Assembly (NCBI GenBank): GCA_028277025.1
Contig: JAPYVG010000001.1
Span: 118,713-182,712 of the forward strand
DNA: 64,000 nt
DNA from: Sulfolobaceae archaeon
GTDB taxonomy: Archaea > Thermoproteota > Thermoprotei_A > Sulfolobales > Sulfolobaceae
Direction of reading: 5' to 3'
The position numbers were made by a program, and so were the translations under genes. Of this stretch, positions 1-64,000 are shown piece after piece (the first letter of the stretch is position 1; every line of letters begins with the position of its first letter). The notes under the pieces were generated by a model. That model was not told the origin of the DNA and made no database searches. It saw only the letters and a list, made by a program, of their open reading frames with translations.

Positions 1-229
1 CAAGGACGGGACTAGGGATGGGTATGATATAACTTTAACATCGCTTATATCTTCAACCGTTAATATCCCAGTTATTGCTAGCGGGGGTGCGGGTAAAATG
101 GAACACTTTTATGAAGTTTTAAAAGTAAGTGACGCTGCATTAGCTGCCGGAGTATTTCATGATGGGGTTATAAAAATCCCAGAACTTAAAAGATATTTAA
201 AATCTAGAGGGGTTGAAGTAAGGCTATGA
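1..229 (+). CDS. hisF: Imidazole glycerol phosphate synthase cyclase subunit HisF (C-terminal part)
   Basis: Only the last 75 codons are inside the window; the gene starts to the left. The fragment contains DGTRDGYD, then [15 protein letters not shown] and [11 protein letters not shown], the phosphate-binding end of the (beta/alpha)8 barrel of HisF. HisF receives ammonia from HisH and turns PRFAR into imidazole glycerol phosphate and AICAR. Its stop codon overlaps the ATG of hisD (ATGA), so it is part of the same operon, and the partner subunit HisH lies three genes downstream. AICAR produced here feeds the purine pathway encoded further right in the window. Confidence 0.95.
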
Positions 230-1410
230 TAATAAAAGAGTTACCGAAAGAAAGGCCTAATGATTTTACTAAAGTTCTGACTGATGTTGAAGCGATTATA
301 AGACTTGTTAAGGAGAAGGGCGATAAGGCGATAGTGGAGTTAGAAGAGAAATTTGATAAGGTAAAACTGAACTCAATAATTGAGGATAAGCTTGATGAAT
401 TAGCTGAGAAAATACCAGATGATATAAGAAATGCAATAGACATAATTTATGAACAATTAAGGACTTTTCATGAGAGTATAAAACCTTACTCTTCAGGTGG
501 AGAGTCTAATGGTGTCGAGTATGGGTTAGTGTGGAAACCTATTGAAAAGGCCGGAATTTATGTCCCCGGTGGGCTGAAGTCTTATCCTTCTACGTTATTA
601 ATGGCAGGCATTCCGGCTAAAGTCGCTGGGGTTAAGGAGATTTATGTAACTACACCACCGTCAAAGATTGACCCGGTAATCGCATATATTTCTAAAAAGT
701 TAGAGGTAAAGAAGGTTTATAGGATGGGTGGTGCTCAGGCTATTGCAGCATTAGCTTATGGAACTGAGAGCGTTGTAAAAGTTGATAAAATCGTTGGCCC
801 AGGGAACATCTATGTTCAAGCAGCTAAATTTTTAGTAAGTAAAGACGTTGGGATTGACGGCATTGAGGGGCCTACTGAACTGGTAATAATAGCCGATGAT
901 ACCGCGGACGCTAAGAAGGTTATTTTAGATATGAGGGCTCAGGCCGAACATGGTAAAGAAACGTTCATTGTCTTAATTTCCACCTCAGAGAAGCTAATAA
1001 GTAAAGTTGAGGAAGAACTAGCTTCTTCGCAAGAGATCTTTTACGTAATTAGGGTTGATGAGTTGGGGAAAGCAATAGAGCTTGCCAACTCTATTGCTCC
1101 AGAGCACTTATCTTTGTATATAAGGGATGCTAAAAAGTACCTAGATAAAGTGGTTAATGCAGGGGCAGTAACTTTGGGTTCCACACCTCCTGCATTAATT
1201 GATTATGCAGCAGGTCCTAATCACATCTTGCCTACTAATCGTTGGGCTAAAGTTAGAGGTGGGCTTACTGTTTATGATTTCCTAAAGCCGGTTATGTACG
1301 CGTATACGGAAAACCCGGATAAAGAACTAGTTAATGCAGCCTTAAAATTGGCTAATTACGAGGGTTTTGTAATTCACGGTAAAAGCATAGGTGAAAGATA
1401 TGGAAGGTAA
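226..1410 (+). CDS. hisD: Histidinol dehydrogenase
   Basis: It catalyses the last two steps of histidine synthesis, oxidising L-histidinol to histidine with two NAD+ and one zinc. The protein has 394 residues, shorter than the roughly 430 of enteric HisD but normal for crenarchaea. Zinc and catalytic positions can be seen: QAEHG near residue 240, APEHLS near 291 (the catalytic Glu-His pair), DYAAGPNH near 326 and EGFVIHG near 380. The glycine-rich [11 protein letters not shown] segment is the family signature. The ATG overlaps the hisF stop, so translation is probably coupled. It is followed without a gap by hisE. Confidence 0.97.
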
Positions 1411-1690
1411 TGAGGTGCTTAATCAGCTTTATGAGATAATTATAGATAGGATTAGAACTAAAAAGGAAGGGAGTTATACAGTTAAGCTTCTCGAGAGAGG
1501 TAAACCATATGTTGCTCAAAAAGTTGGTGAGGAAGCTTCAGAGGTTATTGTGGCCGCTTTAGCGGAGACTAAAGAAAGATTTATCTGTGAAGTGGCTGAC
1601 TTATTATATCATTTATTAGTTCTAATGGTATTAGAAGGTGTAAGACTAGAAGACGTTTATGAGGAGTTAAGGAGGAGGATGAAGAAATGA
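1400..1690 (+). CDS. hisE: Phosphoribosyl-ATP pyrophosphatase
   Basis: It hydrolyses PR-ATP to PR-AMP, the second step of histidine synthesis. The short all-alpha MazG-like fold is recognisable from SYTVKLLERG, KVGEEASEVIVAAL (acidic magnesium ligands) and ADLLYHLLVLM. I take the ATG at 1400, which has a GGTGA ribosome site about 6 bases upstream; a GTG at 1391 in the same frame would add three residues. The start lies inside the end of hisD and the stop overlaps hisH. In bacteria HisE is often fused to HisI; here they are separate genes with hisH between them. Confidence 0.93.
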   Translation: MEGNEVLNQLYEIIIDRIRTKKEGSYTVKLLERGKPYVAQKVGEEASEVIVAALAETKERFICEVADLLYHLLVLMVLEGVRLEDVYEELRRRMKK

Positions 1691-2286
1691 AAGTTACTAT
1701 AATTAATTACGGTGTTGGTAATTTATATAGTATCTCGTCTGGGTTAAAAAGAGCTGGTTTTGAAGTAGAGATAAATAAAGAGCCTAAGGGAAACGAGGAC
1801 TTAATCGTTTTCCCCGGAGTAGGTTCCTTTTCTGCTGTTTCTAACTACATTTTAGGAATGAAAGGCAAATTAGAAGATTTAAAAGAGAGCGGGACTTTCT
1901 TTTTAGGGGTTTGTTTAGGTCTTCAGATAATGTTTGAAAAAGGTACTGAAGGTGGAATAAATTACGGTTTGGGCTGGTTTAAAGGTGAGGTAGATAAAAT
2001 AAAAGGTAATGTAAAATTACCTCATATAGGATGGGATCTACTCAAGGTCGTTGATCCGAGTTGCCCTTTGACTGAAGGGCTTGATAATCAGTACGTTTAT
2101 TACGTTCACAGTTATGTAGCATATCCAACGGAGACAAAACCTGTTGTTGGTGTTTCGACTTATGGAGTTACTTATCCCGCTATTGTATGTGATAAGAATG
2201 TAGTAGGTACACAGTTCCATCCAGAAAAGAGTAGTAAGGTCGGTAGGATTTTCTTATCAAATCTCTATAGGTGGGTAAAGAGATGA
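1687..2286 (+). CDS. hisH: Imidazole glycerol phosphate synthase glutaminase subunit HisH
   Basis: This class I glutamine amidotransferase supplies ammonia to HisF. The triad is visible: the nucleophile Cys in FLGVCLGLQ near residue 75, and His and Glu in FHPEKS near 178-180. The oxyanion region is VFPGVGSF. At 199 residues it has the normal length. Its ATG overlaps the hisE stop and its stop overlaps the hisI ATG, so it sits in a translationally coupled operon. It should act as a heterodimer with the HisF encoded at the left edge of the window. Confidence 0.96.
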   Translation: MKVTIINYGVGNLYSISSGLKRAGFEVEINKEPKGNEDLIVFPGVGSFSAVSNYILGMKGKLEDLKESGTFFLGVCLGLQIMFEKGTEGGINYGLGWFKGEVDKIKGNVKLPHIGWDLLKVVDPSCPLTEGLDNQYVYYVHSYVAYPTETKPVVGVSTYGVTYPAIVCDKNVVGTQFHPEKSSKVGRIFLSNLYRWVKR

Positions 2287-2669
2287 TGAAAGTTTCTATT
2301 GAAGAGGCTGAAAAGTTCGTAGAAAGGCTTTGGTTTAGGCATACAGATTCCACTGTAATTGCTGTTTTACAAGATGCTAAGACTAAAGAGGTTTTAATGG
2401 TAGGGCATATGAACAGGGAGGCAGTAATTAGGACTTTAACTACTGGTTATGTTCACTTCTGGTCTTTAAGTAGGAAAAAATTGTGGCTTAAGGGTGAGAC
2501 TAGCGGTAATTATCAAATAGTTGAAGGAATAAACGTTGATTGTGATGGAGATACGCTAATAATCTTTGTTAAATCACTGGGCCCGGTCTGTCATACTGGT
2601 AATAAATCTTGTTTTTACAGAAATTATACCGATTTTATGAAGGATGTTAATGGGAAAAAGGAGTTATGA
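2283..2669 (+). CDS. hisI: Phosphoribosyl-AMP cyclohydrolase
   Basis: It opens the adenine ring of PR-AMP, the third step of histidine synthesis. The metal sites are clear: VDCDGD (magnesium and zinc ligands) and GPVCHTGNKSC (the other two zinc cysteines), plus the early conserved HMNREAV and HFWSLSRKKLW. I choose ATG 2283, which overlaps the hisH stop, with GGTGGG about 8 bases upstream; a GTG at 2271 and an ATG at 2286 are alternatives. It appears to be the last gene of the his operon, because a 44-base gap with a T-rich stretch follows. Confidence 0.95.
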   Translation: MMKVSIEEAEKFVERLWFRHTDSTVIAVLQDAKTKEVLMVGHMNREAVIRTLTTGYVHFWSLSRKKLWLKGETSGNYQIVEGINVDCDGDTLIIFVKSLGPVCHTGNKSCFYRNYTDFMKDVNGKKEL

Positions 2670-2713
2670 GTAAAGTGTTAATACTTTGTTTTACTAATTT
2701 AAACTAGGTTAAA

Positions 2714-3106
2714 ATGGTCGAGATCAACGTGGAGGAGTGGAAGAAGAAAATAATGGAAGCCTTAACGCAAGTTTATGATCCCGAGATACCCGTAGATATA
2801 GTGAATTTGGGATTGATTTATGATTTAAAAATAAGTGATCAAGGGGATGTTTATATTAGGTTAGGGTTAACAGCACCCGGTTGTCCAGTTGTTGATGACT
2901 TGATTTATACCGTAGAGCAAGTCATTAAAGAAACCGTACCGGCGAAAAGCGTTGATGTTGATATCGACCTTGAAACTCCATGGACTCCTCTAAAGATGAC
3001 ACCAGAGGGAAGAGAGAAGTTCAAGAAGCTATATGGTTACGATATAGTGGAAATGTGGGTTCAGACTTACGGTTTGCCTGAAGAAGGGAATCAACAGAAG
3101 GCATAA
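2714..3106 (+). CDS. DUF59/MIP18-family iron-sulfur assembly protein (SufT/PaaD-like)
   Basis: The protein has 130 residues. The MIP18 (DUF59) domain covers roughly residues 8-90: YDPEIPVDIVNLGLIYDL, then LTAPGCPVVDDL with the conserved Thr and Cys of the family. A C-terminal tail with TPWTPLKMTPEGREKFKKLYGYD is typical of archaeal members. Relatives (SufT, human MIP18, PaaD) help insert iron-sulfur clusters into client proteins. It stands alone between the his operon and serS. The role as a cluster-assembly factor is inferred from the family; which proteins it serves cannot be read from the sequence. Confidence 0.88.
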   Translation: MVEINVEEWKKKIMEALTQVYDPEIPVDIVNLGLIYDLKISDQGDVYIRLGLTAPGCPVVDDLIYTVEQVIKETVPAKSVDVDIDLETPWTPLKMTPEGREKFKKLYGYDIVEMWVQTYGLPEEGNQQKA

Positions 3107-3131
3107 AACCCTTTTTTAACATTTGATAATT

Positions 3132-4502
3132 GTGTCTTGGAGTATATTAGAACTGTTGCGAACAAACCCTGAAAAATTAAAAGAGAGCCTTAAAAGACGT
3201 TATATTAATACGTCTATAGTAGATAGGGCTGTAGAGTTAGATAAAAAATGGAGACAGATTTTACAAGAGGTTGAAAAATTAAGGCATGAGCACAATGTGA
3301 TAAGCTCTAAGATTCCTAAAGCTAGTCAAGTTGAGAGACAAGAATTAATTCAAAAAGCTAAGGAGTTACTTAACACTCTTCAAGAAAAGGAAAGGGAATT
3401 ACAAGAAATAGAGAATCAGAGAGATGAAGTCCTATTTGAATTGCCCAACCTAGTTGATGAATCTGTACCTTTAGGCCCAGATGAGAATTACAGTCAACCA
3501 ATAAGGTTCTGGGGTAAGTTTAAAGTTTATGAAAAGGATTTAGAAGAATTCCTTACTCAGACTAAGGGTCACAAAGTAGATTATGAAATCATAAAGTGGA
3601 AGCCAGTTGGTCATGCTGATATGTTAGAGAGCGTTTTAAAATTAGGTGATACTAAGAAGGCTGCCGAAGTTGCGGGTTCGAGATTTTATTATTTGTTTGA
3701 TGATATAGTATGGTTAGATATTGCATTACTTAATTACGCCATTGATCTCATGACATCTAAAGGTTATACGCTCGTTTTACCACCTTATATGCTAAGGGGG
3801 GAGGTTATCAAAAGTGTAATTGACTTAGACACGTTTAAAGATGCAATATATAAGATAGAAAACGAGGACTTATATTTAATAGCTACAGCTGAGCACCCGA
3901 TTGCTGCATTATACTATAAAGAAGACATTCCGAAAGAAAAGCTCCCTCTAAAGTATGTCGGGGTTAGCCCAGCGTTTAGAAAAGAGGCGGGAGCAGCAAA
4001 TAAGGATCTTAAGGGGATATTTAGGGTTCATCAGTTCCATAAAGTTGAACAGTTCATCTTTTCCGCTCCAGAGGATAGTTGGAAACTTCATGAGGAATTG
4101 ATAAGGAATGCTGAGGAAATCTTCCAAGGACTTGGATTACCTTACAGAATCATTAATATTGCTTCCGGCGATTTAGGTGCTTGTGCTGCTAAGAAATACG
4201 ATTTGGAAGTTTGGATGCCTGCCCAAGCAAAGTTTAGAGAAATGGTCAGTTGTAGTAATTGCCTTGATTGGCAGGCCTATAGGATGAAGATTAGGTGGGT
4301 TGATAAGAATAATAAGAAGGGATACGTTCATACACTTAATAGTACAGCAGTTGCAAGTACCAGAACTATTACAGCGATTCTAGAGAATTATCAGAGAGAA
4401 GACGGTGTTGTGGAAATTCCTAAAGTCTTAAGAAAGTATTTAGAAGTATTTAGTAAAGCACCAAAAGATTACATTTATCCAGCCGGTAAAAAACAATCCT
4501 AA
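3132..4502 (+). CDS. serS: Seryl-tRNA synthetase
   Basis: It charges tRNA-Ser with serine. The protein is a class II synthetase of about 456 residues: an N-terminal coiled-coil arm (roughly residues 30-100, rich in Glu, Lys and Leu), motif 2 around [21 protein letters not shown], and motif 3 around [21 protein letters not shown] choose GTG at 3132, giving [10 protein letters not shown], which is how Sulfolobus SerS proteins begin as I remember them; a TTG at 3123 would add three residues. The gene is only 26 bases after the DUF59 stop and converges with the radical SAM gene without a gap. Confidence 0.96.
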
Positions 4503-6020
<1,518 letters not shown>

Positions 6021-6069
6021 AAAATCACACCTTTCTTATTCTTTAGAGAGATGGTATATAAAGGTGGGT

Positions 6070-6312
6070 TTAAATAAGATTAAGTGTTTTTCTTAAAATT
6101 TTTCTAACTTCATCCGGTAATTCTTCTCTTTTTTCAATCCTTTTAACATTAGACAAATCCTCATTCCATTCTTCTCCATTAGGTAATTTTGCCTTTTTCA
6201 AACTTTGGAATACGTAAATTTTCTCTCCCTTCTCGTTTCTTGTCTCTTCAATTAATATTTCATCATTGCCAACTTTTACTAGGTATCTATTTTCCACATT
6301 TGTTATTTTCAT
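6070..6312 (-). CDS. Small conserved-looking protein of unknown function
   Basis: An 80-residue, highly charged protein starting MKITNVENRY, with no membrane segment or metal motif. The pattern (short beta strands, then NGEEWNEDLSNVKRIEKREELPD and a helical end) suggests a small folded domain. It lies upstream of the radical SAM gene on the same strand, with a 49-base gap, and is divergent from the HIT gene. The gap to the radical SAM gene contains an A/T-rich stretch that could be a separate promoter. I do not recognise a family. Codon use looks like that of its neighbours, which supports a real gene. Confidence 0.6.
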   Translation of the reverse strand: MKITNVENRYLVKVGNDEILIEETRNEKGEKIYVFQSLKKAKLPNGEEWNEDLSNVKRIEKREELPDEVRKILRKTLNLI

Positions 6313-6370
6313 GACGTAAGAATTAATGTTTAAAGGGCATAAAAATTTAGTTCTTTATTGGTACTTAAAA

Positions 6371-6784
6371 ATGGACTGCATATTTTGTAAAATAATAAAT
6401 AATGAGATAAAATCACAAAAAGTTTATGAAGATAATGATGTTATTGCAATACTTGATATCAATCCCATAAATAAGGGGCATATACTTGTGATCCCCAAAA
6501 AGCATTATGAGACGATTTTTGATATAGATGATGAAGTTTTAAAAAAGACTATTACTGTAGTTAAAAAGATGGCATTAGCGTTAAAAAAGATGGGAGCTGA
6601 AGGGGTTAATATCGTTCAAAACAATGGTAAGGCTGCAGAACAACATGTTTTTCATATACATTTTCATGTTGTTCCAAGGTATTTTAATGATGGTAAAAAG
6701 ATTGACACGGGTAATAGGATCAAGTATAAGGATGATAAGGAGATGCAAGAGTACGCAGAGAAGATTAGATTATTCCTCTTCTGA
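6371..6784 (+). CDS. HIT-family nucleotide hydrolase
   Basis: The protein has 137 residues from the ATG at 6371; the frame is open further upstream but the family begins at MDCIFCKII. The catalytic HIHFHVVP (the histidine triad HxHxH) is near residues 94-100. CIFCKI at the start carries the zinc cysteines often found in Hint-type members, with [16 protein letters not shown] as the nucleotide-binding strand. HIT proteins split nucleoside phosphoramidates or dinucleoside polyphosphates; the substrate here is not known. An A/T-rich TATA-like region precedes it. Its last 15 bases overlap the end of the zinc-ribbon gene on the other strand. Confidence 0.9.
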
Positions 6785-7075
6785 CTCTTCTGACTCCTCA
6801 AACTCTTCTCTCAATAACTCAAGACCGACTTCCTTATAATATTCTTCTCTTTCTTGTTCTAATTCCTCTTCAGCTAATTTTCTTTCACCTTTATCACTTA
6901 CTATGGAAGTTGTCAGCACTTTACTGCTCTTGTCCTTCTTTTCTGTTACATTATAAGCTTTCTTGTCCTTTTCTGTCATTTCTTTCTCGTAACCGCATTT
7001 AGTACATCGTAACACTGATTTACCGTCTTTCTTTACTGGTACCATCATCCCTCCACATTTAGGACAGAATTGCAT
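6770..7075 (-). CDS. Single zinc-ribbon protein related to the N-terminal half of TFS/RpoM
   Basis: The protein has 101 residues from ATG 7075, which has GGTGA about 7 bases upstream. A TTG at 7111 would add twelve residues before MQFCPKCGG and is unlikely. The N-terminal ribbon has CPKC at residues 4-7 and CTKC at 24-27, the polymerase-binding ribbon of transcription factor S. The usual second ribbon with the catalytic Asp-Glu loop is missing; instead there is a Lys/Glu-rich linker and a very acidic tail ending EESEESEEE. It could occupy the polymerase without stimulating RNA cleavage, or be an unrelated ribbon protein. A TATA-like CCTTTTATATTA lies about 7104-7115. Confidence 0.8.
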
Positions 7076-7140
7076 ATGACTATCACCATATAATGAAGTA
7101 AAGCCTAGCAATAATATAAAAGGCTTTTGCTTTTAATTTG

Positions 7141-7608
7141 CTAGATTACTTTAATCCTGGGATCCTCCTTTACGACATTTAATACAATACTAGTATGTGT
7201 TCTCTCAACTTTCGGGTTCTTAAGTAAATTCTTTAGGAATGAGTCTAAGTCTTCAACGCTCCTAAATTTGGCTATTACAATTACGTCATATTCTCCGACT
7301 ATGTCATAAACAGCTATTACGTTGTCCATATTTGCTATTTCTTTTTCGAATTCTACGAGATATTTACCATCTACTTTTGCCATAATTACACTTGTTAGTG
7401 AATAACCTAATTTTGAGTAATCAATAAGTGCTGTAAATCCTTTTATAACACCCTCTTGGACAAGTCTTAATAATCTGTTGTGAAGGGTGGCCGGAGAAAC
7501 GTTCATTTCTTCGGCTAATCTCCTTAAACTAACTCTTGAATCACGTAATATTTCCATTAATAATTTTCTATCTATTGCATCAATTTCTACTCTCTTCTTA
7601 TCAGACAT
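7141..7608 (-). CDS. Lrp/AsnC-family transcription regulator
   Basis: The protein has 155 residues from ATG 7608 (the frame extends to a TTG at 7617). An N-terminal helix-turn-helix covers about residues 8-55 ([26 protein letters not shown], then [13 protein letters not shown]), followed by a RAM ligand-binding and oligomerisation domain with [16 protein letters not shown]. Family members form dimers and octamers and sense amino acids. A TATA-like TGTATAAGTTAT lies just upstream, near 7620-7630. The neighbours (MarC and a zinc-ribbon gene) do not reveal its target. I would not give it a specific name such as LysM or LrpA from sequence alone. Confidence 0.93.
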
Positions 7609-7666
7609 AAAGTTCAAAATAACTTATACATACATGTTAAAAAATTTTCATCTTTATGAGGTTTTA

Positions 7667-8275
7667 TCATACAAACTTTAGTTGAGATATACCAGTTAGT
7701 ATTAATTGTATTCCGAAAGCTGCAATAATTATTGCAGTAAACCTACCGGCAGCTACTGTTCCAGTTTCGCCTAATACTTTAACTATAAATGGGCCTACCA
7801 GTAGTGATAAATAGACTAAAAAAGTAACAACTAAACTACTGACAATAAGTATCAATGGGCTGTAGCTAACTGATAATGTAATAAGTGCGGTCATCGTACC
7901 TGGACCGACAAGTAATGGTGTAGCTATTGGCGTTATTAATGCTTCCTCAAGCTTTCTTATAAACCTTAATTGCTGAAACCCTCCCATCGTATCAATACCT
8001 AAATAAACAAGTAAAATACCGCCAGCTATTTCTAGTGCTTGAGGAGAGATTCCTAAAAAGTCTAATAAAGGTCTGCCTATAATAGAGAAAATTATTAGGA
8101 GTATTAGTATTGCTATTGTAATTTTATTAACTACAAAATTCCACGTTATCTTGTTTTGTTCATCTTTGACAGCTTCCTCATAAACTGCTAATAAATAAGG
8201 TAAGACTGAAAAAGGGTCTATAATCGCATAAAGTTTTACTGTTATTACTGCTATCGAACCTATTATGTCACTCAT
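7667..8275 (-). CDS. MarC-family integral membrane protein
   Basis: The protein has 202 residues with about six hydrophobic segments. MarC family marks are visible: [15 protein letters not shown] in the first segment, [15 protein letters not shown], and [21 protein letters not shown] in the middle. The function of the family is not established; bacterial MarC was once linked to drug resistance but this was not confirmed. The start overlaps the stop of the His-rich gene upstream (8272-8275), so the two are probably cotranscribed as the distal end of the leftward pyr operon or its continuation. Confidence 0.9.
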
Positions 8276-8580
8276 TCTAAGAGGCTAACTAACTCTCTCA
8301 AAATTTGAATTCTTTCATCATCATTCTTAGTAAAAGACGCTATTACCAGTTTGCTCAAAATCTTATAAATACGGGAAAGTTCTTTTTTACAGTTCTCGTT
8401 GTCGTTTTGGATTTCATTAACTTTAGATTCCAAACTCTGTAAAGATATTGCCAATTCATTAACAATATCCTCTATTGAATGCTCATGGTGATGGTGTTCA
8501 TGTTCCTCCTCTTCAACTTCTCTCTGTATTTCTTCTAAATCATCCTCACTTTTAGGAATCTTGTCTATTCTGAACTTCAT
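8272..8580 (-). CDS. Small acidic coiled-coil protein with a His cluster
   Basis: A 102-residue protein of unknown function. Residues 12-26 are very acidic, residues 27-34 read HEHHHHEH, and the rest looks like a coiled coil ([33 protein letters not shown]). The His cluster may bind metal, but this is inference. Its start lies inside the end of the upstream gene (8552-8580 shared), and its stop overlaps marC, so it sits within a compact leftward group behind pyrD. No signal peptide or membrane segment is seen. Confidence 0.7.
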
Positions 8581-8857
8581 CTTCTCCCTCCGTATCTACA
8601 TTTCTTATATTATTAGTATCACCATCCTGGATTATTAGTTTGTCTACTCCTAACCTTAAATAATGCTTTATCACTATTGATATCTTTCCAGCAGCTCTTA
8701 CCGGAATACACTCAGTTTCAACTTCATTACCATCTACTAGCTTAGCCACAACCTTAGCCTCCTTTTTTGCATCATCACAATACTCAACGTTTACTGCAGA
8801 TATCTTCCCCATAAATAGTAAGGATTCAATATCCCTTCCTTTCATAGTTATTCTCAT
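8552..8857 (-). CDS. Small protein of unknown function behind pyrD
   Basis: A 101-residue protein. The first about 75 residues look like a small beta-rich domain ([54 protein letters not shown]), and the end is acidic and polar. I recognise no family. Its ATG overlaps the stop of pyrD (ATGA at 8854-8857), so it is translated with the pyrimidine operon. Its last 29 bases are also read, in another frame, as the start of the His-rich gene. Position suggests a link with the pyr operon, but the sequence itself gives no function. Confidence 0.65.
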
Positions 8858-9738
8858 TTTTTCACGGCTATTCCTATTATATTCTCAATTTTTAACCCTT
8901 TTTCTTTAAGGAAAGCATTAATCCCCTCTCTCACTTCAATAATCGAACTGAACCCCTTATCAATAATCACTGTACCCAACCCAACTAGTTTAGCCCCTAC
9001 ACTCATTAATTCTATAGCATCTCTCCAATCAAAAACACCACCCATGCCAATTATTTCAGCCTCATATTCTTTGTAAACATCACGAATTATCCTTACAGCC
9101 AATGGGTGAAGACATTTGCCCGAAATACCTCCAGTCCCGTAACTTAAGATTGGTCTAAAAGTTTCAATATCAATACTAAGTCCTTTTAATGTATTAATGA
9201 GTGTTAGACCGTCCGCACCAGCAGATAACGCCTTACCAGATAGTTCTATTATATTATCCCAAGGACCCAGTTTTACGAAAAGTCTTACTCCCTTCCTCAA
9301 TACCCCCTTAGCGTTTTTAGTAACTTCGCTCACATAACTGGCTAGAGATTCGCCATATCCTTTTCTATTAGGACTACTTAAATTTAACTCTATAACTTCA
9401 CTGTTAACTTCCTGGACGGCTTTGGTAATCTCTTCAACAGAACTCCCTCCAATACTTACAATTAATCTGCATTTTATATTTATGTACTTAAGTGCTTTCA
9501 CGCCAGGGTTACCTAAGCCTATCGCATTCATATAGCAACCATCATGGAATTTTATGACAGTAGGTGGCTTATGCGGTTCTAAGGGTTCTAATGTTAAAGT
9601 TTTCGTCGTAATTGCAGAGGGCTTGTAGTTTTCACAAACTCTATTCATAAAATCGTTTTCTAATGGTACTATTCCAGAGGCTATTATTATAGGGTCTTGG
9701 AACTCAAGTCCTGCCACTCGGATCAAAGACGTTAACAC
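8854..9738 (-). CDS. pyrD: Dihydroorotate dehydrogenase, serine (1S) type
   Basis: It oxidises dihydroorotate to orotate with FMN. The protein has 294 residues, with [23 protein letters not shown] and the phosphate-binding end [11 protein letters not shown], the family 1 layout. The catalytic loop near residue 122 reads NLSSPN, a Ser where family 1A/1B enzymes carry Cys (SCPN). This matches the type 1S enzyme described from Sulfolobus solfataricus, which works with a PyrK-like partner. The start is GTG at 9738, 35 bases inside the end of pyrC. It is the fifth gene of the leftward operon pyrB-I-K-C-D. Confidence 0.95.
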
Positions 9739-10873
9739 CCCTTATTGGGTAAACGTTTTCCCCATCATAAGCTAATTTCCCTTCTACAAAAACACTGGTA
9801 ACTTTCGCATCTAAAGGAAAACCGTCGAAGGGAGTCTCACTCACTTTGCTATATCTTGTTGAATACCTCCAGCGCTCTCTCTTTATCACTAAAAGGTTAG
9901 CCCTATAGCCAATATCTATAACTCCAGTGTTAATTCCAAGTATTTTAGAGGGATTTTCAGAAACTAATTCCACAGCCCTTTTCAAGTTCAACACCCCTTT
10001 AAAGAAGAGGGAATACACGAAGGGGGTCGTTATTGAAACTCCAGCTATTCCTGGGGGACAGAGGTCAAATGCACTCCCTTTTTCCTCCTTGGAATGTGGT
10101 GCGTGGTCACTAGCTAATGTGTCGGCTTCGAAAAGAGCTTTACTAAATAGTTCTAGTCTAGTCGAGTAGTCCCTTATAGGAGGGTTGACTTTAGTTAAGC
10201 AATCTCTTTCACCATCAATTATCATGTGATGAACTGTAACATCCGTAGTAAACCCCATTTCCTTAGCTTTTTTGAGCGTGAGATAGTTTGTTATATGCGT
10301 TATATGTACTTTCCCGCTCACGTGATGAAGTGCCGCTAACTCCATCCAAATTTCCCTTAACTTTCTATTTACTAACTTGTTTACAAGTGGTAATTCTGGG
10401 TGTAGTACTTTTAATTTCTCACTTTTAAGGACTAGTTTAACTTCTTCTTTTTCTAAGTCCTCTGGGAATATTTTGTATCCAGCTATGGGGAGCTTGTCTA
10501 TTCTCTCTACATCCTTTGAAACCCCACTATATATTCCGTAATCGGATCTGGAGTATAGTTGAAACTCCCTTAGCCTTTCCATTACCCTTTCGGCAGTGTT
10601 AACTGGTGGTACAGTATTAGGCATATCGACTATCACTCCAATGCCTCCATAGACAGCCTCACTAGTAGCTGTAGCTACTGTCTCTTTATAAGATAGTTGA
10701 GCCCCTCTGGTATGAACATGTAGATCCACTGAGGCGGGTAATATGAGCTCTTCATTACTATATTCTATGTCGGGTTTACAGTCTTTTTTCCCTTCCCTTA
10801 TAATTCTATCAAAGTTTATACACATTTCCTCTATTATGGAGTTTTTAAAATATACTTTACCCTTTACCCACAA
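9704..10873 (-). CDS. pyrC: Dihydroorotase
   Basis: It closes carbamoyl aspartate to dihydroorotate. This is a 389-residue amidohydrolase: metal ligands DLHVHTRG near residue 50, GYKIFPED (a Lys that may be the carboxylated ligand), VHITHIT, and [11 protein letters not shown] near 258. The start appears to be TTG at 10873 (MWVKGKVYF); no ATG or GTG lies near, and the start sits inside the end of the pyrK-like gene, 17 bases before its stop. The 35-base overlap with pyrD at the other end is consistent with coupled translation. Confidence 0.93.
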
Positions 10874-11456
10874 TTTTACTCACCTCTATGAAAGGCCCTT
10901 CAATGCATGGCAAGAAACCTTTATAGGCACAAACTCCACAGACTCCTAATCCACAGTTCATCTTAACCCATCTAACGTAAACCAAAGCTTTATGGGGTAA
11001 TCTATTAACATCGGTTTCTGGTACTGAGGCAATAATTAAGTCAGCGTCGTTAACGCCAGAATTTATCCCACACTCTTCACAGTTTAAATAAGTTTTAATT
11101 CCCTTTCTTTCTCCCTCCTTTAAAACATAGCTGATTTCGAGGTAGTTATAAGTAGTTTTTGCTATTCCTAATATACTTTTAACATTTAATTGTAAGGCTT
11201 TACCTAACGGGCCTTTTACTATTACCCTTCTTTTGTATTCCAATTCTTTTGCAAGTTTTTCCGATTCTATGTAAAGGGTGAGAATACCGTCTTTATAATC
11301 TCCTACCGATAGAGGAACTTCTTTTTCGTTAGGGAAAACTATGTTGACGAATTGTCCCGGTAAAGGTTTTATTCCGTATTTGAGATTGAACTCGTATATG
11401 TTGAATCTCTCGTTAAAATGATAAGACAGTATTTCGGCGTATGTCATTTTTATCAT
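10857..11456 (-). CDS. pyrK: PyrK-like flavin/iron-sulfur partner of PyrD
   Basis: The protein has 199 residues and resembles the ferredoxin reductase family. The front half matches a flavin-binding barrel ([24 protein letters not shown], replacing the usual RPLS with VPLS). The NAD-binding half is much reduced, and the end carries four cysteines at 168, 173, 176 and 184 (CGLGVCGVC and LPC), the [2Fe-2S] site of PyrK. In B-type enzymes PyrK passes electrons from PyrD to NAD+. In Sulfolobus a related subunit copurifies with PyrD, but the shortened nucleotide region suggests another acceptor. The ATG overlaps the pyrI stop. Confidence 0.88.
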
Positions 11457-11926
11457 TTTAAGATCTGTTTTAGTATATCAGTTTCATCAATTTGAGTTTC
11501 ACAATATACGCATTTCATCCTTATCGGTTTTTCTGATATCGTTTCGAATGTCGAAATAGCTTCAACGTCGTTATTGGTTATACATTGTGGATTGGGACAC
11601 TTAAGTAAACCCCTAACGATCTTAGGGACTTTTAACTTCCTTTTTTCCACTACTTCATATTCCCTTATAATATTGATTGTAGCAGTAGGTGCAATTAGCG
11701 TTATCAAATTAGCCTCAGTCTCATTAATTTCCTTATTTTCAATTTTAACTATGTCTTTTTTGCCTATTTTCTTACTTTCTACATTAAGGACTATTGCAAC
11801 TCTTAACCCTTCAGAACCGGTAATGTTAAGGATTTTTAATACCGCTAAAGCCCTACCCGCGGGTATGTGATCTATCACTGTTCCGTTCTTTATCTTACTA
11901 ACTAAAAGTTCTTTCTGAGTCTGCAT
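11453..11926 (-). CDS. pyrI: Aspartate carbamoyltransferase regulatory subunit
   Basis: The protein has 157 residues. The N-terminal allosteric domain ([19 protein letters not shown]) binds nucleotides, and a C-terminal zinc domain holds four cysteines at 110, 115 (CPNPQC), 139 and 142 (CVYC) that contact the catalytic chains. It allows ATP, CTP or UTP to adjust the rate of the first pyrimidine-specific step. It lies 6 bases after pyrB and overlaps the pyrK-like gene by ATGA. It is normal in length and composition. Confidence 0.97.
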
Positions 11927-11932
11927 TTTTTC

Positions 11933-12823
11933 TCACCCTACCAGTTGAGTGAAGATCCCCATTCTTACTGGGACTCCATATGAAGCTTGTTCAAAGTACT
12001 TTGCGTGAGGAGTTTTATCCACTCTCCTATCAATTTCGTTAACTCTAGGCAATGGATGTAGGATTATCGCGTCACTTTTCATCTCATTTGCTAGTTTCAA
12101 GTCAACTATGTAACTCTCCTTAATTCTCTCATATTCCATCTCATCTAAGAACCTTTCCTTTTGAATTCTTGTAACGTAAAGCACGTCTATTTCGTTAATT
12201 ACCTCGAACGGGTTATTAATTTCCTTTATAGTGTAATTTAACCCCTCTAGAATCTCTCTTCTAGCTCTTAACTCTGGTGGTGATATTAAATAGACTAATT
12301 TAGGTTTAAATAGTGTTAAGATTCTTAATAAACTGTTTATAGTCCTAGCATATTTTAAATCCCCCATTAGACCATAAATTAGCCCATCCGGAGTGCCAAA
12401 GTGTTTATAGACTGTATAAACGTCTATTACTGACTGAGTAGGGTGTTCGTGCTTACCGTCCCCTGCATTAATAACCGGATTTTCCGCTATCTCTGAGGCG
12501 AATTTTGCAGCACCGTCAAATTTATGTCTCATTACTATGAGGTCAGCGTAATTATCTAGCATTCGGATTGTATCAGCTAAGTTTTCCCCTTTAGCTACCG
12601 AAGTTGACTCCTCCGCAGAGAATCCTATTATATCGCCCTTTAAGTTTCTTACGGCCTTGCTAAAGCTAAGATAAGTCCTAGTACTGGGCTCGAAAAATGC
12701 TAACGCTACAGTCTTGTCCTTTAATGCCTCAGACTTTCCTCCTTTAGAGTATTTATCTGCGAGTAGGAAGATCTCCTCTAAATCATTACGGGAGAAATCA
12801 AGGGATGAAATTATGTCTTTCAC
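11933..12823 (-). CDS. pyrB: Aspartate carbamoyltransferase catalytic subunit
   Basis: It condenses carbamoyl phosphate with aspartate. The protein has 296 residues from GTG 12823. Carbamoyl-phosphate motif [12 protein letters not shown] is near residue 44, followed by [10 protein letters not shown] and [10 protein letters not shown]. No ATG is available: the frame is open only to a TAA about 13 codons upstream, so GTG 12823 is the best start and lies about 30 bases from a TATA-like box, suggesting a nearly leaderless mRNA. First gene of the leftward pyr operon, divergent from pyrE. Confidence 0.95.
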
Positions 12824-12889
12824 TAATGCCCTTAGGGAATATTGTCTAAAAGCTTATTTAAAGCTAGAGTTATATAAAGTAGGTCAGAT
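12824..12889. promoter_or_regulatory. Shared divergent promoter region of the pyrB and pyrE operons
   Basis: Only 66 bases separate the two operons. The centre, about 12853-12862, reads TTATTTAAA, a near-symmetric TATA box that can serve both directions: it lies roughly 28-35 bases from the pyrE ATG (12890) and from the pyrB GTG (12823). A second A/T stretch, TTATATAAAG, is at 12870-12878. Overlapping promoters would make the two halves of the pathway compete or respond together. The promoter assignment is from position and composition only. Confidence 0.65.
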
Positions 12890-13477
12890 ATGGACTTTGT
12901 TACATCGTTATTAGAAAAGAGGTTACTGTTAGTCGGTAATTTTGTGCTTACTTCTGGTAAAATAAGTCCTTATTACCTTGATTTGAGGAGGTTACCTAAT
13001 TATCCCGCTGAGTTTAATGAGGTAGTAAATAAGGCTATAGAGGTTTTGAAGGGTATAAATTTTGATATAATACTGGGTATAGCTACTGGTGGTGTTCCTT
13101 TTGCATCGTTTTTAGCGTGTAAGCTTGGAAAACCCTTAGGTTATATTAGAAGTGAGAAAAAAGGTTATGGTACCGATAAACTGATTGAAGCTTACGTGGA
13201 AAAGAAAAAAGTTATAATAGTTGATGACGTTGCAACCACTGGTGGTTCAATAGCTAGAGCCGTTGATGAGGTTAGGAAGAGCGGTGGTGAAGTAGAATAC
13301 GCTTTAGTAATAGTAGATAGGGAGGAGGGAGCTGGGAAGAGATTAGCACAAATGGGCGTTAAATTACTTTCAGTCTATAAAATAAGGGATATTCTTAACA
13401 CTTTGTTATCCTCAGCTCTACTTTCCGAGAGCGATAAGAAAGCTATTCAAGAATACTTGGTGAGCAATATTGAATAG
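12890..13477 (+). CDS. pyrE: Orotate phosphoribosyltransferase
   Basis: It joins orotate to PRPP to give OMP. The protein has 195 residues with [15 protein letters not shown] near the start and the PRPP loop [13 protein letters not shown] near residues 105-118; [18 protein letters not shown] [12 protein letters not shown] holds the flexible-loop lysines. The ATG is at 12890 with a TATA-like box about 30 bases upstream, so the message is probably leaderless. It begins the rightward pyr operon and overlaps pyrF by 8 bases. Length is normal. Confidence 0.97.
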
Positions 13478-14126
13478 GATAATTTTAGCATTAGATACTA
13501 AATTAGACATAAATGTTGTTCGTGGACTAAGAGAGGTAATTGATCGTGTTAAATTTAGTTATATAACATTACTTGAAGGTGGATTCGAGTATTTAAAAGC
13601 TGTGAGAGAGATAGGCTGGGAGGAAGTAATTTTCGACTTAAAATTGGCTGATATTGACTCTACGATGATAGGGATTGTTAGTAAACTTTTACCGTATTCG
13701 GATTCATTTATTTCCCATGCTTTTATCGGATTAGAAGGTGCATTAGGGCCTCTATCAGACTTCCTCAAAGGTAGGGGCAAAGGATTATATCTTGTACTCT
13801 CCATGTCACATAAGGGATGGAGCGATGAGTTCTATCCTTATTTACGTAGAATTGCAGAGAATTTAGATCCTAAGGGGTTTGTTGTTGGCGCTACTAAGCC
13901 AGAAATGATAAAGAGGGTTAGGGATGACTTTAGGGATAAGCTCATAATCTCTCCCGGGGTAGGTGTTCAAGGGGCGAATATAGGTGATGCTATATGTAAT
14001 GGTGCTGATTTTGAGATTATAGGGAGGTCGATCTATTCTTCAAACGACCCTATTAAAACAGCTTATGAGACTAAAAAGAAATTAGAGGAGAGGTTAAGTG
14101 AGTGTAAAATTTCAAAAAATCGATAA
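13470..14126 (+). CDS. pyrF: Orotidine 5'-phosphate decarboxylase
   Basis: It decarboxylates OMP to UMP. The protein has 218 residues. The catalytic DxKxxD array is FDLKLADID near residues 55-63, the opening strand is RIILALDTK, and the phosphate loop is ISPGVGVQG followed by IIGRSIYSS. The start is TTG at 13470 inside the pyrE end; the next residues NRIILALD match the family start, so a non-ATG start is needed here. The last 29 bases overlap the following JAMM gene. Confidence 0.95.
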
Positions 14127-14724
14127 GAGTCCTATAAGTGAGGAATTAGCTAAGATTGCTGAACTAATTTATAAGGCTGAAGAGCTTCATGAAGAGAATG
14201 GGATCCCACCAACAACGGATTTTACACAGCTCTTCGAGGACGGTAAGAAAGGTGAACCTTATTTCAAACTTTACCTATATTTTGCAGACAAGTATTCTAA
14301 GTTTATTTCTAATGTTTTGCGTGAATTCGCAGTAGTTACAAATGAGACTAGAACTGAATTTATATCAATTTTACTAGACGATGGAAATTATCTAATTCTT
14401 GAAGGAGAGGAAGATAAGGTTACAATACCGCACCCTTCTGCTATTGCTTCAACTCATACTCACCCAGATGTGTGCCTATTCTCCCACAAGGATCTTGAAA
14501 CTGCAGACTATCTATTTATAAGGAATTATCTTACTGTCGGTGTAATATCCCCCTATTGCCTAACTTTGATCTATAGGAAGGGAGTTTATACAATGGAGGA
14601 TAAGATCGAACTAGAGAAATTAGCAAATAAGGTTAAGAAGAGTAAAAGGCTGGAAGAAGTAGTGAAGGCATACGGTGAGACTTCCTTTATTAACCTTGCT
14701 CTTCTGTCTGTTCGATTTGTTTAG
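14098..14724 (+). CDS. JAMM/MPN-domain protein (putative metallo-isopeptidase)
   Basis: A 208-residue protein whose middle shows a JAMM-type zinc site: HTHPDVCLFSHKD near residues 119-131 fits HxHP-x5-SxxD, with an upstream Glu candidate in NETRTEF. JAMM enzymes cut isopeptide bonds of ubiquitin-like proteins or desulfurate and mature carrier proteins; some family members are inactive scaffolds. The start is GTG 14098, 29 bases inside pyrF, so it is translated with the pyrimidine genes. The N-terminal 75 residues are helical and unassigned. The 3' end overlaps the PhoU gene by 35 bases. Substrate unknown. Confidence 0.72.
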   Translation: MSVKFQKIDKSPISEELAKIAELIYKAEELHEENGIPPTTDFTQLFEDGKKGEPYFKLYLYFADKYSKFISNVLREFAVVTNETRTEFISILLDDGNYLILEGEEDKVTIPHPSAIASTHTHPDVCLFSHKDLETADYLFIRNYLTVGVISPYCLTLIYRKGVYTMEDKIELEKLANKVKKSKRLEEVVKAYGETSFINLALLSVRFV

Positions 14725-15721
14725 CTACCAAATCTACTGTACTTTCAGCAATATCTATTGAATACCTAGTTATTCTTCTTAATGAGTCAATTATTATTAG
14801 TAAGGAGCTTGTGTATTTTGGATCTAACTGGGATTTCAAGACGTTCTCTGCTAGCTGTGTATTAATTTTAAGTAATTCAAACTCTTTATTTATTACCTCA
14901 TGTGCGAGGTTTGTATCCCTTTGTATAAATGAATTCAGAGATGTTTTGTAAAAATCTAAGATAAATTTCCCATGTTCGTAAATATCTTTATTATTTAGTT
15001 TTTCTATTTGCTCTATTTGATCCGCTATTCTTAGTGAATGATCAGAAATCCTCTCTATCGACTTTGCTGTAGAATATATATTAACAGATTGTGTGAGGTT
15101 ATACTTCTCATTTTCTAATATCTCACTCGACTCTACTGCCAGTGACAGTTGTCTTACAATGTAAAAGTAAAACCTATCTACATCATCATCTCTGTCATGG
15201 ATTTCCTTAGCTAACTCTTTATCACCATTGAATAATGAGTCTAATGAGTCTTTCAGCATGTTATAAGAAATGTTGAAAGCCCTATTTATTGCCCTACTTA
15301 TTGATAGGTCTCTTTCATTTACTAGAAACTGAATTGTAACACTCGTCGCATTCTCGTCTATAATTTCAGCTCCTAGTAACCTTTTTCTAACAGTTTCCTT
15401 TATAGCCTCCCTATCATCCGGTGTGAATTTATTACAACCTATATAGATCAATGAATAGCCAGCCATATAATATGAAATTATTTCCCTAATTACAAACGAT
15501 ATATCGGGCTTCGAACAATTCAATGCTATCTTTTTTTCTTTCTTCTCTTCACCTTCGCTTGATGATCGAGGTACGAGTATTAGTCTCAATTTCTTATCTT
15601 GTCTAATTTCTATTTCATCACCGGGCTTAAGGGAGTGCGATTTTACCCAGTTTTTTGGAAGCGAAACAATATAAGTTGAGCCTCCAGTCAATTGGATTTT
15701 TCTCACTATAGGTTTTACCAT
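14690..15721 (-). CDS. AbrB-PhoU domain regulator
   Basis: The protein has 343 residues. Residues 4-50 form a SpoVT/AbrB-type DNA-binding fold (VRKIQLTGGSTYIVSLPKNWVKSHSLKPGDEIEI). After a charged linker there are two PhoU-like three-helix repeats (residues about 130-335) with acidic metal-binding positions such as HDRDDDVDRFYF. Archaeal proteins of this design are annotated as phosphate uptake regulators, but no phosphate transporter is nearby. It is the downstream neighbour of the CdvB paralogue on the same strand, 21 bases apart, so they may share a transcript. Confidence 0.87.
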   Translation of the reverse strand: MVKPIVRKIQLTGGSTYIVSLPKNWVKSHSLKPGDEIEIRQDKKLRLILVPRSSSEGEEKKEKKIALNCSKPDISFVIREIISYYMAGYSLIYIGCNKFTPDDREAIKETVRKRLLGAEIIDENATSVTIQFLVNERDLSISRAINRAFNISYNMLKDSLDSLFNGDKELAKEIHDRDDDVDRFYFYIVRQLSLAVESSEILENEKYNLTQSVNIYSTAKSIERISDHSLRIADQIEQIEKLNNKDIYEHGKFILDFYKTSLNSFIQRDTNLAHEVINKEFELLKINTQLAENVLKSQLDPKYTSSLLIIIDSLRRITRYSIDIAESTVDLVAKQIEQTEEQG

Positions 15722-15742
15722 TTTTATTTTCGACTATATATA

Positions 15743-16303
15743 TCATGCGGGGACTTTATATTTTTCTCTTACCTCTTTTTCTGCTATTTTCCTACTCTCT
15801 TCTAGGATTTCTTTAACTTTCTCATTATCGTTTATTACTACATTAGAAGAAGACAGAGGTTCTAAGGGAGAGACAATCTCTATAATCTGATCTAAAAGCG
15901 GTGACATCTCTATACTGCTGCCTATCTCTTTTTTCACTTCATATATAGCGTCTATAATCGGTTTTAAGTATCCAGTTATGCTCCCAATAAGCATTATAGT
16001 CTCAATACGAATTTTAAGAATTTCTAGGAGCACTTTTATTTGTACTAGTTTAGTAGTGTAAGCTTGATTAAATTCTACTTCTTTTAAGAATTCTTTACTT
16101 AATAGAGGAAACCTGCCCATGTTAGTGTACGAAAGTCTTTCCAGTGTTTCACTTCTAGTCTTCAACCTACTTATCCAATTGTCTATCCTTGTTATTGCCA
16201 AGTTAATGTCAATGAGTATCTCTGGTAATGTCCTCTTATTCCTCACAAATGATATAATTAACCCAAAAGCTTTAAGAGCGTTTAGACCCCTTAAGAAGCT
16301 CAT
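15743..16303 (-). CDS. ESCRT-III (Snf7-like) CdvB paralogue, probably CdvB3-type
   Basis: A 186-residue, almost wholly helical protein. The start [15 protein letters not shown] is followed by a basic long-helix region ([32 protein letters not shown]), the pattern of archaeal ESCRT-III proteins that assemble on membranes during division. It lacks the C-terminal extension with winged helix of the main CdvB. In Sulfolobus, CdvB paralogues form rings with CdvB and are remodelled by the AAA ATPase CdvC. Position after pyrF fits a paralogue that I recall as cdvB3 of S. acidocaldarius; the number is inferred. Its first 32 bases overlap the HTH gene upstream. Confidence 0.78.
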
Positions 16304-16577
16304 CTAAAACGGACTTATATGTTCTAAAAAATGAAGTAAGTTTATAAGGTGCGCCATAACCGTTACCTTCTCTATAAACTATTTGGTTCTCAGTAAGCAC
16401 TTCGAGATGGTGAATAATTGTCTTATAATCCATTTTAAGTTTTGAAGCTATCTGATTTGGGTTCATTGCTTCTTCTTCGAGTAATTGGACTATCTTTATT
16501 CTTGTTTGTCCTCCCCTAGATGTGAGAAAAAGAAATTTAAAGAGCTTTTTTACTTGCCTAACTTCTTTTTCATTCAC
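16272..16577 (-). CDS. ArsR-like winged-helix protein upstream of the CdvB paralogue
   Basis: The protein has 101 residues. A winged helix-turn-helix runs from about residue 20 to 85: [57 protein letters not shown]. No metal-binding cysteines are present, so it is not a classical ArsR sensor. The gene overlaps the start of the CdvB paralogue by 32 bases and must be cotranscribed with it, which makes it a candidate regulator of a division gene. It has its own A/T-rich upstream region next to the dihydrolipoamide dehydrogenase gene. Confidence 0.85.
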
Positions 16578-16601
16578 TAAGGGAAGATAAAGAGAAAGGG
16601 T

Positions 16602-17963
16602 TTAATAGATTTGCCCAATACTCCCACGTTGTGCTATTTCCGTTATTATTTCGGATATTGTTGGATGTGAGAATTGGACTTTATATAAATCTTTAATTGT
16701 TAATGAAAGTTCCATTGCTAAAGCTAATGTATTAATAACTTCAGTTGCCCCCTCACCAACCATGTTAGCTCCTAAAATTCTTCCCTCCTTGTCTATGTAG
16801 ACTTTTAGGAACCCTTCAATTTCATTTAAAGTCCAAGCCCTCGGTATTTCACTCATGTTCGCCTTAATTTCCCTATACTCTATTCCACGTTTAGTTAATT
16901 CTTCAGAAACACTTCCAACCGCACCTATTTCTATATCCGCAAAGATCGACAAAGGTATGTATTTAGGCATTTCACTGTTAACTCCACCAATATTATCTCC
17001 AGCAACTACTCCTTGTCTCCATGCTTTAGTTGCAGATAAAGGAACTCCCGCAACGTCACCTACAGCATAAACTTTCGGGTTGGTAGTTCTAGCTCTAGAA
17101 TCTACTTTTATGTACCCCCTCTGATCAGTTTCAACTCTAATATCTTTTAAATTGAGCCCATTAGTTACTGGTTTTCTACCTATAGTTATGACCGCCAAAT
17201 CACCTATTATTTCCTCGTTACTGGAGGGCGTTTGAGCCTGAAAGACTACTCTATCCTCACTCTTCACGATTTTTGATTTAGTATTTAAATAAATTCTAAC
17301 TCCCTTTTCTTCGAGCCTCTTTTTAACCTCATTTGCCACTTCAATATCTATTCCGGGTACTGGTAGTAATCTTGGCATTAGTTCAATTATAGTTACATTT
17401 TTGTTTAAAGCTCTAAAAAGTGTAGCTAGCTCAACACCAGCTACTCCTCCACCTACAATTATAATATTTTCCGGTAAATTTGGCATATTCATTGCAGTCC
17501 AAGGGTCTACAACATTTCTATTATTAAGTGGAAAGTCGGGCAAGGATAGGGGTTCTGAACCAGTTGCTATAACTATATAGTCAGTAATATAAGTTTTCCC
17601 ATTTACTTCTACCTCATTCTCTCTCTTTATACTTCCTTCTCCATTTATCACATCAATACTTAACTTCTTAATTAATTCTATGAAATTATTGCGAATGTTT
17701 ATTATGATTTCGTTTTTGAACTTGTTTAACATTTCGTAATTGATGGATATTTTTCCGTTTATCCAGCTAGCCCTGTTCGCTTTATTTATAAGTTTTACAC
17801 TGTCTATTAGCGTTTTAGAAGGAATACAAGCTCTATTTAGGCATTCCCCACCTATTTCTCCTTTCTCTACTATAGCAACTTTTTTACCTAGTTCTGCACT
17901 TCTGATTGCCGCGGTTAGTCCTCCTATTCCTCCTCCTATTACGATGACGTCGTAATTGTTCAT
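16602..17963 (-). CDS. Dihydrolipoamide dehydrogenase family flavoprotein
   Basis: The protein has 453 residues. FAD binding: IVIGGGIGGLTAAIRSAELG at the start; redox-active disulfide GGECLNRACIPSK with Cys 41 and 46; NAD-binding IIIVGGGVAGVELA; FAD motif VYAVGDVAG; and the C-terminal dimer motif FSHPTISE carrying the His-Glu pair. It reoxidises dihydrolipoamide in 2-oxoacid dehydrogenase or glycine cleavage complexes; mercuric reductase or other relatives are less likely. No E1 or E2 gene is nearby. Its ATG overlaps the end of the upstream small gene (17960-17963). Confidence 0.92.
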   Translation of the reverse strand: MNNYDVIVIGGGIGGLTAAIRSAELGKKVAIVEKGEIGGECLNRACIPSKTLIDSVKLINKANRASWINGKISINYEMLNKFKNEIIINIRNNFIELIKKLSIDVINGEGSIKRENEVEVNGKTYITDYIVIATGSEPLSLPDFPLNNRNVVDPWTAMNMPNLPENIIIVGGGVAGVELATLFRALNKNVTIIELMPRLLPVPGIDIEVANEVKKRLEEKGVRIYLNTKSKIVKSEDRVVFQAQTPSSNEEIIGDLAVITIGRKPVTNGLNLKDIRVETDQRGYIKVDSRARTTNPKVYAVGDVAGVPLSATKAWRQGVVAGDNIGGVNSEMPKYIPLSIFADIEIGAVGSVSEELTKRGIEYREIKANMSEIPRAWTLNEIEGFLKVYIDKEGRILGANMVGEGATEVINTLALAMELSLTIKDLYKVQFSHPTISEIITEIAQRGSIGQIY

Positions 17964-18343
17964 GAGGTTTCGTTATTTCTCGTAACAATATAGATTTTAA
18001 GTTTTTGTAATATAGCTAGAAGATCTTTGTCTAAACATTTCAACTTCTCTTCATCACATAACGCCAAGAATTCTAATTCCGTATAGACGCCATATTTTTC
18101 GAAGATATATTTAAGAGAATGAGATAAGTTTAAATAATCTTTAGCGAATTCTGTCCCGTTACAATTACGTACTATAAAGCTTAATATGCCAAGATCTACT
18201 AGCCTTCTCCTCTTACTACCCCTAATCAGAACTTTAACACCTATTGGAATTTCATAATATAAATCGTTTACACTAACTTCCCCATCTTTTATCTCCACAA
18301 TAGCCTCTTCTTCTCTCAGAATTTTTTCTATAATTTTAGTCAT
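17960..18343 (-). CDS. Protein of unknown function upstream of dihydrolipoamide dehydrogenase
   Basis: A 127-residue soluble protein starting MTKIIEKILREEEAIVEI. It has a short beta-rich front (VEIKDGEVSVNDLYYEIPIG), a basic patch RGSKRRR, and a helical middle with a few cysteines (RNCNGTEF, LALCDEEKLKCLDKD). I do not recognise the family. The basic patch could bind nucleic acid. It overlaps the next gene by ATGA, so it is in an operon with it, and it is divergent from taw3 with only 35 bases between them, so the two promoters must overlap. Confidence 0.65.
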   Translation of the reverse strand: MTKIIEKILREEEAIVEIKDGEVSVNDLYYEIPIGVKVLIRGSKRRRLVDLGILSFIVRNCNGTEFAKDYLNLSHSLKYIFEKYGVYTELEFLALCDEEKLKCLDKDLLAILQKLKIYIVTRNNETS

Positions 18344-18378
18344 TAATATTTTTTAGCCGTAAAAGCTAAAAAAGACTT

Positions 18379-19011
18379 GTGGACGAGTGGCTAGAGTATA
18401 AAAGGAAGGCATGGGAGAGGATTTTAAGGGACAAAGAAATAGGATACCTAGACCCAGATATATTTGATGTCTTAGAAGTGTTCTTTGCGAGAGAGAAGTC
18501 ATACACTCAGAGTAGTTGTAGTGGTAGGATTTCGATAGTAGACGCTAAACTACCTTGGGAGAGAAAAGATTCTACAGTAATTTATAAAAACCACTTATCC
18601 TTTTCAGTTCCCGAGTTACTAGACACGATTTCAAAGGGTCATGTCTGGAGGCTATGGCTAATAGTCCAAGGTCCTATACTTCATGTTTATACCAAGGATG
18701 AGCAAGAAGCGTGGGAAGTTTTAAGGCTGGCTAGGGAAGCTGGATTTAAACACAGCGGGATTTTGACAATTAATAAGAAGGGTATATTATTGGAGCTCAG
18801 AACCGGTGTTAAGATGGTTCATTTGCTTAGGGCGGATATTGGGGAAAAAGAAGCGGAAAACCTAGTTAACGTTTCATTAGAAGTACTCCAAAAAGGTAAA
18901 CATAAGCTGAACAAGTTAAAAGAAGTGATTAAATCATCTGTAAGTAATAATCCTATGGAGTTGGGGGAGGACTCTGAAAGGAAGTTTGAGTTCCATTACA
19001 AAGTCACTTAG
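18379..19011 (+). CDS. taw3: tRNA wybutosine-synthesis methyltransferase Taw3 (TYW3)
   Basis: It methylates N4 of the wyosine precursor at G37 of tRNA-Phe with SAM. The protein has 210 residues starting at GTG 18379 (MDEWLEYKRKAWERI). Family motifs: YTQSSCSGRISIVDA near residue 45, WRLWLIVQGPILHVY, and REAGFKHSGI. The gene stands next to queE, another tRNA-modifying enzyme gene, in the opposite direction. Its last 78 bases overlap queE, so the C-terminal 25 residues of each protein are coded by the same DNA on opposite strands. Confidence 0.93.
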   Translation: MDEWLEYKRKAWERILRDKEIGYLDPDIFDVLEVFFAREKSYTQSSCSGRISIVDAKLPWERKDSTVIYKNHLSFSVPELLDTISKGHVWRLWLIVQGPILHVYTKDEQEAWEVLRLAREAGFKHSGILTINKKGILLELRTGVKMVHLLRADIGEKEAENLVNVSLEVLQKGKHKLNKLKEVIKSSVSNNPMELGEDSERKFEFHYKVT

Positions 19012-19563
19012 CTCCCTTAAGGCGTTTATATAATCACTCCTTCTACCATCCGGTTGTAATATCACCTTTTCCGGCGGGATTTTATGATTTTTAACAAACT
19101 CCACAACCTCCTCTATGTCTTCTTTTTTAACAACTACAAATTTGAAGTAAGTAGCCCAGCTTAGGTCACCGTAATTTATTTTATATCCAGAATTAGATAG
19201 TTTCGGCGAAACCGAGAAAACATCAACTAATTTGATTAACTTCTCCGATGGTTTTATCGTACCACTCGTCTCAACTACGATTCTTTCTCCAATCTCCTTT
19301 AGCTTCTCTACTAAAGGTAAAATGTCTTGAAGTAATGGCTCCCCTCCAGTGATTGTTGTCATTTTTATATCTTTGTCTAAGACAGCTATTATGTCTTCTA
19401 GATCCATCAATTTACCCTCGTATTTATGCCACGCATATTTAGTATCGCACCAAATGCACCTTAAATGGCAGCCAGCTAACCTTATGAAATTAGAAGGAGT
19501 ACCTATAACTTCTCCTTCCCTTTGAATTGATGTGAAAATCTCACTTACCCAATACTTCGTTTT
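18934..19563 (-). CDS. queE: 7-carboxy-7-deazaguanine synthase QueE, no standard start codon
   Basis: A radical SAM enzyme of the archaeosine/queuosine pathway. The coordinates give the full open frame, about 209 codons. Reading it upstream of the first TTG/ATG (19410/19407) gives YWVSEIFTSIQREGE, then NFIRLAGCHLRCIWCDTKYAW, the CX3CX2C motif at 19447-19470, which is essential. TITGGEP follows, and the end reads LPQLHRII. Between the in-frame TAA (19564-19566) and 19410 there is no ATG, GTG, TTG or CTG. An ATT or ATA start, a frameshift out of the GTPase gene (which overlaps to 19541), or a sequence error must explain it. Confidence 0.88.
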   Translation of the reverse strand, partial: KTKYWVSEIFTSIQREGEVIGTPSNFIRLAGCHLRCIWCDTKYAWHKYEGKLMDLEDIIAVLDKDIKMTTITGGEPLLQDILPLVEKLKEIGERIVVETSGTIKPSEKLIKLVDVFSVSPKLSNSGYKINYGDLSWATYFKFVVVKKEDIEEVVEFVKNHKIPPEKVILQPDGRRSDYINALRELSDFVMELKLPFRVLPQLHRIITYR

Positions 19564-20533
19564 TTACACCTTTAAGTAGAGAGGTAACGTGTCTAAAAAG
19601 CTCTTCTAAACCAATTCCCTTCTCCGCACTTATTTCAAAAGGCTTAGTATCTAAACCTTTCATAATTTCTGAATAAAGTTCGTCGTTCTTTGCATCTATC
19701 TTATTTAGTACTGGGACAACAGTTTTGTTTAAACTCTTGGTTTCGTTATACAAGTCTAGTTGTTCTCTTGCTGAATATAACGAGAAAACCGAGACGTCGA
19801 AAAGAAATATTATTACCCCTTCTAAATTCTTTATGGCGTTAATTGCTTTCAACTCTATCTTGTTTCTCTCACTCATCGGCCTATCTAATATACCCGGCGT
19901 GTCTATGACTTGAACTATTTCGCCGTAATCAGTAATAAAATGTCCTACGTGTATCTCCTTAGTAGTGAAGGGGTAGGAAGCTACCTCAGGTTTTGCAGTG
20001 GAAATTTTACCTACTAACGTGCTTTTACCTACGTTAGGCGGGCCGGCGATTATGATTGTTGGTAACGAAGGGTCTATTGTTTGTAGCTTTTTAAGTTGTC
20101 TTGTGATATCAATAATCCAATCAATGCACTCCCTTCTTTTCCTAAATACAGAAAATACTCTTCCAACACATTGCCTCATTAACATGTTTTCTTTTTTCTC
20201 TATATCACTTCTGATGAGGGAGATATAACGATTTATAATTTTTCTAGACAAATTTAATGCATTTCTAAGACTTCCTAAGCATATTTTAAACTTGTCTAGG
20301 TCATCAGCCAAGATTTCTATGTTTGTTTTATAGAATGGGTGGAGTAGTTCAATTCTTGGGAAAGTATTTAAGAACTCTTCATACCTTTCTAATTCGTTTT
20401 CAAGCTCTTTTAATCTTCTTATTTCCCTATCTTTTACAGTAGTACCGCTAATTTTAGGTAATATAGAAAGATAATGCTTTGTGAACTCTTCTACTTTAGG
20501 GGGTATTTTTGTACTTTCAAACGGGTTTAACAT
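19541..20533 (-). CDS. Nog1-like (OBG family) GTPase
   Basis: The protein has 330 residues. A helical N-terminal domain of about 150 residues (many Glu and Arg) precedes the G domain: Walker A GPPNVGKST near 163, switch region PFTTKEIHVG, DTPGILDRPMSERN, NKID, and SAEKGIG. Nog1 proteins work in large ribosomal subunit assembly; the archaeal protein lacks the long C-terminal tail of the eukaryotic one. It overlaps the MetRS-beta gene by 7 bases upstream and the queE frame downstream, forming a translation-related group. Confidence 0.92.
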   Translation of the reverse strand: MLNPFESTKIPPKVEEFTKHYLSILPKISGTTVKDREIRRLKELENELERYEEFLNTFPRIELLHPFYKTNIEILADDLDKFKICLGSLRNALNLSRKIINRYISLIRSDIEKKENMLMRQCVGRVFSVFRKRRECIDWIIDITRQLKKLQTIDPSLPTIIIAGPPNVGKSTLVGKISTAKPEVASYPFTTKEIHVGHFITDYGEIVQVIDTPGILDRPMSERNKIELKAINAIKNLEGVIIFLFDVSVFSLYSAREQLDLYNETKSLNKTVVPVLNKIDAKNDELYSEIMKGLDTKPFEISAEKGIGLEELFRHVTSLLKGVKNEVLGK

Positions 20534-20868
20534 ACTTTCGTTCCAGCGGGTACTTCCCCATCTACTGTTAATATTCTCGGTTTTATTCCTTTTGCCTCAT
20601 CCTCTTTACAACCTGCAGCTAGTATCATTCCTTTGCTTTCAAATCCTCTAATCTTTTTAGATTGTAAGTTAGCAACAACTATGACTCTTTTACCAACTAA
20701 ATCTTCTGGCTTATAATATTCTGCAATTCCGCTTATTATTTGCCTAGTCTCGTTTCCTAAATCAACCATTAGCTTAAGTAACTTAGTCCCCTCAATTCTT
20801 TCTGCCGACTTTACAATTCCTACTCTTAAATCAACTTTTGCAAACTCGTCAATTGAAATTTCACTCAT
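20527..20868 (-). CDS. metG: Stand-alone tRNA-binding domain, methionyl-tRNA synthetase beta subunit
   Basis: The protein has 113 residues and is a single OB-fold EMAP/MetG C-terminal domain: DEFAKVDLRVGIVKSAERIEGTKLLKLMVDLG, RQIISGIAEYYKPEDLVGKRVIVVANL and SKGMILAA. In many bacteria this domain is fused to MetRS; in crenarchaea it is a separate subunit that improves tRNA binding. It starts at ATG 20868 and overlaps the GTPase gene. The catalytic MetRS is not in the window. The gene symbol refers to the beta part only. Confidence 0.88.
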   Translation of the reverse strand: MSEISIDEFAKVDLRVGIVKSAERIEGTKLLKLMVDLGNETRQIISGIAEYYKPEDLVGKRVIVVANLQSKKIRGFESKGMILAAGCKEDEAKGIKPRILTVDGEVPAGTKVC

Positions 20869-20976
20869 AGCCTTCCACTATCACTTGACTCTTTTAAGTA
20901 GTAATTTACTTGGCTAAGTAAAAAATACCGGGGTAATCTCCAATAGTTTTTTATTCTAATTGTGAAAAGTCCTAAT

Positions 20977-21684
20977 ATGGAGTTCAAAAAGGTCGCCGAA
21001 GGTAAGACAAAAATCGTTTACGAATTTGATGATGATCACTATTTACTTTACTTTAAAGACTCAATAACTGCTGGAGATGGAATTAAAAAAGACGAAATGA
21101 AGGATAAAGGAGTTCTGAACGCACAAACTTCAGCCTTCTTCTTTAGGTTACTCGAATCTCAAGGGGTGGAAACGCATTACGTCGGAATGTATGATGAAAG
21201 GACAATGATAGTAAAGAAACTGAAGATGATCCCAGTAGAGGTAGTGTTGAGAAACATAGCAACTGGGAGTATTGTAAAGAGATTGCCTATTAAAGAAGGT
21301 GAGAGATTTAACCCACCAATTATTGAGTTCTTCTTGAAAGACGATGAAAGACATGACCCATTAATAAACTACTCTCATATGGAGTACTTCAAGCTAATGA
21401 GTCGTAAGGAAGCCGAACAGGTTGAAGAGGTGATGAAAAAAGTTAATGACATTATGTATAAGTTTCTTGATGAGAAGGGTTTCCTATTATATGATTTTAA
21501 GCTGGAGTTCGGTAGACTTTATGACGGTAGGTTAATCATAGGTGACGAAATAACTTTAGACGCAATGAGAATCAGGGAGAAAGGTACGTTGAGGATACTC
21601 GATAAGGATCTTTATAGAAAAGGTGCCGATCTAGAAACTGTTAGAAAGAGTTACGAAGAGTTTTTCAAGAGGATAACACAGTAG
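20977..21684 (+). CDS. purC: SAICAR synthetase
   Basis: It joins CAIR and aspartate using ATP. The protein has about 235 residues from ATG 20977 ([17 protein letters not shown]); a GTG at 20962 in the same frame would add five residues. A TATA-like TTTTTTATTC about 20947-20956 lies 25 bases before the ATG, which favours 20977 and a leaderless message. Motifs include [27 protein letters not shown] and [10 protein letters not shown]. It is the first gene of the purine operon purC-S-Q-L-F-F2-D-M. Confidence 0.95.
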
Positions 21685-21692
21685 GTGAGGTT

Positions 21693-21962
21693 ATGATATA
21701 CACAGTTGAACTAATAATATTAAATAAAGACGGTGTAAGAGATCCAGAAGGAGAGACAATACAGAAGTATGCGGTAGAAAAATTTGATAAAAGAGTTTTA
21801 GAGACTAGGGCTGGCAAATACTTACTTTTTAAAGTCGAAACTGCCTCACCAGAGGACGCTGAATTAATTATAAGGAAAATAGCACAAGATGCAAGACTAT
21901 ACAATCCTATAGTTCATAAAATCGTGACAAGGGTGATTAGAGCTGAAGACGGCAGTCATTAA
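21693..21962 (+). CDS. purS: FGAM synthetase subunit PurS
   Basis: An 89-residue protein needed to assemble PurL and PurQ into the FGAM synthetase complex; it has no catalytic residues of its own. The family start is MIYTVELIILNKDGVRDPEGETI. It has a ribosome site GGTGAGG just before the ATG. Its last 20 bases overlap the presumed start of purQ. Position, length and composition are normal, and all three partner genes (purS, purQ, purL) are consecutive. Confidence 0.95.
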   Translation: MIYTVELIILNKDGVRDPEGETIQKYAVEKFDKRVLETRAGKYLLFKVETASPEDAELIIRKIAQDARLYNPIVHKIVTRVIRAEDGSH

Positions 21963-22623
21963 GTTCCCTGGAACCACTTGTGAAATAGACGTTTATAAGG
22001 CTTTACTTGAAGTCGGGGTTGAAAGCGAGATAGTGAAATATAAGGATTTCGACCCAGACAAATATAAAGCCGTAGTTTTGCCAGGCGGTTTTAGCTTTGG
22101 TGACTACCTTAGGGCTGGTAGTATTGCCGCGAGTACTGAGACCATGAAAAAAGTGAAAGAGATGGCTAATGAGGGTAAAGTCGTTATAGGTATCTGTAAT
22201 GGATTTCAAATTTTAGTAGAAAGTGGATTACTTGAAGGTGCTTTATTACCTAATCTCTCATTACGTTTTATAAGTAAATGGGTTTACTTAAAAGTCATAA
22301 GATTTGATACAGTATTGACAAGGGGGTTGAATAAGACTATAATAAGGATGCCTATTGCTCATGCAGAAGGTCGCTATTATCATAAAGACGTTGAGAGGGC
22401 TAAAAGCTTAGCTGTGATGCAATATAGTGATGAAAAAGGGCAAGTAACTCCTCATGCTAACCCTAACGGCTCATTACTAAATATAGCATCAATTGCTAAT
22501 GAGGAAGGAAATGTGATAGGCATGATGCCTCATCCAGAAAGGGCTTCGTTCAAGCTAACTTCAATTGATGGAAGCACAGATGGATTACTATTATTTAGGG
22601 GGTTAAGGAGGCTTGAAAATTAA
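21943..22623 (+). CDS. purQ: FGAM synthetase glutaminase subunit PurQ, CTG start likely
   Basis: It supplies ammonia to PurL. The family N-terminus KTAVIKFPGTTCEIDVYKALL is encoded from 21946, and the only plausible initiator before it is CTG at 21943; the frame has a TGA three codons upstream (21934-21936). The first GTG in frame, 22033, would remove 30 residues including the conserved FPGTTCE strand. Active-site motifs follow: LPGGFSFGDYLRAG, the nucleophile in GICNGFQIL and HPERAS (His-Glu). The gene overlaps purS by 20 bases and purL by 11. About 226 residues is the normal PurQ size. Confidence 0.92.
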   Translation: MKTAVIKFPGTTCEIDVYKALLEVGVESEIVKYKDFDPDKYKAVVLPGGFSFGDYLRAGSIAASTETMKKVKEMANEGKVVIGICNGFQILVESGLLEGALLPNLSLRFISKWVYLKVIRFDTVLTRGLNKTIIRMPIAHAEGRYYHKDVERAKSLAVMQYSDEKGQVTPHANPNGSLLNIASIANEEGNVIGMMPHPERASFKLTSIDGSTDGLLLFRGLRRLEN

Positions 22624-24727
22624 TCTTTCTCAATACGAAATGGACTTAGTGAGGAAGAGTTTAGGCAGAGAACCTAATGAAGCGGAATGGCTTACTATCG
22701 ACGCTTTATGGTCTGAACACTGTGCTTATAAGTCTTCGAGGGTCTTTTTAAAAAGCTTCCTCAGTACTGGGGAAAGAGTTGTTATGGGGATTGAAGATTG
22801 GCAAGATGCGGGTGCATTAGATGTTGGTGACGGATGGGCAATAGTACTAAAGCTAGAAAGTCATAATCACCCATCTGCAATAGACCCATTTAACGGTGCA
22901 GCAACTGGTGTAGGAGGTATAATTAGGGATATAATTAGCAAGGGTGCCAGGCCCATTGCATTACTTGATATGATTCGCGTAGGTGATCTCTCAAAGTCCA
23001 GAAATAGGTGGCTACTAAAGAATATAATTGCTGGAATAGGATTTTACGGTAATAGTATAGGAGTTCCTGTTGTGGGTGGAGAGTTAGCATTTGATAGCAG
23101 TTATGACGATAATCCTTTAGTAGATGTTGCTGGAGTAGGTGTTGTCAGAAAGGACAGAATAATACCTAGTGTGGTTAAAGAGGCTGGATTGAAAATAGTA
23201 ATTGTTGGGCTCACTGGTTTAGACGGTCTTGGAGGGGCTTCATTTGCGTCTAGAAAGTTAAGTGGAGAAGACGAAATAGGGGCAGTACAAATAGCAGACC
23301 CTTTCGCGGGGAAAATTGTGCTTGACTCAACTTTGGCAGTCGTTGATAAGGTCGAGGCCATTAAAGACCTAGGTGGTGGAGGTCTCGTTGTAGGGGTAAC
23401 AGAAATGGCCAATGGTTTAGGGGCTGTTGTTGAGTTAGACAAGATCCCCCTAAGGGTTAAAGACATGAAGCCAGAGGAGATTCTTGTTTCAGAAACCCAA
23501 GAAAGGATGCTATTCGCTGTCAAACCAGAAAAAGTTGAGGAGGTCTGTAAAGAATTTGAGTACTACGAATATCCATGCGCAGTGATAGGTGAGTTTGTCA
23601 AGGAACCATACATAAAATTCTTATACGAAGGGAAGGAGGTCGTCAACTTACCGTCTAGTTTACTCCTAAACCCGCCAAGGTATATTTGGAGTGTCAAAAA
23701 ACCTATAAGGAAAGTGGGAGAAAGGCCTAATATTAATTTAGAAGATGTTATAAGAAAAGTAGTCACTCACCCGGATCTCGTAAGCAAGGAATGGGCTTAT
23801 TCACAATTTGATTATGAAGTTGGAACTTCTACTGTTTTAAAGCCTGGTGAAGCTGACTCTGCATTAATTGAGTTACCTAATGGTAAGCTTCTTGCAATGA
23901 AAGGAGACGCAAACCCAGACCTCTGTGCAGAAGACCCCTACGAATGCGGAAAAAGTATTGTTGCTGAAGCTTATAGGAACTTAGCTAGTGTAGGTGCTAA
24001 GGGGATAGGGCTGGTAGATCATTTACAATTCGGAGACCCAAGGAAGCCAGAGGTTTATTATTATTTTGTCGAAGCTGTTAGAGGGATTGGTGAGGCTGCT
24101 AGGTTCTTCTCAACTCCAATAGTCGGTGGTAAAGTGTCTTTCTATAACGAGAATAAGGAAGGTAAACCCATAAAGCCAACACCTTTAGTCGTTATGGCTG
24201 GTTTAGTTGAGGGAAAATTTTTAAGAAATAAAATATTCGAAGGACTAGACATAGTGCTCATAGGTCTGACGAGGAATGAATTAAGAGGTTCACTTTTAAC
24301 TAAAATATTTGGAAGTTTTGGTGATGTTCCGAAGGCTAGGTTGAATGAGGATTTATTAGCTAGTGAATTAGTTATTCGCGCTATTAATGAGGATAAAGCA
24401 TTTCTGGTTAAGGATGTAAATAGGGGAGGTTTGATAGCTTCTTTGTTCCAAATCTTAATTAAGGACTTTGGTGTTAGCATTAGTACTAAAAATATCATTT
24501 CTGATGAAGAAGATATTCTTGCGAAATTATTCTCCGAAAATGGAGGTCGTTTCATAGTTTTGACCAATGATGCTGAATGGTTCATGAGGAATAGTAAGGG
24601 AATTCATGTTTCTGTAATAGGTAAAGTGGTTAAAGAGAGTAGAAGGATGAGATTAGACGATACCGTAATTGATCTAAATAAGGAGGTTGATCAATATTAC
24701 AATTTCCTTTATGAGGTGATGGGATGA
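22613..24727 (+). CDS. purL: FGAM synthetase large subunit PurL
   Basis: It amidates FGAR to FGAM with ATP and ammonia from PurQ. The protein has 704 residues, the small PurL type that needs PurS and PurQ. The start is TTG 22613 (MKINLSQYEMDLVRKSLGREPNEAEW), inside the purQ end. Motifs include WSEHCAYKSSR, KLESHNHPSAIDPFNGAATGVGG and the second half GDANPDLCAEDPYECGKSIVAEA. It overlaps the purF start by ATGA. Length is typical. Confidence 0.96.
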   Translation: MKINLSQYEMDLVRKSLGREPNEAEWLTIDALWSEHCAYKSSRVFLKSFLSTGERVVMGIEDWQDAGALDVGDGWAIVLKLESHNHPSAIDPFNGAATGVGGIIRDIISKGARPIALLDMIRVGDLSKSRNRWLLKNIIAGIGFYGNSIGVPVVGGELAFDSSYDDNPLVDVAGVGVVRKDRIIPSVVKEAGLKIVIVGLTGLDGLGGASFASRKLSGEDEIGAVQIADPFAGKIVLDSTLAVVDKVEAIKDLGGGGLVVGVTEMANGLGAVVELDKIPLRVKDMKPEEILVSETQERMLFAVKPEKVEEVCKEFEYYEYPCAVIGEFVKEPYIKFLYEGKEVVNLPSSLLLNPPRYIWSVKKPIRKVGERPNINLEDVIRKVVTHPDLVSKEWAYSQFDYEVGTSTVLKPGEADSALIELPNGKLLAMKGDANPDLCAEDPYECGKSIVAEAYRNLASVGAKGIGLVDHLQFGDPRKPEVYYYFVEAVRGIGEAARFFSTPIVGGKVSFYNENKEGKPIKPTPLVVMAGLVEGKFLRNKIFEGLDIVLIGLTRNELRGSLLTKIFGSFGDVPKARLNEDLLASELVIRAINEDKAFLVKDVNRGGLIASLFQILIKDFGVSISTKNIISDEEDILAKLFSENGGRFIVLTNDAEWFMRNSKGIHVSVIGKVVKESRRMRLDDTVIDLNKEVDQYYNFLYEVMG

Positions 24728-26049
24728 AAGAACATTGTGGCATTGTAGGGGTTTCGTTAAGGAGTGAGGACTCATCGAGGTTAGTTTATGAGTCCTTAAA
24801 GTTGTTACAGCATAGAGGTCAAGAAGCTGCTGGGATATCTTATATTAATGATCATAGTATAAATACAATAAAAGGTTTAGGCTTAGTAGAAGAGGCTATA
24901 GACCCGATTTTACTGAAAAGTTCAAGGACCGCTATAGGTCATGTTAGATATTCAACTACGGGCAAAGGAACGGTTGAGGAGGCACAGCCGTTAAGTGATG
25001 GTAAAATAGCGATAGCATTTAACGGTACTATTACAAATTATTTCCTTTATAAGACAAAAACTGATACTGAGTTCATTCTTAAAGTTTTAAGCGACGCAAA
25101 AGATATTAAAAGCGGTCTGAGAAGGCTTGTTGACCTAGCGGATGGTGCTTATTCGTTAGTTATTTTAACTGAGAAGGGTGAGCTAATAGGTTTTAGAGAC
25201 CCTAAAGGTTTTAGACCCTTAGCCTTTGGTAAGATTAAGGACGGATATATAATAGCGTCTGAAGATTCCGTAATTAGGCAACTAGGTGGGGAAGTAATAA
25301 GGGACGTTAAACCTGGTGAGATGATTTATATAAAAGATAATCATGTTGAAAGCGAGATAATTGGCATTGATAAACACTCCTTCTGCTCTTTCGAATACAT
25401 ATATTTTGCCAGAGCAGACTCAATAATTGATGGAATTCCAGTTTACGAGGCTAGGATTAGGTTAGGTGAGGTTTTAGCTGAAAAACATGGCGTTAAAGCT
25501 GATATAGTGATTCCAGTCCCAGAGTCCTCAATACCAATAGCCATAGGTTTTTCAAGGAAATCTGGGATACCACTAGAGCTAGCTTTAGTAAAAACTAATA
25601 TTGCTAAGAGGTCTTTTATTATGCCTACCCAAGATAAGAGGGAAAGCGTAGTGGAGGAGAAGTTTGGTGTTGTAAAAACTGTTGTAAACGGTAAGAGAGT
25701 AGTTTTAATAGATGATTCAATAGTAAGGGGTACTACGATGAAAAAACTGGTGAAGCTTTTGAGAGATAACGGTGCTAAGGAGGTTCATGTCAGGGTTGGG
25801 TCTCCTAAAATAAGATATCCGTGTTATATGGGTATTGATTTCCCAACTACTAAAGAGTTAATAGCTCATTCTAAAAATGAAAATGAAATAGCTAAGATAA
25901 TAGGTGCGGATTCAGTTGAATATTTAACGATAGAAGAGATGATATCTGCAATAGGTAGAAATGATTTATGTCACGCATGTTTTTCTGGTATTTATCCGTT
26001 AAAATTCTCATACGATTTCAATCTGTTAGAGTCAGTGTTTAAGGGGTGA
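24724..26049 (+). CDS. purF: Amidophosphoribosyltransferase PurF
   Basis: It makes phosphoribosylamine from PRPP and glutamine, the first purine step. The protein has 441 residues. MKEH is followed by CGIVGVS, so the N-terminal nucleophile Cys appears after removal of a four-residue propeptide. LLQHRGQEAAG, GHVRYSTTG and the NG of AFNGTITNY complete the glutaminase. The PRPP loop is VVLIDDSIVRGTT near residue 336. Four cysteines (SFCSFEY, YPCYMGID, LCHACFSG) match the structural [4Fe-4S] sites of the Bacillus enzyme. It overlaps purL and is followed after 4 bases by a paralogue. Confidence 0.97.
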   Translation: MKEHCGIVGVSLRSEDSSRLVYESLKLLQHRGQEAAGISYINDHSINTIKGLGLVEEAIDPILLKSSRTAIGHVRYSTTGKGTVEEAQPLSDGKIAIAFNGTITNYFLYKTKTDTEFILKVLSDAKDIKSGLRRLVDLADGAYSLVILTEKGELIGFRDPKGFRPLAFGKIKDGYIIASEDSVIRQLGGEVIRDVKPGEMIYIKDNHVESEIIGIDKHSFCSFEYIYFARADSIIDGIPVYEARIRLGEVLAEKHGVKADIVIPVPESSIPIAIGFSRKSGIPLELALVKTNIAKRSFIMPTQDKRESVVEEKFGVVKTVVNGKRVVLIDDSIVRGTTMKKLVKLLRDNGAKEVHVRVGSPKIRYPCYMGIDFPTTKELIAHSKNENEIAKIIGADSVEYLTIEEMISAIGRNDLCHACFSGIYPLKFSYDFNLLESVFKG

Positions 26050-26053
26050 GATT

Positions 26054-27268
26054 ATGGCTGGAATAATAGGTGTTTATGCATTTGATAAAATATGGAATAT
26101 AACTAAATTCGTATATTACGGTTCTATAGGTTTACAACACAGAGGTTACGCCTATAGCGGTATTACTGTTCTCAGTGATGAAGGTTTTAAGACCGTGGCT
26201 AAGAACGTAGCACCAGAGGATTTAGAATTACCCCAATTTAGCGGATGGGCTGGAATTGGTTACACGGGTACTAGGCCGGGTTTCCCCATAGTGACTGATC
26301 ATGGTAGTTTAGTGTTAGATGGTGTAATTAAAGGTAATATGGATGAGTTTGTAAAAGAGCTAAGTAAAGACGCTGAAAAAGCAGTTAATAACTTTGACGG
26401 CATTTACACGTTTATTTTCTTGTCAAAAGACGGGAGGTTAATAGGTTATAGGGACGAATTTGGGCTAAAACCACTTGAAATAGGAGGGTTTGGTTTTGAT
26501 TTGGCAATATTATCATCAGAAACTCCCGGTATTACAGTAATAGGTGGGGAATTTAAGAGAGAAATTTATCCTGGTGAAATGGTCTTTATAGATACCTATT
26601 CCGTATCTTATTCAAAAGTTAAAGAAGAAAAGAGAAGTTATTGTGCTATTGATATTATATATCAATCTAGAATAGATTCAAGAGTATTCGGTGTAGACAT
26701 TTATAATGTTAGGGAGAAAATTGGAGAACAGTTGGCTGAGGAGAGAAGGATAGACGCGGATATTGTTATAGGAGTTCCAGATACTGCACTTCCCTATGCT
26801 ATAGGTTACTCTAAAAAGACTGGGATTCCGTTTTCTTTAGGTTTTACGAGAACCGGTAGCCCGATGAGGACTATGCTGGCTTCAGATGATTTCCTTAAAA
26901 TTATTGGAGTTCAACTTAAATTAAACCCGATTAGGAGCGTTGTAAAGGGCAAGAGGGTTATTTTAATAGATGACTCCATGGTTACTGGTAGGACTTTGAA
27001 GAATACTGTATTTAATTTGAGGAGTTTAGGTGCTAAAGAAGTCCATGTATTGATTGGGAGTCCTAAATTGATTTCACCTTGTCCTTACGGTATGGAAGTC
27101 CCAGAGGAGAAAGAGTTAATAGCGGCAAATCTTTCCGATGAAGAAATCGCCAAGGTTATAGGTGCTGATTCAATTTATTGGCTAAGTATTGAGGGTTTGT
27201 ATAAGGTTATAGGGCATAAGAACTTATGTTTAGGTTGTATGACTAAAAAGTATCCTAAGGTGATATAA
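26054..27268 (+). CDS. PurF paralogue without the glutaminase nucleophile
   Basis: A 404-residue relative of the preceding PurF. It starts MAGIIGVYAF, so the Cys that PurF exposes is absent (Ala-Gly-Ile), and the NG of the glutaminase is DG (LVLDGVIKG); the Arg-Tyr-Ser region reads GYTGTRPGF. LQHRGYAYSG remains. The PRPP half is well kept: VILIDDSMVTGRT near 306, and the cluster cysteines RSYCAID, SPCPYGME and LCLGCMTKK. It cannot use glutamine, so it may use free ammonia, pair with PurF, or regulate. The start lies 4 bases after the purF stop. A normal neighbouring codon pattern argues against a decaying gene. Confidence 0.9.
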   Translation: MAGIIGVYAFDKIWNITKFVYYGSIGLQHRGYAYSGITVLSDEGFKTVAKNVAPEDLELPQFSGWAGIGYTGTRPGFPIVTDHGSLVLDGVIKGNMDEFVKELSKDAEKAVNNFDGIYTFIFLSKDGRLIGYRDEFGLKPLEIGGFGFDLAILSSETPGITVIGGEFKREIYPGEMVFIDTYSVSYSKVKEEKRSYCAIDIIYQSRIDSRVFGVDIYNVREKIGEQLAEERRIDADIVIGVPDTALPYAIGYSKKTGIPFSLGFTRTGSPMRTMLASDDFLKIIGVQLKLNPIRSVVKGKRVILIDDSMVTGRTLKNTVFNLRSLGAKEVHVLIGSPKLISPCPYGMEVPEEKELIAANLSDEEIAKVIGADSIYWLSIEGLYKVIGHKNLCLGCMTKKYPKVI

Positions 27269-28693
27269 ATGAAGGTCTTATTAATAGGAGATGGTGCTAG
27301 GGAGAACGCCTTAGCTTATTCATTATTAAGGAATTATAGGGTTTTTGCCTTATCTTCGTATATAAACCCTGGGATTAAAGAGGTAGTTGAAAAGACCGGA
27401 GGAAAGTATTATGTAGGAGATATAAACTCACCGGGAGAAGTAAAGAAAGTTATTAGAGAAGTAAACCCGGATTTCGGTATTATAGGGCCAGAAGATCCGC
27501 TATTTCATGGTGTGGCTAATGCCTTTAGGGAGGAAGGAGTTCCGGTTGTGGGGCCGAATAAGGAGTGTGCTATGATCGAGAAGTCAAAGGTCTGGATGAG
27601 AGAGCTAATGTGGAAGTACAATATACCGGGTAGGTTAAGGTTTAAGGCTTTTAGCAATATCGAGGACGCTTCAAAATTCATTCTAGAATACGGTGGTTCA
27701 ATAGCGGTAAAGCCTTCAGAACAAGTAGGAGGTAAAGGTGTTAAGGTGGTTGCAGATTTACAAGCTTATCTGAGTGACGAGAAGAGAGGTGCATTAAGCA
27801 AGAGTACTTCAAGCATAGCGAGTCTTGTGAAAGACGAAGTGAAAATATTAATAGAGGAAAAAGTCGATGGTCCCGAGTACACTCTTCATGTACTAACTGA
27901 TGGTTACTCTTACTTATCGTTGCCATTAGCACAAGATTATAAAAACGCTTATGAAGACGGGATAGGTCCGGAGACCGGTGGTATGGGTTCAATTTCTGGT
28001 CCGGGCAACCTCCTACCCTTTATAAATGAAGAGGAGTACAATAGGTCTTTTGAAATTGTTAAAATGACGGCTGAGGCGATTAGGAAAGAAGTAGGGCAAG
28101 ACTATATAGGGATTTTATCTGGTCAGATGATGTTAACCGGCTTGTGGGGGCCAACAATAATTGAGTACTATTCTAGGTTAGGGGATCCAGAGGCCTCGGC
28201 AATAGTCCCTAGGATAACCAGTGATTTTGGAGAGGTTCTAGAATTAGTTGCGACTAGGCATTTAAATAAGGCTAAAATCTCGGTAAGTGAGTTACCTTCA
28301 ATAGTTAGGGCTGTAGCACCTTTAGGCTATCCGTTAAATAGGGTTATGTCATCGGGACATAATATTTACTTAGATTTACCTAAAATGAGAGAGGAGGGCT
28401 GTATTATATTTTTCGGTTCTGTGAGCTTAGAGGGGATGCAATTAATAACTAAGGGATCTAGAGCTTTAGAAATTGTTGTAGTTGATGAATATGAGAAAGC
28501 GGCGAAGAAATTGGATAAATGTTTCTCTTATATTTCATCAGATACTAAGTTAATTTATAGACGTGATATAGGGAGGACTATAAGTGAACAAGTGGAGAAA
28601 GCTGAAAATGTAAGGTATACATATAAGGCTAGAGAGAAGAGAGGGATTCTCGGGGTTTCAGCTGATTGGTCTCCTAATGGTGGTTTATGGTGA
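27269..28693 (+). CDS. purD: Phosphoribosylamine-glycine ligase
   Basis: It joins phosphoribosylamine with glycine and ATP. This is an ATP-grasp protein of 474 residues: MKVLLIGDGARENALAYSLL at the start, IIGPEDPLFHGV, SIAVKPSEQVGGKGVKVV, EEKVDGPEYTLHVL and ETGGMGSISGPG, with DPEASAIVPR near the acidic metal residues. It follows the PurF paralogue directly, adjacent to it (27268/27269), so the enzyme that consumes the unstable amine is encoded next to those that make it. It overlaps purM by 7 bases. It is slightly longer than the enteric enzyme. Confidence 0.94.
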   Translation: MKVLLIGDGARENALAYSLLRNYRVFALSSYINPGIKEVVEKTGGKYYVGDINSPGEVKKVIREVNPDFGIIGPEDPLFHGVANAFREEGVPVVGPNKECAMIEKSKVWMRELMWKYNIPGRLRFKAFSNIEDASKFILEYGGSIAVKPSEQVGGKGVKVVADLQAYLSDEKRGALSKSTSSIASLVKDEVKILIEEKVDGPEYTLHVLTDGYSYLSLPLAQDYKNAYEDGIGPETGGMGSISGPGNLLPFINEEEYNRSFEIVKMTAEAIRKEVGQDYIGILSGQMMLTGLWGPTIIEYYSRLGDPEASAIVPRITSDFGEVLELVATRHLNKAKISVSELPSIVRAVAPLGYPLNRVMSSGHNIYLDLPKMREEGCIIFFGSVSLEGMQLITKGSRALEIVVVDEYEKAAKKLDKCFSYISSDTKLIYRRDIGRTISEQVEKAENVRYTYKAREKRGILGVSADWSPNGGLW

Positions 28694-29649
28694 GTGAGTA
28701 TAAGAAAGCTGGTGTAGATCTCGATAAGTTAAGGAGTTATCACTCTATGATTTCTAAAGAGCTTTCCTCTCCTTCTCTGTCAATTGGAATTGGTCATTAC
28801 GGTGGGGGTATAAGACTAGGAGATAAACATTTAATAATGCATATTGACGGGGTAGGTACTAAAACTGTTTTAGCATTAAAAACTGGAATTATAGAGCCTA
28901 CTGGTATAGATTGTGTAGCCATGAATGTTAATGATATTGTATGTGTCGGAGCTAAGCCAATAGCTCTAGTTGATTACCTTGCATTAGAAAAGCCTATGGA
29001 CGACGTCGTGCAAAAAGTCATTAAGGGATTGAAGGAAGGAGCTAAGGAGGCTAATGTAGAGATAGTTGGCGGGGAGACCGCGGTGATGCCTGGGGTTATA
29101 ACTGGTTATGATTTATCATGTACTGTTGTTGGCATTGCTGAAAAGCTAAAAACTGGGGAGGATGTTAAACCTGGGGATGTGATTATAGGTTTAGCAAGTA
29201 ATGGTGTTCATGCTAATGGTTATTCGCTTATTAGAAGGTTAATTGATGAGGGTAAGTTAAGCCTTAAGGATTGGGGAGAAGAGTTAATGAAGCCTACTCG
29301 TATCTACTCAAACTCTGTGCTAGAAGTTATCGATAAGATTAAATCTGCTGCCCACATTACAGGGGGTGCTTTTTCTAAACTCCGTAGGATTACTAAATAT
29401 AAAATAGACCTAGAAATGCCTGACCCACCAGATATATTCAAAGCTATTGAAAAAGCTGGTGTTCCTCATGAAGAAATGTATAAAGTATACAATATGGGTA
29501 TAGGCATGATCCTGTTTTTAGATAGAGAATACAAGGATGAAGTTATATCAATTTTACGTAAAAAAGAAATAGTTTATGAGTTAGGAAGAGTAGAAGAAGG
29601 TGAGGGTATCAAAATTACGACTTACAAGAACGTGATTCTCTATGTATAG
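28687..29649 (+). CDS. purM: Phosphoribosylformylglycinamidine cyclo-ligase (AIR synthetase)
   Basis: It closes FGAM to AIR with ATP. The protein has 320 residues, begins MVSEYKKAGVDLDKL, and contains HIDGVGTKTVLAL, VAMNVNDIVCVGAKPIALVDYLALE, IVGGETAVMPGV and VHANGYSLIRR, all PurM signatures. The ATG lies inside the purD end. It is the last gene of the purine operon in this window; a 56-base gap with a T-rich stretch follows. purE, purH and purT-like genes are not here. Confidence 0.96.
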   Translation: MVSEYKKAGVDLDKLRSYHSMISKELSSPSLSIGIGHYGGGIRLGDKHLIMHIDGVGTKTVLALKTGIIEPTGIDCVAMNVNDIVCVGAKPIALVDYLALEKPMDDVVQKVIKGLKEGAKEANVEIVGGETAVMPGVITGYDLSCTVVGIAEKLKTGEDVKPGDVIIGLASNGVHANGYSLIRRLIDEGKLSLKDWGEELMKPTRIYSNSVLEVIDKIKSAAHITGGAFSKLRRITKYKIDLEMPDPPDIFKAIEKAGVPHEEMYKVYNMGIGMILFLDREYKDEVISILRKKEIVYELGRVEEGEGIKITTYKNVILYV

Positions 29650-29705
29650 CATTTAATGTAGTCCTTTTAAACTCTGGTGCTAATAAGGGTGTCTAGTGAC
29701 AAGAT

Positions 29706-30155
29706 ATGAAACAAATGGATACCAAGTCTTTAATTAATTATATAGCGTTAAAAATACTAGGCGGAAGTGACTACATATTAGATGCATTAGAAAGGTACCT
29801 AGTAAAAGGTGAAGGACCAGCATCAGTTGCATATGAATATCAAATATCAAAACACCAGCTTAGGGGTTATGCTCAAAGGATAATAGAAAAGAGCGGTAGT
29901 GAAGCTAGGGCTAAGAAGATAATTCCGATTATTAAAGAAATTTCAAGCGATATTAAGCCGATTGTTAAGAGGTCAGATAACGGACTCTATTTCTGTACTC
30001 TCTGTAAGACAGAAATTTTAAAGGAAGATGCTGAAGAACATGTTAGGAAATATCATAAAGACATTCTTACAGCAACAATAAAGACTATGTTAGAGAGATT
30101 AGAACAGTATAAGAAGGAAAAACAGTCAACCGTAATACTTCCATCAGTAAGTTAA
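29706..30155 (+). CDS. HTH and C2H2 zinc-finger DNA-binding protein
   Basis: A 149-residue protein. Residues about 5-70 look like a helical HTH (ILDALERYLVKGEGPASVAYEYQISKHQLRGYAQRI). A single zinc finger follows with Cys 97, Cys 100, His 112 and His 117 (LYFCTLCKTEILKEDAEEHVRKYH). The end is a Lys-rich helix. The combination suggests a sequence-specific DNA- or RNA-binding regulator, but I cannot name a target or specific family. It lies alone between the purine operon and the arginine operon. An in-frame ATG at 29715 is an alternative start. Confidence 0.8.
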   Translation: MKQMDTKSLINYIALKILGGSDYILDALERYLVKGEGPASVAYEYQISKHQLRGYAQRIIEKSGSEARAKKIIPIIKEISSDIKPIVKRSDNGLYFCTLCKTEILKEDAEEHVRKYHKDILTATIKTMLERLEQYKKEKQSTVILPSVS

Positions 30156-30244
30156 AATGCTTTTCTTTTTAAGAGATGTCTTTTTAATGGGAAATCCAAT
30201 AATTACCTTTTTATAAATGCTTGTTTTTTATTTTTCTCGAGAAC

Positions 30245-30391
30245 ATGAAGAAAGTTGTAAGCGTTAGATTAAGGGAGGATACAGTGAATAAGATCAATTA
30301 TTATGTTAAAGAATTGGGATTGGAAAGTAGAACAGATTTTCTTAGGCAGGCATTAAGATTTTACGTTAAGAAGAAAAAAGGTAACGTTTAA
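30245..30391 (+). CDS. Small ribbon-helix-helix (CopG-like) protein
   Basis: An ORF of 48 codons: MKKVVSVRLREDTVNKINYYV, then ELGLESRTDFLRQALRFYVKKKK. The beta strand with alternating residues (VVSVRLRED) and the two helices are the RHH fold, so this is probably a dimeric DNA-binding repressor. TATA-like CTTTTTATAA lies about 30207-30216, and a second T-rich run follows. It is placed just before argG (89 bases downstream), which makes it a candidate regulator of the arginine operon or of itself. RHH proteins of this size are common in Sulfolobales chromosomes, plasmids and viruses. Confidence 0.78.
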   Translation: MKKVVSVRLREDTVNKINYYVKELGLESRTDFLRQALRFYVKKKKGNV

Positions 30392-30480
30392 GGCAGTCCT
30401 TTAACATTCCCTTTATAGAGAATCCCTTTTTTTGATGAACTCCATTTCTTAAATACCTCTTTTTTATTGTTAAACGGGAA

Positions 30481-31656
30481 ATGAAAATAGTCCTTGCATA
30501 CTCTGGGGGTTTAGACACAACAGTTGCCATTAGATGGTTAAAAGAAACCTTTAATGCTAACGTTATCACAGTTACAGTTGATGTAGGGCAGAAAGATAAT
30601 TTTGAAGATATAGAAAAAAGAGCATACATAGCTGGTGCGTTAAAACATTATACTGTAGACGCTAAAAAGGAGTTCGCGGAAAAGTACATTTCTTATGCAA
30701 TAAAGATGAACGGCCTTTATGAGGATGTTTATCCACTTTCAACAGCTTTAGCAAGGCCTTTAATAGCTGAGAAGGTGGTTGAAATTGCAAAAAAAGAGAA
30801 TGCAGATATGATAGCTCATGGGTCAACTTCTAAAGGTAATGATCAAGTTAGATTTGATTTAACAGTTAAAGCCCTTTACCCAGATGTTAAAGTAATAGCC
30901 CCAGCTAGAATTTGGAAGATGACAAGAGAAAGTGAAATAGAATATGCTAAACAAAAGGGAATACCAATAAAGGCTGAGAGTAGTAAGTATAGCATAGATG
31001 AGAATTTATGGGGTAGAAGTATAGAGGGGGATACAATTTCCGATCCCTCAGTAGAGGTGCCAGAAGACGCATTTGAGTGGACTAAAAAGAGAAGTAATGA
31101 GAAACTTAAGTTAACTATAGAATTCGATAAAGGTATTCCAGTTTCGTTAAACGGAGAGAAAATGGATTTAGTAAAGCTTATTCAACTTCTAAATGAGTTA
31201 GCCGGTTCTAGGGGTTTCGGTAGAGTTGAACATCTAGAAAATAGAGTAGTGGGCTTTAAGTCAAGAGAGGTTTATGAAGTTCCAGCCGCATTAATTTTGA
31301 TAAATTCTCACAAAGACTTAGAGAAGACAGTTTATACTCCTTTAGAGTATAGATTCAAAAAGACTTTAGATGCACAGTGGAGTGACTTAGTCTATCAAGG
31401 GCTTTGGTTTGAACCCCTCAGAGAAACAATACAATTAGCTGGTGATAACTTAAACAAATGGGTTTGCGGTGAAGTAAGAATTGAGGTGGATGGAGGCGGC
31501 ATGAGAATATTGGGGAGGGAAAGTAAGTATTCACCATTCTCAGAAAAAGTTGCTAGCTATAACAAAGGCTGGTATCCGACTGATGAAATGGCAAGAGGTT
31601 TCATAGAAATATTTGGGATGCACTCATTGTTAACTCGTCAAGTTAGAAGTGGTTAA
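30481..31656 (+). CDS. argG: Argininosuccinate synthase
   Basis: It joins citrulline and aspartate with ATP. The protein has 391 residues. The N-type ATP pyrophosphatase loop AYSGGLDTTVA is at residues 5-15, followed by AHGSTSKGNDQVRFDL and the C-terminal EVRIEVDGGG-like segment. The ATG at 30481 is preceded by TCTTAAATAC near 30446-30456, about 30 bases upstream, suggesting a nearly leaderless message. First gene of argG-argH-carA-carB-argX, where genes are packed end to end. Confidence 0.96.
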   Translation: MKIVLAYSGGLDTTVAIRWLKETFNANVITVTVDVGQKDNFEDIEKRAYIAGALKHYTVDAKKEFAEKYISYAIKMNGLYEDVYPLSTALARPLIAEKVVEIAKKENADMIAHGSTSKGNDQVRFDLTVKALYPDVKVIAPARIWKMTRESEIEYAKQKGIPIKAESSKYSIDENLWGRSIEGDTISDPSVEVPEDAFEWTKKRSNEKLKLTIEFDKGIPVSLNGEKMDLVKLIQLLNELAGSRGFGRVEHLENRVVGFKSREVYEVPAALILINSHKDLEKTVYTPLEYRFKKTLDAQWSDLVYQGLWFEPLRETIQLAGDNLNKWVCGEVRIEVDGGGMRILGRESKYSPFSEKVASYNKGWYPTDEMARGFIEIFGMHSLLTRQVRSG

Positions 31657-31657
31657 A

Positions 31658-32998
31658 ATGCTTTATAGGAAGTGGGGTTCAGAAAAGGATTTCGTAGTTT
31701 CATATACGTCTTCAGCTGAGGATGATAAAACAATAATAGAAGAAGTTAAGCTTGTAATGAAGGCTCATGTAATAGAACTTTACTTATCTGGATATATTAA
31801 CAAAATTGTTGCAAAGAAAATATTGCAAGCTATAAACTCCTTTAGGGAATATAATGGTAGCTACGAAGACGTTCATGAGGCAATAGAAGATTATATAATT
31901 AAAGTTGCGGGTGAAGATGGTGGATGGGTGGGTTTAGGTAGAAGTAGGAATGATCATGTCGCAAGTGCCTTGAGGTTAAAAATGAGGGAATATTTAATTG
32001 ACGTCCTAGACTCACTTTACTCACTTAGGAAGAGTATCTTGAATAAGGCGAGTAAGAGCACAAATATAGTTATTCCAGCTTTTACACACTTTCAACCAGC
32101 GCAACCAACTTCTCTGGCTCATTATTTACTCTATTTGGAGGAGGAGTTAAACACGGTGTGGTTGATCATTTTTAACTCCCTAAAGTTAGTAAATAGAAGT
32201 CCTTTAGGGAGTGGTGCTGTTGTTGGAACTAATGTTAAGCTCGATAGGAAAAGAGAGGCGGAACTATTGGGCTTTGATACAATTATTACTAACACGATTT
32301 CAGCAACGTCCTCAAGGGTTGACTTAATAAATGCTGTATATTCGCTCATGTTATTAACCTTAGTCTTAAGTCGTTTTGCTGAGGACATGGTATTGCTTTC
32401 ATCCTCATTTATAGGTTTGTTAAAACTACCAGATACTCATGTAAGTACCAGCAGTTTAATGCCTCAGAAAAGGAATGCAGTTACTATGGAGGTATTAAGG
32501 ACTAAAATTGCTGAATGTTTTGGTCATTTCTCTTCTTTAATCATAATGTATAAGAGTTTACCATCTGGTTATAACTTAGACTTACAAGAGATGAATAGAC
32601 ATTATTGGGCTTATATACCTCATATCATTTCGTCACTTAGCGTGGTTAGAGATTTGATTGAGAATTTACAAGTTAATGAAAACTATACGATAGATAGTAG
32701 TATTACTGCAACTGACGCTGCAGAGGATTTATCTCTTACCGGGATTCCTTACAGAAAAGCTTATATGGAGGTTGCCTCTAAAATTAGAGCGGGCACTTTC
32801 GTAGGTGGAATTTCTCCAAAAGCTTCACTAGAAAAAAAATCGGTACTAGGAAGTCCAAACCCAGATATCATATCTAAGGAAATAAAATCTAAGGACGAAC
32901 AGCTGGAAAGTCAATATAATGAGTTCAAGGAATATGTAAATTCTATAATTAGTAAGCTTGGAGAGTTAAAAGTGATAGAAGATGACGTACTGCAATGA
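31658..32998 (+). CDS. argH: Argininosuccinate lyase
   Basis: It releases arginine and fumarate. The protein has 446 residues from ATG 31658 (MLYRKWG), directly after the argG stop; a GTG at 31649 would add three residues. Family signatures: GLGRSRNDHVASALRL, HFQPAQPTSLAHYLL and the superfamily motif SSLMPQKRNAVTMEVLR near residue 265. The length is normal for archaeal ArgH. Its last 17 bases overlap carA. Confidence 0.95.
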   Translation: MLYRKWGSEKDFVVSYTSSAEDDKTIIEEVKLVMKAHVIELYLSGYINKIVAKKILQAINSFREYNGSYEDVHEAIEDYIIKVAGEDGGWVGLGRSRNDHVASALRLKMREYLIDVLDSLYSLRKSILNKASKSTNIVIPAFTHFQPAQPTSLAHYLLYLEEELNTVWLIIFNSLKLVNRSPLGSGAVVGTNVKLDRKREAELLGFDTIITNTISATSSRVDLINAVYSLMLLTLVLSRFAEDMVLLSSSFIGLLKLPDTHVSTSSLMPQKRNAVTMEVLRTKIAECFGHFSSLIIMYKSLPSGYNLDLQEMNRHYWAYIPHIISSLSVVRDLIENLQVNENYTIDSSITATDAAEDLSLTGIPYRKAYMEVASKIRAGTFVGGISPKASLEKKSVLGSPNPDIISKEIKSKDEQLESQYNEFKEYVNSIISKLGELKVIEDDVLQ

Positions 32999-34103
32999 AA
33001 ATCCTGGATTTCTATATTTAGAAGACGGAACTTTAATAAGAGGGGTAGGCTTTGGTGCTAGAGGGATAAAGGCTGGGGAAATAGTTTTTACAACAGCAAT
33101 GAACGGGTATCCAGAGAGCTTAACTGACCCCTCCTATAGAGGGCAAATACTCGTAATTACTCATCCTTTAGTAGGTAATTATGGTGTACCAGAAAAGAGG
33201 GATATAAATGGGATTTTAACTAACTTTGAATCCGAGAGGATACAAATAGAGGGCTTAGTGATAGCTGAGCATACTCAGCCATTTAAGTGGAACTCGGCTA
33301 TGACTTTAGATGAGTGGTTAAAGAAAGAAGGAGTGCCAGGATTACAAGATGTTGATACGAGAGCTATAGTAAAGAGAGTAAGAGTTAAAGGAGTTATGAT
33401 GGGAGTAATAGCCTCTGGTATTGATTCTGAAGAGGTTTCGGTAAAACAATATTTAGAAAAGAAATACGATGAGATAGACTTTACTCAGTTCACATCTCCT
33501 AAAGCACCGCTTATCCACCAAGGGATAAGTAATGGTGATGTTATAGTGGTAATTGACTGTGGCATCAAGCACGGGATTCTTTATCAGTTACATCTGAGGG
33601 GATTTACAATAGTCAGGGTTCCTTGTAGGTATTCCCCAGATAAGATAATGGATTATGATCCTAAAGGGATTGTGTTCAGTAACGGGCCTGGGAACCCTAA
33701 TTTGCTTACAGACGTTATAAAGAATTTCAGAGAGCTTGTGGAATACAAGGTGCCTATTCTAGGAATTTGCTTAGGCCACCAGATAGCTACTATAGCATTA
33801 GGTGGCAAAGTTAAGAAAATGAAGTTCGGTCATAGGGCTATTAATAAGCCTGTAATTGACGTAACTAATGGTAAATGTTATATAACTACTCATAATCACG
33901 GTTATGGCATTCTTTCGAAAGAAGATTTACCACCGAATTCGAAACTATGGTTTTACAATCCAGATGATGGGACTATTGAGGGATGGATGCATGAGAAGTA
34001 TCCTATTATTACCACACAGTTTCATCCCGAGGCTAGGCCAGGTCCTTGGGACGTTACTTGGGTTTTTGATAAATTTAAGAAGATGGTGATAAAAAATGCG
34101 TGA
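32982..34103 (+). CDS. carA: Carbamoyl-phosphate synthase small (glutaminase) subunit
   Basis: The protein has 373 residues. The N-terminal CPS domain begins [17 protein letters not shown]; the class I glutaminase has [22 protein letters not shown] (nucleophile Cys near 263) and [10 protein letters not shown]. It hands ammonia to CarB. The ATG lies inside the argH end, and it overlaps carB by 8 bases. Because it sits in the arginine operon, carbamoyl phosphate for both arginine and pyrimidines probably comes from one arginine-linked enzyme. Confidence 0.96.
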
Positions 34104-37100
34104 AAGTGTAAAGAAAGTTTTGGTTGTAGGTTCTGGTCCTATAAAGATAGCTGAAGCAGCTGAGTTCGACTACTCAGGGAGTCAAGCCCTTAAAGCACTA
34201 AAGGAAGAGGGAATAGAAACAGTTTTAGTAAACTCTAACGTTGCAACTGTACAGACGAGTAAGAAATTTGCCGATAAACTTTATATGGTTCCAGTAACGT
34301 GGTGGGCTGTAGAAAGAGTAATTGAGAAAGAAAGGCCAGACGGGATAATGATAGGGTTTGGAGGCCAAACAGCCCTTAATGTAGGTGTTGATTTGTATAA
34401 GCGCGGAATACTTCAAAAGTACGGTGTAAAAGTTTTAGGAACTCCTGTAGAGGGTATTGAAAGGGCTTTAAGTAGAGAAAAATTCAGAGAGACCATGATA
34501 AAAGTTGGCTTACCAGTGCCGCCTAGTTTATCTGCGAGGAGTGAAGAGGAGGCTATTGAAAAAGCAAGGCAAATAGGTTACCCGGTAATGGTAAGAGTAA
34601 GCTTTAATTTAGGCGGTAGGGGGTCAACTGTAGCGTGGACTGAAGAAGACCTAAAGAGGGATATAGGTAGGGCACTAAGCCAGAGTTATATTCATGAAGT
34701 GTTGATAGAGAAGTATTTGTATCATTGGATAGAGTTAGAGTACGAAGTAATGAGAGATAAGTACGGGAATTCGGCTGTAATAGCTTGTATCGAGAACTTA
34801 GATCCTATGGGTGTTCACACCGGAGAATCTACGGTAATAGCTCCATGTCAAACATTAGACAACAAGGAGTTTCAAGACATGAGGAGTATGGCAATAGATG
34901 TTGCTAGATCAATCGATTTAATAGGGGAGTGCAATGTTCAATTTGCATTAGATCCCAAAGGTTACAATTATTATGTAATAGAAACTAATCCGAGAATGTC
35001 TAGGTCGAGTGCTTTAGCTAGTAAAGCTACAGGGTATCCATTAGCTTATGTTTCAGCAAAGCTAGCATTAGGCTATAGTTTATACGAGGTTTTAAACAAG
35101 GTCTCTGGTTCAACTTGTGCGTGTTTCGAACCGAGTTTGGATTACGTGGTAATTAAGATCCCAAGATGGGATTTACAGAAGTTTGAGGAGGTTGAAACGT
35201 CTCTTGGAACTGAAATGAAGAGCGTTGGAGAAGTGATGAGTATAGGTAGGTCTTTTGAAGAGGCTTTACAAAAGGCTATAAGGATGCTTGATATAGGTGA
35301 ACTAGGGTTAGTTGGAGGGAAAATATATAATTCTGGGATGAAGAGAGAAGAAGCGTTAAAGTTCTTAAAGGAGAGAAGGCCTTACTGGTTCCTTTACGCT
35401 GCTAAAGCATTTAAAGAGGGGGCTACAATAGATGAAGTTTATGAAGCTACTGGGATTTCAAAGTTTTTCTTAAATAAGATAAAAAATGTGGTAGAATTCT
35501 ATGAGGAGCTCAAGAAGAGTAAACAAATTGACCAAAAGACGTTATTGAAGGCTAAGAAACTGGGGTTAAGTGATTTACAAATAGCGAAAGCTTTAGGGAA
35601 GAGTGAACAAGAGATTAGGGAGTTAAGACGTAAGTTTGGTATTGAACCTAAAGTTAAGCAAATAGATACCTTAGCCGGGGAATGGCCAGCAGTTACCAAC
35701 TACTTATATGTAACTTATAGCGGAAGTGAGGACGATATAGAGTTCTCAGAAAACGCTAAGAAATTACTAATCGTAGGAGCGGGCGGGTTCAGGATAGGTG
35801 TTTCAGTAGAGTTTGACTGGAGCGTAGTATCATTGTTAGATGCAGCATCTAAATATTTCGACGAAGTTGCTATCTTAAATTATAACCCCGAAACCGTATC
35901 AACAGATTGGGATATAGCTAGGAAACTATATTTTGACGAGATATCTGTTGAGAGAGTGTTGGACTTAATGAGGAAAGAAAACTTCACTTATGTAGCCACA
36001 TTTACTGGAGGACAAATTGGCAATAATATCTCTAAGAAATTGGAAGAAGCAGGGGTGAGACTACTTGGAACTTCTGGTACAAGTGTAGATAATGCTGAAG
36101 ACAGAGAAAAGTTCTCAAAGTTGCTAGACAGATTAGGGATAAAACAACCCGATTGGGTTTCTGCTAAGAGCTTTGAGGAAGTTAAAGAGTTTATAAACAG
36201 AGTTGGATACCCAGTACTTATAAGACCAAGTTATGTATTAAGTGGTTCTTCAATGCAAATAGTGCACAATGATAATGAATTACTAGCTTATTTAAAGAAA
36301 GCCACTGAGGTCTCACAAGAGCATCCAGTAGTTGTTTCTAAGTATATTGAAAATGCGATAGAGACTGAGATAGATGCGGCTGCAGATGGTAAGGGAGTTT
36401 ACGGTATAGTCATGGAGCATGTTGAAGAAGCTGGAGTACATAGTGGTGACGCTACGATGTCAATTCCATATAGGCAATTATCACAATCAGTAGTGGAAAA
36501 GATGAAAGAGTACGTACACGCTATAGTTAGAGAATTAGAAATTAAAGGGCCATTCAATGTCCAATTTGTAGTCAAAAATGGTACCCCATATATTATAGAA
36601 CTTAACTTAAGAGCCAGTAGATCAATGCCATTCAGCAGTAAAGTAGTTGGTAAGAATATAATTCACTTGGCGCTCGAGGGGATCTTAAATGGATTCAAGA
36701 ACGATGATTTCGTAGAGTTAAAGCCTAAGTCATGGGGAGTAAAAGTTGCGCAATTCTCGTGGGCACAACTAAAAGGTGCTTATCCTTACTTAGGGCCAGA
36801 GATGAAAAGCACAGGTGAGGCGGCATCATTAGGTGTTAACTTTTACGATGCACTATTAAAGGCGTGGCTATCAGCCTCTCCAAATAGGCTTCCAGAGAAA
36901 GGGGGGATTGCTTTAGTTTACGGAAACGGTAATAAAGGGCCATTAAGTTTAGCTGGAAAGAATTTAGTTGAATATGGTATGCAAGTGTATACCGTTGATG
37001 GTGCTGAAATTGAAGGGTTTAAGTCCGTTACCCCAAAGGAGGCTTACTCGCTAGTTAGGGATAGAAAAGTTGAAATTCTAGTAACTGATGGATATCTTAA

Positions 37101-37251
37101 AAAGCTAGATTATGAGGTGAGGCGTATTGCCGTCGATTATAATATACCCATAATTTTAAATGGAAAGTTAGGTTTAGAAGTAACTAAGTCATTCCTATAT
37201 AAAGATAATTTAACATTCTATGAAATTGAAGAATATGGTGCTGGAATATGA
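34096..37251 (+). CDS. carB: Carbamoyl-phosphate synthase large subunit
   Basis: The protein has 1051 residues with two homologous ATP-grasp halves. The first half starts [24 protein letters not shown] and contains [22 protein letters not shown]; the second half starts [20 protein letters not shown] and contains [19 protein letters not shown]. The usual helical oligomerisation domain lies between, and an MGS-like allosteric domain at the end ([19 protein letters not shown]). A small difference from bacteria is [10 protein letters not shown] rather than GSGPIRIGQG. It overlaps argX by 4 bases. Confidence 0.97.
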
Positions 37252-38096
37252 GAGTGGCATTAATAGTTGATGTAATAAGACAAGAGGAAAAACTAATAGC
37301 TAAAGCATTAGATGACTATAAGATCCCTTACGATATAATAAATGTAGCACACGAGCCATTACCTTTTGATAAGGCATTAAGTAGGTATGATGTTGCGATA
37401 ATTAGGCCAATAAGTATGTATAGGGCATTATATTCTTCAGCTGTTTTGGAAGGAGCTGGGGTTCACACTATAAATTCAACAGACACTATAGTAACTTGCG
37501 GGGATAAGATTCTAACATATTCTAAGCTTTTCAGAAACGGTATTCCAATACCAGATTCCATAATTGCCATGTCCCCAGACGCAACACTAAAAGCCTATGA
37601 GCAAAGGGGATTCCCATTAATTGATAAACCACCAATAGGTAGTTGGGGGAGGTTAGTATCCTTAATTACAGACTCCTTTGAGGGTAAGACTATCATAGAG
37701 CATAGGGAAATGATGGGTAACAGTGCATTAAAAGTCCATATAGTTCAAGAGTACATTCAGTACAAGGGGAGGGATATAAGGTGTATTGCTCTTGGCGGTA
37801 AGCTATTAGGCTGTTACGCTAGAGTTATTCCTCCAAATGAGTGGAGAGCCAATGTAGCACTAGGGGGTTATCCAACTAAGATTGAGATAGACAGCAAACT
37901 AGAGGAGGTTGTTACTAAGGCTGTAAGTATAGTAGGTGGAGAGTTCGTATCAATAGATATACTCGAACACCCAATTAAAGGTTATGTTGTAAACGAGATG
38001 AACGATGTGCCGGAATTTAAAGGATTCATGGTAGCTACTAATATTAATGTTGCACAAAAGGTCGTAGAATATATAAAAGAAAATTACTCTAAATGA
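37248..38096 (+). CDS. argX: Glutamate-LysW ligase ArgX (LysX/RimK family)
   Basis: An ATP-grasp ligase of 282 residues that attaches glutamate to the carrier protein LysW, the first step of the Sulfolobus arginine route. LysX/ArgX features: [31 protein letters not shown] and NEMNDVPEF. As I recall, the two enzymes differ by a short motif near the end; the residues GF in EFKGFMVA match ArgX, whereas LysX has Asn/Thr-Phe/Tyr. Its place behind argG, argH and carAB supports ArgX. LysW and the other carrier-route genes are not in the window. Confidence 0.87.
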
Positions 38097-38674
38097 GCTA
38101 AGAATAAATCGTGATTTGTTTCCTCTAAAAGTCTCCTTAAATTATCTATTTTTTGTCTTAAATTAGGTACTAACGCCTTAGGGTATTCTAAAGTCCACAA
38201 CATCTCATATAACTCTTCCATAATTTTATAAGTCTTTTCAGCTTCCTCGATTTCTCCCTTCCTTAAATGCTCTAACACTTTTCTTCTCATCTCACCTATA
38301 GAATCTGCGATACCTAGAATGTAATACTGCTCTGGAATACCTAACTCCTCCGCAGTACCCACTTTTTCATTAAAATAAATAGAATAAACTATTGAAGCCT
38401 CTGATACTTCTTGGAAAGCCGTCCCCACATCACCATACAATAACTCTGGGTAACTGTTTACTAACTTTTTTAGCTCTTCTAACTTTTCAATTGCTTGTTG
38501 TAGCTTCTTAAGTGCTTCTTCCTTTCTCCTTTTATGCGAGTTTGATATACTTTCTCCCGAATACCTTATAACTTCTCTTGAAAGTAGCAACAGTCTTTCC
38601 CTACTATCGAATCTTTCTTGTAATTTGGGTGTTACTTTCTGAACGTACTCTTTTATATCATTAACTATGTCCAT
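38084..38674 (-). CDS. Archaeal translin-family protein
   Basis: A 196-residue all-helical protein. Translin signatures: [31 protein letters not shown] (basic nucleic-acid region), [24 protein letters not shown], and [23 protein letters not shown], where eukaryotic translin has GxADxxGExxR. Eukaryotic translin-TRAX binds and degrades small RNA; archaeal octamers can have RNase activity when TRAX-like acidic residues are present. Its role here is not known. It converges with argX and overlaps it by 13 bases. Confidence 0.85.
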
Positions 38675-38757
38675 GGGTTAAAGAGCGGAAAAAGAGCAAA
38701 AAAGATTTTGCGTTTAAGGACAAAAAATACTTATACTATATATACTTTTTAAGTCTT

Positions 38758-39714
38758 ATGAGAGAAATCAAAAAGGTTTCGGTTATAGGTGCTGGAGTTA
38801 TAGGTGCGGGATGGAGCACTTTATTAGCTGTAAAGGGGTTCGAGAATTATTTTTACACCGAGAAGAAAGAGACGCTTGAGAAAGGTTTAGCCAAAATTAA
38901 GGGGTATTTACAAGTACTTTATGACTATAAATTAGTTGATAAAGAACCAGAATATTATATGAAATTCATTCATCCAACAACGAATTTTGATGAGGCGATA
39001 CAGAATACGGATTTAGTATTAGAAGCAGTAATTGAAGATTATGACGTGAAGAAGAAACTGTTTAAGGAGCTAGATGAAAGGCTTGATAAAGATGTCGTAT
39101 TGGCCAGTAGTACTTCTGGTTTATTAATGACTGAAATACAAAAAGCTATGCCGAGACATCCGGAAAGGGGGGTTATCGCCCACCCTTGGAATCCACCGCA
39201 TTTATTACCATTAGTTGAGATAGTGCCGGGTGAAAAGACTTCAAAGGAAGTCATAGATGCTACAAAAGATTTCATGGAGAATAAGCTTGAAAGAGTTGTT
39301 GTTGTTTTAAAGAAAGAAATTCCGGGCTTTATAGGTAATAGATTGGCTTTTGCACTATTCAGAGAAGCGGTGTACTTAGTTGATGAGGGTGTTGCCACTG
39401 TTGAAGATATTGATAAAGTGATGACTGCCGCCATAGGCCTAAGGTGGGCATTTATGGGACCATTCTTAACGTATCATTTAGGTGGAGGTGAAGGTGGATT
39501 AGAGTATTTCTTTAGTAGGGGTTTCGGATATGGTGCAAATGAGTGGATGCACACATTGGCTAAATATGACAAATTCCCATATACTGGTGTCGTTAAGTCC
39601 ATTCAACAGATGAAAGAGTATGAGTTCTTAAAGGGTAAAACTTTTCAAGAGATCTCCAGGTGGAGGGATGAAAAGCTAATATCGTTAATTAAATTATTGA
39701 GAGGTAAAGTATGA
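38758..39714 (+). CDS. 3-hydroxyacyl-CoA dehydrogenase family enzyme, probable malonate semialdehyde reductase
   Basis: The protein has 318 residues. NAD(P)-binding [19 protein letters not shown] is at the start; the catalytic His-Glu region is [21 protein letters not shown] and the domain boundary [21 protein letters not shown]. In Metallosphaera and Sulfurisphaera a single-domain protein of this family acts as malonate semialdehyde reductase of the 3-hydroxypropionate/4-hydroxybutyrate CO2 cycle. A crotonase of the same pathway lies about 4 kb downstream. The family is certain; the substrate is inferred. TATA-like TATATATACTTTTTAAG stands 10-25 bases upstream. Confidence 0.85.
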
Positions 39715-39737
39715 ATTAGAAAAAGAAAATATAATAT

Positions 39738-40304
39738 CTAGCTTTTTTCTTCATCATATTCCTTAAATTCGAGTATTCCTAAATTCTCTAATAAACCTGA
39801 ATCCGTTACATCGAATAGTATTGCTTCGTCATTTGAGGTATTAACATGGTAGTGGACCATATTGGCCGGAACCACAAAAACGTCTCCTTCTTCCCACTCT
39901 AGCTTTTTCCCACCGACTATGCTATAACCCTTTCCCTTTACAACTAAGTAAACTGAAGCCATATTATGTGAGTGCGGTTTTGTACTTACCCCAGGCTTAA
40001 GGTACTGGAAGCCTGGCATCATTGTAGGTGTTAACCCCCTAGATCTCTCCGTGGATGGAGAGTAGAACATTACTTTAGCTACTCCCTTCTCTATTGGATT
40101 ATCTTCAGCTAAAAGCCTAAGTAGTTTTATTACTTGAGAGAATTTAATTACTTTGGGCTTTACTGTCTCGGGTGGATTAGTATGTTCCATAAAGGCTACT
40201 ACTTTAAGGTCTTCAGCACTTTCTTCTATTTCCCTTACGATATTCTTTATTTCTTCCCTTATAATTTCAGATTGTTTATCAATTCGTTCAACAACTCTGG
40301 ACAT
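39738..40304 (-). CDS. Cupin-domain protein
   Basis: A 188-residue protein. A helical N-terminal part of 60 residues precedes a cupin barrel, where cupin motif 1 is [18 protein letters not shown] and motif 2 is [17 protein letters not shown], giving the three-His-one-Glu metal site. It resembles the single cupin of gentisate dioxygenase-like proteins, but the substrate is unknown. It is encoded opposite to the malonate semialdehyde reductase gene, and 40 bases from the Cys-rich ORF that starts in the other direction. Confidence 0.82.
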
Positions 40305-40344
40305 ATGTTTATATTGTTTAAAAAGTTTAAAAAGGTGAAAGGTT

Positions 40345-40533
40345 TTGGACTCGTGTTACATCTATGTTGAGGATAGGAAATGTGTAGAAATTTGCGGTAG
40401 AATAATTTGTGATGAAGAAACCGTAAGGGATTATGGTGAGTTATGTGAAAAATGTGTTAAGGGAGATAGGAGTTCATGTATAGAACTGTATAGACGTTTT
40501 GGTTGCTGGAGTGCTACGGGCTGGTGGCTATAA
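40345..40533 (+). CDS. Small Cys-rich protein of unknown function
   Basis: An ORF of 62 codons from a TTG at 40345 ([24 protein letters not shown]), with eight cysteines: 4, 13, 17, 22, then [17 protein letters not shown] and FGCW. The spacing CxxC and paired CxxxC suggests metal or disulfide binding. A TATA-like GTTTAAAAAG is about 20-30 bases upstream, shared with the cupin gene. It has no ATG start, and no hydrophobic segment. The last 20 bases overlap the end of the membrane protein gene on the other strand. Moderate confidence that it is translated. Confidence 0.5.
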
Positions 40534-41068
40534 GAATTGATAGGAAAGACGCTATTAACCCAGCTATAAACATCAATATAGCCGTAGTTATCTTCTCTTT
40601 TAAATCCCCTTCGTAAACAAAACCTAGAATTGATAATGATATTGCAGATAGGAAAATAGTAACTGATACATTTCTAGTCAAATTGTAAATTAAAATCACT
40701 ACTAATCCTAATAATGGCGAGAGGGAGTGCGAAATAGTACTCAAAATTACTGATAATTTATTCGAATAATCATATATTGTTCCTTTTAGTGTTCTCATCA
40801 TTTGCCTTTCTAATTCCTTTAATTCCTCTTGTTTCTCTTTTAACTCTACTATTAACGTGTTCCACATAGAGGATATGGTAACCCCTATAATTCCAGAAAC
40901 TACTGCTGGGATAAACTTCTGCTCAGACACACCACTTAGTGCTGATGCTACTAATACACTTACTGCAACTAATAACCCGTCGAAAGATCCTAATATCAAA
41001 TATCTTCTAAACAGATGTTTGTCATTTCTAACTGTGATCTTAAAGGCTTCTAAGAGTTTGTTAAACAC
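40514..41068 (-). CDS. VIT1/CCC1-like membrane protein
   Basis: A 184-residue protein with four or five hydrophobic segments. The start of the first one (RRYLILGSFDGLLVAVSVLVASALSG) resembles the iron transporter signature yxxLGxxDGLVxxxxxxxG. A long charged helical segment (ELKEKQEELKELERQMMRTLKG) lies in the middle, where VIT1 has its metal-binding domain, but it has fewer Glu and His residues. A role in metal export or storage is inferred. A second, larger VIT1-like protein is encoded at 60005-61051. Confidence 0.72.
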   Translation of the reverse strand: MFNKLLEAFKITVRNDKHLFRRYLILGSFDGLLVAVSVLVASALSGVSEQKFIPAVVSGIIGVTISSMWNTLIVELKEKQEELKELERQMMRTLKGTIYDYSNKLSVILSTISHSLSPLLGLVVILIYNLTRNVSVTIFLSAISLSILGFVYEGDLKEKITTAILMFIAGLIASFLSILIATSP

Positions 41069-41119
41069 GTTAAAGTATTGAGTGAACTTATATATTAGCC
41101 TTATACTAAAAAGATCGAG

Positions 41120-41512
41120 ATGAATAAAACAATATACTTAGCCCTTGCACTTGTTGTGGCAATATTAACTGCAGCCGGAGTTTATGTGACTAACGCTTCT
41201 TATAAAACAACAATAAGTGTACAACAATTGGGAGGAGGTCCTTTACCTAATGGTGAATATAAATTAGTTGTAAAGGTTTTAGTCAATTACGGGCCTTTTG
41301 GTGGAGTTCAGCCTTTATCCTCAGCTGACATCTGGTTATATTATAATGACCATTTTCTTAATCAGAGCTTTACTAATGCTTCTGGTATTGTAGTGTTTTA
41401 TGTAAAGCCCGGTAATTACAAGGTATTTTTCACTGAGTTTCATATTATAAAAAATATTACAGTAAGTGGTAATGTGGAGGTAATTCTAGACTACGCATAC
41501 TTAAAGACGTGA
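41120..41512 (+). CDS. Secreted or membrane-anchored small beta protein
   Basis: A 130-residue protein. Residues 1-24 are a hydrophobic N-terminal segment (YLALALVVAILTAAGVYV), a signal peptide or membrane anchor. The rest is beta-rich, with alternating strands and loops (GEYKLVVKVLVNYG, SSADIWLYYNDHFLNQSF, NASGIVVFYVKPGNYKVFF) like the transthyretin/carboxypeptidase-regulatory fold. Asn-X-Ser/Thr sites (NQS, NAS, NIT) suit N-glycosylation outside the cell. A TATA-like stretch precedes it. Its stop codon is the first part of a box C/D RNA. Confidence 0.72.
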   Translation: MNKTIYLALALVVAILTAAGVYVTNASYKTTISVQQLGGGPLPNGEYKLVVKVLVNYGPFGGVQPLSSADIWLYYNDHFLNQSFTNASGIVVFYVKPGNYKVFFTEFHIIKNITVSGNVEVILDYAYLKT

Positions 41513-41562
41513 TGAGCACGGAGTACGGCTGAAAGGTGAAGAAGTGGTCCTCGTCTGAATCT
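41505..41562 (+). ncRNA. Box C/D guide RNA (two guides)
   Basis: All four boxes are present in order: C GTGATGA (41509-41515), D' CTGA (41529-41532), C' GTGAAGA (41536-41542), D CTGA (41555-41558). The guides have 13 nt (41516-41528, GCACGGAGTACGG) and 12 nt (41543-41554, AGTGGTCCTCGT), and the gap from D' to C' is 3 nt, the usual archaeal layout. The rule of the fifth nucleotide before the box predicts 2'-O-methylation of A in CCGUACUCCGUGC and of G in ACGAGGACCACU. The C box overlaps the stop of the secreted protein gene. Target RNA not identified here. A T run follows at 41561-41566. Confidence 0.87.
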
Positions 41563-41591
41563 TTTTAATTCTCTAGTTCAAGTTTAATATT

Positions 41592-42080
41592 ATGAGTATC
41601 AAATTTGATGTTGTAAGGGTTGAAATTCCAGAAGGTACTAACGTTATAATAGGTCAATCTCATTTCATAAAAACTGTAGAAGACCTATACGAAACCCTTG
41701 CTTCATCTAGTCCTACATTACGTTTCGGTATAGCCTTTTGTGAGGCTAGTGGTAAAAGGTTAATCAGATGGGATGGAAATGACGAGGAGCTAATAAAAAT
41801 GGCACAACAGACAGCATTAAAAATTGGGGCTGGTCATACGTTTGTTATTTATCTTAAAAACGGCTATCCAATTAACGTCTTAAACAGGATAAAGAACGTG
41901 GAGGAGGTGGTAAGGATTTTTGCGGCTACAGCAAATCCATTACAAGTACTGGTTGCTGAGACGGATCAAGGTAGGGGTATTATAGGTGTTGTAGATGGTT
42001 ATACACCATTAGGAATCGAGGGAGAGGCTGACATTAAGGAGAGGAAGGAGTTGTTGAGGAAGTTCGGATATAAGAGATAA
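41592..42080 (+). CDS. Adenosine-specific kinase family protein (COG1839)
   Basis: A 162-residue protein of a small archaeal and bacterial family. Visible: [61 protein letters not shown] and [29 protein letters not shown] related protein from Pyrobaculum binds adenosine derivatives in a structure, which gave the family its name; the activity is not firmly known. TATA-like TCTTTTTAATTC lies about 41560-41572. The last 72 bases overlap a DUF309 frame on the other strand. Confidence 0.88.
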
Positions 42081-42458
42081 TGCATTTTCCAGAAGTTTAT
42101 CAGAAATCTCGACCTCACCTTTACAGTATTTTACTAATGACGCACATAAGAGGATAAGAGCTTGAAGATATTTCTTTTTTATGGGGTCTTTTTCCACTCT
42201 CCATTTCCCCTCAAGAAGCTCGTGTGCTTCCCAAAATTTTGTCTCAAAGAACAATTCCTTAAATGACTTATTACCGCTGGTTGACAATGGTTCACCAAGT
42301 CTTTCTATAATTAAGACTAACGAGTCCTCGTATGTGTCGATTTCAGTATACTTACAAACCCTTATATCAACGATTCTAGCACCCCTAACCCTTAATTCTT
42401 CTTTAAGAGAAGGTGCATAAACATTTTTTGGGTAGTAGAGTACTATTCGCCGGTTAAT
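42009..42458 (-). CDS. DUF309 protein without a standard start codon
   Basis: The DUF309 helix bundle is clear: [27 protein letters not shown], then [22 protein letters not shown]. The frame is open from 42480 to the stop at 42009. A TTG at 42287 would cut off the N-terminal part that reads [21 protein letters not shown] and [15 protein letters not shown], which looks protein-like. Upstream of 42287 the frame has no ATG, GTG, TTG or CTG; I use the ATT at 42456-42458 as a possible start. The gene overlaps the COG1839 gene by 72 bases. The function of DUF309 is unknown. Confidence 0.7.
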
Positions 42459-42486
42459 CTTTTTACACCGAGGTACTATTCACTTA

Positions 42487-42828
42487 GTGTTTAAGAAGTT
42501 TTATGAGGAAGGAAATGAAGTCGAGTATGAAACAGAGAATCCAGTTAAAGTTGCTGAAATTCCAGATCTTATTTCACAAGTAATAAATACTGATGCTGAA
42601 GTTATCGACATTTATTTTGAGGAAGTTGAGGTTGAAGGGAAGGATATATATCCAACTGTCGTAGTGGATGAGTACTTGCCTAATTCAAATCCCGCTTACT
42701 TGATCTATTCTAAAGAGCTAGACGATATAAGATGGGAAGAAATGAAAAGTAAGATAAAAGAAATAGTAACGGGGAAGGGGTATAACGTATGTGACGAAGA
42801 TGTATTTTACATCTCATTTTGTAAATAA
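42487..42828 (+). CDS. Small acidic protein of unknown function
   Basis: The protein has 113 residues from GTG 42487 (MFKKFYEEGNEVEYETENP). It has no signal or membrane part, is strongly acidic (VIDIYFEEVEVEGKDIYP), and appears to be a compact alpha/beta domain ending VCDEDVFYISFCK. I recognise no family. It is divergent from the DUF309 gene, with only 28 bases between my two start points, and followed after 33 bases by amrS. Possibly leaderless, with a weak TATA-like CTTTTTAC about 25 bases upstream. Confidence 0.65.
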   Translation: MFKKFYEEGNEVEYETENPVKVAEIPDLISQVINTDAEVIDIYFEEVEVEGKDIYPTVVVDEYLPNSNPAYLIYSKELDDIRWEEMKSKIKEIVTGKGYNVCDEDVFYISFCK

Positions 42829-42861
42829 TCGTTTTTAAAGTGTGTAGTGAAAATATAATTA

Positions 42862-43920
42862 ATGAATGGCAGAGAAGCAGTACTTTATAGGAGAGAGGGA
42901 AATAAAATCAGATGCTTAGCTTGCGCAAGGAGTTGTTTGATTGGAGAAGGGCAAATAGGCTTTTGTGGTGTTAGATCTGTAAGAAACGGCAAGTTATACT
43001 TAGACGTATATGGTAAAGTCGCTGCTGCGCATGTTGACCCTATAGAAAAGAAGCCATTACTTCACTTTTACCCCGGATCTAAAGTCTTCTCATTTTCCAC
43101 TTTTGGTTGTAATTGGATGTGTATGTATTGTCAGAATTTTGATATAAGTCAGAGAAGGAGGCCAGAGGGTACTGAAGTAACTCCAGAGGAGTTAGTGGAG
43201 ATGGCAATAGCTTATGAGGCCGAGGGTATGACTTATACTTATAATGAGCCAGCCATATTCGCTGAATTCGCTCACGATACTGGAGTGCTAGCGAGAAAGC
43301 GTGGATTATTTAATACTATGGTTACCAACGGTTATTGGACTCCAGAATTAGTAGATTATACAAAAGATTTCCTAGACGCAGTAACCGTGGACTTTAAGGG
43401 TAATGGTGAGGAGAAATTTATGAAAAGATATACGGGGGCAAGTGGGCCGGAACCAATATTAGAAACTATAAGTGGGTTGCACAAAAATGGTGTTCATATC
43501 GAGATAACTGATTTGGTTATACCACAGATAGGAGATAATTTGGAGGCTGCAAAGAACTTACTAAAGAAGATTATGGACATATTGGGACCAGATGTTCCAA
43601 TACACTTCTTGAGGTTTCATCCGGATTATAAACTGGACTATTTGCCGTGGACTCCAGTGAAGACCCTTGAAGCTCACTATAAGTTGGCTAAAGAAATGGG
43701 ATTCAATTACGTTTATATAGGGAATGTGCCTGGTCATCCATATGAGAACACTTATTGTCCTAAATGTGGTAATATGGTTATAAGGAGGGATGGGTTTAGA
43801 ATTCTTGAGTGGCATTTAACTGAGGATATGAGATGTAAATATTGTGGCTATAAGTTACCAATAAAAGGAAAATTGTCAAAGCATGCCTTCGAGGACAGGT
43901 TTGAGCCAGTCTTTATCTAA
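42862..43920 (+). CDS. amrS: AmmeMemoRadiSam-system radical SAM enzyme AmrS
   Basis: A 352-residue radical SAM protein formerly annotated as pyruvate formate-lyase activating enzyme. An N-terminal zinc-like motif CLACARSC...GFCGVR is followed by the cluster motif CNWMCMYC (CX3CX2C) near residue 88, [19 protein letters not shown] and FHPDYKL. A C-terminal rubredoxin-like pair CPKC...CKYC follows. The AmmeMemoRadiSam genes (amrA, amrB) are not adjacent here. Its substrate is not established. A GTG-like upstream leader is short. Confidence 0.88.
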
Positions 43921-43932
43921 TCATTTTACCAT

Positions 43933-44709
<777 letters not shown>

Positions 44710-44802
44710 CTATATATAGAGACTCACGTTTATAAAATAATATTCCCCCCATATAGGATTATTTGAATAAGGTTTTTAAGAGAATTTTTTAAAGTATTTC
44801 AT

Positions 44803-45360
44803 ATGGATAGCGACAGAACACCGTTATATTACACTTTTATAGGTGTTATACCAATAGCCGGAAGTAGTATTGCATCTTTCTCAATATCTCAATACTTCAA
44901 GGACTTCTTTGAAACCTTGCGATATCTCCCCTTGACAATAGGGCTTTCTCTTCTAACTACTTTCGTTATAACTTACAATTATCTGAGAAATTTTGTGATT
45001 GAAAGTCTTGTAATAGTTGCAGTTTTACCATTCGCAATAGCTTATTTGAATAGTAAGAGATTTGACAATATTCAGATAAATGTTAATGAATATTATATTG
45101 AAATTTTGTTCAAAGTCCCGGTTAAGAACTATATATTTGATGATCCAGCAGAATTGTTTGAATACGTTTATGAAAAAGCATTAAAGAAAGTTAAACCTCC
45201 TTATTCAAGCAAATTAAAAGCTTTGAGTAGTTGTGGAAGTCTAAGAGTTATTCCGAAAGAGGACTATTTAATATTAAGGAAGAGATGCGGTGATACTAGT
45301 ATAGAGGTTAAAGTTTATAAAGACAAGGACGCTGACTTAAAGGTTACTATGTCATATTGA
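44803..45360 (+). CDS. Membrane protein of unknown function
   Basis: A 185-residue protein. Residues about 8-85 have three hydrophobic segments (TFIGVIPIAGSSIASF, LPLTIGLSLLTTFVITY, NFVIESLVIVAVLPFAIAY). The rest (residues 90-185) is a soluble domain with several Cys (SSCGSLRV, RKRCGDTS), likely cytosolic. I do not recognise a family. TATA-like GAATTTTTTAAAG at 44786-44798 is very close to the ATG at 44803, so the promoter position is uncertain. Convergent to nothing; the downstream 237 bases hold only an eroded frame. Confidence 0.65.
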   Translation: MDSDRTPLYYTFIGVIPIAGSSIASFSISQYFKDFFETLRYLPLTIGLSLLTTFVITYNYLRNFVIESLVIVAVLPFAIAYLNSKRFDNIQINVNEYYIEILFKVPVKNYIFDDPAELFEYVYEKALKKVKPPYSSKLKALSSCGSLRVIPKEDYLILRKRCGDTSIEVKVYKDKDADLKVTMSY

Positions 45361-45487
45361 CCGAAACTTTTTCCCCTTAAAGCTTTTTCACTTTTATTAA
45401 CATACATTTGTAATAGTTTGTATTCCTTTTAATATGGAATTTATTTTTAGGTTAAGAGTAAGCGTTGGTTTGATTAAACTTTCTTAG

Positions 45488-45601
45488 GTTTTATTAAGCA
45501 AAATTGTACCTATAGAGGGTCATGTAAAACCTGAACCAAGGTCTAAAATTATTGGAATATAGATAGAGGATGAGGAAATTATGGGAATATATTCTCTTCA
45601 G
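45488..45601 (+). pseudogene. Eroded reading frame fragment
   Basis: The segment reads VLLSKIVPIEGHVKPEPRSK, IIGI, one TAG (45560-45562), then [13 protein letters not shown], before the sequence continues into the antisense of ctaB. The composition looks like coding sequence, and an in-frame TAG followed by an equally protein-like stretch suggests a broken gene rather than chance. There is no start and no identifiable family; I cannot say whether it came from a mobile element. It occupies most of the 237-base gap between 45361 and 45597. Confidence 0.35.
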
Positions 45602-46461
45602 ATTAACTTGAACAACATTAAGAGTATTAATATTACAGCGAGATACGGTGATGAGATCTTAAATGAAGTCCACGCTTCTTCTGCGGTGGGGTTCTTAATA
45701 AGCCTTGCGTTAAAGTATAATAATATTGCGGATACTGCCGACGCTATAACTAAGTAAAATAAACCGAAGTATAAATAAAATGCCAGCACAATAGGTATCA
45801 TTAAAATATTCGATATAGCAATAGCTATCGCTGAAGTTTTCTCACTAACTAGTACAGGGAGCATGGGTATTTCGGCTTTCTTGTAATCGTCTTTAAACCT
45901 AAGTGCTAATGACCAGAAATGCCCTGGAGTCCAGGCGAATATTAATAACCCTAGAAGTAACGATTCTAAAGTAAAAGAATTAGAAGAAGCCGAATAACCA
46001 GCCCAGGCCGCAGCACTTCCTGCAAAACCGCCAATTATAATATTTAACCACGTTCTAGGTTTCAGAAATATCGAGTACACAAATACGTAAATCAGAAAGC
46101 CTAAAGCAACGAAAAATGCTGTTAATGGGTTATCAAGTAAGGAGACCAATGTTCCTATTATTCCTAGAGACGTACCCACAATATACGCTTCTTTTCTACT
46201 TACTTCGCCTTTAACTGTGGGTCTCCAAGAAGTTCTGGTCATCATTTTGTCTTTCTCTATCTCTAACCCACCATTAATTATCATTCCTCCCCCAGCAGCC
46301 AAACTACCTCCTACAAGTACTGGTAATATATTTAACCACATTGTTGTTTTAGAAACGCCTAGAATAAACCCAGCAATTGCTGCCATATCTAATAAACTTA
46401 TAACTTTAGGTTTTGCCAGATTAATGTAATCAGAAACTTTTTTTGAAAGACCTACTGACAT
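45598..46461 (-). CDS. ctaB: Protoheme IX farnesyltransferase
   Basis: The protein has 287 residues with about eight membrane segments and makes heme O from protoheme and farnesyl diphosphate. UbiA-type prenyl-binding motifs are [44 protein letters not shown] (N..xxD..D..M.RT..RP) and [17 protein letters not shown]. Aspartates at [10 protein letters not shown] and FKDDYKK bind magnesium-diphosphate. Heme O and A serve the terminal oxidases typical of Sulfolobales. No oxidase gene is adjacent. Stop at 45598 borders an eroded frame. Confidence 0.93.
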
Positions 46462-46616
46462 CAGTTTAAATTCAGTTACACAGATAAAAAATCTTTTTAT
46501 AAACTTTTTTTAGGTTAGATTGCTCGAAAATAAATTTTGATATAGAGTTATCAATTACGTAAATAAACCTTGCTAATAATTAAAAAACAAATGCTTATAG
46601 TCGCTTTTAGGGGTTA

Positions 46617-47540
46617 TTATAAACAGCCTTTTTCTAACAGTACTAAGTCTGAAAGCGCTGCAAAGGCTGCAGTTAAAGGCCCTGCACCTGGTCCTCTGAT
46701 TACAATTTTCTGAATATCCGTGACTATTTCAAGTGCATTATCGACTCCATCTACATGATATAGTGGATCCTCTGGATCTAAATATTTGGGCGAAACCTCC
46801 ACTTTATCTTTGTCAGCATATGCTATTAGTTTTACTTTCTTACCATCTTTATAGGCGTCTCTAACGTTCTGTATTCCCTCAAATTTTATATCTCTTATAG
46901 TAACTCCTTTTTTTAGCATATAATTCGAAAGTATGACTATTTTAGCAGCAGCGTCAAATCCATTAATGTCTAGTGTTGGGTCTTCCTCAGCATATCCCAA
47001 TCTTTGAGCTTCCTTTAGTGCACTCTCAAAGCTCTCTCCATTATACATTTTGGATAAGATGAAATTTGTAGTCCCATTTAGTATTCCCCTTATGCTAATT
47101 ACCTCACTGGCCGAAATAATTCTGTAAAGGTTAATAGACGGAGTGCCACTCATAACAGTACCCTGGAAACCTATTTTAGCCTTCCCGCTTAGCCTCATGA
47201 TCTCATCATATGCTAAAGCTAGTGGGGCTTTATTTGTAGTAATTACGTGCACCCCGTCCTTTAAAGCTTGAATATAAAGTTGTAAAGAGGGAGAGCCATC
47301 CTTATAATTTGCTGATAACATGTCAACTATTACGTCTGGTTTTATTTTCTCATAAGCCGTAAACACATCTCCCTTAATATCTGCTCTGAACTCGTAACCT
47401 CCGCCTATCATTATTCCTCTTCTGGTCACTATTCCGCCTATTTCATATTTCTCCAATTCCTTTACTTTACTCCTCTTTTCCATAAAGAGTTTGTAAAAGG
47501 CTTTTCCAACATTTCCGAAGCCTAATATTAAAATCCTCAT
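46617..47540 (-). CDS. hom: Homoserine dehydrogenase
   Basis: It reduces aspartate semialdehyde to homoserine. The protein has 307 residues, with the NAD(P) motif ILILGFGNVGKAFYKLF at the start, the family ADVKGD-like RADIKGDVF, TTNKAPLALAYDEI, the catalytic GTMSGTPSIN region, NGTTNFILSKMYNGESFESALKEAQRLGYAEEDPTLDI and GPGAGPLTAAFA. Shorter than enteric bifunctional types because no aspartokinase or ACT domain is attached. Its ATG overlaps the end of the B3/B4 gene. Confidence 0.95.
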   Translation of the reverse strand: MRILILGFGNVGKAFYKLFMEKRSKVKELEKYEIGGIVTRRGIMIGGGYEFRADIKGDVFTAYEKIKPDVIVDMLSANYKDGSPSLQLYIQALKDGVHVITTNKAPLALAYDEIMRLSGKAKIGFQGTVMSGTPSINLYRIISASEVISIRGILNGTTNFILSKMYNGESFESALKEAQRLGYAEEDPTLDINGFDAAAKIVILSNYMLKKGVTIRDIKFEGIQNVRDAYKDGKKVKLIAYADKDKVEVSPKYLDPEDPLYHVDGVDNALEIVTDIQKIVIRGPGAGPLTAAFAALSDLVLLEKGCL

Positions 47541-48226
47541 ATCACATACACCTCCTTATTCCATGACCCATTCGCATATTTCGATAGAAGTTCAGCTACG
47601 CTGGCTACAGCGTTTTTAACGAGTTCTTCACTGACGTTAGGGACACCGGCGCCTATTATTAATACGTCTTTTGTGGATTGTATAATATTTGTAAGCGTTG
47701 AGTCCCTATGAGGGTATATGTGCATAACTTTACCCTCCGAATCTACTAAAATTGGTATGTTCGGTTCTATCTTTTCCGCGTCTTTCTTACCTATACCGTA
47801 AAATACTTCATCACCTTTACTCATTCTCAGCGTTAATGGGTACTTGAACCTAGCCCTATCATATATCCCTATAGGTACTAACGTGTTGGCGCTCACTAAG
47901 TTTCCTATATCAACTACGTTATTAATTCTAGGTAGGTTACCGTTTCTACTAATCCTTCTCCTCAAAGCTTCACCACTCGGTCTAGTCTTTGTAGGATCTA
48001 TCTTTATTTTCCAATAAAAATCTCTATAAGCTCTAATTACTGGGTCGTTCTTCAACTCATCTGGATTTAACTTCCTATATTTTTCCTCAATTTTCCTTAT
48101 TTCTTCCTCTAACGCTCCAGTTGTATTTTCTACTTTTATGTTATCAACCTCAGTATAAGCTATGAAAATACCTAAAGCTTTAGCTTTCTCACAAATTGAG
48201 ATTTTTGACACGTTTCTATTCTTCAC
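47537..48226 (-). CDS. B3/B4 tRNA-binding-domain protein
   Basis: A 229-residue protein with a B3/B4 fold like that of the phenylalanyl-tRNA synthetase beta chain: DPVIRAYRDFYWKIKIDPTKTRPSGEALRRRI, NNVVDIGNLVSANTLVPIGIYD, YGIGKKDAEKIEP. Stand-alone B3/B4 proteins are thought to act in tRNA editing or amino-acid sensing, but proof is limited. The start is GTG 48226, inside the end of the NikR-like gene, and the stop overlaps hom. This places it in an amino-acid related operon. Confidence 0.85.
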   Translation of the reverse strand: MKNRNVSKISICEKAKALGIFIAYTEVDNIKVENTTGALEEEIRKIEEKYRKLNPDELKNDPVIRAYRDFYWKIKIDPTKTRPSGEALRRRISRNGNLPRINNVVDIGNLVSANTLVPIGIYDRARFKYPLTLRMSKGDEVFYGIGKKDAEKIEPNIPILVDSEGKVMHIYPHRDSTLTNIIQSTKDVLIIGAGVPNVSEELVKNAVASVAELLSKYANGSWNKEVYVI

Positions 48227-48605
48227 TAGTTGAAATTATTAGCTTTGCTTTTTTTACTCCTTTAAGTGATGAGAGTTTATTGGTCAAGTTAAGTAAGTCG
48301 CTTTTTATCCCTTTTACGGCAATTGCTTCGACACATACTTTTCCCCTATGTACGTGAAGTACTGATAATATAAAATCCTCATACTCGTGTTGGAATTTGA
48401 GAACCTCTTCTGATTGTTTCTCATCGTACACTACGTTTATTATTCCTAGAACCATTCTGTTATCTTTCTCATTTTCGTCGAGGAAATCTCTTAATGCAAT
48501 TTGTATTATCTTACTCCTATCACTAATTTGGTTTTCTGACATGAATTTCTCTAACCTATCATAAAGATCTTTAGGTATTGAAACACTGAATTTTTCAACG
48601 TTCAT
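48216..48605 (-). CDS. NikR-like ribbon-helix-helix regulator
   Basis: The protein has 129 residues. Residues 3-45 form the RHH domain (EKFSVSIPKDLYDRLEKFM). The second part is an ACT-like NikR domain whose metal positions are QHEYEDFILSVLHVHRGKVC, matching His-x10-His-x-His-x4-Cys; the last gap is one shorter than in the E. coli protein. It may sense nickel or cobalt, but no nickel transport gene is nearby, so target and metal remain open. It is the first gene of a leftward group with the B3/B4 gene and hom. Start ATG 48605. Confidence 0.87.
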   Translation of the reverse strand: MNVEKFSVSIPKDLYDRLEKFMSENQISDRSKIIQIALRDFLDENEKDNRMVLGIINVVYDEKQSEEVLKFQHEYEDFILSVLHVHRGKVCVEAIAVKGIKSDLLNLTNKLSSLKGVKKAKLIISTSEE

Positions 48606-48636
48606 TATTTAATACTCTCTTGGCAAGTATAAATTT

Positions 48637-49980
48637 ATGAACGTACTTAAGAGAGCTGAGGAGTTAGGGGCTACGTTCGCTGACTTAAGGTACATGAAGA
48701 TTAAGGAGTTATCCATTTTATTTACTGAGGACAGAGAAGTAGTAACCTCTAATGGTATTGATGAGGGTTATAATTTACGAGTATTATATAAAAATAACTG
48801 GGGTTATACTTCAACTACTAATGAACTTACTGAAGATGATGTTAAGAATGCGATAAGATCTGCAATAGGTGATGAAAAAGTTAACATAGTCTTCTTACCC
48901 CCTAAGAGAGATGAAGTAAGAATAAAACCCAAATACTACATGCCTTCAATAGAGGAAAAATTCAAGGATTTAAAGAAGCTTAAAGAAGAGCTACTTAATC
49001 TGGACTCGAGAGTTAAAAGCGTTAACATAAGATACTACGAGGCTGAGATAGAAAAATATTATGAAAGCACTGAGGATAGGGAGATTAAGCAGTCTTATGT
49101 AATCTCTGGTTTATCAATAAATGTTACCGCAAGGGAAAACGATATGATCGCTTCTGCCTCCTATAGTGATGCGACCTTAATGGGATACCCTTTAGAAGTT
49201 TTTGACCTTAATGGGATACTCAATGTCTTAAAGACCAGGCTAAATAACCAGTTTATCGGTATAATGCCTAAAGCTGGTGAATATACCGTAATTTTGGCAC
49301 CAGAGGTTGTAGGTGTTTTTGCACATGAAGCTGTTGGACATTTGGCAGAGGCGGATTTAGCAGTAAATGGGATATTATATCCTTTGAGAAGTCAAAAAAT
49401 TGCACCAGAAATTGTTAATATAATCGACTCACCATCAAGCTCTCATCAATCTGCAATAGGTTATACTGTTTATGATGATGAGGGAGTTGAAGGTAGGGAT
49501 GTATATATTATAAAAGATGGAGTTGTTAACGAGTTCTTAACCGATAGGTATTTTTCAGCTTATCTAGGAGAAAAACCTAGCGGTAACGCTAGGGCTGAGG
49601 ATTTCAGAAATCCAATCTTAATTAGGATGAGGAACACATATTTTGCCCCTGGTAATACAAGTTATGAGGAAATGATAAGGGAGACAAAAGACGGGTTATT
49701 ATTAGTATCTACTGCCGGAGGTCAAACAAGTCCAGATGGTACTTTCCAGTTCGGCATACAAGAAGGTTATGTAATTGAAAACGGTGGAATAAGTAAACCG
49801 TTGAAGATTGTTGGGATTTCCGGCTATACTATTGAGACGCTAAAGAATGTCAAAGAGATTTCCAAGACAATCGAGTTTAAAGCTGGTTATTGCGGAAAAG
49901 AAGGTCAAAGCGTACCAGTAAGCACTGGTGGTCCTTACGTGAAGGTAGAGAAGATGAAGGTAGGTGGTTTAATTGGTTGA
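48637..49980 (+). CDS. tldD: TldD metallopeptidase subunit
   Basis: The protein has 447 residues. The zinc motif [13 protein letters not shown] near residues 228-240 is HExxxH, with [23 protein letters not shown] and a C-terminal Cys ([17 protein letters not shown]) that completes the site. TldD and TldE form a heterodimeric peptidase that degrades small unfolded peptides and helps mature modified peptides in bacteria. The next gene is the TldE partner, whose start overlaps by 8 bases. The promoter lies in the 31-base gap to the NikR-like gene. Confidence 0.93.
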
Positions 49981-51214
49981 CGAATATGCAATAATAAATA
50001 AAGCTAAAAGCCTTGGATATCAAGCCGAAGTTTATTCTATTAAACTTAAACAAGTGCAAATAAAGGGCGGGGATCAGAAACACGCTTTTTTCCTTTCAGA
50101 TAGCGGTTATGGAGTAAGAGTGATAAAGGACGGTAAGATGGGTTTAGCTTATTCTACTAGGTTAGATGGGAAGTTACTGGATTTAGCAATCGAAAGCTTA
50201 AAGCCCAGTAAAGAGGACGAGTTTAACGTAATTCCTTCTCGGGAAAACGTGGAAAAATTACCTTTGAAATATTTTGATATAAATGACGCTTTTGATAAAC
50301 TTTCAGAAATACTAAATAGTGTTGAAGAGATAAGGAATATAGCCAATATAACTTCTGACTATTATGAGGCAATTAATTCTATCATAAAAGTAGTTAACAC
50401 AGATGGGATTGATGTTGAAGAGGAGAGAAGCTTAGTAAATGTTTCGCTCTCTTTCGTTTTTAAGAGGGACAATTTTGTTTCGCCAGAAATTTATGAAAGC
50501 ATATCCTCAAGGGACTTCAATAATTTGGATATCAAAGGTTTGTTAGAAAGGGTTAAGGAAAAAGCTGAAATATTTAAGGACTACAAGAGTGTTGGCAAAA
50601 AGTTTAATGAAGTAATATTAACTCCCAAAGCAATATCTACACTCCTATCACCACTCCTCTCGTTTGCAGTCTCTCTTGAAAACGGTTATAGGAATAGAAG
50701 CCCGTTAATGGAAGGAGAGTATATAAAGGAAGGATTAGTAATAATTGATAACCCTAGAATACCTTACGCACCATATAGTAGGTCATTTGACGGTGAAGGA
50801 TTACCTTCTAAAGTTGTGAAGATAATTGATACTAGTTTTGTTAAATATTTATCAAATACCTATTGGTCACTAAGAGCTGGAAAAGAGAATACTCACTCCT
50901 CAGTCAGAAGTTATGCCACGTTACCCGTAATTTCAACAAGTTTAGTGGAAATAGACGTTAATGAGAAAGCCGAAGAAGACACGGTCGTAATTGATGAAGT
51001 TCAAGGAGTACATACTAGTAATTTTGCCACTGGACAGTTCTCTGTAACAGCTCCAGTAGCATGGTATAAGGGTGTCGCAGTGAAGAACTTAACTCTTACC
51101 GGTTCTCTTAAATGTATGCTAAAAGGTATTATAGGGAGTGTAGGCAATAAGAAAGAAATTTACGGTAATGTCTACACCTATCCGCTGAAAATAAAAGGGA
51201 TAAATGCAGCGTAA
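49973..51214 (+). CDS. tldE: TldE/PmbA subunit
   Basis: The protein has 413 residues, related in sequence to TldD but without HExxxH, as expected for the non-catalytic partner. Family parts: [67 protein letters not shown] and the end [14 protein letters not shown]. The start is TTG 49973 ([16 protein letters not shown]); the 8-base overlap with tldD suggests coupled synthesis of equal amounts. TldE holds the channel of the dimer while TldD carries the zinc. Confidence 0.92.
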
Positions 51215-51241
51215 TTTATGACGGATTGGATCACGTGTTTT

Positions 51242-51907
51242 TTATATGGACTGAAGGTAATCACGTAAGTTTAATCTCGTTATGTGAAATCTTTTGGATA
51301 TGAGGTGATAATAGTTTTCTAGGTATTGTCTGTACTCTTCTTTTAGTTTATCTTTAAGTAAATACTCTCTAACTATTCCAGAGACATAATCCGCTGGATG
51401 AATTAGTTTGCATTTGTCATGGCCAGTAAAATCTATTTTGATAACGTTAGCAAGAGTCCAGTTTCTGAAGTTAATATAAATATATTGCTTGTCAGCTTCA
51501 TGAAGTATCGGAGTCCTATCGTAATATACTTTTATTCTTTTCCCCACAACATATTCTCTTAGTTTTAATCCGATAATTTTCCCATACAAGATTGCGGAAC
51601 AATTACTTAGTTTTTCTTTTTTCTTGTCTAATATTACTGAAAATCCTTCTAGTCTAGTTAGTACATTGGTTATGAATATTCCTTTAATATCCTTACCAAG
51701 TTTAGAGGGTTTAGGCGTATCTTCAGACCATTTAAAATATCTTATTCTTTTTCCAGTGAGTTTTTCGACCTCTTTTAATGCTTGATCATATAGTTCAAGA
51801 TAGTTTTCCAAGTCTTTTATAATAACTGCCGAGATTACGAATGGGTCTTCGTCGTTGGGGTTCCCCGCTTCGTCTATTGAAACAATTATATCTGTTTTTT
51901 CACTCAC
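51242..51907 (-). CDS. DUF3800 (RNase H-fold) protein
   Basis: A 221-residue protein. The acidic RNase-H-like sites of DUF3800 appear: VSIDEAGNPNDEDPF near residue 10, VYYDRTPILHEADK near 130, and HPADYVSGIVREYL near 172. DUF3800 proteins are often found beside mobile elements or defence genes and are suspected to be nucleases, but none has a firmly established role. The gene lies next to a tandem hairpin repeat and a gap of about 400 bases, an accessory-looking spot. The neighbours on the other side are the tldDE pair. Confidence 0.82.
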   Translation of the reverse strand: MSEKTDIIVSIDEAGNPNDEDPFVISAVIIKDLENYLELYDQALKEVEKLTGKRIRYFKWSEDTPKPSKLGKDIKGIFITNVLTRLEGFSVILDKKKEKLSNCSAILYGKIIGLKLREYVVGKRIKVYYDRTPILHEADKQYIYINFRNWTLANVIKIDFTGHDKCKLIHPADYVSGIVREYLLKDKLKEEYRQYLENYYHLISKRFHITRLNLRDYLQSI

Positions 51908-51947
51908 GCAAATGCTTATAAGTTATCAAATAAAATTTTTAAAGTGG

Positions 51948-52012
51948 GAGTGCACGGGGATACGTGCACGATGATCAGAAATAACGAGTGCACGGGGATA
52001 CGTGCACGATGA
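51948..52012. repeat. Two perfect 27-bp direct repeats, each with a hairpin
   Basis: Copies lie at 51948-51974 and 51986-52012, separated by 11 bases, a period of 38. Each contains the inverted repeat GTGCACG, a 6-base loop (GGGATA) and CGTGCAC, so a 7-bp perfect stem with a small loop, followed by ATGA. Tandem inverted sites are typical of operators for dimeric regulators, and equally of RNA hairpins. A TATA-like TTTTTAAAG (about 51936-51944) is only a few bases to the left. The copies are identical, suggesting recent duplication or strong selection. Confidence 0.85.
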
Positions 52013-52124
52013 GTGAGTTTATTAACCTTCTATTCTTTGTGAGTTTATACTGAGTGGCCACGTGTATTAAAAATAAACTAGAAATAAGAACATATAGATA
52101 GATGGTTAATTGTAACTTAAAAAG

Positions 52125-52229
52125 ATGCAAAAGAGGGAACAAATATCTGATTCAGAACAAGACAAATTTTTACTTAAGTTCGCAAAATTAATAGTAAAAC
52201 TACTCTTAAAATTCTATTATGTAAGGTAA
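52125..52229 (+). CDS. Candidate 34-residue protein
   Basis: ORF of 34 codons with the start MQKREQISDSEQDKFLLKF, then AKLIVKLLLKFYYVR. An amphipathic Leu/Lys helix makes up the second half. TATA-like CATATAGATAG at about 52091-52101 is 25-30 bases before the ATG at 52125, the right distance for a leaderless mRNA. No family is known to me. It could be a small membrane-active or regulatory protein or a chance ORF; there is no other support. Confidence 0.35.
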   Translation: MQKREQISDSEQDKFLLKFAKLIVKLLLKFYYVR

Positions 52230-52305
52230 CTGTTCTTAATTCGTTGAAGTTTTTACCACAATGAAACTTTTTAATACCTATCTATAGCATTAGAAATGAT
52301 TAGAT

Positions 52306-52734
52306 ATGTTTAAAAAAATACTCGTCGCATATGATGGTTCGGACCATGCTATTAGGGCATTAGATATTGCAATTGATATTGCTAAGAAATACGAAGCTAA
52401 ACTAGACATCGTAGAAGTTGTGGACACTGCGGCATTGTTAGGGATGGGAGTAGCACCTATACCCGGTGAAGTGATTCAACAAGTTTACAATAAGGCAAAA
52501 AATGATGTAGACTCCGCAAAGTCTAAGGCTCAACAGCAAGGCGTAAAAGAAGTTGAATCTGTTGTGCTTGAAGGTGATCCAGCTACAGCAATTCTTGAAT
52601 ATGCTAGTAAGAACGGCGTAGATTTAATAGTGACTGGTAGTAGAGGACTTTCAACCTTTAAGAGAATAATATTAGGTAGTGTTTCAACAAAGATAGTTCA
52701 GGATTCTAAAATACCTGTCTTAGTAATTAAGTAA
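52306..52734 (+). CDS. Universal stress protein UspA
   Basis: A 142-residue single UspA domain. The ATP-binding motif is GSRGLSTFKRIILGSVSTKIV near the C-terminus (the G-x2-G-x9-G-S pattern), and the start KKILVAYDGSDHAIRALD is the classical first strand with the Asp. The protein probably binds ATP. TATA-like CTTTTTAATAC lies 30-40 bases upstream. It is convergent to the biotin ligase gene, 4 bases apart. Its specific partner is unknown. Confidence 0.93.
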   Translation: MFKKILVAYDGSDHAIRALDIAIDIAKKYEAKLDIVEVVDTAALLGMGVAPIPGEVIQQVYNKAKNDVDSAKSKAQQQGVKEVESVVLEGDPATAILEYASKNGVDLIVTGSRGLSTFKRIILGSVSTKIVQDSKIPVLVIK

Positions 52735-52738
52735 TGTG

Positions 52739-54500
<1,762 letters not shown>

Positions 54501-54516
54501 TCAATTTTTAAAGTAA

Positions 54517-54566
54517 GTGATGAGGAACCTTCGAGTAGGATTGATGACATAGGCGCTCTGAACTGA
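54517..54566 (+). ncRNA. Possible box C/D guide RNA
   Basis: C box GTGATGA at 54517-54523, C'-like TTGATGA at 54541-54547, and D boxes CTGA at 54558-54561 or 54563-54566. The D' box is not clean: TTGA at 54541 overlaps C'. A second, weaker set of TGATTAG and GCTGA with TTGATGA follows at 54578-54610. The segment lies in the non-coding gap between sua5 and nuoB, which makes a small RNA plausible. Less certain than the RNA at 41505. Confidence 0.5.
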
Positions 54567-54612
54567 TTAAATGAGAGGTGATTAGTGAGGTGATCGCTGA
54601 ACATTGATGAGA

Positions 54613-54631
54613 GGGGGTAATTCCCCCTTTT
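54613..54631 (+). terminator. GC-rich hairpin followed by T run
   Basis: GGGGG (54613-54617) and CCCCC (54623-54627) form a 5-bp perfect stem around a 5-base loop (TAATT), followed by TTTTA. It stands behind the possible small RNA and would end a rightward transcript. Archaeal termination mostly depends on T runs rather than hairpins, and the CCCTTTTATAA at 54625-54635 could equally be the BRE and TATA box of nuoB, about 40 bases upstream of its ATG. Confidence 0.4.
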
Positions 54632-54671
54632 ATAACATAAGATTTTAAGTTACGAATTAGATGTATAGTCG

Positions 54672-55190
54672 ATGTCTGATCAGTTATTATTAACTGGGAA
54701 CCTTCAAGAAGCCGCTAAAAAAGCCATTCAATGGCTAATTAATAGGAAGCCTATAAAGAATTTAAGGGATTGGGGATTAGCTTTCTCATTATGGCCCCCT
54801 CACTTGACTACTAGCTGTTGCGGTACAGAATTTGGAGCTTTTGCAGCTGGGAGATTTGATTCTGAAAGATTCGGTGTACTTCCTTTTTCCTCAGCTAGAC
54901 AAACAAACCTTTTAGTCATCGAGGGTACCTTAACTAGGAAGATGGCTAGAGCTGCTAAAATAGTCTATGATCAAATGCCCGAGCCCAAATTTGTTATAGC
55001 AATGGGCGCATGTTCATTGGAAGGTGGGATATTTTGGAATTCCTATAATACAGTTCTACCCTCAGAAATCGGTATACCAGTAGATATTTATGCGCCAGGT
55101 TGTCCCACGAGACCAGAGGCTTTAGCTAGGGCTATAATAACGCTCCAAAAAAGGATAAGGAATCAAGGTGTAAAAAGTACATCAGCATAA
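54672..55190 (+). CDS. nuoB: NuoB-like quinone oxidoreductase subunit
   Basis: The protein has 172 residues and is the subunit that holds the last cluster (N2) of complex I. Four cysteine sites are visible: TTSCCGTEFG (two adjacent), MGACSLEGGIFW and APGCPTRPEA. The Tyr-Asp-Gln and GTLTRKM parts match the quinone region. The gene is alone, away from any other nuo genes in the window, so it may be the Sulfolobales NuoB encoded separately, or a hydrogenase small-subunit relative. The last 28 bases overlap the gene on the other strand. Confidence 0.88.
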   Translation: MSDQLLLTGNLQEAAKKAIQWLINRKPIKNLRDWGLAFSLWPPHLTTSCCGTEFGAFAAGRFDSERFGVLPFSSARQTNLLVIEGTLTRKMARAAKIVYDQMPEPKFVIAMGACSLEGGIFWNSYNTVLPSEIGIPVDIYAPGCPTRPEALARAIITLQKRIRNQGVKSTSA

Positions 55191-55759
55191 TCAACGTCAA
55201 TTATTTTAGCCTTAACCTTGTGTTTATATTCTAACTTAAACTTAGTTGGTATTGTTTCAATCTCAATACCGTTCCAACTTCTCAGAAACTCCCTAATGCC
55301 CTCTACTAACCCATTTCTATCTCTTGCTATTACTGGTAAATCATGGATTATTAGTATCTTATCCATCTCTTTCTTCTTTATGCCCAAAAAGACTAAATCC
55401 GAAGTTATCATTAATCCATTTTTCCTAGCCCTTATGTTAAGTACTATCTCATCATCGTCATAGAGTGAGGAAAGTCCTCCATCTCCCTCTTTTACATTAA
55501 CGTCATACTTATATCCCGTAATCAATTTCTTTTTCAAGAGTATTAGCTCTCTAAGTTTTACCTTATCTTCATTATATGAAATAAAAGCTGGATATTCCTC
55601 GGCTAGTGAGGATACAAATCTCTTTGTAAGTACAATATACTTCACTTCTGGTGTAAGAATTGATGAAATGTTAACTCCTTGTATGTTCATATGAGAATAT
55701 TCTCCTTCATAGCTTTTCTCCTTATCATTTAATTGTACTTTAATTCTTTTTAAAATCAT
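55163..55759 (-). CDS. Protein of unknown function
   Basis: A 198-residue soluble protein, rich in Lys, Glu and Ile. It starts MILKRIKVQLNDKEKSYEGEYSHMNIQGVN, and has alternating beta strands (VVNIRARKNGLMITSDLVFLG-like LNIRARKNGLMITSDLVF) and helices. I recognise no family or active site. It converges with nuoB and overlaps it by 28 bases. To the right is a 185-base gap ending in the M20 promoter, in which I see no other gene. Codon use looks normal, so I take it as real. Confidence 0.65.
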   Translation of the reverse strand: MILKRIKVQLNDKEKSYEGEYSHMNIQGVNISSILTPEVKYIVLTKRFVSSLAEEYPAFISYNEDKVKLRELILLKKKLITGYKYDVNVKEGDGGLSSLYDDDEIVLNIRARKNGLMITSDLVFLGIKKKEMDKILIIHDLPVIARDRNGLVEGIREFLRSWNGIEIETIPTKFKLEYKHKVKAKIIDVDYADVLFTP

Positions 55760-55911
55760 GTGAACAATTTTTAATCTCGAATAAATTACGTTAAACTTGC
55801 AAAACCATCTACATAAACTTTGGGAGTGTTTTTAACGTCGATGAACATTAACACAAATTATAATGATTAATATCGCGCGAAAAATAAAAACTATTCAACG
55901 TCGTAAACTCA

Positions 55912-55944
55912 GACTTTTTATATATTAAAAACGAATTCTCACTT
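55912..55944 (+). promoter_or_regulatory. TATA box and start region of the M20 peptidase gene
   Basis: CTTTTTATATATT (55914-55926) is a strong TATA-like element, its centre about 25 bases before the ATG at 55945. This is the distance expected for a leaderless archaeal mRNA. No ribosome-binding site lies before the ATG, which agrees with leaderless translation. Confidence 0.7.
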
Positions 55945-57114
55945 ATGAATAATGAGTTATACAAACTGATATCAGATTTAATAAAATTCCCAACAATTAA
56001 TCCCAGCGAAGAAAAGGAAAGTTATTACGAACTTGTAGGGTACTTGAGTGATTATCTAAAACTTTCCGGGTTTAGTCCCAAAATAATTGAGTTTGAAAAG
56101 GGGTGGCCAGTTTTAATGGTAGATAACGGGCAGAGCAGTAGGAGAGAGATTATGCTTAACGGTCATTACGATGTAGTACCTACTGGAGAAAAGAGTAAAT
56201 GGATCGAAGATCCTTTTTCTGGGAAACTGACAGAAAATGGGATTTTCGGTAGGGGCGCTACAGATATGAAAGGAGGTTTAGGGGTTCAAGTTAAGGTATT
56301 TACCGAGATTGCCGATAAAGTAAATTACAAGCTCTCCTTTGTAGCAGTACCAGATGAAGAGACTGGAGGGTTTTTCGGTAGTAAATATTTAGCAAAAAAT
56401 TATAAGCCTAGCTTAGTTTTAATTTCAGAACCTTCTGGATCTAAATACATAAATATAGGCGAGAAAGGGTTACTACAAGTTAAATTGATTGCGAGAGGTA
56501 AGGTAGCCCACGGTAGTTTACCTTCATTGGGCGATAATGCGATTATGAGATTGGTGAAAGACCTCTTGTCGTTGGAGAGAATAAAAGAGGTCGAAGTTAA
56601 AATACCGGATGAAATTAGAGATGCTTTATTAGCCCTTGCAAATGATATTACCAAAAACGATTTTCAGAAGATTTCATTTAACCCGGGTATTATAAAAGGT
56701 GGTATTAAGATTAACGTAGTTCCAGACTACGCAGAAGCGGAAGTAGATATGCGTATTCCCCCGGGAATATCAACATCTGACGCACTTCAAATAATTAAGT
56801 CATTAGTGTCTTTCAGCGAGGTTGAGCCAATTGACCTTTCCGAGCCGAACTATACATCGCCTAATAACGAATATGTAAAACTCCTTAAATCAATGATCGA
56901 GAAAGAATTGGGAGTTACCCCTAAAGAGTATATAATAACGGGGGCTACTGATGGCCGATATTTTCGTTATGAGGGAGTCCCTGTAATAGTTTATGGGCCG
57001 GGAGAACTAGGTAGTGCTCATTCTTACAACGAGTTCGTGAGCTATGAGGAAGTTGATAATGTATATAAAGTCTTATATCGTTTTCTATTAGATTTAACAA
57101 TGTTAATTTCATAG
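55945..57114 (+). CDS. M20-family metallopeptidase (ArgE/DapE/CPG2-like)
   Basis: A 389-residue zinc peptidase or deacylase. Metal and active-site motifs: NGHYDVVP (His, Asp), GRGATDMKGGLGVQ (Asp), PDEETGGFFGS (Glu-Glu), and C-terminal GATDGRYF and GSAHSYNEFVS (the last His). The bridging lid domain (GEKGLLQVKLIARGKVAHGSLPS) is present. It may be a succinyl-diaminopimelate desuccinylase, acetylornithine deacetylase or carboxypeptidase; the context gives no preference. Confidence 0.9.
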   Translation: MNNELYKLISDLIKFPTINPSEEKESYYELVGYLSDYLKLSGFSPKIIEFEKGWPVLMVDNGQSSRREIMLNGHYDVVPTGEKSKWIEDPFSGKLTENGIFGRGATDMKGGLGVQVKVFTEIADKVNYKLSFVAVPDEETGGFFGSKYLAKNYKPSLVLISEPSGSKYINIGEKGLLQVKLIARGKVAHGSLPSLGDNAIMRLVKDLLSLERIKEVEVKIPDEIRDALLALANDITKNDFQKISFNPGIIKGGIKINVVPDYAEAEVDMRIPPGISTSDALQIIKSLVSFSEVEPIDLSEPNYTSPNNEYVKLLKSMIEKELGVTPKEYIITGATDGRYFRYEGVPVIVYGPGELGSAHSYNEFVSYEEVDNVYKVLYRFLLDLTMLIS

Positions 57115-57170
57115 TCGTAGGCTTATTAATACTAAGTAATTTTTGATATCAAGAGAAAGATAAATGTGAA

Positions 57171-57716
57171 ATGCTGGTCGAATTAGCGTTAAGGGGAAGA
57201 GGAGGACAAGGCGTTGTAACCGCTGGAGAACTTCTCGTAAAGGCTGAAGTTTTGGACGATAAATATGGGCAATCAATTCCTTTCTATGGCGGTGAGAGAA
57301 GAGGAGCGCCGGTAGTCTCTTATGTAAGGCTTTCGGATCAGCCTATTTTCCTGCATAGGGAAGTTTATAATTCTGATGGTGTTGCTGTTTTTGATCCCTC
57401 CTTATTTAAGATTATGAATATCACTGAAGGAATCAAAGAAAGCGGGTTCTTATTAATTAATTCCTCACAGCCTAAGAGAATATGGAAGAGGGAATACATT
57501 GTCGATGCGACAAATATTGCAAAAGAGTTAGGATTGGTTGTGGCTGGCTGGACTGTAGTCAATACAACAATGGTAGGGGCGTTAGCTAAGGTTTTAGGTC
57601 AACCAACTTTGGCCTCCCTTGAGGAGGCAGTAAAAGAGGAATTCCATGGCAAGTTAGGAGAGTTAAATGCTGAAGCTGTAGAAAGAGGTTATAAGGAGGT
57701 GAGGTTAGTTGATTAA
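57171..57716 (+). CDS. porG: Pyruvate:ferredoxin oxidoreductase gamma subunit
   Basis: The protein has 181 residues. [14 protein letters not shown] at residues 8-22, [18 protein letters not shown] and [18 protein letters not shown] are the gamma domain signatures. Together with the next three genes it forms the four-subunit ferredoxin oxidoreductase that decarboxylates pyruvate (or another 2-oxoacid) to acyl-CoA. It overlaps porD by 8 bases. The ATG at 57171 lies after a short A/T-rich stretch. Confidence 0.94.
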
Positions 57717-57975
57717 AGTCCCAGAAGGAATCCCAATAGCTAGGCCTAAATTGGGTTCTGCTGGCCATACTGGTAATTGGAGAGTCGAAAAGCCGGTAAT
57801 TGACTATTCTAAGTGTACAAAATGCAGACTTTGTATTCTATATTGCCCTGAAAATACCATAGATATGTTAGAGGATTATTTACCTCAAATAGATTATGAT
57901 TATTGTAAGGGTTGTGGAGTTTGTGCACAAGTTTGTCCTACTCATGCGATTCAGATGGTTATGGAGGTGAAGTGA
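57709..57975 (+). CDS. porD: Pyruvate:ferredoxin oxidoreductase delta subunit (two [4Fe-4S])
   Basis: An 88-residue ferredoxin-like protein with two CxxCxxCxxxC motifs: [15 protein letters not shown] near residue 37 and [15 protein letters not shown] near 66. It passes electrons from PorB to ferredoxin. The start is TTG at 57709 ([25 protein letters not shown]), inside porG. The strong ribosome site of the next gene (GGAGGTGA) is inside its end. Confidence 0.95.
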
Positions 57976-59133
57976 ATGCAGGTTTTAAAAAGGAAAAGTT
58001 TGGCTTTAGTAGGTAATCACGCAGTAGCTTATGCTATTAAACAAGCAAAGCCACAAGTATTGGCTGTTTACCCAATTACTCCTCAAACTACAATGCTTGA
58101 AAAACTCTCAGAGTACATATCTAATGGTGAGCTAAAGGCAGAACTTATAAGGGTTGAAAGCGAACACTCCGCACTAGCCGCAATATATGGTGCTGCTCTA
58201 GCCGGTGCTAGGGTATTTACTGCAACTGCTTCACAAGGTCTCTTGTACATGACTGAAATGATATATTGGGCTGGGGGCCAAAGAGTACCTATGGTCGCTG
58301 CTGTGGCAACTAGGGCAATTGCCGAGCCTTGGAGTATATGGGATGATCATCAAGATTTTGTGAGTAAGAGAGATGCGATATGGATCCAAATGATGGCCGA
58401 AAACGTTCAAGAGGCTTACGATCTTACTATACAGGCTTTTAGAATTTCTGAAGATGAAAGGGTTATTCTACCAGTGATGATGGGATTTGACGGTTTCATA
58501 TTAACTCATACTATGGAGAGGATAGAAGTGTTAGAGGATTGGGAGGTAGATTCTTTCCTACCACCTAGGAACTTTAACCTTATCGACTTCTCAGATCCCA
58601 TAGGCATAGGACCTATCGCAACGCCAGATGAGTACATAAAATATCGTTATGAAGCTAAGAAAGCTATGGATAGGGCGAAAGGTGTTATAGAGGAGATTAT
58701 GAGAGAATATGAGAAGTTGAGTGGAAGGAAACAGTATGGTTTAGTTGAGTGCTATAAGTGCGAAGATGCTAAATACGTCTTTGTTACGATGGGCGCCTGG
58801 AGCGGCGACGCGAAGGTTGCAGTTGATAGGCTAAGGAATGAGGGATTAGAGGTTGGGTTACTCAGAATCAGAGTGTTTAGGCCTTTCCCGAAAGAGAAAG
58901 TTAGAGAGTATTTGAACTCCATGAAAGAAGTAGTCGTGTTCGATAGAGCTGTCTCCTATGGTTCTGGAGGAGTTCTAGCGAATGAGGTAAAAGCTGCAAT
59001 GTACGGTAGTAATGTTAATATTCACAGTGTGATAGCTGGTCTGGGAGGGAAAGATGTAAGACCCTTACATTTCCAACAAGTCATGTATGATTTAATTAAC
59101 GGTAAATTGGAGGAAGAGAGGTGGTTGTTATGA
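57976..59133 (+). CDS. porA: Pyruvate:ferredoxin oxidoreductase alpha subunit
   Basis: The protein has 385 residues. [64 protein letters not shown] and [15 protein letters not shown] are alpha-chain signatures (substrate and TPP contacts). GGAGGTGA (57963-57970) is a textbook ribosome site 5 bases before the ATG. The ATGA at the end joins porB. The whole set matches crenarchaeal pyruvate oxidoreductases, but 2-oxoacid specificity cannot be proved by sequence. Confidence 0.94.
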
Positions 59134-60023
59134 CTCTCATCACAGTTCCAAAAAGGCAAATAAAATTCCTTAGAGGAAACGCTGCTTGCCCAGGGTGTCC
59201 AATCCCCAAAGAATTAGACATCTTACTTGAGGAATTAGGAGAAAAGACAGTATTAGTAGTCCCAGCCTCATGTACTACAGTAATAATGGGTGATACTAGT
59301 GGAATGCCCTCTACTGTACCAGTAGTTCACAGTGCTTTTGCCGCTGCACCGGCAATTGCCTCTGGTATTGTAAGGCAGTTAAGAATGAGAGGTGATAAAG
59401 ACGCCACTGTTGTAGTATGGGCCGGTGATGGTGGTACTGCTGATATAGGCTTTGCCTCATTAAGCGGTGCCGCAGAAAGGAATGAGGATATACTTTATGT
59501 ATGTTACGATAATGAGGCTTATATGAACACTGGTATTCAGAGGTCGAGCTTAACTCCTCATGGAGCATGGACAACAACAACTCCAGAAGGAAAAAGAGAG
59601 TTTAAGAAACCGATGCCTTTCATTATGGCTGAGCATAAAATACCTTATGTTGCTACGGCTTCAATAGCTTATCCATTTGATTATCAGGCCAAAGTTAGAA
59701 AGGCTAAGAGTATTCACGGGTTTAGGTACATTCATCTGTTATCCCCGTGCCCACCCGGTTGGAGATTTGATAGTAGTCTAACTGTGGAGATTGCAAAATT
59801 AGCTGTTGAGACTGGCATATGGCCTTTATTTGAGATAGAGTATGGAGAATTTAGGTTAACCAGTGTCAGTAAGACTTTATTAGATAAGTCTAAGAGGAAG
59901 CCAGTGGAGGAATATTTGAAACTACAGGGTAGGTTCAGTAAGTTGAAACCCGAGGACATTAAAAGGATACAAGATTACGTGGACGAGATGTGGGAAGAAA
60001 TAGCTCAAATGGTTAAGAAGTGA
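59130..60023 (+). CDS. porB: Pyruvate:ferredoxin oxidoreductase beta subunit
   Basis: The protein has 297 residues from ATG 59130, which overlaps the porA stop; a GTG at 59121 would add three. CPGC at the start and other cysteines (ASCTTV, SPCPPGW) bind the cluster; TPP-binding residues are [12 protein letters not shown] and [15 protein letters not shown]. It carries the TPP and the internal [4Fe-4S]. Its 3' end overlaps the VIT1-type gene by 19 bases. Confidence 0.94.
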
Positions 60024-61051
60024 GATGCTAAAACCCCTATTAGATGTGTAGCTACTGCAGCACTTATCCCTAAGCCCATCATTTCTAATCCTTTTTTCCA
60101 AGGTTTTACTTCACTTAGTAACCCTATTATTGAGCCCACAGTAAAAATGGCTAGGGCTGAGATTATATAAGATACTAATAGCCCTGTAAGACCACTTAAG
60201 CTAAAGAAGTATGGAAGAATAGGGACTATTGCGCCAACAATGTACGATATTCCAGTAATTAATGCGCTTGTTTTTGGGTTTTCCTCAACCTTAGGTGCTA
60301 CTATATCTTCTGCAACGTCAACTAATTGTGGTGAAATTTTCGTAGCTATATTCTCTTTTATGCCCAATTCCGTAAGAATCGCTGCAAGCTTTTTTGAGAC
60401 TTCTTCTCTATCTACAAGCTTTTGCAATTCAATCTTCCTCCTTTTACTCTCATTTATCTCTTTACTTGATTTAGTTGATAAATAAGCACCTATGCTCATA
60501 GATAACATGCCAGAGATCCCGACTATTAGGCCAGAAATTGCAACAACTAATGGATTTTGTATTGCACCAGATATGCCTGATGTAGCTGCTAAGACTTCTA
60601 CTAATCCATCACTTATACCATAGACGAAGTCCCCTACGTCCTTAGCTTTTATAGTATTTAGTAATTCCTCGTGAACTGCTTCGTCAACACTTAATTCTCT
60701 CATTTTTCTTCTCTCATCTTCGTCCAACTCGTAACTTTTCGACAATTCATAATATTTCTCAATATCTGTTTCCTCTCCTCCTTCTAGCAATTTTATTGTC
60801 AACTGTAGTCCTAATACTCTCCTAATCAGTTTGTAAGCTTTAATTTTCAGATTTTCTGAGAAAGAGAGTTTTGTTTCTATTTTTATTCCTCGTTTCTCTG
60901 CAATTTCTTTCCAAATTTCAGAATGCTTTTTCTCCATCTCTGACATTTTCTTAAGGTAAGCTTTCATATTACGGTCTTTTTCCACCTTGTATAACTCATA
61001 ATAAACTTGGCTATCAAACAGCTCTTCTTTATACTGTTTTTTATAGTCCAT
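60005..61051 (-). CDS. VIT1-type transporter with ferritin-like domain (MbfA-like)
   Basis: A 348-residue protein. Residues 1-130 are a ferritin/rubrerythrin-like helical bundle with Glu and His positions ([49 protein letters not shown]). The rest is a VIT1/CCC1 membrane domain: [35 protein letters not shown] and several membrane segments. In bacteria such fusions (MbfA) export iron. An iron or manganese detoxification role is inferred. It overlaps porB by 19 bases. Confidence 0.85.
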
Positions 61052-61183
61052 ATGAAATTTGTAATTACTCTAATTTAAAAGTCTTTCTAATTAACTATGA
61101 GTAAACTATTTTCTCACCCAACTACTCTATATCAAGAGAAATTATCGAAAAAATTTAAATCTTCATATACTGTATAAAACGGG

Positions 61184-61786
61184 ATGAAAAAGAGTTTAGC
61201 ATTATTAACTCTTGTGTTTTTACTACCGATATTAAGTATAAGTGGTATGGCATATGCTATCCAAGCAAATCCCCTATTCTTGGCAGTATATCCTCCTTAT
61301 TCAGTAATTAATGTAGTTAACACTACTTATATAGGTGCTACTCAATACTTTAACAATAACGTAACACAAATCATCATGTTTGTAGCACATAATTCGTCCA
61401 TAAAGGTAGAACTTATCAACGCAACAACTGGCTTGATGGTAGCGTGTATCTACGCATGGATACCTACATCCCTATACAATTATGTCTATTATAGCCCTCA
61501 ATTAGGTTCTGCGTTGTTTGTGGTGAATGTAAGTTCAAATTCTACTCATACAGTTCCAGTGGGGTATCTGCATTTAGGTATCGATTACGTTAAGACTATA
61601 AACGGTACAACAGTATATAATGTCCAAGAAATACCATTAGGGCAATTATGCACATATTATAATGGGCAATTTGTTAAAGTATGGCAACTTCCGACCTTCC
61701 AGAAGTATTTAAATGGTGAAAATGAGATCTTACAAGATATTAAAGAAGATTTAGAAGGGGTTTACGTCCTAACTTTTGTAAGTTAA
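61184..61786 (+). CDS. Secreted glycosylated-looking protein
   Basis: A 200-residue protein. Residues 1-27 are a signal peptide (MKKSLALLTLVFLLPILSISGMAYA). The rest has many Asn-X-Ser/Thr sites (NTT, NVT, NSS, NAT, NVSSNST, NGT), which are glycosylation sites in Sulfolobales. No domain is recognised. The two Cys (VACIYAW, LGQLCTYY) could form a disulfide. Possibly part of the cell surface. TATA-like AAAAAATTTAAATC is about 30-35 bases upstream of the ATG. Confidence 0.72.
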   Translation: MKKSLALLTLVFLLPILSISGMAYAIQANPLFLAVYPPYSVINVVNTTYIGATQYFNNNVTQIIMFVAHNSSIKVELINATTGLMVACIYAWIPTSLYNYVYYSPQLGSALFVVNVSSNSTHTVPVGYLHLGIDYVKTINGTTVYNVQEIPLGQLCTYYNGQFVKVWQLPTFQKYLNGENEILQDIKEDLEGVYVLTFVS

Positions 61787-61794
61787 AAATTTTT

Positions 61795-63774
61795 TTAACT
61801 TAAGACAACTCTTACGTCTACTGCAAACGCACCTCTTTCATTTACAAATAATGGATTTATGTCCATCTCTTTAATGTCTAAGTCCACTATCATCCTTGAG
61901 ATTGACACTAAAGTCCTTATTAACGAGTTCTCATCATAACCCCTCTTTCTGGCATGTAGCATATCAAGTAACTTACTCTCCTTAAGTAAATCTAAGGCCT
62001 CATCTTCATAAATTGGCGATAAACCGTATGCAACGTTCTTCAGAACTTCAACATATATTCCTCCGCTTCCTACAATAACAACGTGACCGAACACCGGGTC
62101 TTTCATACCCCCTACAAATACCTCTAACCCGCTCAACTGTTCTTGGATCATTACCCTTTTAGTAATCTTGGATAATTCTCTATACACATTTTTGACTTGA
62201 TCTTTTTCAACGTTTACTACCACCCCTTTCATTTCAGTCTTATGGACTGGTTCGTCTGGTGAGATTTTCATTACCACAGGATAGCCTATATTGTCTGCAA
62301 CCCTTTGGGCTTCTTCCTCACCCTCAGCAATTCCCCACTTAGGAGTCCTTATACCGTAAATTTCCATTAACTTCATTGCTTCATAGTCTTTCAAAGTTTT
62401 CTTTCCCTTAACTATTTCTAAAGCGGACTCTATTGGCTGTTTAGTCCTAATCTTCCTCCTATGTTGCGGTCTTGTAACATAATATCTTATAGCCTTCACA
62501 GCGTCTTCCGGAAAAGTAAAGGCCGGAATCCCTGCAGTTTCCAGTATTTTCATCGCATAATCCTCGTCTAAACCCATAGTAACTCCTATCATTCCCTTAC
62601 CCTTAAACATGGAAACCACTCTAGCGACATCTGAACAACTGACCATTGGAAGGGCTTGAACTATTACTAACTTAGTACAGTCCAAATCCGATACTATCCT
62701 TAAAGCGGACTGGTAGCGGTCTCTATTTGCATCACCAGTTAAATCTAAAGGATTCCTAGGTACTGATGTTGAAGGTAAAACCTTTTTCAGCTCCTCTTTC
62801 ATCCATGAAGGTAATTCCACGAGCTTTAATCCGTTCTTTTCAATTTCATCTGATGTAAGCACCCCATGTCCACCAGAATTTGTGACAACCAGTATCTGAT
62901 CCCTTATGGGTTCCGAATACATAAGTAGTTTAGCGAGATTTAGCATGTCATGTAGGTTCTCAACTAAGATCCCCCCTACTGTCTTCACTGCAGCTTTAAA
63001 TACCTCAAAAGACCCTGCTAAACTGCCAGTATGAGTTTTCGCCGCTGCCGCACCGTTTGAGGTAGTCCCACCCTTTAGGAACACTACTGGTTTTCTGCTT
63101 GTAGCATCTGGCAGAGTTTCAAGGAAGGAATTTCCGTCAGAAACTCCTTCAAGATAAACGAATATTGCTTTAGTTTCCGGATCCTTTGATAGGTAGTCAA
63201 TTACTTCATATTCTTTAACGTCGGCTTGATTTCCCAAACTAACCATATAGCTTATTCCAATCCTATTCTTCTGAGCCCAGTTAAGCATGTAAACTCCTAA
63301 ACCTCCACTCTGAACTACTAGTGCTATATTCCCTCTCTTGACATCAGAGTAAGCAAATGTTGCATTAAGTTCTGGAGTTATTATTCCGAACGTGTTAGGC
63401 CCCAGTACTCTTATCCCTCCTTTTCTGGCAATGTTTATTACTTCTTCTTCCAGTTTTTCCTCTCCTACCTCTTTGAAACCAGCTGTTATCACTATTGCAG
63501 CTTTAACCCCTTTTTCAACCGACTCCTCCATAACTTGAGGTACTACTTCCCTAGGTACCGTTATTACTACCAAATCTACTGGGTCGGGGATTTCTTTAAC
63601 ACTCCTATAAGCCTTAATCCCTTCAACGTCTTCAGCCTTATTGTTTACCGGATAGAGTTTTCCGTGAAATGTTAAAAGTAAGTTTCTGAAAACTACATTT
63701 CCCACTTTCTCTTTATGCCTTGAAGCGCCTATTACTGCTATACTACTAGGTTTAAACAATGCATCTAATGTCAT
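61795..63774 (-). CDS. ADP-forming acyl-CoA synthetase, fused alpha-beta
   Basis: A 659-residue protein that joins the alpha part (CoA-binding IAVIGASRHKEKVGN, and catalytic His in AKTHTGSLAG near residue 258) with the beta part (ATP-grasp: YPVVMKISPDEPVHKTEMKGVVV, and GMKDPVFGHVVIVGSGGIYVE). It makes acyl-CoA, or ATP from acyl-CoA and phosphate. The acetate, propionate or hydroxyacid preference cannot be read; some archaeal relatives act on 3-hydroxypropionate or 4-hydroxybutyrate. The start ATG is at 63774. It ends 9 bases after the secreted protein gene, in the opposite direction. Confidence 0.92.
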   Translation of the reverse strand: MTLDALFKPSSIAVIGASRHKEKVGNVVFRNLLLTFHGKLYPVNNKAEDVEGIKAYRSVKEIPDPVDLVVITVPREVVPQVMEESVEKGVKAAIVITAGFKEVGEEKLEEEVINIARKGGIRVLGPNTFGIITPELNATFAYSDVKRGNIALVVQSGGLGVYMLNWAQKNRIGISYMVSLGNQADVKEYEVIDYLSKDPETKAIFVYLEGVSDGNSFLETLPDATSRKPVVFLKGGTTSNGAAAAKTHTGSLAGSFEVFKAAVKTVGGILVENLHDMLNLAKLLMYSEPIRDQILVVTNSGGHGVLTSDEIEKNGLKLVELPSWMKEELKKVLPSTSVPRNPLDLTGDANRDRYQSALRIVSDLDCTKLVIVQALPMVSCSDVARVVSMFKGKGMIGVTMGLDEDYAMKILETAGIPAFTFPEDAVKAIRYYVTRPQHRRKIRTKQPIESALEIVKGKKTLKDYEAMKLMEIYGIRTPKWGIAEGEEEAQRVADNIGYPVVMKISPDEPVHKTEMKGVVVNVEKDQVKNVYRELSKITKRVMIQEQLSGLEVFVGGMKDPVFGHVVIVGSGGIYVEVLKNVAYGLSPIYEDEALDLLKESKLLDMLHARKRGYDENSLIRTLVSISRMIVDLDIKEMDINPLFVNERGAFAVDVRVVLS

Positions 63775-63820
63775 AAGTTGTCTTTTAGAGAATTAATATA
63801 AAACACTTACTGTTTAAAAA

Positions 63821-64000
63821 TTAGTTTACCTCTTCAACCTTTAAAAACCTCGTTGTCCCTTCAGCATCTGAACTAACTCCGCCCACGATGGTAATATTTC
63901 CTTTAATCCCTAACCTTCTGGAGTAACCCTTAGCTTCGTTAATTACCTCATCGATATTCTTTAATTCCCTAATCACGATAGGTATAACTCCGTAACACAT
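63821..64000 (-). CDS. Partial or short protein of unknown function at the right edge
   Basis: The frame reads MCYGVIPIVIRELKNID, then EVINEAKGYSRRLGIKGNIT and IVGGVSSDAEGTTRFLKVEEVN before a TAA at 63821-63823. The ATG falls exactly on the last base of the window (64000), so it may be the true start of a 59-residue protein or an internal Met of a longer one. GITIVGG-like glycine-rich parts suggest a small alpha/beta domain. I do not recognise the family. Confidence 0.55.
   Translation of the reverse strand: MCYGVIPIVIRELKNIDEVINEAKGYSRRLGIKGNITIVGGVSSDAEGTTRFLKVEEVN

Follow-up and report, generated by a model that had tools for sequence, protein, structure and literature searches.

A paralogue of PurF that lacks the glutaminase nucleophile, PurF', is encoded immediately after an intact purF in the purine operon of a Sulfolobaceae archaeon, and across the archaea its presence follows that of a PurD (GAR synthetase) with an additional C-terminal tail. 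The association between PurF' and the tailed PurD clade is well supported. We read PurF' as an archaeal PurF paralogue of ancient origin, retained because it serves the tailed PurD as coupling partner for labile phosphoribosylamine (PRA), and would put the probability of this reading at about 0.5.

The purF' locus and its relation to known systems

The stretch of DNA analysed, hereafter the window, is 64,000 nucleotides long, and the features of its purine locus are collected in Table 1. A preliminary description of this DNA had proposed a tandem PurF paralogue devoid of the catalytic Cys, and this was confirmed, an Ala being found at the Cys position and purF directly before the gene. When compared with the PurF equivalog profile TIGR01134, the window PurF' scored 217 bits over profile positions 127-432 and did not reach the cut-off of 350 bits. 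The gene order upstream of the window purF is similar in many related loci.

Table 1. Features of the purine locus in the window
Feature	Position	Strand	Remark
purF', PurF paralogue without glutaminase nucleophile, 404 aa	26054..27268	+	
purF, canonical glutamine PRPP amidotransferase, Cys5 after 4-residue propeptide	24724..26049	+	TIGR01134 414.7 bits, above cut-off
Tailed-type purD (GAR synthetase), 474 aa	27269..28693	+	start codon abuts purF' stop
PurD C-terminal tail, residues 435-474, ending DWSPNGGLW	28571..28690	+	
Ala codon at catalytic Cys1 position of PurF'	26057..26059	+	alignment
Altered PRTase flexible loop of PurF', GFTRTGSPMRTMLASDDFLKIIGVQLKLN	26840..26926	+	alignment
PRPP loop LIDDSMVTGRT of PurF', Thr for Arg371 equivalent	26963..26995	+	
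Cys197 of PurF', first of four [4Fe-4S] ligand equivalents (others Cys343, Cys392, Cys395)	26642..26644	+	
Upstream purine operon: purC (20962), purS (21693), purQ, purL (22613)	20962..24727	+	
purM, 3' of purD	28687..29649	+	

A second, Cys-less PurF located in a gene cluster, and named PurF', was described in each Crenarchaeon studied by Brown et al. (2011, PMC3261824); ammonia use was suggested there for PurF', and the conclusions of the paper state that no biochemical or regulatory reason for the PurF duplication had been established. The window gene shares with these Crenarchaeota proteins the lack of an N-terminal Cys, the pairing with PurF and the location in a purine cluster. It is thus the PurF' already named, and hence the observation itself is not new. 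The 2011 account, in the part consulted, contains neither a link to PurD, nor a PurD tail, nor a clade-wide occurrence beyond Crenarchaeota. The literature searched, most subscription papers being outside its scope, yielded no paper on PurF' other than that of 2011 and none on a PurD tail or PRA channelling. Within that literature, the wide archaeal range of PurF', the apparently stepwise loss of its glutaminase, the correction made below to its PRPP site and the link to the tailed PurD clade are new.

Two neighbouring genes of the window also deserve mention. The partner PurF has lost the Tyr that ends the KNRY motif in its flexible loop (KTNIAKRSF), a Tyr present in 81 of 105 PurF proteins. 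At 21943-22040, a PurQ-like N-terminus, AVIKFPGTTCE, lies in frame upstream of the GTG listed at 22033, and because no ATG, GTG or TTG was seen upstream of it in the PurQ frame of this stretch, a CTG start of PurQ near 21943 is likely.

Dismantling of the glutaminase site

Residues were counted in an alignment of 195 proteins, comprising 82 PurF', 105 PurF and 8 others. For Asn101, Asp127, Tyr74, Tyr329 and Arg332 we use what we take to be the E. coli numbering, while the E. coli numbers of Asp366, Asp367 and Ser368 were derived by offset. Arg73 is present in 104 of 105 PurF, the remaining one having X, versus 0/82 PurF', and in the latter Tyr74 is likewise never found, with Thr76 in 2 and Asn101 in 7 of the 82. 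A true nucleophile Cys occurs in six PurF', which form one small clade made up of the Asgard loci L001, L145 and L199 and the proteins P0086, P0111 and P0113. As the same six proteins also retain Asn101, the pattern suggests that the glutaminase may have been lost in a stepwise manner.

In L121, L126 and L184 the nucleophile column shows a 'C', but this letter comes from sequence that precedes the likely start and is not a true Cys. Separately, the Asgard PurF' of L001 (6001-7323), L145 and L199 were observed to keep Cys and Asn101-Gly102 and to have lost the Arg73-Tyr74-Thr76 motif, and as such have the form of intermediates.

In the window PurF' the glutaminase half is shortened and Cys, Arg73 and Asn101 are lost; the N-terminal Cys, Arg73 and Thr76 that define class II (Ntn) glutamine amidotransferases were all found to be missing. 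The preliminary description had allowed that a nucleophile might be provided by another start, but no upstream start of the window PurF' supplies a Cys. Set against B. subtilis-type PurF (1ao0, 1gph) and Arabidopsis GPRAT2 (6lbp), the protein is 404 residues long instead of about 460, its glutaminase site is dismantled, its flexible loop is rewritten and Arg371 is replaced by Thr. On the strength of these residues PurF' is predicted no longer to hydrolyse glutamine, its glutamine site having been taken apart.

The phosphoribosyltransferase and cluster sites

Equivalents of Tyr258, Arg332, Lys349, Asp366, Asp367, Ser368 and Thr374 are present in 82/82 PurF'. Among ligand contacts, Tyr258 is given in PMC7056826, and Arg73, Thr76, Gly102, Thr333, Phe334, Arg342, Lys349, Arg371 and Thr374 are given in Table 3 of a simulation paper (PMC7953260). 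While Arg371 is invariant in the 105 PurF, only 50 of the 82 PurF' have Arg at the corresponding position, with Thr found in 30 and Ser in 2, and Phe334 is replaced in every one of the 82 (Ala in 54, Met in 25). The change of Arg371 (lacking in 32/82), together with that of parts of the flexible loop, was located to Thermoproteia-type rows, and both elements are listed among the contacts of the PRPP analogue in the E. coli simulation (PMC7953260). In the window the altered loop overlaps the lowest-confidence blocks of the PurF' AF2 model (residues 261-290). The PRPP site had been described beforehand as intact, and this stood for most of the contacts; it did not stand for Arg371, which is Thr in the window, or for the flexible loop, which is altered. 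PurF' therefore appears, as judged from alignment, to retain most of the pocket in which a 5-phosphoribosyl group, the presumed ligand, is bound.

The four Cys proposed as equivalents of the PurF iron-sulphur ligands (197, 343, 392 and 395) were indeed found in 78, 82, 82 and 82 of the 82 PurF', respectively, and the same four are invariant in a further alignment (A2).

A conserved pocket of this kind could belong to an ammonia-dependent PRA synthase, in which the PRTase domain would combine free NH3 with PRPP and feed PurD. The Asp366-Asp367-Ser368, Thr374, Lys349, Arg332 and Tyr258 equivalents common to all PurF' are in keeping with such an activity, as is the ability of the E. coli enzyme, stated in PMC3261824, to use ammonia when its Cys is missing, and the link to PurD set out below is compatible with it. 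However, the altered Arg371 and flexible loop of the Thermoproteia-type rows and the complete absence of Phe334 argue against a synthase, and among the loci read PurF' was the sole PurF only at a contig edge, in G235, with G253 as a possible second case by coordinates and score. We consider an ammonia-dependent synthase unlikely.

Distribution of PurF' and its co-occurrence with PurF

PurF' forms a single clade of 82 rows, separate from PurF, with a support of 100. According to record titles, this clade takes in Jordarchaeum and Sifarchaeum (Asgard), Bathyarchaeota, Methanomethylicota, Nitrososphaeria and Theionarchaea MAGs, as well as Methanofastidiosa-labelled proteins. To our knowledge, the Theionarchaea and Bathyarchaeota MAGs with PurF' are not those of hyperthermophiles, and therefore heat alone cannot explain PurF'.

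Copies of PurF and PurF' per taxon were counted from coordinates and scores, with part of the loci read, and many of the sampled genomes are fragmentary MAGs. On this basis, 31 of 73 genomes of Sulfolobales (in the GTDB sense) carry the PurF family and 30 of these have two matches, the single-match exception being G422, a genome of 0.9 Mb. The preliminary description had predicted that a kept function would show as Sulfolobales orthologues with the same Cys loss, and such orthologues were found in Sulfolobales genera; PurF-PurF' pairs are present in these 30 of the 31 PurF-bearing genomes. In Thermoproteia, among the matches listed, the family is present in 57 of 147 genomes with two matches in 55; in the remaining two, G680 and G694, PurF' is nevertheless present, as seen from its C-terminal part, immediately ahead of a tailed purD, and this brings the count to 57/57. 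One PurF-family match was seen in 38/43 PurF-bearing genomes of the Nitrososphaeria draw and in 76/83 of those of the Theionarchaea phylum draw, and PurF without PurF' thus looks common outside Sulfolobales and Thermoproteia.

A further Cys-less PurF-like set stands apart from PurF'. It consists of L193-L197 (Asgard genomes G493, G449, G478, G432 and G503) and L230-L232 (Bathyarchaeia genomes G615, G633 and G631), has Gly, Gln or Glu at the Cys position, keeps the four Fe-S Cys and falls outside the PurF' clade, on long branches. In G615 and G633 this protein is the sole PurF-family match at the cut used.

Near-strict co-occurrence with PurF (30/31 Sulfolobales and, among the matches listed, 57/57 Thermoproteia after inspection) would suit a regulatory PurF subunit, whose dead active site binds PRPP or purine nucleotides and sets PurF activity, and a partial distance correlation of 0.40 between PurF' and PurF points the same way. 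In humans, NUDT5, whose own catalysis is not needed, inhibits PPAT with AMP (PMC13421311), and therefore an accessory subunit on a PurF enzyme has a precedent. The resemblance lies in a partner with dispensable catalysis that acts on the PurF enzyme. NUDT5, though, is a Nudix protein with no relationship to PurF and acts as an inhibitor; PurF' is itself a paralogue of PurF and has its link with PurD. Regulation of PurF, however, leaves unexplained why PurF' tracks the type of PurD instead of PurF phylogeny, and we regard it as a rather improbable account of PurF'.

Most PurF' genomes carry a tailed PurD

Comparison of gene neighbourhoods revealed that the PurDs encoded beside purF' are longer, with a tail past the GARS C domain that is mostly 40-58 residues in length and typically reads GS..LL..RIE.AELVR.VYRYR..KGLIGK.IDWIPG.GKIEY, a consensus written by eye. 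The tail of the window PurD is GRTISEQVEKAENVRYTYKAREKRGILGVSADWSPNGGLW; in this protein the Pfam GARS_C domain ends at residue 436 and matches to PDB entries end at 443 of 474. The window PurD has the GARS_N, GARS_A and GARS_C domains of canonical PurD (2yrw, 2yw2, 1gso), and it is in the tail that PurDs of PurF' genomes differ from the canonical enzyme.

The occurrence of the tail was scored in 80 genomes that had been picked for the PurO/PurH test, 45 of them listed with PurF' and 35 without. No PurD match was obtained in five, namely G444, which has PurF', and G470, G019, G610 and G223, which are listed without it; G235 was moved to the PurF' group, as it carries PurF' and a tailed, frameshifted PurD. 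In the 75 genomes with PurD, a tail with the WxP end was present in 41/45 PurF' genomes versus 0/30 others (40/44 versus 0/31 in the first scoring), giving a Fisher p of 6e-17 with kinship ignored. Among the genomes with PurF' and no WxP tail, G103 and G138 have a PurD tail cut to 23-25 residues with the WxP end gone, have purF, purF' and purD dispersed, and group with the Ignicoccus PurF protein P0184; in G421 the tail is shortened to 33 residues, with no WxP. The C-terminus of the G581 PurD is unreadable and was counted as tail-less.

In L217 (579-1850), the locus of G581, the PurD frame passes, ahead of the expected C-terminus, into sequence that looks unrelated, as the result of either misassembly or fusion. 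A search of the protein database with the tail alone gave four matches from 18 candidates, all of them 491-residue PurDs, those with names being from Jordarchaeales and Freyrarchaeum; this search was too insensitive to show that only PurF' organisms have the tail.

PurF' follows the type of PurD rather than that of PurF

With the tails removed, the PurDs of PurF' genomes, G235 included, still form one clade with a support of 100. PurF' status changes twice on this tail-less PurD tree, one of the two changes being the misclassified G235, versus 12 times on the PurF tree (75 rows), where 7 of the changes are forced by well-supported branches. The type of PurF is therefore far less tied to PurF' than is the type of PurD. 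Across 7 independent pairs, tail and PurF' shifted together in 6.8 on average and never in opposite directions, for which a sign test gave a median p of 0.016 (values up to 0.063). In a control on the same loci with the tails left on, the label changed 7 times for PurL, 5 for PurQ, 3 for PurM and once for PurD, with small numbers of PurF'-less rows (14, 9, 6 and 9, respectively).

A similar picture emerged from synteny. Of the 56 testable loci, 52 have purD at most 250 bp downstream of purF', and 50 have purF no further away on the upstream side. In L006, L185, L311 and L312, purF' is separated from purF and is still beside purD, and the sole reverse case is L002, a short contig on which purF and purF' are adjacent and the following 1.6 kb contain no purD match. 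Such proximity raises the question of linkage only, in which the two neighbours would be exchanged together and the tail would have no bearing on PurF'. Exchange of the neighbouring purF' and purD in this manner could in principle yield part of the association, and PurF'-less genomes do possess other PurD types, some of them beside bacterial ones in the tree. However, the association persists where purF' and purD are non-adjacent (G082, L184), the dispersed genes of G103 and G138 still fit at the level of the PurD clade, and the association recurs in several higher taxa, with purL, purQ and purM showing less of it. Linkage as the whole explanation is thus very unlikely.

Partial distance correlations over 45 loci, obtained by a crude method, were 0.49 for PurF'-PurD, 0.40 for PurF'-PurF, -0.29 for PurF'-PurL and 0.13 for PurF-PurD. 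This is the pattern of PurF' as a bridge between PurF and PurD, and it lends weak support to such an arrangement, because PurF-PurL (0.57) and PurD-PurL (0.47), pairs for which we know of no contact, correlate as highly. An AF2 model of a PurF'-PurD read-through fusion (65 rows, five paired) reached a pTM of 0.68, with confidence blocks of 88-95 for the tail helix (fusion residues 843-863) and a pLDDT of 64 for the WxP end; the predicted structure gives no confident docking of the PurD tail.

Selection on PurF' and the remaining alternatives

PurO has an NTN fold without a nucleophile. A nucleophile-less PurF' might by analogy be the missing IMP cyclohydrolase of Crenarchaeota, given that PurO was matched in 0/80 genomes and that purO and purH2 are reported as absent from the Crenarchaea studied (PMC3261824), but PurH or its cyclohydrolase part is found in 12/45 PurF'-listed and 5/35 PurF-only-listed genomes with no complementarity, and PurF' can hardly be this enzyme. 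Since none of the 80 archaeal genomes matched PurO and only 17 matched PurH, whole or in part, most of them are without an IMP cyclohydrolase assignment.

PurF' is under purifying selection. In 12 of 15 genome pairs, those with finite dS in both halves, its dN/dS lay between 0.015 and 0.26, rough values as some dS are about 2 or greater than 2; the ratio is well below 1 in both halves, as the predicted kept function implied. Between the window and G174, PurF' is more conserved than PurF in the PRTase half (identity 0.85 versus 0.77) and less so in the glutaminase half (0.64 versus 0.74), and in 703 comparisons among 38 genomes the mean identities of its two halves, 0.35 and 0.49, are slightly below the 0.39 and 0.53 of PurF. 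Random decay across related genomes, the other outcome that the preliminary description had set against its own proposal, does not agree with purifying selection and a residue pattern that is clade-wide. The loss of Cys, Arg73 and Asn101 and the shortened glutaminase half are what a decaying duplicate would display, but such dN/dS values, in one clade extending from Asgard to Sulfolobales, leave that explanation with practically no standing.

A possible role of PurF' in phosphoribosylamine transfer

The unstable product of PurF has to reach PurD. The need for a PRA hand-off factor has been raised for Aquifex (PMC3261824, citing Bera et al. 2000). A protein that seems to have kept most of the pocket and to have lost the use of glutamine, that is encoded beside PurF and PurD and that is absent where other PurD types are found is, for these reasons, most economically read as having a job that concerns the substrate of PurD.

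PurF' is probably a hetero-oligomeric neighbour of PurF. Formation of a hetero-oligomer with PurF had been among the initial suggestions, next to PRA synthesis from ammonia and PRPP sensing, both of which may hold as well, and a partner role is favoured by the loci read, with their PurF' at a contig edge as the only one without PurF; PurD, which had not been considered, nevertheless looks to be the closer partner. In the coupling role that we prefer, PurF would make PRA from PRPP and glutamine, PurF-bound PurF' would receive or shelter the labile PRA, and PurD, docked via its C-terminal helix and WxP tail, would take it over. PurF' might simply shelter PRA in this role, or might in addition make some of it from free ammonia or respond to nucleotides. 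Physical docking, the identity of the ligand and the transfer of PRA are what we infer here from the association. More tentatively, these parts may make up a PurF-PurF'-PurD assembly for PRA transfer that extends from Asgard to Sulfolobales, in which the repurposed PurF twin would be the coupling subunit and the PurD tail the docking peptide.

For a protein that transfers PRA, a twin of PurF whose occurrence tracks that of a tailed PurD in several phyla of archaea offers a concrete candidate. Through its link to PurD the orphan paralogue gains a testable place in PRA transfer and, if true, the proposal would provide a role for a gene that is annotated in archaeal genomes as a second amidophosphoribosyltransferase.
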